Source: a virus
Direction: 5' to 3' (one strand)
Virus record (IMG/VR): IMGVR_UViG_3300045950_000096
Span: 1-30,438 of that record
DNA length: 30,438 bases
Shown piece by piece: positions 1 through 30,438 of this stretch. Position numbers and translations under genes: made by a program. Under the pieces are notes generated by a model that was not told the origin of the DNA, ran no database searches, and saw only the letters and a program-made list of their open reading frames with translations. Position 1 is the first letter of the stretch; each line of letters starts with the position of its first letter.

Positions 1-1
1 C

Positions 2-43
2 CGGCCAACAGACAGACTCCTCGCCTTCCTCGAAGCCCTCTGA
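2..43 (+). CDS. C-terminal end of an upstream gene (partial, tentative)
   Basis: One plus-strand frame runs from the window edge to a TGA at 41-43 and reads RPTDRLLAFLEAL. The tail is similar in style to the ends of some tyrosine recombinases, but thirteen residues are too few to assign a family. It stops exactly where a GATTATGCCGA motif begins (42-52). That motif recurs inverted at 100-110, at the break in the neighbouring DUF3489 gene, so a recombinase element ending here is a reasonable guess. Confidence 0.3.
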   Translation, partial: RPTDRLLAFLEAL

Positions 44-126
44 TTATGCCGACCCCGACACAGCGGTCCCCGCCGGAAACAACGACTTACAGGCCTACAT
101 CGGCATAATCCGGGCATCGGCATAAT
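42..126. repeat. GATTATGCCGA repeat cluster, possible element end
   Basis: GATTATGCCGA lies at 42-52 on the plus strand and its reverse complement at 100-110. A 12-bp direct repeat, CATCGGCATAAT, occurs at 98-109 and 115-126, separated by 5 bp. The second copy starts just where the DUF3489 reading frame stops looking like its family. Paired short direct and inverted repeats beside a gene break look like tyrosine-recombinase core sites or the edge of an inserted element. The role is inferred; only the repeats are seen. Confidence 0.5.
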
Positions 127-577
127 GTGCCAACCATCCGGTGGCCTCGACCATCTCGGCGACCGTCGCGCCCTCGGGGCGCTGGAGCATGGCAATGATC
201 TGCGCCTGCTTCGTGCCGGGGCGGATGGCGACGGGTTTCGCGGTGCCGTTGTCTTCGGACGCTTGCGCTGGTTTCGGCCTCGCCCTCCGCGCGCTGGCGA
301 CGGCGCTGGCCACCACCGGCTCGATCCCGATGGCCTCCAGCCCGGCCTCAGTGGCGATCAGCGTGGTGCCGTGGCCATCGCCAGTCTCGCGCCACATCGG
401 CTCGCCGCGCCGCAGGTTCGCCTCGACCTCTTCAAGCCATCCGCGGGCCACCATCTTGCCGACCACCATCTTGGCGGCGGCGCCGACCAACCCCTCGGGC
501 AGCGGCAGGGCGAGGTTCCCCGGCCGGGTCGCGGCGCGGGACAGGATCAGGGACTGGGTGTCGGACGGGGTGGTCAT
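95..577 (-). CDS. DUF3489 domain protein, C-terminally truncated
   Basis: A 160-aa protein. The first ~110 residues include a winged-helix-like stretch rich in basic and acidic residues. A DUF3489 segment begins near residue 119 (RPGTKQAQIIAMLQRPEGAT) and runs to ATGWLAH near residue 150. In the family this segment goes on through a GW-x-AHTVRG-type motif and about 25 more residues. Here the frame switches to YADARIMPM and stops, exactly where the GATTATGCCGA-type repeat begins (about position 127). DUF3489 proteins are common beside prophage terminase genes in Rhodobacteraceae and are thought to be small DNA-binding proteins, though no function is established. Its start overlaps the stop of the upstream 75-aa gene by 4 bp (ATGA), so the two are co-transcribed. 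The product probably lacks the end of its helix-turn-helix fold. Confidence 0.75.
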   Translation of the reverse strand: MTTPSDTQSLILSRAATRPGNLALPLPEGLVGAAAKMVVGKMVARGWLEEVEANLRRGEPMWRETGDGHGTTLIATEAGLEAIGIEPVVASAVASARRARPKPAQASEDNGTAKPVAIRPGTKQAQIIAMLQRPEGATVAEMVEATGWLAHYADARIMPM

Positions 578-801
578 TTGGCCTCTCCCTCGTCAGCAGC
601 GGTGCGGACCAGCAGGTCCGGCCGCCCGAAGCCGATGACGGGAAGAATGAAGGCCGCGTCCTCGTCCTCGCGGTCGGGTTCGGCGAGCCAGTGCTCCATC
701 GCCGCGCGCGCGGTGATGGCATCCGGGAACTGGCCAAGCCAGCCAAGGGTACCGTCGCGGTCGATCAGGACAAGGCAGGGGGAGGATGGGCGCAAAGTCA
801 T
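574..801 (-). CDS. Small hypothetical protein (75 aa)
   Basis: I do not recognise this family. The start chosen is the ATG at 801, giving MTLRPSSPC; the open frame extends to 867 but the extra residues have low complexity. It is an acidic 75-aa protein with no membrane segment and a sequence typical of a compact alpha/beta fold (CLVLIDRDGTLGWLGQFPDA, then a helix ITARAAMEHWLAE). Its stop overlaps the start of the DUF3489 gene by 4 bp, so the two are translationally coupled. It belongs to the four-gene minus-strand group that diverges from the terminase operon. Confidence 0.6.
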   Translation of the reverse strand: MTLRPSSPCLVLIDRDGTLGWLGQFPDAITARAAMEHWLAEPDREDEDAAFILPVIGFGRPDLLVRTAADEGEAK

Positions 802-903
802 GGGGTCGTCTCCGGTCTCGGGCCGCGATGATCGCTGCCCTTCCACGACCCCGACCCCGCAGTGCATGCGGGGCGCAGGCTGACGTGTCGAAATGTCCGT
901 GCT

Positions 904-1131
904 TCAGGCGGCGTGTTCGCCTTCCTTGAAGGCGCTGTCGGTGATCTGGCGCAGCAGGCCCGCGTAGTGCTTCAGCGTCCCGACGTGCCCCCAATGGATC
1001 TCGTCGGGGTGGGTCTCGAAGTGGTCGTCGCTGAGGGCCTTCAGGCGCTCCAGCATGGTGTCGACCTCGGCCTTGGCTGCGATGAAGGCGTCGAGGGCTT
1101 TGGAGTTGTCGTTGGCGCGGCGGGTCGTCAT
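904..1131 (-). CDS. Small hypothetical protein (75 aa), prophage accessory
   Basis: The start MTTRRANDNSKALDAF at 1131 is chosen because AAGGA lies about 10 bp upstream on the minus strand; the upstream part of the open frame has no such site. The protein is mostly helical and charged: a helix with IAAKAEVDTMLERLKALSDDH, then a second part with HWGHVGTLKHYAGLLRQITDSAF. No catalytic motif or membrane segment is seen. Similar short proteins sit before terminase genes in Rhodobacteraceae prophages, but I know of no assigned function. A 102-bp gap separates it from the next gene of the group (801). Confidence 0.6.
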   Translation of the reverse strand: MTTRRANDNSKALDAFIAAKAEVDTMLERLKALSDDHFETHPDEIHWGHVGTLKHYAGLLRQITDSAFKEGEHAA

Positions 1132-1242
1132 GGCGGGGCATCCTTCGGTGAGTTGCATCGTTCTGGTGCCAACACCATCGCTCTGTCGGGCGGATGATCG
1201 TAGGCAAATCGGAGCAATATCAGTGCGTTCTGATCGCATCCG

Positions 1243-1458
1243 TCAGATCAGCCGCATCTCGGCCAGCGTGCGGCTGGCGGCACCCAGCTGGGCGGTCGGC
1301 AGTTCGATCTTCAGGTGCGACAGGACGTCGGAGGCCTCGGCCGGGATCCCGCTCTCGCGCAGCGCCTGCTCGATGACTTCGGCGATGGCGTCCGGGCGGC
1401 TCAGATCGAAGCCCTCGGGAAGGGTGGAATAGTCGATGCGGATGGTGGTCGTGGTCAT
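1243..1458 (-). CDS. Small hypothetical protein (71 aa)
   Basis: The start at 1458 (MTTTTIRIDYSTLPEGF) is supported by a strong AGGAGGGC site about 6 bp upstream. An N-terminal beta-strand (TIRIDY) is followed by helices (DAIAEVIEQALRESG and a C-terminal SRTLAEMRLI). It is small, soluble and acidic, and I cannot assign it a family. It is the first gene of the leftward group, directly across a 133-bp AT-richer intergenic region from the terminase small subunit, so it is probably expressed from a divergent promoter there. Confidence 0.6.
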   Translation of the reverse strand: MTTTTIRIDYSTLPEGFDLSRPDAIAEVIEQALRESGIPAEASDVLSHLKIELPTAQLGAASRTLAEMRLI

Positions 1459-1591
1459 GGTGAAGCCCTCCTGGGGTCGGCGCAATGCGGCCTGTTGATG
1501 GGAGCAGAATCGCTCTGAAGGGAGAGACAATCAACGGGAATGACTTTCTTTTTCTGTTCATTTTCAATACCTTGATAGGCTTCACAGCACC
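1459..1591. promoter_or_regulatory. Divergent intergenic region before the terminase genes
   Basis: This 133-bp segment separates the leftward small genes from the rightward late operon. It contains an AT-rich stretch at about 1540-1580 (runs of T, then TTTTCAATACC) that stands out from its GC-rich surroundings and is the likely site of the late promoter. I could not pick a convincing -35/-10 pair for either strand. The only clear signal is the AGGAGGGC ribosome binding site for the leftward gene. Confidence 0.35.
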
Positions 1592-2128
1592 ATGAAGGGA
1601 ATGAGCGAACGCGAGTACGCGGCGCATTCCGGCCTGTCCCGCGGCGGGGTGCAGAAGGCGCGCAAGAACGGGCGGCTGGTGGTCCATGACGACGGGTCGA
1701 TCAACGCCGCGGCCTCGGATGTGCGACGTGCGGAGATGACGGACCCAGACCAGCAGCGCCGCAGTCTTGGTGGTGACGGGCTTGCCAGCGGCCCCGGCGA
1801 TACGACGTCCTACATCAAGGCGCGCACGGCGCTGACGGTTTACGCGGCGCAGGAGCGCCAGCTGGCCGTCCAGAAGAAGAAGGGCACGCTGGTCGACCGT
1901 GCGCGGGCGGAAACGCTGGTGTTCCGCCTGGCGCGGCAGGAACGGGATGTCTGGGTGACCTGGCCCGGACGGGTGGCCGCGCTGATGGCGGCGCAGATCA
2001 TGGCGGAGGTGGAACGGCAATCCGGGGCATCGGTGACGATCGAGACCGCGATCATGCAGAGGGTGCTGGAAGCCCATGTCCGCGAACAGCTCGACGCCCT
2101 CGCCGACCTCCGGGTCTCGCTTGCATGA
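1592..2128 (+). CDS. Terminase small subunit, Nu1-like
   Basis: A 178-aa protein whose N-terminus (EREYAAHSGLSRGGVQKARKNGRLV) has the spacing of a winged helix-turn-helix, as in lambda Nu1 and related DNA-packaging proteins that recognise the phage packaging site. A disordered linker (about residues 40-70) is followed by helical segments (YIKARTALTVYAAQERQLAVQ and EAHVREQLDALADLRV) that would oligomerise and contact the large subunit. It sits directly before the GpA-type large subunit and overlaps it by 53 bp if the large subunit starts at 2076. Two starts are possible, 1592 (MKGMSERE) and 1601 (MSERE); neither has a well-spaced ribosome binding site. The family call rests on position and the helix-turn-helix pattern. 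Confidence 0.8.
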   Translation: MKGMSEREYAAHSGLSRGGVQKARKNGRLVVHDDGSINAAASDVRRAEMTDPDQQRRSLGGDGLASGPGDTTSYIKARTALTVYAAQERQLAVQKKKGTLVDRARAETLVFRLARQERDVWVTWPGRVAALMAAQIMAEVERQSGASVTIETAIMQRVLEAHVREQLDALADLRVSLA

Positions 2129-4124
2129 TGAGGAGGACGACAACGGTCTGACCGCGGGTCTCGACCTCGGTTTCGACGGCGCCGAGGACCTTTTGCGGGT
2201 CTGGCGACAGGGCCTGCGCCCCGATCCGAACCTGACGGTGTCGGAATGGGCGGATCAGCATCGATGGCTGTCGTCGCGGGGCGCGGCCGAACCGGGGCGC
2301 TATCGCACCGCCCGGGCCCCTTATCTGCGCGAGATCATGGATGCGCTCTCGCCCGGCCATCCGGCGCAGCGCATCACCTTCATGAAGGCGGCGCAGGTTG
2401 GCGCGACCGAGGCCGGGAACAACTGGATCGGCTTCGTCATCCATCATGCGCCGGGGCCGATGCTGGCAGTGCTGCCGAGCCTCGAACTGGCGAAACGCAC
2501 CTCGCGCGGCCGCCTTGATCCTTTGATCGCGGACAGCCCGGCGCTGCGCGAGCGGGTGAACCCGGCCCGGTCGCGCGATGCCGGGAATTCGATGCTGTCG
2601 AAGGAATTCCCCGGCGGCATCCTGGTGCTGACCGGAGCCAACAGCGCCACCGGCCTGCGGTCGATGCCCGCGCGCTATGTGTTTCTGGACGAGGTCGACG
2701 CCTATCCGGCCTCAGCCGACGAGGAAGGCGATCCGGTTACGCTTGCCGAGGCGCGGACCACGACCTTCTCGCACCGGCGCAAGGTGTTCATGGTCTCGAC
2801 CCCGACGATCCGGGGGCTGTCGCGCATCGAGCGCGAGTTCGAGGCATCGGACCAGCGGCGTTACTTCGTGCCCTGCCCGCACTGCGGCACCATGCAATGG
2901 CTGCAATTCGACCGCCTGCGCTGGGCGAAGGGAAAGCCGGAAACCGCCGCATATCACTGCGAGGGTTGCGAACGCCCCATCGCCGAACACCACAAGACCG
3001 AGATGCTCGCCCGCGGCGAATGGCGGGCGACGGCGGTTTCCAAGGATCCGAAGGCCATCGGCTTTCACCTGTCGGCGCTTTACTCGCCGCTTGGGTGGAA
3101 AAGCTGGTCCGACATCGCGCGGGAGTGGCTGGCGGCCCAAGGCTCGGACGAGACGCTGCGCGCGGCGCGCAACACGCTTCTGGGCGAGACATGGGTTGAA
3201 AGCGGCGACGCGCCGGAATGGCAGCGGCTGGCAGATCGGCGCGAGGCCTGGAAGCCGGGCAGCGTGCCCGCGGCCGGGCTGTTCCTGACGGCCGGGGCCG
3301 ACGTGCAGAAGGATCGGATCGAGGTCGACATCTGGGCCTGGGGCCGCGGCCTCGAGTCCTGGCTGGTTGATCACATCGTGATCCCGGGCGGCCCCGACGA
3401 TCCGGCAGCCTGGGACAAGCTGACCGCCTTGCTCGGGCGCAGCTGGCAGCACGCAAACGGCGCCTTCATGACCGTGGCACGGCTCGGCATCGACACCGGT
3501 TACGAGGCCGCGGCGGTCTATGCCTGGTCGCGCAAGGTCGGGTTCGAACAGGTCGCACCCCTTAAAGGCCTGGAAGGCTTCAATCGGGCAACCCCGGTTT
3601 CTGGCCCGACCTATGTCGATGCCACCATCGGCGGGAAACGCCTGCGCCGCGGCGCGCGGCTCTGGTCTGTGGCCACGGCGACGTTCAAGGCGGAGACCTA
3701 CCGGTTCCTGCGGGTCGAACGCCCCTCGGACGAAGACCGAGCGCTGGGCGTGCTGGACGCGCCCGGCACGATCCACCTGCCCGGCTGGGCCGATACCGAA
3801 TGGCTAAAACAGCTGGTGGCCGAGCAGCTGGTCACCATCCGCAACAAGCGCGGCTATGCCCATCAGGAATGGCAAAAGATGCGCGAGCGGAACGAGGCGC
3901 TGGACTGCCGGGTCTATGCCCGCGCCGCCGCCTGGATCCTCGGCGCCGACCGCTGGGACGAGGCGACCTGGCGGCGGCTCGAGGCGCAGGCAAGCGTGGA
4001 AACACGTCTGCCGGTGGCCGTGGCGGCCGAAACCACACAAGACCCGGCCCAGCCCAAGGCCGGAACCCTGACCACGCCGCGCCGGAAGCGGCGGGTCTAC
4101 ACCCCGAACTTCATGAGGGACTGA
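2076..4124 (+). CDS. Phage terminase large subunit, GpA family
   Basis: A 682-aa DNA-packaging motor that pumps phage DNA into the prohead and cuts it. The ATPase half has a Walker A-like segment at about residues 104-114 (MKAAQVGATEAGNN) and a Walker B YVFLDEVD at 201-208. A zinc-ribbon pair, CPHC (267-270) and CEGC (295-298), is typical of the GpA family. The nuclease half carries acidic metal-binding candidates D409 (TAGADVQ) and D473 (LGIDTGY). The length is slightly above lambda gpA (641 aa). The first ATG (2076) lies inside the small subunit gene; a TTG at 2121 is an alternative that would lie at the junction. The stop overlaps the gpW-like gene by one base (TGATG). Confidence 0.95.
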   Translation: MSANSSTPSPTSGSRLHDEEDDNGLTAGLDLGFDGAEDLLRVWRQGLRPDPNLTVSEWADQHRWLSSRGAAEPGRYRTARAPYLREIMDALSPGHPAQRITFMKAAQVGATEAGNNWIGFVIHHAPGPMLAVLPSLELAKRTSRGRLDPLIADSPALRERVNPARSRDAGNSMLSKEFPGGILVLTGANSATGLRSMPARYVFLDEVDAYPASADEEGDPVTLAEARTTTFSHRRKVFMVSTPTIRGLSRIEREFEASDQRRYFVPCPHCGTMQWLQFDRLRWAKGKPETAAYHCEGCERPIAEHHKTEMLARGEWRATAVSKDPKAIGFHLSALYSPLGWKSWSDIAREWLAAQGSDETLRAARNTLLGETWVESGDAPEWQRLADRREAWKPGSVPAAGLFLTAGADVQKDRIEVDIWAWGRGLESWLVDHIVIPGGPDDPAAWDKLTALLGRSWQHANGAFMTVARLGIDTGYEAAAVYAWSRKVGFEQVAPLKGLEGFNRATPVSGPTYVDATIGGKRLRRGARLWSVATATFKAETYRFLRVERPSDEDRALGVLDAPGTIHLPGWADTEWLKQLVAEQLVTIRNKRGYAHQEWQKMRERNEALDCRVYARAAAWILGADRWDEATWRRLEAQASVETRLPVAVAAETTQDPAQPKAGTLTTPRRKRRVYTPNFMRD

Positions 4125-4336
4125 TGGAACTGGAGCGCATGCAGGCCCTGCTCACGGCACTGCAGGAGGCCCGCTTCGCCGGGCTGCGCAGCGTCAGCTA
4201 TGACGGCAAGACCGTGACCTATGGCTCGGATGCCGAACTGGCCACGGCGATCCGGGATCTGGAAGGACGGATCGTGATCGCCTCGGCTACACCCCGTCGT
4301 CGCCGCTGGGGCACCGTCGCCACGAAGGGTCTGTGA
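4124..4336 (+). CDS. Head-tail joining protein, gpW-like
   Basis: A 70-aa protein starting MELERMQALLTALQEA, with an N-terminal helix, a beta-hairpin (RSVSYDGKTVTYGSDAEL), a second helix (TAIRDLEGRIV) and a basic tail (TPRRRRWG). This is the fold order and size of lambda gpW (68 aa), which fills the portal channel after packaging and prepares the head for tail attachment. Its place between terminase and portal is that of W in lambda. The ATG shares its first base with the terminase stop codon, so the two are translationally coupled. Confidence 0.85.
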   Translation: MELERMQALLTALQEARFAGLRSVSYDGKTVTYGSDAELATAIRDLEGRIVIASATPRRRRWGTVATKGL

Positions 4337-4339
4337 CCG

Positions 4340-5845
4340 ATGGTCTTCGACGCCTTCCGCGCACGGCTTGGGTCCATCATCGGCGGATTTGACGCCGCGC
4401 AATCCCATCGCCGCATGCGCGGGTTCCGCGCCACCCGCGCCCACGTGAACACGCTGATCGCCGCCTCCGGCGAGACCATCACGGCCCGCGCGCGCTGGCT
4501 GGTCCGGAACAACGGCTATGCCGCGAACGCCGTCGATGCCTTCGCGAACCATGTCGTCGGCGACGGCATCAAGCCTTCCTCCAAGATCGCGGACGCGGTG
4601 AAGAAGGAGGAGCTGCAGAAGCTCTGGCTCGCCTGGACCGACGAGGCCGATGCCGAGGGGCTGACCGACTTCTTCGGCCTGCAGCGCAGGGCGGCGCGAG
4701 AAGTGTTCCTTGCTGGCGAGGTCTTCCTGCGCATCCGCGCCAGGCGGCCGGAAGACGGTCTGACCGTGCCGATGCAGCTGCAGATGCTCCCCTCGGAAAT
4801 GCTGCCCCAGGACATGACCCGCGTCCTTCCGGGTGCCGGATCGATCCGGCAAGGCATCGAATTCGACGGGATCGGACGCCGCGTGGCCTATCACTTCCTG
4901 CGCCGCCACCCGGGCGACAGTACCGATCCGGGGCTTGCGGGCGAAACGGTGCGCGTGCCCGCGTCAGAGGTCATCCACATCCTCGACCCGGTGGAGGCGG
5001 GCCAGTTGCGCGGCGTGTCGCGCTTTGCCGCAGCGGTGGTGAAACTCTTCACCCTCGACCTCTACGACGACGCCGAACTGGAGCGGAAGAAGACCGCGGC
5101 GATGTTTGCGATGTTCATCACCTCGCCCGCGCCGGAAACCGCCCTCGATCCGGCCGAGGACGATCTGGAGGTGGAACCGGGCCAGGTGGTGCGGCTCGAC
5201 CCGGGCGAAGACGTCACCACGCCATCTACGCCCGATTCCGGATCGACCTACGAACCCTTCCAGTACCGGACGCTCCTGCAGATCGGCGCGGCGCTGGGCG
5301 TGCCCTATGGCTATCTGACCGGCGATACGGCGAAGGGGAACTTCTCCAACACCCGGATCGCGCTCGTGGACTTCCGCCGCCGCATCTCGGCCTTCCAGCA
5401 TTCGGTGATGGTCTACCAGCTCTGCCGCCCCGTCTGGACGCGCTGGATGGACATGGCCATGCTGGCGGGCGCCATCGATCTACCCGGCTATGCCACTGAC
5501 CGGCGCGCGTACCTCGCCTGCGACTGGCTCCCCACGAAGTGGGACTGGATCGACCCGGCCAAGGATGCCTCGGCGGAAATCCTGCAGATTGAGGCGGGCC
5601 TGAAATCCCGCACGCAGGCCATCGCGGAGCGCGGCTACGACGCCGAGCAGGTCGACCGCGAAATCGCGGCCGAACGGAAACGCGAGGCGGAGTTGGGACT
5701 GGACTTCCGGCGGCCGGGTTCGCCCGCGCAGGCGGCCGGTGTCAGCAGCGAGGATCAGGTCGGCGAAACGGACTCTGACAAGCAGGACCAGCGAGCGAAT
5801 GGCGAGGGCGAGGACCGGGAACCCCGGCCCGCGGAGGACGCATGA
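4340..5845 (+). CDS. Phage portal protein, lambda gpB family
   Basis: A 501-aa protein (lambda gpB has 533) that forms the dodecameric portal ring at the head vertex. Family features include an N-terminal region with RARWLVRNNGYAANAVDAFANHVVGDG, the central AAREVFLAGEVFLRIRAR, and the stem/crown segment with GVPYGYLTGDTAKGNFSNTR followed by LVDFRRRISAFQH. The last ~50 residues are highly charged and disordered (EDQVGETDSDKQDQRANGEG), as in many portals. It starts 4 bp after the gpW-like gene and overlaps the protease gene by 4 bp (ATGA). Confidence 0.95.
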   Translation: MVFDAFRARLGSIIGGFDAAQSHRRMRGFRATRAHVNTLIAASGETITARARWLVRNNGYAANAVDAFANHVVGDGIKPSSKIADAVKKEELQKLWLAWTDEADAEGLTDFFGLQRRAAREVFLAGEVFLRIRARRPEDGLTVPMQLQMLPSEMLPQDMTRVLPGAGSIRQGIEFDGIGRRVAYHFLRRHPGDSTDPGLAGETVRVPASEVIHILDPVEAGQLRGVSRFAAAVVKLFTLDLYDDAELERKKTAAMFAMFITSPAPETALDPAEDDLEVEPGQVVRLDPGEDVTTPSTPDSGSTYEPFQYRTLLQIGAALGVPYGYLTGDTAKGNFSNTRIALVDFRRRISAFQHSVMVYQLCRPVWTRWMDMAMLAGAIDLPGYATDRRAYLACDWLPTKWDWIDPAKDASAEILQIEAGLKSRTQAIAERGYDAEQVDREIAAERKREAELGLDFRRPGSPAQAAGVSSEDQVGETDSDKQDQRANGEGEDREPRPAEDA

Positions 5846-7155
5846 TTCACCACACCCAGATCGCCCAGCGCGTCTTCAACACGCCGCTGATGGTCGATCC
5901 CGCCAAGGCGCTGGCCTTCCTGACCGGGCTTGGCCCCCGGATCACCGGTAGGGAAATCACTGTCGAGGGTTTGGAAATCGCGGCCGAAGATAGGGATGCA
6001 GCCACCCTCCCCGCCCGGGCGTCTTTGTTCGGTGATGATCTGACTAAGCGCCAGGCGCGGAACGGGAGCCTGCCCTTCGCGGTCGTCGAGGGGATCGCCG
6101 TGATCGAGATCGCGGGCACGCTGGTGCACCGCGGCGCGTGGATCGGACAATCCTCCGGTCTGACCTCCTATGAGGGGATCGCGGCGCAGCTTCAGGCCGC
6201 GATTTCCGATCCTGCGATCCGCGGCGTCGCCCTCGACATCGACAGCTTTGGCGGCGAAGTCGCGGGGGCCTTCGATCTGGCGGATCGCATCCGCGCCGCG
6301 CGTCAGGTCAAGCCGGTCCATGCCTTCGTCGCCGATCACGCCCTCTCGGCCGCCTATGCGCTGGCCTCGCAAGCCGACCGGATCATCCTGCCGCGCACCG
6401 GGGCCGTCGGCAGCATCGGCGTCGTGGCCATGCACAGCGACATGAGCGGGGCGCTCGACCAGAAGGGCATCGCCGTCACGCTGATCCACGCTGGCGCGCG
6501 CAAGGTCGATGCGAACCCTTACCAGCCCCTGCCCGAGGCCGTCCGCGCCCGGATCGCGGGCGAGTTGGAAGACCTCCGCCAGCTCTTCGCCGAGACCGTC
6601 GCCGAAGGGCGCGGCCGCCGCCTCGACACCCTACGCGCGCTGGGCACCGAGGCCGCCGTCTTCCGCGGCGAAGCGGCTGTCTTCGCCGGTCTCGCCGATG
6701 AGGTGGCCGATCCCGTCACCGCCTTCCGCGCTTTCGCCGCCGCACCCCGCGGCACAACCACCCCCAGAGGAAAGGGCCCGATGATGACCACTGCCCCCGA
6801 AGATCATGCGCAGCCTTCGGCCGCGTCCGCCGCCGTCACCCCGCCGGAACCGACCCCGGCCGCGGCAGTCGCACCGCCGCAGACCGTGGCGGCCGCGATG
6901 TCGCCCGAAGCCATCCGCGCCGAGGCGGCCGAGGTCGCGCAGGTCTGCGCGCAGGCGGCGCGCCTTGGCATCCAGATTGATGCCGCCGATGCGGTCGCCA
7001 AGGGCGTGAAACCCGAGGCCCTGCGCGCCAAGGTCCTGGCCGATCTTGCCGCGCGTAGCGATGCCGCGGGCATCATCGCTACCGCCCCGGCGACGGGCGC
7101 GAAGGAAAGCCCCATCGTCGCGGCCGCGAAGAAATCGGCCGCCGCCTCGCGCTGA
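5842..7155 (+). CDS. S49 family capsid maturation protease, lambda gpC-like
   Basis: A 437-aa protein with an SppA-type serine protease domain (about residues 80-300). The S49 motifs are seen: an IDSFGGEV oxyanion loop (133-140), the nucleophile region ADHALSAAYALASQAD with S169 as probable catalytic serine, TGAVGSIGVVAMHSDM, and K221 in GARKVDANPY as the general base. In lambda-like phages this enzyme cleaves scaffold and portal during prohead maturation. The C-terminal third (from residue 314) is alanine- and proline-rich, then helical, and matches a scaffold domain; it has its own internal start at 6781. The gene follows the portal with a 4-bp overlap. Confidence 0.93.
   Translation: MIHHTQIAQRVFNTPLMVDPAKALAFLTGLGPRITGREITVEGLEIAAEDRDAATLPARASLFGDDLTKRQARNGSLPFAVVEGIAVIEIAGTLVHRGAWIGQSSGLTSYEGIAAQLQAAISDPAIRGVALDIDSFGGEVAGAFDLADRIRAARQVKPVHAFVADHALSAAYALASQADRIILPRTGAVGSIGVVAMHSDMSGALDQKGIAVTLIHAGARKVDANPYQPLPEAVRARIAGELEDLRQLFAETVAEGRGRRLDTLRALGTEAAVFRGEAAVFAGLADEVADPVTAFRAFAAAPRGTTTPRGKGPMMTTAPEDHAQPSAASAAVTPPEPTPAAAVAPPQTVAAAMSPEAIRAEAAEVAQVCAQAARLGIQIDAADAVAKGVKPEALRAKVLADLAARSDAAGIIATAPATGAKESPIVAAAKKSAAASR
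6781..7155 (+). CDS. Nested capsid scaffold protein, Nu3-like (internal start in protease gene)
   Basis: Within the protease gene, in the same frame, ATG-ATG at 6781 is preceded by AGAGGAAAG, a good ribosome binding site about 6 bp upstream. Starting here gives a 124-aa product: a disordered Ala/Pro-rich stretch followed by helices (SPEAIRAEAAEVAQVCAQAARLG, ADAVAKGVKPEALRAKVLADL). Lambda makes its scaffold Nu3 in the same way from within gene C. The fold type, position and ribosome binding site fit; separate expression is inferred. Confidence 0.6.
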   Translation: MMTTAPEDHAQPSAASAAVTPPEPTPAAAVAPPQTVAAAMSPEAIRAEAAEVAQVCAQAARLGIQIDAADAVAKGVKPEALRAKVLADLAARSDAAGIIATAPATGAKESPIVAAAKKSAAASR

Positions 7156-7196
7156 TCCCGGCGCATCCCATCCCCCAACATCCTGGAGACTGAACC

Positions 7197-7577
7197 ATGC
7201 CCGTCCTGACGGAACCGCCCAGCATGGGCGACGTCCTCAAATATGAGGTCAACCCGAACTACACCCGCGAGGTGGTGACGCTGCTCGCGGGCATGCCCTA
7301 TCCCGTCGGCTCGGTGCTCGGGAAAATCACGGCCAGCGGCAAGTTTACCCTGTCGCCCGCGACCGGAGCCGACGGCTCGCAGGTCGCCACGGCCGTCCTG
7401 CTCTATGCCGTTGACGCGACGCTGGCCGATGCCATCGGCATCGTGCTGGTCCGCGGCCCCGCCATCGTCTCGCGCGCCGCCCTCGCCTACGAGGCGACAG
7501 TCAACGACGCGGCCAAGATCGCCGCCAAGATCACCCAGCTGGCCGCCGTCGGGATCATCGCCCGCGACGGCGTCTGA
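7197..7577 (+). CDS. Head decoration protein, gpD family
   Basis: A 126-aa protein directly between protease/scaffold and major capsid genes, the position of lambda D (110 aa). The N-terminus VNPNYTREVVTLLAGMPYPVGSVLG is typical of family members. Beta-rich segments follow (KFTLSPATG, TAVLLYAVDATLADA, GIVLVRGPAIVSRAAL). The protein forms trimers on the expanded capsid and stabilises it. CTGGAGA lies before the ATG. Confidence 0.9.
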   Translation: MPVLTEPPSMGDVLKYEVNPNYTREVVTLLAGMPYPVGSVLGKITASGKFTLSPATGADGSQVATAVLLYAVDATLADAIGIVLVRGPAIVSRAALAYEATVNDAAKIAAKITQLAAVGIIARDGV

Positions 7578-7626
7578 CGCTGACCAGCCAGCCACGCCCC
7601 TCCCCTCAATCTCCCGGAGCCCCACC

Positions 7627-8652
7627 ATGACTATCGTCCGCAATCCCTTCGACGCTGGCGGCTATTCGCTGGCCGAGATGACGCAGGCCATCAACATCCT
7701 GCCCAACCTCTACACCCGCCTCGCCCAGATCGGCCTCTTCCGCTTTGAAGGCGTCAGCCAGCGCTCGGTCATCATCGAACAATACGAAGGCGTCCTCAGC
7801 CTCCTGCCCTCCGTTCCCCTCGGCGGCCCCGCCACCGTCGGCACCCGCGAGGGCCGCTCCATGCGGTCGTTTGCCCTGCCGTGGATCCCACATGATGACG
7901 TGGTCCTCCCCGCCGACATCCAGGGCCAACCCGCGCTGGGCGGCGCCTTCGACGCGGCCGATCCGCTGGTCGAGGTGATGAACCGCAAGCTGCTCCTCAT
8001 GCGCCGCAAGCACGCGCAGACCCGCGAATACATGGAGATGAATGCCCTGCGCGGGATCGTGAAGGACGGTGCGGGCACCACCCTCTACAACTACTTCACC
8101 GAATTCGGCCTGGCGCAGATCTCGGTCGACTTCGTCCTCGGCACTGCGGGCACGAACGTGCAGGGCAAGGTGCGCGAAGTGCTGCGCGCCATCGAGGACA
8201 ACCTCCTCGGCGAGGCGATGACGTCGGTCCATGCGCTGGTCAGCCGCGAGTTCTTCGACAAGCTGATCGCGCATCCGAAGACCGAGGAAGCCTACAAGTT
8301 CTACGCCTCGACCGGCGCCCAGCCCCTGCGCGAAGATGTCCGCCGCAACTTCCCCTTCGCCGGGATCCTCTTCGAAGAGTATTCCGGCACCGTCACCCTC
8401 TCGACCAAGGCCACCGAACGGTTGGTCCCGGCGAACGAGGGCATCGCCTTCCCGCTCGGGACGATGGACACCTTCACCACCTATGGCGGCCCGGCGAACC
8501 TGCTGGAAACCGCCAACACCATCGGCCTGCCCCTCTACGCCCGCCAGCATCTCGACGAGAAGGGCCGCTGGATCGACGTCATGACCGAGGCCTCGATCCT
8601 GCCAGTCAACAAGCGGCCCCGGCTGGCCGTCCGGATCCACAGCTCGAACTGA
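7627..8652 (+). CDS. Major capsid protein, gpE family
   Basis: The start ATG at 7627 (MTIVRNPFDAGGYSLAEMT) follows CCCGGAGCCCC and gives 341 aa, the same length as lambda gpE. Features typical of the family include the N-arm, an E-loop region with EQYEGVLSLLPSVPLGG and GREGRSMRSF, the long helix around EVMNRKLLLMRRKHAQTREYMEM, and the C-terminal FPLGTMDTFTTYGGPANLLETANT that is well conserved in this group. It assembles the icosahedral shell. An open frame extends upstream through the decoration gene in another frame but has no support. Confidence 0.95.
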   Translation: MTIVRNPFDAGGYSLAEMTQAINILPNLYTRLAQIGLFRFEGVSQRSVIIEQYEGVLSLLPSVPLGGPATVGTREGRSMRSFALPWIPHDDVVLPADIQGQPALGGAFDAADPLVEVMNRKLLLMRRKHAQTREYMEMNALRGIVKDGAGTTLYNYFTEFGLAQISVDFVLGTAGTNVQGKVREVLRAIEDNLLGEAMTSVHALVSREFFDKLIAHPKTEEAYKFYASTGAQPLREDVRRNFPFAGILFEEYSGTVTLSTKATERLVPANEGIAFPLGTMDTFTTYGGPANLLETANTIGLPLYARQHLDEKGRWIDVMTEASILPVNKRPRLAVRIHSSN

Positions 8653-8664
8653 CGGACGCTGGCC

Positions 8665-8979
8665 ATGTCCTTCTTCGCCGCCGCCATGGACCGCATCTTC
8701 ACCAATGCCTCCATGGCGGCCCCTGCCCTCTGGATCTCGGCCACCACCTCCGAGGAACGCCCCATCCGCATCATCCGCCGCGCCCCGGATCGCGTCACCG
8801 ACTTCGGCCCGGGCCGGTTCGTCAGTGACACGGTGGTGGTGGATGTGCGCGTCGCCGACCTGCCCGCCCCGCGCCCGGGCGATGTGATCGTCATCGGCGC
8901 GGACAGTCATGTCATCCAGGGGGAACCGCTGCGCGACCGGGAACGGCTGATCTGGACCCTCGATCTGAGGCCAGCATGA
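8665..8979 (+). CDS. Head-tail joining protein, lambda FII-like
   Basis: A 104-aa protein after the major capsid gene, the position of lambda FII (117 aa). The N-terminal stretch MSFFAAAMDRIFTNASMA is followed by a beta-rich barrel (IRIIRRAPD, TVVVDVRVADLP, GDVIVIGADSHVIQGEPLRDRERLIWTLDL), the pattern of the FII/gp10-type attachment proteins that cap the neck and bind the tail. It overlaps the next gene by 4 bp (ATGA). Confidence 0.75.
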   Translation: MSFFAAAMDRIFTNASMAAPALWISATTSEERPIRIIRRAPDRVTDFGPGRFVSDTVVVDVRVADLPAPRPGDVIVIGADSHVIQGEPLRDRERLIWTLDLRPA

Positions 8980-9268
8980 AGCTGAAGCTGGAAATCAGCC
9001 CCGACCTCGTCGCGATGATGCACGCGGAAATCGCCGCGGGCGAGAAGGCCGTCACCACCGCCATGCGCGAGGCGGGCGCGGGCCTCAAATCCGCCTGGCG
9101 CGGCCAGATCACCGGCGCGGGACTGGGCGCCCGGCTCGGCAACTCGATCCGGCTTTCGACCTACCCCAAGGGAGGCGAAAGCCTGAACGCCGCGGCGCTG
9201 GTCTGGTCGAACGCGCCGGTAATCGTCGGCGCGCATGACACAGGGCCGCTGATCCGGTCCAAGGATGG
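8976..9268 (+). pseudogene. 5' fragment of neck/tail-completion gene (DUF6441-like), split by IS110
   Basis: The frame begins MKLKLEISPDLVAMMHAEIAAGEKAVTTAM and keeps the DUF6441-like pattern (GAGLKSAWRGQITGAGLG, SIRLSTYPKGGESLNAAALVWSNAPVIV) up to LIRSKDG. It then enters the IS element and stops after two foreign residues (LS). The remainder continues at 10431 in the same frame as FWLAIPTPAAG; joined at DG/FW the two give an uninterrupted protein of about 207 aa. By position (after FII, before the tail terminator) the intact gene would encode a neck or tail-completion protein. The truncated ~98-aa product probably does not work. Confidence 0.88.
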
Positions 9269-9284
9269 GTTGTCTTAAGAATCG

Positions 9285-9480
9285 TCCCGGCTCCTGTGCG
9301 ATACGGGAGCCGCTCTCCGGCACCTCATACATGCCGGAGAGCGGCGGGGGACGGGTCGAAAGGATGGAGGTTCCCAAGGACCGGTCAGAAGTTGGATCGC
9401 CCCCGCCTTTCGCATGTCCTGAACGGATAGGTGGGGGATGCCACGGCATTGCCCCGTACGACAAGCACAGGAAACGAAAG
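9285..9480 (+). ncRNA. Candidate bridge RNA of the IS110 element
   Basis: The non-coding left end folds into clear hairpins. CGGCTCC (9288-9294) pairs with GGAGCCG (9306-9312). CGCTCTCCGGCA (9311-9322) pairs perfectly with TGCCGGAGAGCG (9332-9343) around a 9-nt loop. CCCCCGCC (9400-9407) pairs with GGTGGGGG (9430-9437, one G-U) around a 22-nt loop. IS110-group elements are known to express a bridge RNA from this region whose internal loops pair with target and donor DNA. The 7-mer CCAAGGA at 9374-9380 also occurs in the target flank at 9259-9265, so the segment around it may be the target-binding loop. RNA ends are guessed. Confidence 0.55.
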
Positions 9481-9483
9481 GCA

Positions 9484-10416
9484 ATGCACGATACCATCGG
9501 CGTCGACATTTCCAAAGACACACTCGACATCCACCGTCTTTCCGACGGCAAACACATCCGGTTCGGCAATGACAAGGCAGGGCTGGCAGCCCTGCGCCGC
9601 TGGATCGGCAAGACTCGCGTCCGTGTCGTCTACGAGTCGACCGGGCGCTACCATCGCGACATGGAGGGGGTTCTGGACACCGCGGGCCATGCACTGGTCA
9701 AGGTGAACCCCGGTCGCGCGCGCAGGTTTGCCCAGGCTGCGGGGTATGGTGCCAAAACCGACCGCGTCGATGCTGCCATGCTCGCACGGATGGGGGCGGT
9801 GCTCGATCTCGATGCCAAACCTGTTCGCACCGACAGCATGCATGAAATCAGGGAGTTGCACATCGCCCGCATCGGTCTGGTCAAGGATCGCACGGCATGC
9901 CGCAACCGACTGCATGGCGCGCGCAACAAGGTTGTCCTGGCCCAGCTCCGCGCGCGTCTGAAGCAGGTCGAAAGCCAGATCGCGCAGATCGACACCGAGC
10001 TGCAGCGCCTCGTCACGAACGATCCCGGGCTCGCGCATCGTTTCGGGATCCTGATGTCGGTTCCTGGAATCGGCCCTGTCGCGGCTGTCGCGATGATCGT
10101 CGAAATGCCCGAACTGGGCACCTTGGACGGCAAGGAGGCCGCCAGCCTCGCCGGGCTCGCCCCGATCACCCGCGAGTCAGGCGTATGGAAAGGGAGGTCG
10201 CGCATCGGCGGCGGTCGACGCGGACTGCGCAAGGCACTCTACATGCCGGCGCTGGTCGCCATCCGGCACAACCAGCAGCTCGGCCAGATCTACCAGCGGC
10301 TCTGCAGCGCGGGAAAGCCAGCCAAACTCGCCATCACGGCGGTGATGCGCAAGCTCCTAATCCTTGCCAACGCACTGATCCGAGATGACCGAAAATGGGC
10401 CGACGCGGCTCCTTGA
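9484..10416 (+). CDS. IS110-family transposase (DEDD recombinase)
   Basis: A 310-aa protein starting MHDTIGVDISKDTLDIH at 9484. The RuvC-like N-terminal domain shows the DEDD set: D8 (GVDISKD), E51 (VVYESTG), D93 and D96 (KTDRVDA). A helical region follows. The C-terminal Tnp_20 domain begins with the helix-hairpin-helix MSVPGIGPVAAVAMIVEMPELG (residues 191-212) and contains SLAGLAPITRESG and GRSRIGGGRRGLRKALY; a serine here (S232 or S239) is the likely nucleophile. The open frame extends upstream to 9265, but that part is the structured RNA region. The gene looks intact and the element may still be active. Confidence 0.95.
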   Translation: MHDTIGVDISKDTLDIHRLSDGKHIRFGNDKAGLAALRRWIGKTRVRVVYESTGRYHRDMEGVLDTAGHALVKVNPGRARRFAQAAGYGAKTDRVDAAMLARMGAVLDLDAKPVRTDSMHEIRELHIARIGLVKDRTACRNRLHGARNKVVLAQLRARLKQVESQIAQIDTELQRLVTNDPGLAHRFGILMSVPGIGPVAAVAMIVEMPELGTLDGKEAASLAGLAPITRESGVWKGRSRIGGGRRGLRKALYMPALVAIRHNQQLGQIYQRLCSAGKPAKLAITAVMRKLLILANALIRDDRKWADAAP

Positions 10417-10430
10417 CCAAGACGGATAAC

Positions 10431-10760
10431 TTCTGGCTCGCCATCCCCACCCCGGCCGCTGGACAATCCACTCGCGGCGGGCGGATCACCCCCGGCGAAT
10501 GGGAACGCCGCACGGGGCTGCACCTGCGGTTCATCTACCGGCGCCGGGGACCCAGCCTGCTGGTGGCCGAGGGACGGCTGAACAGCAAGGGGCGCGCCGT
10601 GGCCTCCCGCGCGAAGACGGGCCGAGGACTGACCACCGTGCCGATCTTCCTCCTCGTGCCGCAGGTCAAGCTGCGCAAGCGGCTGGATCTGGCGCGGGAT
10701 GCCGAGCGGGCCATCGACGGCGTGCCGGGGCGGATCGTCGCGGGGTGGGAAAGACTCTAA
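10431..10760 (+). pseudogene. 3' fragment of neck/tail-completion gene (DUF6441-like)
   Basis: This is the continuation of the gene begun at 8976. It reads FWLAIPTPAAGQSTRGGRITPGEWERRTG, then HLRFIYRRRGPSLLVAEGRLN, TVPIFLLVPQVKLRKRLDLARDAER and ends IVAGWERL. These are the conserved C-terminal blocks of DUF6441-like phage proteins. The fragment is in phase with the 5' part once the IS is removed. A start at 10395 inside the IS could give a hybrid reading, but it would lack the N-terminal half. Confidence 0.88.
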
Positions 10761-10781
10761 GTCCCGTCGATGGCCAAGGCT

Positions 10782-11261
10782 TCAGCTTTGGGTCCACAGC
10801 CTCGATGTATCAACCCCGGCTCCTTCCAATCTGGACCTCGCTGCTTCCAACACCGCAGGTTCGAAGTGGCTGGCATGCTTGAGAACAAGCGCTTCTCCGG
10901 TTAGCTCCGGCAATCCTCGCTCGATCAGCATGTTGAAACCGTCCGTTGGTGCCTTGCTGACCGCAAAATCGATCAACGTCTGCATTACACCCACCCGGTC
11001 GATCTTCTGTCGGGTGCGCGAAAGCCTGACTGTCTTGCCGCGTTCATCTCGCAGGATTTCTTCGAAGGCGTGGATCGTCTTCCAGAAGTCATGCTCGATG
11101 CTGCCGGGTGCCTCTTCGGGCAGGATTTCGACCAACCGCCTGAATGCCGCCTCTTCGACCTCTGGGACGCCCAGCCGCTGTGCGTTTTCGCGCAGGGTCC
11201 GAAGTTTTGCCGGATCGGTGGCAACAGCAATCGATGCGAGGACTTTCTTGTGGTCGGCCAT
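10782..11261 (-). CDS. Conserved hypothetical protein (159 aa), second gene of antisense cassette
   Basis: The protein MADHKKVLASIAVATDPAKLRTLRENAQRLGV... is mostly helical with no membrane segment. Notable parts are the N-terminal helices (KLRTLRENAQRL, EVEEAAFRRLVEILPEEAPGS), a central DFWKTIHAFEEILRDERGKTVRLSRTRQKIDRVG, and a C-terminal MLIERGLPELTGEALVLKHASHFEPAVLEAARSRLEGAGVD. I have the impression of similar proteins scattered in alphaproteobacterial mobile DNA, but no function is known to me. It starts 3 bp after the stop of the ribbon-helix-helix gene, so they form an operon and may act together, perhaps as a toxin-antitoxin-like pair. It is opposite to the phage operon, which suggests expression in the lysogen. 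Confidence 0.7.
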   Translation of the reverse strand: MADHKKVLASIAVATDPAKLRTLRENAQRLGVPEVEEAAFRRLVEILPEEAPGSIEHDFWKTIHAFEEILRDERGKTVRLSRTRQKIDRVGVMQTLIDFAVSKAPTDGFNMLIERGLPELTGEALVLKHASHFEPAVLEAARSRLEGAGVDTSRLWTQS

Positions 11262-11264
11262 GGG

Positions 11265-11786
11265 TCAACTCCGCGCAATGCGTGACGAGGCGGAAGTCCC
11301 CAACTTCAAGAGCGTATAGCTCTTGATGGGCTGGTCCTTGACGAACGCGCGACGTGGCTTCCCGGTGTCGTCCAGCAACGGTTCCGCGTCGATGGCATTC
11401 TTGATGTACCAGCCGAGATACATGTTCAGAGGCGTCTTCTTGGGCGCCCCATCGGTCAAGGCGGGAGCACCAATGATCTCCTCATAAAGTGCTCTAGACG
11501 TCGGATCAGCCATCAACTCGCCGAATACGGTCAGCGTGAAGTGTTCATCGAACCGGCCGGAATTGACAACCTCACGGGCCTTCTGCTGTGCTGCCGAATA
11601 GAGCGCTTCAGTATCGTCCAATTCCTTTTGCCGCTCCGCGGAAAGGTGTGGATAGACCGCTCTCTCAAGGGCACGCTGCATGAACGCAGATGGATCGATG
11701 CCTGCATCGGCCGACAGCTTCTGGATCAGATCGTGAATGTCGGTTTTCAGGCGGAATGAAACCCGGGTCGTATTTTCGGAAACCAT
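11265..11786 (-). CDS. Ribbon-helix-helix domain protein (173 aa), first gene of antisense cassette
   Basis: The start at 11786 (MVSENTTRVSFRLKTDIH) is chosen because GGAG lies 7 bp upstream and the N-terminus then begins with a ribbon-helix-helix (Arc/CopG-type): strand TTRVSFRL (about residues 6-13), helix TDIHDLIQKLSADAG, turn IDPS, helix AFMQRALERAVYPHL. The rest is a longer helical domain with TLTVFGELMADPTSRALYEEIIGAP and a conserved-looking PLNMYLGWYIKNAIDAEPLLDD. Such N-terminal domains bind DNA as dimers and often repress their own operon. Two near-identical dyad repeats flank the promoter just upstream, which fits autoregulation. The function of the C-terminal part is unknown. Confidence 0.7.
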   Translation of the reverse strand: MVSENTTRVSFRLKTDIHDLIQKLSADAGIDPSAFMQRALERAVYPHLSAERQKELDDTEALYSAAQQKAREVVNSGRFDEHFTLTVFGELMADPTSRALYEEIIGAPALTDGAPKKTPLNMYLGWYIKNAIDAEPLLDDTGKPRRAFVKDQPIKSYTLLKLGTSASSRIARS

Positions 11787-11797
11787 CGCGAATCTCC

Positions 11798-11865
11798 ACA
11801 AGGTGCGAACACCTGTGAAACTACCCGATGCACCCACGCCCGTCAACAGGGTGCGGACACATGTG
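11798..11865. promoter_or_regulatory. Paired operator repeats flanking the cassette promoter
   Basis: Two 20-bp repeats in the same orientation lie at 11798-11817 (ACAAGGTGCGAACACCTGTG) and 11846-11865 (ACAGGGTGCGGACACATGTG), identical at 17 of 20 positions and 48 bp apart. Each has internal dyad symmetry; in the first AGGTG-CGAA-CACCT is perfect. They bracket the candidate -10/-35. The natural reading is a binding site for the ribbon-helix-helix protein encoded just downstream. The second repeat also ends only 7 bp before the start codon of the plus-strand tail terminator gene. Confidence 0.65.
11818..11846 (-). promoter_or_regulatory. Candidate promoter of the ribbon-helix-helix cassette
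   Basis: On the minus strand TTGACG (plus 11841-11846) is followed after 17 bp by TAGTTT (plus 11818-11823), a reasonable sigma-70-type pair located 32 bp before the start codon. One operator copy lies just downstream of the -10 and the other begins at the -35. Confidence 0.5.
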
Positions 11866-11872
11866 AGAAAGA

Positions 11873-12295
11873 ATGCCCACCATCCGCGAAACCGTCCTCG
11901 CCGCGCTGCACGCGCGGCTGCAGTCGCTTGCCGCCCTCACCCTGCGTGATGAGGTGCTGCCGGAGCGGATCCCCTCGGCCGGGCTGATCATCCTGCGCGA
12001 TGGCCAGCCGGGCGAGCCGGAGGTGACGCTGTCGCCGCTGCGCTATCACTACCAGCACCGGGCCGAGCTGGAAGTCGTCGTCCAGGCGGGCACTGGCCGG
12101 GCCAGCGCCTTTGACGACCTGATCGCCGCCATCGGCACGGCGCTGGAAACCGACCGGACGCTGGGCGGCCTCTGCGACTGGGTCGAACCGGAGGCCCCGG
12201 CCCCGGTCGACCTGCCCGTCGAGGGGGCCGCGGCCCTGAAGGCGGCGGTGATCACCGTCGTCCTGCACTACACCACGACCGGCCCACTGGCCTGA
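11873..12295 (+). CDS. Tail terminator / minor tail protein, gpU-like by position
   Basis: A 140-aa protein, MPTIRETVLAALHARLQSL, with an N-terminal helix followed by strands (AGLIILRDGQPGEPEVTLSPLRYHYQHRAELEVVVQAG), a helix (SAFDDLIAAIGTALETD) and a terminal strand (ALKAAVITVVLHYTT). This layout and its place before the tail tube fit the gpU-type tail terminators that cap the tail and stop tube growth. Relatives in Rhodobacteraceae have sometimes carried a misleading acyl-CoA transferase label. Its upstream region was rearranged by the antisense cassette. Confidence 0.7.
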   Translation: MPTIRETVLAALHARLQSLAALTLRDEVLPERIPSAGLIILRDGQPGEPEVTLSPLRYHYQHRAELEVVVQAGTGRASAFDDLIAAIGTALETDRTLGGLCDWVEPEAPAPVDLPVEGAAALKAAVITVVLHYTTTGPLA

Positions 12296-12319
12296 CACCC
12301 CACATCCAAGGAGACCCCC

Positions 12320-13258
12320 ATGGCACGCGCACACGGCGCGCGGGCGCAGATGGCGCTTGCGTTCGAGACAGTTTACGGCACCCCGCCCGCCAGCGGCTAT
12401 CGGCTGATGCCCTTCGCCCGCACCACTCTCGGCGCGGAACAGCCGCTTCTGAACAGCGAACTGCTGGGCTATGGCCGCGATCCGCTCGCCCCCATCAAGG
12501 ATGCCGTCACCGCCGATGGCGAGGTGGTGGTGCCGATCGATGTGGAGGCCTTCGGCTTCTGGCTGAAGGCCGCTTTCGGATCCCCGACCACGACCGGCAC
12601 CACGCCCAAGACCCACACCTTCCAGTCGGGGAACTGGACCCTGCCCTCCATGGCCATCGAGGTGGCCATGCCCGAGGTGCCGCGGTTTGCGATGTATGCG
12701 GGCTGCGTGATGGACCAGCTGTCGTGGCAGATGAGCCGATCGGGCTTGCTGACGGCCACCGCACGCCTGATCGCGCAAGGCGAGGCGATTGCGGCCACCA
12801 CCGCCGCAGGCACGCCGACCGCGCTCGGCCTTCAGCGCTTCGGCCATTTCAACGGGGTGGTGAAGCGCAACGGCACGGCGCTGGGCAACGTCGTCTCGGC
12901 CGAGATCACCTATGCCAACGGCCTCGACCGGATCGAGACCATCCGCAACGACGGCAAGATCGAGGGCGCCGATCCCGGCATGGCCGCACTGACCGGCCGG
13001 ATCGAGGTGCGCTTCGCGGATAGCGCCCTCGTCACCCAGGCCATCGACGGCACGCCCTGCGAGCTCGAGTTCGCCTACAGCCTCGGGGCCAATGCCAGCT
13101 TCACCTTCACCGCCCATGCCGTCTACCTGCCCGTCCCGCGGATCGAGATCCCGGGGCCGCAAGGCATCCAGGCGACCTTCGACTGGCAGGCCGCCAAAGC
13201 CACCAGCCCCGCCCGCATGTGCACCGCCGTCCTCGTCAACACCGTCACGGGATACTAA
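12320..13258 (+). CDS. Phage tail tube protein
   Basis: A 312-aa beta-rich protein, MARAHGARAQMALAFETVYGTPP, typical of the siphoviral tail tube family seen in alphaproteobacterial phages. Conserved-looking parts are GYRLMPFARTTLGAEQPL, VPIDVEAFGFWLKAAFG, HTFQSGNWTLPSMAIEVAMPEVPRF and a C-terminal SFTFTAHAVYLPVPRIEIPGPQGIQATFDWQA. The protein stacks as hexamers to form the tail tube through which DNA passes. It is followed 2 bp later by the chaperone gene, as V is followed by G in lambda. Confidence 0.9.
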   Translation: MARAHGARAQMALAFETVYGTPPASGYRLMPFARTTLGAEQPLLNSELLGYGRDPLAPIKDAVTADGEVVVPIDVEAFGFWLKAAFGSPTTTGTTPKTHTFQSGNWTLPSMAIEVAMPEVPRFAMYAGCVMDQLSWQMSRSGLLTATARLIAQGEAIAATTAAGTPTALGLQRFGHFNGVVKRNGTALGNVVSAEITYANGLDRIETIRNDGKIEGADPGMAALTGRIEVRFADSALVTQAIDGTPCELEFAYSLGANASFTFTAHAVYLPVPRIEIPGPQGIQATFDWQAAKATSPARMCTAVLVNTVTGY

Positions 13259-13260
13259 CC

Positions 13261-13698
13261 ATGATCCGCCTGAACCTGTCCAACCGGCCCGAGTGGCTGG
13301 ACCTGCTGCCCGGCCTGCGCGTTCTGGTGGCCCCACTGACCACCGCGCTGATGGTCTCCGCCCGCGCCGATCCCGCCATCGACGGCCTGTCAGAAACCTC
13401 CAGCCAGGAGGACATGGCCCTCGCGATGGCCAAGGCCGTCGCCCGTCGCGCCGTTCTGGATTGGGAAGGGGTCGGCGACGATGACGGCAACCTCGTGCCC
13501 GTCAGCCCGGCCGGGATCGACGCCCTTCTGGAAATCTGGCCGGTCTTCGAGGCCTTCCAGGCGCAATACGTCGCCCGCGGCCTGATGCTGGATCAGGAAA
13601 AAAACGCCTCCGCGCCCTCGCCGACTGGTCCTTCGGCGGGGGCGACGGCTACTGCGCGGCCTGCGCGGGGCCCTGCCCGGACTGCCCCGCAAAGCTGA
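13261..13698 (+). CDS. Tail assembly chaperone, gpG-like (zero-frame product)
   Basis: A 145-aa protein starting MIRLNLSNRPEWLDLLPGLRV 2 bp after the tube gene. The body (to about residue 110) is a plausible folded domain: PLTTALMVSARADPAID, QEDMALAMAKAVARRAVLDWEGVG and IDALLEIWPVFEAFQAQYVARGLMLDQ. After the slippery site at 13599-13605 the zero-frame continuation is low-complexity (SAPSPTGPSAGATATARPARGPARTAPQS) and looks like a reading of non-zero-frame DNA. The chaperone keeps the tape measure soluble and guides tube assembly. Position and frameshift signal support the G assignment. Confidence 0.85.
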   Translation: MIRLNLSNRPEWLDLLPGLRVLVAPLTTALMVSARADPAIDGLSETSSQEDMALAMAKAVARRAVLDWEGVGDDDGNLVPVSPAGIDALLEIWPVFEAFQAQYVARGLMLDQEKNASAPSPTGPSAGATATARPARGPARTAPQS

Positions 13699-13940
13699 AC
13701 CGGCCGCTGACAGTCGAGGGCTGGCAGGTCTGGGACCTGACCCAGCGCCTCGGCGGTCAGCTGCGCATCGCGCCGGGCGCCGTGATCGGGTGGGACATGG
13801 GCGCGGCCCTCACGCTGGCACAGGCGCTGGGCGTCGATGTCCTGATCGCCGCCGAACTGCTGCCCGAGATCGAGGCGGTGATGGTGCGCAAACTCAACGA
13901 GCAGATGGCCGAGCGTTCAACGGCGATGACCCCGATCTGA
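13261..13940 (+). CDS. Tail assembly chaperone frameshift fusion, gpGT-like (226 aa)
   Basis: Reading the zero frame to AAC at 13603-13605, then slipping back one base, gives 115 + 111 residues ending at the TGA of 13938-13940. The extension reads RLRALADWSFGGGDGY, a Cys cluster CAACAGPCPDC (CX2C-X3-CX2C, zinc-binding-like), then LTVEGWQVWDLTQRLGGQLR and a helical end with LAQALGVDVLIAAELLPEIEAVM. This frame has protein-like composition, opens after a stop at 13482 and has no ATG or GTG before 13783, so it cannot be translated as its own full-length gene. In lambda the GT fusion is required for tail assembly and binds tape measure and tube. Confidence 0.75.
13599..13644 (+). promoter_or_regulatory. 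Programmed -1 frameshift signal (slippery site plus hairpin)
   Basis: A_AAA_AAC at 13599-13605 is a classic X_XXY_YYZ slippery heptamer in the zero frame, within a run of seven A. Seven bases later a 12-bp stem begins: CGCCCTCGCCGA (13613-13624) pairs with TCGGCGGGGGCG (13633-13644), all paired with one T-G, around an 8-nt loop. Heptamer, spacer and stem meet the usual requirements for -1 ribosomal frameshifting. Confidence 0.8.
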
Positions 13941-13975
13941 CGCCATGAGACCAACCGGCGCGCCGCGCGCATGAT

Positions 13976-14176
13976 TCAGGTTCGATCGGATCGATCCCGA
14001 TAGCCGTTTGGTACAGCCCCACGCGCCAGTCCCTTCAGGTCCTGCTTTGCCGGAAGCGAACGGGACTGTGCCTCCTCGCCCTCATCAAATCCACGCAGTG
14101 GCAACCCGAGCCCCGCTTGATCGGTGGGCTTGGGTTCTTCATCGCCGTGCTGCGTGCTTTGGCTTTGGCCGATCAT
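13976..14176 (-). CDS. Small antisense ORF (66 aa), hypothetical
   Basis: On the minus strand AAAGGA sits 7 bp before an ATG at 14176 and opens a 66-aa hydrophilic, acidic frame (MIGQSQSTQHGDEEPKPTDQ) ending DLKGLARGAVPNGYRDRSDRT. Third codon positions are about 65% GC by my count, lower than in the structural genes around it. It fills most of the 319-bp gap between chaperone and tape measure, which lambda-like phages do not normally have. I do not recognise the family. It could be another lysogen-expressed cassette, a small regulator, or chance; the ribosome binding site is the main support. Confidence 0.45.
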   Translation of the reverse strand: MIGQSQSTQHGDEEPKPTDQAGLGLPLRGFDEGEEAQSRSLPAKQDLKGLARGAVPNGYRDRSDRT

Positions 14177-14259
14177 CGTCAGTCCTTTGGCAACTGAAAC
14201 AGAGACTCCAAGTCCTGCCCTCCGCCCTAAGCACTTACCACAGAATCAAGGTTTTCCTC

Positions 14260-16722
14260 ATGGCCGATAAGAAGGTCTCCGTCCGCCTCGTCGCGGAGGG
14301 CGGACGCCGCGTGCGCGCCGAACTGGAAGGTGTCGGTGAGGCCGGGGCCCGTGGCTTTGGCCGCCTGTCGCGCGAGATGGAGCTGGCGAACACGCGGCTG
14401 GCCGCCTTTGCGCGCCGGGCGGGGCTTGCCCTCGGGGCCGCTGCGGCCGCTGCCACGGCCTCGCTCGGGCTGATCGTTCGCACGACGGTCGAGAGTGCCG
14501 CAGAGATCAGGCAGTTTGCGCAGGTTGCCGATGCGACGCCCGAGGCGCTGCAACGCTGGTCGGCCGGGGCGCGGACGGTCGGCATCGAGCAGGAGAAGCT
14601 AGCCGACATCCTGAAGGACGTGAACGACCGGGTGGGCGACTTCCTGCAGACCGGCGGCGGGCCGATGGCGGATTTCTTCGAGAACGTGGCCCCGCGCGTG
14701 GGTGTGACGGCCGACCAGTTCGCGCGTTTGTCGGGGCCGGAAGCCCTGCAGCTCTATGTCGACACCCTCGAGCGCGCCGGGCTCAGCCAGCAAGAGATGA
14801 CCTTCTATCTAGAGGCGATGGCCTCAGACGCGACACGGTTGATCCCCCTCCTGCGCAATGGCGGGGCCGAAATTGCGCGGCTTGGCGACCAAGCCTTCGA
14901 TCTCGGGGCGATTCTGGACAGTGATGCCCTCGAAGCCCTGCGCCGCACGCAACTGGCGCTGGGCACCGTATCCCTCGTCTTCGACGGCCTTCGGAACCGC
15001 ATCGCGGTCGCCGTGGCCCCGACCATCGAGGCGCTTGCCAATGCCTTCGTGGCACTCGCCTCCGATGGTGGCATTCTGCGGTCGGCCATCGACACGCTGA
15101 TCGGCAACCTTGGAAGGCTGGCGTCGTATGCCGCGACCTTCGCAGCTGTCATGGCAGGCCGCTGGGTCGCAGGTATGGCGGTGGCTGCTCTGTCGGTTCG
15201 CGGCCTCGCGACGGCGCTCGTGTTCCTGCGCGGCGCTCTGATCCGCACCGGCATCGGGGCGCTGATCGTCGGCGCGGGCGAACTGGTCTATCAGTTCTCG
15301 CAGCTGGTCGCCCGGGTCGGTGGCGTGGGCGAGGCCTTCCGGCTGCTCGGGGATCTGGCCCGCGAAGTCTGGTCGCGCATCGGTCTGTCGCTGGATGCGG
15401 CATTGGCGCGGATGGCGGCCGGATGGGAGAGCCTGAAAGCGGCAGGACTTTCGGCCTTGGAAGGCACCATCGCAGGCGTCGTCAGCTTCGGCGACCGGAC
15501 GGCCGCAATCTTCCAGGGGGCCTATGACGCTGCGGTCGCAATCTGGGGCAGTCTGCCCGGGGCCATCGGCGACTTCGCCTTCCAGGCCGCGAACGGTCTG
15601 ATCTCCGGCGTCGAGGCGATGCTGAACGGCGTCGTCACCCGCATCAACAGCTTCATCGAGACCCTGAACGCGGCCCTCGCGCTGCTGCCCGAATGGGCCT
15701 CCGGCGAAGGTGGCGTGCGGATCGGCATTCTCGATCCGGTGGAACTGGGCCGCATCGGCAACCCGTTTGAGGGAGCCGCGACCGCTGCTGGTGCCGCCGC
15801 CGCGGATGCCTTCTCGGCCGCGCTGTCGCGGACCTATCTGGAACCACCCGATCTCGGGCTCGGGGCCATGGCTGACGATGCCCGCGCCCGGGCCGACGGC
15901 TATCGCGAGGCGGCCGGGATGCTCGCCGATGCCGCCGGTCGGCCGCTCGCCAGCTGGCAGGCGCTGAAGGATGCCGTGACCGGCACGGGGACCGAGGCCG
16001 AGACCGCGCTGGCGGATGCGGCTGGCGCCGCCGATGCCCTGAACAACGAACTGGGTGAGACCACCGAAGCTGCCGGAGGTGCCGGGGCCGCCGCGCGGGA
16101 TGCTGGGGCTGCGGCGGCGGACGGGGCCGACCAAGCCGCCACCGGTTGGGCTGCGGTCACCGCTGCTTTGGCCGACTACGCCGCCAAGGCGCGCGACATC
16201 GGCGGGGATATCGGCAGCGCGCTGGTGGGCGCGTTCCAGAGCGCCGAGGACGCCATCGGCGACTTCGTGAAGACCGGCAAGCTAGACTTCCGCGACCTGG
16301 TCACCTCGATGATCGCCGACCTCGCCAAGCTCGCCGCCCGGCGCTTCATCCTCGGTCCTATTGCGAACGCCCTTTCCGGCGCGCTGGGCGGTGCGGGCGG
16401 GATTTTCGCGAACATCCTGCACACGGGCGGGATGGTCGGCGCGCCCGGTCCCGGCCGGATGGTCCCGGCGCTGGCCTTCGCCCATGCCCCTCGCATGCAT
16501 AACGGCGGTTGGGCTGGGCTGCGGCCCGACGAGGTGCCCGCGATCCTGCAACGCGGTGAGCGTGTGCTCTCGCGCCGGGAGGCGGCGGGGTACGGCCGGG
16601 CGGGTGCGCCCACCATCAACGTCACGATCAACGCCCGCGACGCCGAGAGCTTCCGCCAGTCCCGAACGCAAGTCGCCAGCGACATCGCCCGCGCTGTGTC
16701 GCTCGGGCGGCGCGGCATGTGA
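14260..16722 (+). CDS. Tail tape measure protein, lambda gpH family
   Basis: The start at 14260 (MADKKVSVRLVAEGGRRVRAEL) gives 820 aa; the open frame reaches back to 14008 but the extra part is the reverse of the small antisense ORF. A long N-terminal helical region is followed by hydrophobic segments at about residues 288-346 (YAATFAAVMAGRWVAG, LIRTGIGALIVGAGEL). An Ala-rich central part comes next. The lambda-type C-terminal tape measure domain starts near residue 680 (DLVTSMIADLAKLAARRF), followed by HTGGMVGAPGPGR and VPAILQRGERVLSRREA. The protein sets tail length and is ejected with the DNA. The ribosome binding site is weak (AAGG about 10 bp upstream). Confidence 0.93.
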   Translation: MADKKVSVRLVAEGGRRVRAELEGVGEAGARGFGRLSREMELANTRLAAFARRAGLALGAAAAAATASLGLIVRTTVESAAEIRQFAQVADATPEALQRWSAGARTVGIEQEKLADILKDVNDRVGDFLQTGGGPMADFFENVAPRVGVTADQFARLSGPEALQLYVDTLERAGLSQQEMTFYLEAMASDATRLIPLLRNGGAEIARLGDQAFDLGAILDSDALEALRRTQLALGTVSLVFDGLRNRIAVAVAPTIEALANAFVALASDGGILRSAIDTLIGNLGRLASYAATFAAVMAGRWVAGMAVAALSVRGLATALVFLRGALIRTGIGALIVGAGELVYQFSQLVARVGGVGEAFRLLGDLAREVWSRIGLSLDAALARMAAGWESLKAAGLSALEGTIAGVVSFGDRTAAIFQGAYDAAVAIWGSLPGAIGDFAFQAANGLISGVEAMLNGVVTRINSFIETLNAALALLPEWASGEGGVRIGILDPVELGRIGNPFEGAATAAGAAAADAFSAALSRTYLEPPDLGLGAMADDARARADGYREAAGMLADAAGRPLASWQALKDAVTGTGTEAETALADAAGAADALNNELGETTEAAGGAGAAARDAGAAAADGADQAATGWAAVTAALADYAAKARDIGGDIGSALVGAFQSAEDAIGDFVKTGKLDFRDLVTSMIADLAKLAARRFILGPIANALSGALGGAGGIFANILHTGGMVGAPGPGRMVPALAFAHAPRMHNGGWAGLRPDEVPAILQRGERVLSRREAAGYGRAGAPTINVTINARDAESFRQSRTQVASDIARAVSLGRRGM

Positions 16723-16731
16723 GGATCAGCT

Positions 16732-17358
16732 ATGGCATTTCACGAGGTCAGGTTTCCGGACAACATCAGCCGGGGCGCGCGCGGCGGCCCCGAGCGGCGC
16801 ACCCAGATCGTCGAACTGGCAAGCGGGGCCGAGGAACGCAATGCGAGCTGGGCCAACAGCCGCCGCCGCTACGACGTGGCCTATGGCATCCGCCGCGCCG
16901 ACGATCTGGCGGCGGTCGTCGCTTTCTTCGAGGCCCGCAACGGCCGTCTGCATGGGTTCAGGTTCAAGGACTGGGCCGATTTCAAATCCTGCTTGCCGTC
17001 GCAGACCCCGACCTCAACCGATCAACCCATCGGCACCGGCAACGGCAGCACGAACACCTTTCAGCTGACCAAGCGCTACACCTCCGGCGCGCAGTCCTGG
17101 TCGCGGGTCATCACCAAGCCTGTCGCCGGGACGGTCACCATCGCCCTGAACGGCACGCCGCAGGCCTCCGGCTGGTCGGTTTCCACGACCACCGGCCTCG
17201 TCACCTTCACCACCGCCCCGGCCGCTGGCGTCAACATCACCGCAGGCTTCGAATTCGACGTCCCGGTCCGCTTCGACACCGATGTCCTCGACGTCACCCT
17301 CGACCTTGAACGCCTCGGGTCGATCACCTCGATCCCCCTCGTGGAAATCCGCACATGA
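16732..17358 (+). CDS. DUF2460 (TIGR02217) tail protein, GTA Orfg12-like
   Basis: A 208-aa protein with the hallmark N-terminus MAFHEVRFPDNISRGARGGPERRT and the conserved YGIRRADDLAAVVAFFEARNGRLHGFRFKDWADF. The beta-rich remainder ends GSITSIPLVEIRT. This family is the Orfg12 distal tail protein of the Rhodobacter capsulatus gene transfer agent, which joins the tube to the tip. GAGG lies before the start, and the stop overlaps the DUF2163 gene by 4 bp. Confidence 0.93.
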   Translation: MAFHEVRFPDNISRGARGGPERRTQIVELASGAEERNASWANSRRRYDVAYGIRRADDLAAVVAFFEARNGRLHGFRFKDWADFKSCLPSQTPTSTDQPIGTGNGSTNTFQLTKRYTSGAQSWSRVITKPVAGTVTIALNGTPQASGWSVSTTTGLVTFTTAPAAGVNITAGFEFDVPVRFDTDVLDVTLDLERLGSITSIPLVEIRT

Positions 17359-18239
17359 AATCCCTGAACCCTGCGCTGCAGGCGCATCTCGACGACGGCA
17401 CCACGACGCTCGCCTGGTGCTGGCGCATCACCCGCGCCGATGGCGTGGCCTTCGGCTTCACCGATCACGACCGGACGCTGTCGTTCGACGGGACCGAGTT
17501 CGAACCGGAAAGCGGGCTGACGGCCTCCGAGGTGCGATCCGGCTCCGACCTCTCAGTTGATGCGCAGGACGCGCAAGGCGTGCTGTCGTCGGACCGGATC
17601 ACCGAGACGGACATCCTCGATGGCCGCTGGGACGCCGCAGTTGTCGAGGTCTGGCGCGTGAACTGGTCGGCACCGGCGCAGCGTGTGCTTCTGCGGCGCG
17701 GGGCCATCGGCCAGATCCGGCGCGGGCGGTTGGCCTTCGTGGCGGAGGTGCGAAGCCTCGCCCATGTCCTCGGCCAGACGGTGGGGCGGACGTTCCAGGC
17801 CAGTTGTGACGCCGCGCTGGGCGATGCGCGCTGCGGCGTGAACCTCGAGGCCCTGGCCTTCAAGGGCAGCGGCGCGGTCATCGATGTGCTGCGCGACCGG
17901 GCCTTCACCGCCAGCGGCCTTGGCGCCTTAGCGACGGGCTGGTTCGCCTTCGGGCTGGTCGAATGGTCGACCGGCGCGAATGCAGGGCGGCGGGTCGAGG
18001 TGCTGTCGCACGACCTCGTCGACGGCGTGGCCATCCTGACCCTGCTCGAAGCCCCGGTGCGCCCGATCACGGCGACGGATACCTTCGTGGTCCGCGCCGG
18101 TTGCGACAAGCGCCTCGCGACCTGCGGGATTAAGTTCGCCAATGTCGCGAACTTCCGGGGCTTCCCGCATATCCCCGGTCAGGATGCCGTGCTGCGCTAT
18201 GCCACCAAGGATGGCGGACACGAGGGGGCGGTGCTGTGA
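17355..18239 (+). CDS. DUF2163 (TIGR02218) tail tip protein, GTA Orfg13-like
   Basis: A 294-aa protein, MKSLNPALQAHLDDGTTTLAWCWRITRADG. Cysteines in family-specific places are C151 and C160 (CDAALGDARC) and C250 with C257 (CDKRLATC), followed by FANVANFRGFPHIPGQD; related lambda gpL uses such cysteines for an iron-sulfur cluster. The protein is part of the tail-tip hub. In GTA-type modules its stop normally overlaps or abuts the NlpC/P60 gene; here a 2.1-kb segment with an antisense operon separates the two. Confidence 0.93.
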   Translation: MKSLNPALQAHLDDGTTTLAWCWRITRADGVAFGFTDHDRTLSFDGTEFEPESGLTASEVRSGSDLSVDAQDAQGVLSSDRITETDILDGRWDAAVVEVWRVNWSAPAQRVLLRRGAIGQIRRGRLAFVAEVRSLAHVLGQTVGRTFQASCDAALGDARCGVNLEALAFKGSGAVIDVLRDRAFTASGLGALATGWFAFGLVEWSTGANAGRRVEVLSHDLVDGVAILTLLEAPVRPITATDTFVVRAGCDKRLATCGIKFANVANFRGFPHIPGQDAVLRYATKDGGHEGAVL

Positions 18240-18289
18240 TGAAACTGTCGGATCGGCATCGAGCTTTTGCCCTTTGTCTGGAGCCAGAC

Positions 18290-18808
18290 CTACGGCAACG
18301 GGAACTTGATGTCTTTGCCGAAGGTTAACCCGGACACCTCACAGGTCTTACGAAGTGCCAGTTTCAGTTGATCTTTGCTAATATTCTTGCTGATCCACCA
18401 TCCAGCATCGGTCTGAAGCACCGGCAAATGGGGGCTGCGACGATGGATATGACGCGGCTCCATCGCGACAAAGCGCCGTCCCGGAGTTTGGATTTCAGAG
18501 AGCGACGCCAACGCTTCCGGCGCGACTTCAGCCATCATTTCGACGATCCGACGAAACACACCGGCAAGCGTATCGGCTGCGAAACGCACCCCCATAAACT
18601 CTGCGGCGTACTTCCCGCGCTCTGGCGGAGGGATCAAATGCGACGGTTGATCGGATACATGCCGGTCGAGCTTTCGCGCGATCTCAAGACTTTTGTGCAG
18701 AGCCATTGCCGCATCGTCATCGAGCGCTGATCGCGCCGCCAGAATGGCTTCGACGAAAGGCATGGGCAGGGAGACAACGACCGCATTCGCAATGCTTAGG
18801 TGGTTCAT
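18290..18808 (-). CDS. Hypothetical protein (172 aa), third gene of XRE cassette
   Basis: The start MNHLSIANAVVVSLPMPF at 18808 overlaps the stop of the DUF4258-like gene by 4 bp, so it is translationally coupled. I do not recognise the family. An N-terminal hydrophobic stretch is followed by helical parts (VEAILAARSALDDDAAMALHKSLEIA, GVRFAADTLAGVFRRIVEMMAEVAPEALASL) and a basic C-terminal half (MEPRHIHRRSPHLPVL, WWISKNISKDQLKLALRKTCEVSG) that could bind nucleic acid. The C-terminal SKNISKDQLKLALRK has a helix-turn-helix-like rhythm, though this is weak. Lower GC than neighbouring phage genes suggests separate acquisition. Confidence 0.65.
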   Translation of the reverse strand: MNHLSIANAVVVSLPMPFVEAILAARSALDDDAAMALHKSLEIARKLDRHVSDQPSHLIPPPERGKYAAEFMGVRFAADTLAGVFRRIVEMMAEVAPEALASLSEIQTPGRRFVAMEPRHIHRRSPHLPVLQTDAGWWISKNISKDQLKLALRKTCEVSGLTFGKDIKFPLP

Positions 18809-19101
18809 GATACTCTCCCGCGGTTTCTGCCGTCGGCAGAATGCCCCTTTCCGTTGTAGTGATAGATCGTCACGAGGCTCTCGCCCTCAACAATGACCTT
18901 GGTCCCGCGCAGACGTTCAAGCTGCTGGATTTCGCGCCGACGTCGCTCAATCTCGCGGGTTGCATCTTTGTCGCTCAAAAAGAAAGCATCGTCCGCCACA
19001 CGGGTCGCGACGCTGAGGACAAGGCCGATGTCGGCATTACGGAACCCGCGCTGTCGCATCCTTGCTTCGGCGTGATGGGTGAAGTGGACGTCAGGCCTCA
19101 T
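18805..19101 (-). CDS. DUF4258-like small protein (98 aa), possible toxin
   Basis: The start at 19101 (MRPDVHFTHHAEARMRQRGF) lies 11 bp inside the XRE gene. The pattern F-x-H-H-A-x-x-R-M-x-Q-R-G, then an isoleucine/valine helix, charged helix EIERRRREIQQLERL and a final strand TKVIVEGESLVTIYHYNG, is typical of DUF4258, a family with BrnT/RelE-like size that often pairs with antitoxins. Coupling to an XRE regulator supports a toxin-antitoxin-like role, though reversed order and the extra third gene are unusual. Toxicity is not shown by the sequence. Confidence 0.7.
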   Translation of the reverse strand: MRPDVHFTHHAEARMRQRGFRNADIGLVLSVATRVADDAFFLSDKDATREIERRRREIQQLERLRGTKVIVEGESLVTIYHYNGKGHSADGRNRGRVS

Positions 19102-20092
19102 CGCTATCCTCCCCCTTGTCTGACACGTCTGTAACGGTTCCGACGTCCAGGTCGCCGACCAACGCAAGAAGCTCGGCCATCTCGGACTTGCGCTTGGCGA
19201 GTTCCTCCGCCGGAATGCGGCTGACGATCCAGGCAATCCTTTCGCCCGCATGTTCATCTCCGAGCAGGTTAGCCGGGATGTCCTTGAGCTTCACATGCCC
19301 TCGCAACAGGGCGTACTCGGCATCAGGGTCGTCTCCCGTAAGATCGCTGATTAACTCCGAGCCGATCCGATATTCGGGCATGCCCTCACTGGTTTTCCAA
19401 CCAGAGTCCCGGTCAAATGAAATTGTCTTTGCCCCAACCTGCGTCGCGAAGTGCTTGATAAAATCCGCGAAGGGGTTGTTTTGAGAGGGGTCATACCCGA
19501 GGTCATACACGTCGTCCGCGACTTCTTTTCCAAAAAGATCGCGGTTCTGAATGCACTGCCTCTCCTGATACGCACCATCTTCAGCGCGCAGATACGCAGA
19601 GTTCGCGAAAGCGAAGTGGCCACCGCCGAGGGCCATAAGCCTTGCTGCAGCTTCCTCGATCTCAGCGACACGTTCGCGGCGCCAGGCAAGGCTTCCTTCC
19701 GCCAGAAGTGCCGCAAACAGCGGCGCCATCACAATTTGCGAATGAACGGGAATGCCGTAGATGTGCTGGACCATGTTGAAGGCTAGTGCTGTCTCTGCAT
19801 CAAGCATGGCCCGCAACGGGCGATAGCCGAACTTCTTGAGCGATGCCTCGCGCTCTGCTGCGTTGGTGGGCGGCTTCGAGAGGGCATCTACCGTGACGCC
19901 GAGAGCCTTCGCCAAACCTTCTGCAGTGCGATCTTCGGCGCGATAGAAGGCTCCCTTGGTACTTTCTATCCGCTTGATCGTCGGAAGACTGACTCGGTTC
20001 TTGCCTTTGGTCGCGTCGGCAAGCTGCTCTTGCGTCAAGCGATTCATGTCTCGGTAGTACTTGATCGCGGCGGGATGGATCTTCGTGGTCAT
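19091..20092 (-). CDS. XRE-family helix-turn-helix protein with uncharacterised C-terminal domain (333 aa)
   Basis: The start at 20092 (MTTKIHPAAIKYYRDMNRLTQEQL) has an ideal AGGAGG site. Residues 5-70 form an XRE/lambda-repressor-type domain (RLTQEQLADATKG, VSLPTIKRIESTKG, AEGLAKALGVTVDALSKP). The rest is about 260 aa with no peptidase or membrane signature. It includes YRPLRAMLDAETALAFNMVQHIYGIPVHSQIVMAPLFAALLAEGSLAWRRERVAEIEEAA and a phenylalanine/aspartate-rich part, ending in a very acidic tail (VTDVSDKGEDSDEA). It heads the three-gene minus operon. Inverted half-sites upstream fit self-repression. It could be an antitoxin that neutralises the DUF4258-like protein, or a sensor-regulator; neither is proven. 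Confidence 0.75.
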   Translation of the reverse strand: MTTKIHPAAIKYYRDMNRLTQEQLADATKGKNRVSLPTIKRIESTKGAFYRAEDRTAEGLAKALGVTVDALSKPPTNAAEREASLKKFGYRPLRAMLDAETALAFNMVQHIYGIPVHSQIVMAPLFAALLAEGSLAWRRERVAEIEEAAARLMALGGGHFAFANSAYLRAEDGAYQERQCIQNRDLFGKEVADDVYDLGYDPSQNNPFADFIKHFATQVGAKTISFDRDSGWKTSEGMPEYRIGSELISDLTGDDPDAEYALLRGHVKLKDIPANLLGDEHAGERIAWIVSRIPAEELAKRKSEMAELLALVGDLDVGTVTDVSDKGEDSDEA

Positions 20093-20104
20093 TTGGTAGC
20101 CTCC

Positions 20105-20172
20105 TAGGTCATGCAGCAAACATGATCCTACACGGGGCAAAAATATAGGATCATCTTTAGTCAATGATACCA
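20105..20172. promoter_or_regulatory. Operator half-sites upstream of the XRE operon
   Basis: ATGATCCTA (20122-20130) and TAGGATCAT (20146-20154) are a perfect 9-bp inverted pair separated by 15 bp. Imperfect copies flank them: TAGGTCAT at 20105-20112 and ATGATACCA at 20164-20172, making four half-sites of alternating orientation around the AT-rich segment AAAAATATA. This fits a cooperative XRE repressor operator over the cassette promoter. No confident -35/-10 pair was found. From 20173 to 20319, before the NlpC gene, I see no gene or signal other than a ribosome binding site. Confidence 0.6.
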
Positions 20173-20319
20173 TTCAACAGCGAAAATACCGCTCACCACT
20201 TCAACACGCACGAGACCGAAGGGATACTCTTGATGCCAAATTCGCGTGCATTGAGTAGGCGACGACAACCCGGTGATGCTTCCCGGTATCACTCGGACGA
20301 ATCATCGAAGGAAGCGACA

Positions 20320-20748
20320 GTGTCCGATCCGACCCACGTCATTGCCGCCGCGCGGTCATGGCTGGGCACGCCGTACCACGACCAGGCCAGCCTGCGTGGG
20401 GTCGGCTGCGATTGCCTCGGCCTCGCGCGGGGCGTCTGGCGCGAGGTGGTCGGGCCGGAACCGTTCCCGATCCCGCCCTACAGCCGGGACTGGGGCGAGA
20501 CTGGGCCGAGTGAGGTGCTGGCAGATGGGGCGCGGGCGATGATGCACGAAGTCGCACCCGCCGATGCCCCACCCGGCGCGCTGGTCCTCTTCCGCATGAT
20601 GCCCCGCGCCATCGCCAAGCATGTCGGGATCCTGACCGGGGCCGACACCTTCCTTCACGCCTACGAACGCCTCGGCGTGATCGAGGAACCGCTGACGCCC
20701 GCATGGCGACGCCGCATCGCCTTCGCCTTCCTGTTTCCCGCACGCTGA
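20320..20748 (+). CDS. NlpC/P60 tail peptidase (TIGR02219), GTA Orfg14-like
   Basis: The start is taken as GTG at 20320 (VSDPTHVIAAARSWLGTPYHDQ) because GAAGGA lies 8 bp upstream and the family begins here; an upstream ATG at 20164 would add 52 residues of unrelated composition. The 142-aa protein has the catalytic cysteine C32 in GVGCDCLGLARG, and the histidine in AIAKHVGIL. In the GTA and related phages this cell-wall peptidase sits in the tail tip and cuts peptidoglycan during DNA entry. Its separation from DUF2163 by the antisense cassette is abnormal. Confidence 0.9.
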   Translation: MSDPTHVIAAARSWLGTPYHDQASLRGVGCDCLGLARGVWREVVGPEPFPIPPYSRDWGETGPSEVLADGARAMMHEVAPADAPPGALVLFRMMPRAIAKHVGILTGADTFLHAYERLGVIEEPLTPAWRRRIAFAFLFPAR

Positions 20749-20757
20749 GTTTCCGCC

Positions 20758-23700
20758 ATGGCCACGCTTGTCCTCGGCGCTGTCGGTTCCGCCATCGGCG
20801 GGGCCTTTGGCGGCGCGATCCTCGGCTTCTCTGGCGCAGCCATCGGCGGCTTCATCGGATCGACCATCGGTTCGGTGGTGGACAGCTGGATCGTCTCCTC
20901 GCTGGCCCCGGCTCAGAAGATCGAGGGTCAGCGCCTCGACAGCCTGCGCATCACTTCGGCCACCGAAGGGGCGATCATCCCGCGCCTCTACGGCCGCATG
21001 CGCATCGGCGGCAACATCATCTGGGCGACCGATTTCCGCGAGGAGACGAAGACCACGACACAGGGTGGTGGCAAGGGCGGGGGCGGCGGCAAGGTCCAGA
21101 CGACCGAATACCTCTACTATGCGTCCTTCGCGGTCGCCCTTTGCGAAGGCCCGATCACTGGCATCGGCCGCATCTGGGCCGATGGCAAGCCGCTCGACAT
21201 GACCGGCATCACCTGGCGCTGGTATCCGGGGAACGAGACCCAGACCGCGGACCCGTACATTTCGGCGAAGATGGGCGCGGCCAATACGCCCGCCTACCGC
21301 GGCACGGCCTACGTCGTCTTCGAGGAACTGCCGCTCTCGACCTACGGCAACCGCCTGCCGCAACTGTCCTTCGAGGTCTTCCGGCCGCTCGCGGATCCCG
21401 ACACCGCCGAAGGGCTGGTCAAGGCCGTGACCATGATCCCGGCCTCGGGCGAGTTCACCTATGCGACCGAGGCTGTTCGCAAGACCGTGGGCGCCACGAC
21501 CACGGTCTTCGGCCAGACCACCGGCGGCACGACCTCCGCCGAGAACCTGAACGCGCTGCCCGATGAGGCCGACATCGTCGTGGCGCTGGACCGTCTGCAG
21601 GCCATGGCCCCGGCCGTCGAAAGCGTCAGCCTGGTCGTCGCCTGGTTCGGCAACGATCTGCGCGCGGGCAACTGCACGATCAAGCCCGGCGTGGAGGTTT
21701 CGACCAAGGTCACCAGCCCGAAGGTGTGGGCGGTCAACGGGGTTTCTCGCTCGGGTGCCCATCTCGTCAGCCGCGATGCCGAAGACCGTCCCGTCTATGG
21801 CGGCACACCTGCGGATTTCGCTGTGGTGCAGGCGATCCGCGAGATGAAGGCGCGCGGGCTGCGGGTGACGTTCTATCCGTTCCTGTTGATGGACGTTCCG
21901 CCCGGCAACACCCTGCCGAACCCCTATTCGAACAACGCCGCCACGCCGGGCCAGCCTTCCTTCCCCTGGCGGGGCCGGATCACCTGTTCCCCGGCGGCAG
22001 GCTTTGCCGGGACGGCCGACAAGACCACCGCTGCAGCGACGCAGGTTTCCAGCTTCTTCGGCGCAGCCACCCCGGCGCAGTTCGCAGTTTCGGGCGACAA
22101 CGTGACCTGGATCGGCCCCTCGGGCAACTGGGGCCTGCGCCGGATGATCCTGCACTACGCCCATCTCTGCGCTGTGGCGGGCGGTGTCGATGCCTTCCTG
22201 ATCGGGACCGAGATGCGCGGGCTGACCACGATCCGGTCGGGGGCCAGCGCCTATCCGGCAGTGACGGCCTTCAAGGCGCTGGCGGCCGACGTGAAGGCGA
22301 TCCTCGGGCCGGGCACAAAGGTCGGCTATGCTTCCGACTGGTCGGAATACTTCGGTCACCAGCCGGGGGACGGCACGGGGGACGTCTATTTCCACCTCGA
22401 CCCGCTCTGGTCTGACGCCAACATCGATTTCATCGGCATCGACAACTACATGCCCCTCTCCGACTGGCGCGATGGGTTCGACCATGCGGATGCCCTGCAA
22501 GGCTGGCCCGCCATCCATGACCGCGGCTACCTGCAAGCGAACATCGCGGGCGGCGAGGGCTTCGACTGGTTCTATGCCAGCGCCGCCGACAGGTCGGCCC
22601 AGATCCGCACCCCGATCACGGACGGTGCCGCAGGCAAGCCTTGGGTGTTTCGCTACAAGGATCTGCGCGCTTGGTGGTCGAACCCGCATTTCAACCGGCC
22701 AGGCGGGGTGGAGAGCGGCACGCCCACGGCATGGGTGCCGCAGTCGAAGCCGGTCTGGTTCACCGAACTGGGGTGCCCCTCCATCGACCGGGGCACGAAC
22801 CAGCCGAACGTCTTCTTTGACCCGAAATCGTCCGAGAGCTTCACCCCCTACTTCTCGCGAGGCTGGCGCGATGACGCGATCCAGCGCGCTTACCTGGAGG
22901 CCAGTTATCTCTGGTGGGGTCAGGGCGCGAACAACCCGACCTCATCCGTCTACGGCGGCCGGATGGTCCACGTCCCCGAATGCGCCGCCTGGACCTGGGA
23001 CGCGCGGCCGTATCCGTTCTTTCCCGAGCTGACCGGCGTCTGGACCGATGGCCCCAACTGGCGGCTCGGTCACTGGCTGACAGGGCGGCTCGGCGCGGTG
23101 TCGCTGGCCGCGCTCGTACGCCACCTCTGCCTTCGCGCTGGGCTTGATGAGGCGTTGATCGACGTTTCCGGCCTCTGGGGCGCGGTGGAGGGCTATGTGA
23201 TCGGCGCGCTGGAAAGCCCCCGCGCGTCGATTTCCACGCTGGCACGGCATTTCGGCTTCGACGCCATCGAGACCGAGGGCGTGATCCGTTTCGTCATGCG
23301 CGGGCGGGCATCGAGCGTGACCTTGACGGTGGATGATCTGGTGGCCAGTCGTGAGGGCGAGGCCTTCGAACTGATCCGCGGTCAGGAGACCGAACTGCCG
23401 CAGGCGCTGAAGTGGCAGGTCGCGCGGGCGGATGAGGACTATGATGCCGCGCTAGTAGAAGCGCGAAGGATCACAGTCGACACCACCCGCATCGCCTCCG
23501 AGTCCTTCCCCATGGCAATCCCGCCCGAGGAGGCCGAACGCCGCTGCCGCCGTGCGCTGATGGAGGCGTGGATCGGTCGCGAGAGCGCCACCTTCCGCCT
23601 GCCGCCCTCGCGCCTTTCCCTCGATCCGGCCGACGTGATCCGGCTCGCGCATGACGGTCGGGAAGTCGAGTTCCGCCTCGTTTCCGTCGCCGATGCCGAG

Positions 23701-24756
23701 GCACGCGGGATCGAGGCGCTTCGCCAGGACCGGGCCGCCTACGATCTGCCGCCCGGCGATCCACGCCCGGCATCGCTCGCCAGCCCCGTCGTCTTCGGCA
23801 CGCCGGAGGTGGTTATGCTGGACCTTCCACAGATCAGCGAGGACCAACCCGCCCATCGCCCCTTGATCGCCGCCCATGCCAGCCCCTGGCCGGGTGAGAT
23901 CGCGGTGTTCCGCAGCGCCTCGACAGATGGGTTCGCGTTGCTCACGACCTTCGGCAGTCGGGCGCGGGTCGGCACGCTGGCCTTCGACTTCTTTCCGGGT
24001 CCGACCTCGCGCTTCGATCTGGGCAACGCGCTGGTCGTCGATCTGCTGGCTGGAAAGCTGGAAAGCGTGACCGACGTCGCGCTGTTCGGCGGGGCAAATG
24101 CGCTGGCGGTCGAGAGCGCCGCTGGCCTATGGGAGATCGTCCAGACTGGCCAAGCCGAACTGATCGCCCCAGGCCGGTATCGCCTGACCCGCCTGTTGCG
24201 CGGCCAGCGCGGAACGGAACATGCGATGGGCAATCCGGCCCCCGCGGGGGCGCGCGCCGTGGTGCTAGATGCGACGCTGGCCTCGCTACCCATCGCCGAA
24301 GCCGACCTTGGCCTGCCGTGGAACTGGCGGGTGGGTCCGGCCGCGCGCGCCGTCGGTGACGCGAGCTATGCTGCGCTGGGCTTCACCCCGACCGGGCGCG
24401 GCCTTGTCCCGTTCGCGCCGGTCCACGTCGAACAGCCGTGGCGCACGGCCCGCAGCCCGGGCGATCTGACGATCCGCTGGACGCGCCGGTCCCGCGCGCT
24501 CGTGGCCGATGCCTGGGAGCAGGTCGAGGTGCCGATCGCAGAAGACCAGGAAAGCTACGACGTCCAGATCCTCGACGGCGCTGCGATTAAGCGGACGCTG
24601 GCCAGCAGCACGGCCTCCGTCCTCTACACCGCCGCCCAGCAGACTGCCGATTGGGGTGCGCCGCTCGGCCCCGGCCAGACGCTCTCGCTCCGCATCTACC
24701 AGCTTTCGAACCGCCTCGGCCGAGGCACGCCTGCCTCCGTGACCCTTCAGTTCTGA
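20758..24756 (+). CDS. GTA TIM-barrel tail hub / host-specificity protein, Orfg15-like
   Basis: A 1332-aa protein. Residues 3-48 are a glycine-rich hydrophobic segment (LVLGAVGSAIGGAFGGAILGFSG). A tail-hub region with EGAIIPRLYGRMRIGGNIIWATDF follows. The GTA TIM-barrel domain (about 370-740) includes VTFYPFLLMDVPPGN, VGYASDWSEYFGHQPGDG (from 522), FIGIDNYMPLSDWRDG and PVWFTELGCPSIDRGTNQPN (from 666). The later part resembles phage tail-protein modules (YRLTRLLRGQRGTEHAMG, WTRRSRALVADAWEQ). It forms the tail-tip hub and is expected to touch the cell envelope. Ten bases separate it from both the NlpC gene and the following fibre gene. Confidence 0.93.
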   Translation: MATLVLGAVGSAIGGAFGGAILGFSGAAIGGFIGSTIGSVVDSWIVSSLAPAQKIEGQRLDSLRITSATEGAIIPRLYGRMRIGGNIIWATDFREETKTTTQGGGKGGGGGKVQTTEYLYYASFAVALCEGPITGIGRIWADGKPLDMTGITWRWYPGNETQTADPYISAKMGAANTPAYRGTAYVVFEELPLSTYGNRLPQLSFEVFRPLADPDTAEGLVKAVTMIPASGEFTYATEAVRKTVGATTTVFGQTTGGTTSAENLNALPDEADIVVALDRLQAMAPAVESVSLVVAWFGNDLRAGNCTIKPGVEVSTKVTSPKVWAVNGVSRSGAHLVSRDAEDRPVYGGTPADFAVVQAIREMKARGLRVTFYPFLLMDVPPGNTLPNPYSNNAATPGQPSFPWRGRITCSPAAGFAGTADKTTAAATQVSSFFGAATPAQFAVSGDNVTWIGPSGNWGLRRMILHYAHLCAVAGGVDAFLIGTEMRGLTTIRSGASAYPAVTAFKALAADVKAILGPGTKVGYASDWSEYFGHQPGDGTGDVYFHLDPLWSDANIDFIGIDNYMPLSDWRDGFDHADALQGWPAIHDRGYLQANIAGGEGFDWFYASAADRSAQIRTPITDGAAGKPWVFRYKDLRAWWSNPHFNRPGGVESGTPTAWVPQSKPVWFTELGCPSIDRGTNQPNVFFDPKSSESFTPYFSRGWRDDAIQRAYLEASYLWWGQGANNPTSSVYGGRMVHVPECAAWTWDARPYPFFPELTGVWTDGPNWRLGHWLTGRLGAVSLAALVRHLCLRAGLDEALIDVSGLWGAVEGYVIGALESPRASISTLARHFGFDAIETEGVIRFVMRGRASSVTLTVDDLVASREGEAFELIRGQETELPQALKWQVARADEDYDAALVEARRITVDTTRIASESFPMAIPPEEAERRCRRALMEAWIGRESATFRLPPSRLSLDPADVIRLAHDGREVEFRLVSVADAEARGIEALRQDRAAYDLPPGDPRPASLASPVVFGTPEVVMLDLPQISEDQPAHRPLIAAHASPWPGEIAVFRSASTDGFALLTTFGSRARVGTLAFDFFPGPTSRFDLGNALVVDLLAGKLESVTDVALFGGANALAVESAAGLWEIVQTGQAELIAPGRYRLTRLLRGQRGTEHAMGNPAPAGARAVVLDATLASLPIAEADLGLPWNWRVGPAARAVGDASYAALGFTPTGRGLVPFAPVHVEQPWRTARSPGDLTIRWTRRSRALVADAWEQVEVPIAEDQESYDVQILDGAAIKRTLASSTASVLYTAAQQTADWGAPLGPGQTLSLRIYQLSNRLGRGTPASVTLQF

Positions 24757-24766
24757 CGGGAACCCC

Positions 24767-26689
24767 ATGTCCGACACCACGACCCATCTGGGCCTGCCTT
24801 ACCTCCTGGCTGCCCAAGCGCAGAAGCATGTCACCCACAACGAGGCGCTGCGCCTGCTTGACGCCATGGTGCAGCTCTCGGTCCTCGACCGCACGCGAAC
24901 CTCGCCTCCCGCAAGCCCGGCAGACGGCAACCGCCATCTGGTGGCCTCGGGCGCTACTGGCCTCTGGGCGGGATGGGACCTGAACATCGCCTTCTGGATC
25001 GACGGCGCGTGGATCCGGCTGCTGCCGCGCATCGGCTGGCTGGTCTGGGTCGCGGACGAGGGCCTGTTCCTCGTCTGGACCGGTGCGATATGGGAGGTGG
25101 TCGGAGAACCGCGCGACGTGTCGGACGCGGTATTCAGCCTGGTGAACGATGCGGACCCGACGAAGAAGGCCACCTTCTCGCTGGCAGGCATCAGCGCCGG
25201 AACGACGCGCAGCTTTACCCTGCCGAACACATCCTCCGAACTGGCGATCCTCGCGGGCACCCAGACCTTCACCGGTAACAAGACCTTCACCGGGACGCTG
25301 ACCGCCTCGGGCACGGTCACCGTTTCGGCTGCTTCCGCCAGCATCGGCACGGCGACGACCACCGCCACCTATGGCATGGGCACGGGTGCCACGACGACCG
25401 GCGTGACCAAGACCGTGAACATCGGCACCGGCGGCGCCTCCGGATCGACCACCGTCATCAACATCGGCTCTGCGACGGCTGGCGCGGGCGGCACAACCGT
25501 CATCAACACGCCGACCGTCACCTTTGCTAATACGGTCACTCAGGTCGGCATGCCGCAGGCAAACCTGACGGCGCAGCTCTTGGGCCTCGGCGGGGCAACA
25601 GCCGACAGCTACAACCGGGTGTCGGTGAACACCCCGGCAGTTCTGCTGAACAACGCAGGCGCTGGCGTCGAGGCGACGGTAAACAAGGCTACGGCCGGGA
25701 ATGACGCGGCCTTTGCCTTCAAGACCGGCTTCTCGGCCCGCGCGCTGATCGGGTTGCTCGGGAATGACGATTTCAGCTTCAAGGTCAGCCCGGATGGCTC
25801 TGTCTTCTTCGACGCGATGCGCATCGACCGCACCAGCGGCCGCGTCGAACTGGCCGAGCCGGTGGTCCTGCCCGCCCACGACTCCGTCCCCTCGCCACCG
25901 CCCGCGGGCAAGCTCGCGCTCTATGCCCGCGACCGGGCGGGGATGGGCTGGCTCGACGTCGAACGCCCCTCAGGCCGCCACTTCCCGCTCCAGCCGCATT
26001 TCGGGGTGAACCGGATCGCGAACTGGGCGCCTTCGACCGGCACGACGATCACCAGTGAAGGTCTGCCGATCACCTCGGTCGGCACCGTCTCGCACCCCAC
26101 TCTGGCTGCAACAAACCTCGCCGCCTCGATGCGGCGCTGGCGCCTGACCTCTGCGGCCGTCGTGGACTCGGTCGCCGACCAGCGATCGGCAGGCTGGGCC
26201 TGCTGGCGCGGCAACGCGGCGGGTCTCGGCGGCTGGACCTTCGTGACGCGGATTTCGCTGACGACGCTGCAGGCGACCGGCATGGGGTTCTTCGGCCTTT
26301 ACGGATCGACCGCAGCGCTTGCCACCACCCTGACGCTGGCCGCCGTGGTGAATTGCATCGGCATCGGATTCCAGCGCGGCACCCACACCCGTTGGCAGCT
26401 GGTAGCCAACGACGGCACCGGAGCACCAACCCTGACCGATATGGGGACGAGTTTCGCCATCGCCACGGGCGGCGTGCTGACCCTGTTCATCGCCGCCCCG
26501 CCGAACGGAAGCTCCGTCTGGGTGCGCGTCGTCGACGAGGTTTCCGGTGCAATCTTCGAGCAGGAGATCACCGCAGACCTGCCCGCCGCGACGCAATTCC
26601 TGTCACCGCGCCTCTTCCTGAACACCGGCGCGACGGCCGCTGCCGTCGCCTACGACTGCGCCGGGGTCTACCTCGAAACCGACTTCTAA
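24767..26689 (+). CDS. DUF2793 tail fibre / receptor-binding protein
   Basis: A 640-aa protein. The N-terminal DUF2793 domain (about residues 4-115) reads THLGLPYLLAAQAQKHVTHNEAL, then ADGNRHLVASGATGLWAGWD and FLVWTGAIWEVVGEP; it attaches to the tail tip. Residues 135-265 are threonine/glycine-rich repeats (FTGNKTFTGTLTASGTVTVS, TKTVNIGTGGASGSTTVINIG), the style of trimeric beta-helical fibre shafts. A segment around 310-365 (FSFKVSPDGSVFFDAMRIDRTSGRVEL) matches a phage fibre repeat. The last 240 residues are probably the receptor-binding head. As the last structural gene before lysis genes it is the likely host-range determinant. Confidence 0.85.
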   Translation: MSDTTTHLGLPYLLAAQAQKHVTHNEALRLLDAMVQLSVLDRTRTSPPASPADGNRHLVASGATGLWAGWDLNIAFWIDGAWIRLLPRIGWLVWVADEGLFLVWTGAIWEVVGEPRDVSDAVFSLVNDADPTKKATFSLAGISAGTTRSFTLPNTSSELAILAGTQTFTGNKTFTGTLTASGTVTVSAASASIGTATTTATYGMGTGATTTGVTKTVNIGTGGASGSTTVINIGSATAGAGGTTVINTPTVTFANTVTQVGMPQANLTAQLLGLGGATADSYNRVSVNTPAVLLNNAGAGVEATVNKATAGNDAAFAFKTGFSARALIGLLGNDDFSFKVSPDGSVFFDAMRIDRTSGRVELAEPVVLPAHDSVPSPPPAGKLALYARDRAGMGWLDVERPSGRHFPLQPHFGVNRIANWAPSTGTTITSEGLPITSVGTVSHPTLAATNLAASMRRWRLTSAAVVDSVADQRSAGWACWRGNAAGLGGWTFVTRISLTTLQATGMGFFGLYGSTAALATTLTLAAVVNCIGIGFQRGTHTRWQLVANDGTGAPTLTDMGTSFAIATGGVLTLFIAAPPNGSSVWVRVVDEVSGAIFEQEITADLPAATQFLSPRLFLNTGATAAAVAYDCAGVYLETDF

Positions 26690-26699
26690 AGGGACCATC

Positions 26700-27008
26700 A
26701 TGAACGACCAGACCACTCTTGCCGGGGAGGTCGCGCGGGCCTTTCGGGACCACGGGATCACCGCCGCGCTGACCGCCCTGATCGGTGGCACCATGGCCCT
26801 GATCGCGGCGATCACGCGCAAAGCGTTTACCAACGAGGCCCTGCTGGACCGGCTTGATCGCGAACTCATCACCGAACGCGACCGCGCCGACAAGCAGCGC
26901 AGCGAGGATCGCAAGGCCGATGGCGACCGCCTCGACCGGATCGAGACCGATATCCGATCCATGCGGGACATGCTGTTCGACGCCTTCCAGCGCGGCCGAT
27001 CCGACTGA
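26700..27008 (+). CDS. Small one-TM protein, possible holin-related lysis protein (102 aa)
   Basis: MNDQTTLAGEVARAFRDHGI leads into one hydrophobic helix (about residues 20-40, TAALTALIGGTMALIAAITR) and a long charged helix (LLDRLDRELITERDRADKQRSEDRKADGDRLDRIETDIRSMRDML) likely to form a coiled coil in the cytoplasm. It lies between the fibre gene and the endolysin, where holins or accessory lysis proteins sit. One transmembrane helix would fit a class III holin or a regulator, but I cannot assign a family. Confidence 0.6.
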   Translation: MNDQTTLAGEVARAFRDHGITAALTALIGGTMALIAAITRKAFTNEALLDRLDRELITERDRADKQRSEDRKADGDRLDRIETDIRSMRDMLFDAFQRGRSD

Positions 27009-27041
27009 CCGCCTCGCGACCACACCACAACGACCATGTTC

Positions 27042-27064
27042 CCCGCCCAAGAGGCGGGTTTTTT
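27042..27064 (+). terminator. Rho-independent terminator between fibre/holin genes and endolysin
   Basis: CCCGCC (27042-27047), a 5-nt loop, GGCGGG (27053-27058) and six T (27059-27064). It stands 18 bp before the endolysin start and after the last gene of the tail operon, so it would end or attenuate late transcription before the lysis genes. Confidence 0.8.
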
Positions 27065-27081
27065 CATCTGGAGGATCCACC

Positions 27082-27756
27082 ATGCCCACCCTGTCCTACC
27101 CCCACTGGCGCGATGTGCCCACCAACACATGGCGCTGGCCGAACTTCTCGGCCGCCGAGATCGCTTGCCGCGGCACCGGCGCGATCAAGATCAACACGGA
27201 AGCCATGGACAAGCTGCAAGCCCTGCGCGACCGGCTGGGCAAGCCGCTGATCATCCGCTCGGCCTACCGCAGCCCGGAACACAACCGCGCCGTTGGCGGG
27301 GCCCCGGCCTCGAAGCACATGCAGGGCACGGCGTTCGACATCGCCATGGCCAACCACGATCCCGCAGCCTTCGAGGCGGCGGCGCGGGCGGTGGGCTTCC
27401 TGGGGTTCGGATACTACCCCCGCTCCGGCTTCATGCACATCGACCTCGGACCTGCCCGGTCCTGGGGCGATCCCTTCCCGGCGCGGCCCGTGCCCTTCGC
27501 CCCGGAACTGCCGCCTGCGCGCGAAGTCCTTTCGGAAAGTCGCACCCTCCGCGGTGGCGGTGCGGCGGGTGCCGCGACCGTCGGCGCTGCCGGTGTTGAA
27601 GTGCTGCAGGACGTTCTTGCCGAGACGCAGTCCACGATCCAGCCTCTGGTGCCCTATCTCGACACGCTGCGCTGGGTACTGATCGCCATCGCGCTGATCG
27701 GCATCGCGGTCACCATCCATGCGCGACTGGACGACTGGAAGCGAGGCCAAAGGTGA
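27082..27756 (+). CDS. M15 family endolysin (D,D-/L,D-peptidase) with C-terminal TM segment
   Basis: The start at 27082 has GGAGGA nearby upstream and gives 224 aa. The Peptidase_M15_3 domain occupies about residues 15-125; zinc ligands are H79 and D86 in SKHMQGTAFDIA and H119 in GFMHIDLGPA, with IIRSAYRSPEHNRAVGG before them. The enzyme cuts peptidoglycan cross-bridges for lysis. After a proline/alanine-rich linker there is a hydrophobic helix (about 196-214, LRWVLIAIALIGIAVTIHA) and a basic end (RLDDWKRGQR), suggesting a membrane-anchored form. The stop overlaps the next gene by 4 bp. Confidence 0.9.
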   Translation: MPTLSYPHWRDVPTNTWRWPNFSAAEIACRGTGAIKINTEAMDKLQALRDRLGKPLIIRSAYRSPEHNRAVGGAPASKHMQGTAFDIAMANHDPAAFEAAARAVGFLGFGYYPRSGFMHIDLGPARSWGDPFPARPVPFAPELPPAREVLSESRTLRGGGAAGAATVGAAGVEVLQDVLAETQSTIQPLVPYLDTLRWVLIAIALIGIAVTIHARLDDWKRGQR

Positions 27757-27998
27757 TCGGCTGGCTCCTCACCCATGGCCCGGCGCGCAAGGCGCTGGGC
27801 CTGATCCTCGCCGCCGCAGCGATCCTGCTGTTCCTTCTGAACCTGCGCCGTGCCGGTGAACGCGCTGGGCGCGCGGCCGAACGGCTTGATGCCAGAGAGA
27901 GAAACGATGCCATCCAACGCCAGATGCTCGACGCCGCCGCCCGTCGCCCTCCTGATCGCGATGCTCTGGCTGACCGGCTGCGCGATGGGCGGTTCTGA
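27753..27998 (+). CDS. Rz-like inner-membrane spanin (81 aa)
   Basis: MIGWLLTHGPARKALGLILA starts in the ATGA overlap with the endolysin. It has one N-terminal membrane helix (about residues 13-29) followed by a highly charged helix (RRAGERAGRAAERLDARERNDAIQRQ), the layout of i-spanins such as lambda Rz, though short. A lipoprotein gene overlaps its 3' part in another frame, the standard Rz/Rz1 arrangement. The pair would span the periplasm and fuse the membranes in the last step of lysis. Assignment rests on topology and position. Confidence 0.65.
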   Translation: MIGWLLTHGPARKALGLILAAAAILLFLLNLRRAGERAGRAAERLDARERNDAIQRQMLDAAARRPPDRDALADRLRDGRF

Positions 27999-28152
27999 GA
28001 CGCACGCGCCATGTCCGCCGGTAGTCGACTACACGGCTGAAGATCAGGCGCACGCCGCCGACGAGGTCAAAGCCCTGCCGGAAGGGGCCGTGATCGTGAG
28101 GATGCTTAGCGACTACGCCGTGTTGCGGGATCAAGTGCGAACATGCCAATGA
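27907..28152 (+). CDS. Rz1-like outer-membrane lipoprotein spanin, overlapping Rz-like gene (81 aa)
   Basis: In a different frame from the Rz-like gene, ATG at 27907 (after AGAGAGAAA) gives MPSNARCSTPPPVALLIAML with a lipoprotein signal: an arginine, a hydrophobic core and the lipobox LTGC, with C25 as the lipidated residue. The mature part has a proline-containing start (SETHAPCPPVVDYTAED) and a helix (VIVRMLSDYAVLRDQVRTCQ). It overlaps the Rz-like gene by 92 bp. Rz1-type o-spanins are short lipoproteins encoded this way. An upstream ATG at 27850 would spoil the signal peptide. Confidence 0.7.
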   Translation: MPSNARCSTPPPVALLIAMLWLTGCAMGGSETHAPCPPVVDYTAEDQAHAADEVKALPEGAVIVRMLSDYAVLRDQVRTCQ

Positions 28153-28219
28153 TGGCGGGGCGAGGACTGCGGCCGAGCGGTCGCCGAGGCTCAAGCTGAC
28201 AGCGAGGAGGGAGAGACGG

Positions 28220-28477
28220 ATGACGACACGACCCAGAATGATGACGTTGAAGATCGACGAGGAGCTGCACGCGTTCCTGGCGTTCATGGTGAGCGACGCA
28301 GGGCCCTACCAATCCGTCAGCGCCTATGTTGAAGACCTGATCCGGCGCGACATGGCAAGCCAGGAGGCCCCGGCCTTTACACAGCTGCAGGTAGAACTTG
28401 TCGCCGGGTTCAGCGCCCCAGAATCGACCTACCATCCGTCGTCTGCCGCGGAGGTGATCGCGCGCACCCGCATTTGA
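28220..28477 (+). CDS. ParD-like ribbon-helix-helix antitoxin, no partner seen (85 aa)
   Basis: MTTRPRMMTLKIDEELHAFL has a strong GAGGAGGGAG site upstream. The fold pattern is strand MTLKID, helix EELHAFLAFMVSDAG, turn, helix QSVSAYVEDLIRRDMASQ, as in ParD/RHH antitoxins, with a C-terminal tail (FTQLQVELVAGFSAPES) that would bind a toxin. No ParE-like gene follows; 28478-28706 holds only inverted repeats. It is therefore an orphan antitoxin, a solitary regulator, or the remnant of a pair cut by a later insertion. Confidence 0.65.
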   Translation: MTTRPRMMTLKIDEELHAFLAFMVSDAGPYQSVSAYVEDLIRRDMASQEAPAFTQLQVELVAGFSAPESTYHPSSAAEVIARTRI

Positions 28478-28557
28478 CGGATCAGCCGTTTCTCGTGATC
28501 TGTGGTCCATCCGTTCCAAGGGTCATCGAACGGCGAAATCCGCCTGTGGAGCAGTCG

Positions 28558-28595
28558 TGCGGAGAATAGCGGGCTAATCTCCGCATAATCTGCGG
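28558..28595. repeat. Inverted-repeat cluster with GATTATGCGGA motif
   Basis: TGCGGAGA (28558-28565) is inverted at 28578-28585 (TCTCCGCA), and CCGCA (28581-28585) is inverted at 28591-28595 (TGCGG). The minus strand of 28580-28590 reads GATTATGCGGA, one base different from the motif repeated at the left edge of the window (42-52, 100-110). This could be a recombinase site marking an insertion between the orphan antitoxin and the AbiE pair. In 28478-28706 I see no gene. Confidence 0.45.
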
Positions 28596-28658
28596 TGTTT
28601 GATCATGATGACGCCGTAGAATGGGGATCTGCGCAGGTTGCTAGAAGCCGAGCGGCAT

Positions 28659-28705
28659 GTTACAAAACCTAGGACAGGATGCACTTGTGTCCGAGGTTTT
28701 GTAAC
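28659..28705 (+). promoter_or_regulatory. Long inverted repeat at the AbiE translation start, candidate operator
   Basis: GTTACAAAACCT-A-GGACA begins at 28659 and its mirror TGTCC-G-AGGTTTTGTAAC runs 28688-28705, 17 of 18 positions paired, with an 11-bp loop. It ends one base before the abiEi start codon. AbiEi antitoxins are known to repress their own operon by binding inverted repeats, so this is the expected operator. As RNA it would also fold up the GAGG ribosome binding site (28693-28696). Confidence 0.7.
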
Positions 28706-28706
28706 C

Positions 28707-29327
28707 ATGCTCGCGACGGATCAGGGCCAGCGCGCCCGCATGATCGACTACATGGAAGTTCATGCGCCAGCCCGTTCAAGGGATCTGGCGTCCATCGGCG
28801 TGAGCGGAACAACCATCGCAAGGGCAGTGGCAGATGGCGTGGTAGTGCGGATCGGGCGGGGACTGTATCAGCTGCCAGGCAGCGAGCCAGACCTTCATGC
28901 GGGGCTGATCGAGATCGCCAAGCTCGCGCCAAAGGCCGTCATCTGCCTGACGTCGGCACTGTCCTTTCATCAGCTGACCGACCAACTTCCACGCCGGGTG
29001 TGGATCGCCATCGGCGCCAAGGACTGGGCACCGAAGATCGAATACCCTCGCATCCGCATCGTGCGTTTCCGTGAGCCCTACCTGACCAATGGCATCGAGG
29101 TCTATCGGATCGGGGAGGCGGAGGTTCGGGTCTATTGCATAGCCAAGACGATTGCCGACGCATTTCGTAACCCGAAGCTGGTGGACCGATCCGTCACCAT
29201 CGAGGCGATGAAGGCAGCGCTGGGCGCAAGGAAGGCTACGGCGGGCCAGCTTGCTGCAACCGCGCGCGAGAACGGGGCTTGGAACCAGATGCGCCCCTAT
29301 CTGGAGGCCCTGACGTCAAATGCCTAA
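28707..29327 (+). CDS. abiEi: AbiEi antitoxin (type IV TA / abortive infection)
   Basis: The start at 28707 (MLATDQGQRARMIDYMEVHA) places the N-terminus directly after the operator. Residues 8-56 form a winged helix (ARSRDLASIGVSGTTIARAVADGVVVRIGRGLYQL), typical of AbiEi. The C-terminal domain has KAVICLTSALSFHQLTDQLPRRVWIAI and the family's RFREPYLTNGIEVYRIGEAEVRVYCIAKTIADAFR. The protein represses its operon and counteracts the nucleotidyltransferase toxin. Its stop overlaps the abiEii start by 8 bp. An ATG at 28638 would run through the hairpin and is unlikely. Confidence 0.93.
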   Translation: MLATDQGQRARMIDYMEVHAPARSRDLASIGVSGTTIARAVADGVVVRIGRGLYQLPGSEPDLHAGLIEIAKLAPKAVICLTSALSFHQLTDQLPRRVWIAIGAKDWAPKIEYPRIRIVRFREPYLTNGIEVYRIGEAEVRVYCIAKTIADAFRNPKLVDRSVTIEAMKAALGARKATAGQLAATARENGAWNQMRPYLEALTSNA

Positions 29328-30177
29328 GCAACCTAAGGACATCGCGGCCTCCGTGCGTCAGCGTCTGCTTAACCTTGCCCGTGCTGAAGGGCAGCTGTTC
29401 GACGTGGTGCTGGTGGCCTTTGGCCTCGAACGACTGGTGTACCGGCTATCGGTCTCGGAATATCGCGACCGCTTTGTCCTGAAGGGTGGCATGCTCGTCA
29501 CCTTGTGGACGGCTGACACTGGCCGCTTTACCCGGGACATCGACTTCCTGGCGTTCGGCTCGGACGAGGAGGCGGAACTGAAGACTGCCTTCTCTCAGAT
29601 ACTCGCCATAGATGGCGATGACGGGCTGGTCTATGACATCGAAAGCCTGACGGCCGTCGCCATTCGAGAAGACCAGATCTATGGCGGGATGCGGCTCCGG
29701 ACCGAAGCCCGCTTGGGCAACACGCGCATACCGATCACCGTGGACCTCGGCTTCGGCGATGCCTTGGCCGATCCGCAATTCGAGATCGAGTACGGCTCCC
29801 TGCTCGACTTCCCCGCCGCATCGATCCGCGCCTATTCACCGGCAACGGTCATCGCCGAGAAGTTCCAGGCCGTGGTGGCGCTGGGCGTGGCAAACAGCCG
29901 GATGAAGGATCTCTATGATCTGTGGACCTTGCCGAAGTCCGTCAACATCGACATGAGCGACCTCACGGTCGCGATCCGAGGAACCTTCGCTCGACGCGAT
30001 ACGATTGTTCCAGCCGCCTGCCCTGTCGGTCTGTCGGAGGAGTTCTCGACCGACCCGGCGAAGATGACGCAGTGGCGGGCCTACTCTGGGGGCACGGCTC
30101 TCGAAGGGCGGCCGCTCGCGGAGGTCACTGCGGAGATCTGGACCTGGCTTGAACCGGCATGCAAGGCGGCGGCATGA
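29320..30177 (+). CDS. abiEii: AbiEii nucleotidyltransferase toxin
   Basis: A 285-aa protein of the nucleotidyltransferase AbiEii/AbiGii toxin family. The nucleotidyltransferase core shows FVLKGGMLV (KGG at 55-57) and RFTRDIDFLAFG with metal ligands D72 and D74, then ITVDLGFGDAL, and the helical part with SPATVIAEKFQAVVALGVANSRMKDLYDLWTL, which has the conserved E-K and K-D-x-x-D motifs. AbiEii enzymes transfer nucleotides to tRNA 3' ends or related substrates, stop growth and give abortive infection. It overlaps abiEi and appears intact. Confidence 0.95.
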   Translation: MPKQPKDIAASVRQRLLNLARAEGQLFDVVLVAFGLERLVYRLSVSEYRDRFVLKGGMLVTLWTADTGRFTRDIDFLAFGSDEEAELKTAFSQILAIDGDDGLVYDIESLTAVAIREDQIYGGMRLRTEARLGNTRIPITVDLGFGDALADPQFEIEYGSLLDFPAASIRAYSPATVIAEKFQAVVALGVANSRMKDLYDLWTLPKSVNIDMSDLTVAIRGTFARRDTIVPAACPVGLSEEFSTDPAKMTQWRAYSGGTALEGRPLAEVTAEIWTWLEPACKAAA

Positions 30178-30262
30178 TTGGCGCGTTCTGCGCGATCATG
30201 TTGCCCGTCGATGGGGGGCTCGGCAAACGTTGACCAGGTGTTGACAAGAATTTGGAACGACA

Positions 30263-30287
30263 AAAGCCGAGCGTTTAGCTCGACTTT
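30263..30287 (-). terminator. Hairpin terminator between AbiE and tRNA-fMet
   Basis: CGAGC (30268-30272), loop GTTTA, GCTCG (30278-30282), extended by AAAG/CTTT after one mismatch. On the minus strand the stem is followed by CTTTTGT, so it probably ends the tRNA transcript; on the plus strand CTTTG after the stem is weaker but could serve abiEii. Confidence 0.55.
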
Positions 30288-30313
30288 GAAGTCTTTGATC
30301 TTACTGGATATTT

Positions 30314-30390
<77 letters not shown>

Positions 30391-30438
30391 ACGCTTGGCC
30401 TTGAGGTTGGCCTGGTCGAGTTGCGGCCCTGGTGGGTC

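Follow-up and report, generated by a model that had tools for sequence, protein, structure and literature searches.

The 30,438-base viral record analysed here (at its full length, the window) contains a gene whose identification as a G/GT tail assembly chaperone gene, in a siphovirus with hosts of the Rhodobacteraceae type, is well supported. According to our explanation of the locus, in which we have high confidence, a minority of ribosomes would slip into the -1 frame with the help of an RNA hairpin and make a 226-aa GT protein, whose T part carries a knuckle of four cysteines (Cys4) that likely holds a structural zinc. Somewhat more cautiously, we lean towards the view that the chaperone half made only by frameshifting is a zinc protein in a large phage group whose members come mostly from Alphaproteobacteria, and that the Cys4 knuckle at the junction positions T. 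If so, tail assembly would at one step require a metal ion.

Gene context of the G/GT locus

The record represents a whole IMG/VR virus, and matches to Pfam and PHROG profiles revealed a siphovirus-like gene order from head to tail (Table 1). The order around the locus is tail tube, G/GT and tape measure, as is required of a lambda-type G/GT gene. The G open reading frame begins with ATG, and its last 30 codons overlap T; GT consists of 115 residues of G up to the heptamer followed by the 111 residues of T. No NCBIfam model matched G or GT. An IS110-family RNA-guided transposase gene was found inside the structural block at 9265-10416 (NF033542, 219.8 bits against a cut-off of 140). The tail genes at 16732-24756 (DUF2460, phiJL001 gp84-like hub and GTA TIM-barrel) resemble a gene transfer agent tail module, which we take to be like that of RcGTA.

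Table 1. Features of the G/GT locus and its surroundings in the window
Feature	Position	Strand	Basis or detail
Gene series: terminase, portal, tail terminator, tail tube, chaperone, tape measure, DUF2460, phiJL001 gp84-like hub, GTA TIM-barrel			
Tail tube, upstream of G	12320..13258	+	PF18906 Phage_tube_2, E 7e-60
G, zero-frame tail assembly chaperone, 145 aa	13261..13698	+	phrog_313 'Tail assembly chaperone', E 1.5e-28
Slippery heptamer A_AAA_AAC	13599..13605	+	sequence and frame; unchanged in all 113 close relatives
T, -1 frame extension, 111 aa	13605..13940	+	open for 111 codons; stop 13938-13940
Predicted G-T junction peptide			...QEGN-RISALAEWHFGK...
Stimulatory hairpin	13610..13648	+	MFE fold; core 12-bp stem 13613-13624 / 13633-13644
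Cys4 CX2C-X3-CX2C, YCAACAGPCPDCP, T residues 17-27	13653..13685	+	probable zinc site; sequence and alignment
C-terminal T core, PF24752 (DUF7697) / phrog_11212	13770..13916	+	PF24752, E 2.3e-27, T residues 56-104; phrog_11212, E 4.9e-28
Tape measure, downstream of GT	14260..16722	+	lambda-type PF09718, E 1e-23; phrog_8462, E 9e-154

The slippery heptamer in homologous loci

Codons 113-115 of G read GAA AAA AAC and thereby place A_AAA_AAC in the standard register for a -1 slip. By itself, the heptamer is not improbable as a chance occurrence: AAAAAAC is present twice in the window against 0.56 copies expected, and at least two copies appeared in 11 of 100 shuffles. The window alone was insufficient to dismiss a chance origin, which was ruled out by comparison with homologous loci. 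We collected 166 such loci; their sources were viral contigs, genomes of isolates, metagenome-assembled genomes and annotated phages. The heptamer at the junction was A_AAA_AAC in 159 of them, G_GGA_AAC in three and A_AAA_AAA in three, with ambiguous bases nearby in the remaining one, and the G frame sits at -1 to T in nearly all. The presence of the heptamer in relatives had been named as a test in an earlier, sequence-only reading of this DNA, and the comparative evidence shows more than chance.

A few loci contain six or eight A's, and their frames are fused or broken. Eight A's, with G and T in one frame, were observed in L002 (2484-2491) and in L003/L154 (the same contig, of Chelatococcus sambhunathii; 3338-3345 of L003), both isolate-derived contigs. 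These copies would make GT by default and would require slippage for G. Homopolymer errors or genuine indels could explain the six-A and eight-A variants; in L173, closely related to L003, the heptamer is A_AAA_AAC and G and T stand in the usual -1 relation.

The hairpin downstream of the heptamer

The heptamer is followed by a 7-nt spacer and the 12-bp stem of a hairpin, all as described in the sequence-only reading; the MFE fold adds 3 bp across a bulge, by which the spacer is possibly 4 nt. It is conceivable that the stem is a by-product of coding, because the codons with which T encodes Ala-Leu-Ala and Gly-Gly-Gly naturally complement each other. As the null model, synonymous T codons were resampled, with the G frame held stop-free and codon usage pooled from relatives. 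The hairpin had an energy of -31.1 kcal/mol, in comparison to -19.8 +/- 2.6 for the synonymous recodings (z -4.29), and negative z values were obtained for 21 of 23 divergent relatives (mean z -2.56 over the 23). L216 and L217 are the exceptions, with weak folds; most of the pooled codon usage derives from GC-rich relatives, which may make the null unsuitable for these two. Third-position changes amounted to 0.04-0.055 in the stem arms against 0.24-0.26 outside, meaning that synonymous changes are about five-fold rarer in the arms. Since the hairpin energy lies below that of the recodings and synonymous changes in the arms are scarce, the stem is selected as RNA. At this G/GT locus, selection on the stimulatory hairpin as RNA can be told apart from selection on the protein. 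In Rfam, the surroundings of the site gave one sub-threshold chance match only.

Conservation and predicted structure of T

The sequence-only reading had described a start-less -1 frame of 111 codons leading to a 226-aa product, and both the coordinates and the frame were confirmed. The earliest ATG, GTG or TTG in the T frame is the GTG at 13782, 59 codons in. A start codon between -60 and +45 of the junction was found in the T frame of 3 of the 166 loci only (two of them are the same contig), and the possibility raised earlier that homologs begin as a separate gene was not borne out. The amino-acid conservation of the -1 frame, another point put forward for checking, was clear among the 113 close relatives, where changes at third positions of the T frame reached 0.26 in comparison to 0.07-0.10 at first and second positions, a difference of about threefold. 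The part of T before the first internal start gave the same picture (0.263 against 0.07-0.08), as did the part after it. In its own frame, T shows purifying selection. Within the G/T overlap, the positions that change are the third of T codons and the second of G codons, and therefore T is the protein that is being kept.

The structure of T predicted with AlphaFold had a pLDDT of 91.9 and a pTM of 0.82. The top viral matches of this model in Foldseek were tape measure or tail assembly chaperone proteins from phages F20, Shivani, Loki, W011D and Solomon, with probabilities of 0.92-1.0 but E values of 0.04-0.15 (0.95-1.0 and 0.04-0.08 for the highest-ranking ones); CcrColossus gave a weaker fold match (probability 0.60). 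A model of GT, made for the naturally fused copy L003, was confident (pLDDT 92.6) and predicted one long helix, residues 93-134, that crosses the junction and reaches the first cysteines. Sequence and fold searches of the PDB with T, G and GT yielded nothing usable, and neither the T nor the GT model is similar to a solved structure. With one distant T as the query, a scan returned a single locus, identical to the query.

Alternative origins of the frame change and of T

RNA polymerase slippage on the seven A's, instead of slippage of the ribosome, could also change the frame, and the run itself, the existence of six-A and eight-A variants, and the in-frame fusion of G and T by eight A's in L002 and L003/L154 are consistent with it. 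We nevertheless regard it as very improbable: the same junction reads GGGAAAC, with three A's only, in Rhodobacter phages of this family, G_GGA_AAC was additionally found in L214, L216 and L234, the register X_XXY_YYZ is always observed, and the downstream hairpin is under selection. Even less credible, in our opinion, is that T is a separate small protein made from an internal start (GTG 13782 or ATG 13797). Such a protein is implied by DUF7697 and phrog_11212, both of which span T residues 53-104 only, and the depositors of two cyanophage records placed an ORF of its own starting inside T; however, residues 1-55 are as conserved as the rest of T and show the same codon-position pattern, the Cys4 motif and a WHFGGG motif are conserved upstream of the internal starts, and 163 of the 166 loci are without a start codon near the junction. 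We rejected an independent T gene.

The conserved heptamer and T frame, the selected hairpin and the phrog_313 match to G all support the earlier proposal of a tail chaperone made by programmed -1 frameshifting. Slippage in vivo, the G:GT ratio and the binding partners are what we infer. Most ribosomes would read G through to its stop at 13698, and a minority would slip by -1 on A_AAA_AAC, with the hairpin a few bases downstream helping, to produce GT. By analogy to lambda, G would coat the tape measure protein, and the few GT molecules would recruit tail tube subunits via T.

The Cys4 motif of T

The CX2C-X3-CX2C pattern that had been noticed in the extension is present. Four cysteines arranged as CX2C-Xn-C-Xm-C were found in 187 of 189 T domains, mostly with n = 3 and m = 2 (range 1-9 for n and 2-12 for m), and the two exceptions are frame-damaged or truncated copies. 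The earlier suggestion of a metal-binding variant of T was thus sound as to the cysteines, but they mark the whole subfamily and not just the phage of the window, and zinc is what we infer from them. The motif is kept in relatives at 31-50% identity, in cyanophage records, and in loci found in 399 genomes drawn from the same phylum. These loci exclude L240 and L248, which are truncated, L246, whose partial match does not cover the Cys region, and L253, whose match is not intact. Two contigs of human gut phages have the four cysteines in modified spacing. A Y or F always precedes the motif, and a P or R follows its last cysteine in nearly all cases. In the window, the four cysteines lie within the overlap with G. 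L208, L214 and L218 keep the motif even though their G stops 3 bases past the heptamer, and therefore it is not a by-product of the overlap.

The combination of fixed cysteines and loops of varying length indicates a structural metal site, and the metal is most likely zinc. Four cysteines with varying loops, preceded by Y or F and followed by P or R, have the usual look of a structural zinc knuckle. The knuckle, located just after the junction, most likely holds a structural zinc and would fix the link between the last helix of G and the T core. Alternatively, the four cysteines may form an iron-sulphur cluster or a redox switch, or bind no metal, which we consider possible but rather doubtful. 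The motif could bind other metals, and no fold match to a known zinc domain was found in the PDB; no zinc site could be transferred from a known fold, because no solved structure resembles our models. The zinc knuckle pattern described above argues against such other roles, and the CX2CX2CX3CP spacing of the [4Fe-4S] type is not kept. The prediction confidence of the Cys region was among the lowest inside T (pLDDT about 76-81).

In the library of papers searched, we found no report of a zinc or CxxC tail chaperone, of a cysteine motif in T, or of DUF7697; the mentions of zinc and CXXC in the paper on phage Loki, the one match that was read, concern other genes. As far as we have searched, the Cys4 T subfamily is an unreported variant, and the frameshift mechanism is ordinary.

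Relation of T to known families and G/GT systems

The C-terminal half of T corresponds to DUF7697 (PF24752; 95.1 bits against a curated cut-off of 27) and to phrog_11212, which was matched by 22 of 22 relatives. Neither family includes the Cys4 half or comes with a function. They resemble half a domain because gene callers start T at an internal codon, the first possible start. The two families represent the part of T that is visible to gene callers. Our results assign a function to both of these 'unknown function' families.

PF08809 (DUF1799) matched T with 14 bits only, below its curated cut-off of 26. A profile comparison of T with the DUF1799 T gave a probability of 95.8 (P 7e-9), and on this sequence evidence the T core described here is homologous to that of DUF1799. 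The alignment began at residue 33, just after the Cys4, and thus the knuckle occupies the place that the acidic linker has in DUF1799-type T. We drew 299 genomes of the phylum and obtained 28 PF08809 loci with a heptamer. In these sampled bacterial loci, as here, the T frame begins at A_AAA_AAC or G_GGA_AAC after a G-like ORF; in most of them, unlike in the window, this ORF stops immediately at the heptamer. The Cys4 is absent from all 28, whose T has at most two cysteines in its first 60 residues. By eye, the T of Enterobacter phage F20 is like that of DUF1799, and the Cys4 is absent from the T frames of F20, Loki and CcrColossus, all three of which were read. Our results define a subfamily of T domains that carry the Cys4 and are related to DUF1799.

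The locus shares with lambda G/GT the gene order, the -1 slip near the end of G and the start-less T; the Cys4 knuckle would probably set it apart from gpT. Long-tailed phages classically conserve frameshifting in their G/GT genes (PMC5009743), and according to PMC8601537 most of the phages it describes have a programmed frameshift. For the family described here it is not new either: the depositors of the RcC-cluster Rhodobacter phages RcBaka, RcKemmy and RcKai had already annotated a joined 'tail assembly chaperone' CDS. These phages have a G and T of the same family, 47-51% identical over GT, and share the Cys4 and the junction, but they carry G_GGA_AAC where the window has A_AAA_AAC.

The gap between GT and the tape measure gene

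In 121 of the 166 relatives, GT and the tape measure gene lie about 10 nt apart, and several dozen have larger inserts, mostly of several hundred bases; in the window the gap corresponds to 13941-14259. The minus strand of the gap carries toxin-antitoxin-like genes or a common antitoxin-like tail in 29 of the 166, among them PIN/VapC with a MazE/AbrB-like partner (L098, L119), HigA/HigB-like (L023, L070) and RelE-like (L157) genes, and the gap has the appearance of a cargo site within the tail operon. The window has a 66-aa minus-strand ORF at 13976-14176, without a Pfam match, whose C-terminal end, DLKGLARGAVPNGYRDRSDRT, is nearly the same as in the VapB-like protein of L098 and the HigA-like protein of L070; it is perhaps an orphan antitoxin remnant. 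The insert of the window is about 98-99.7% identical in L005, L031, L033, L044, L065, L087-L089, L101 and L102.
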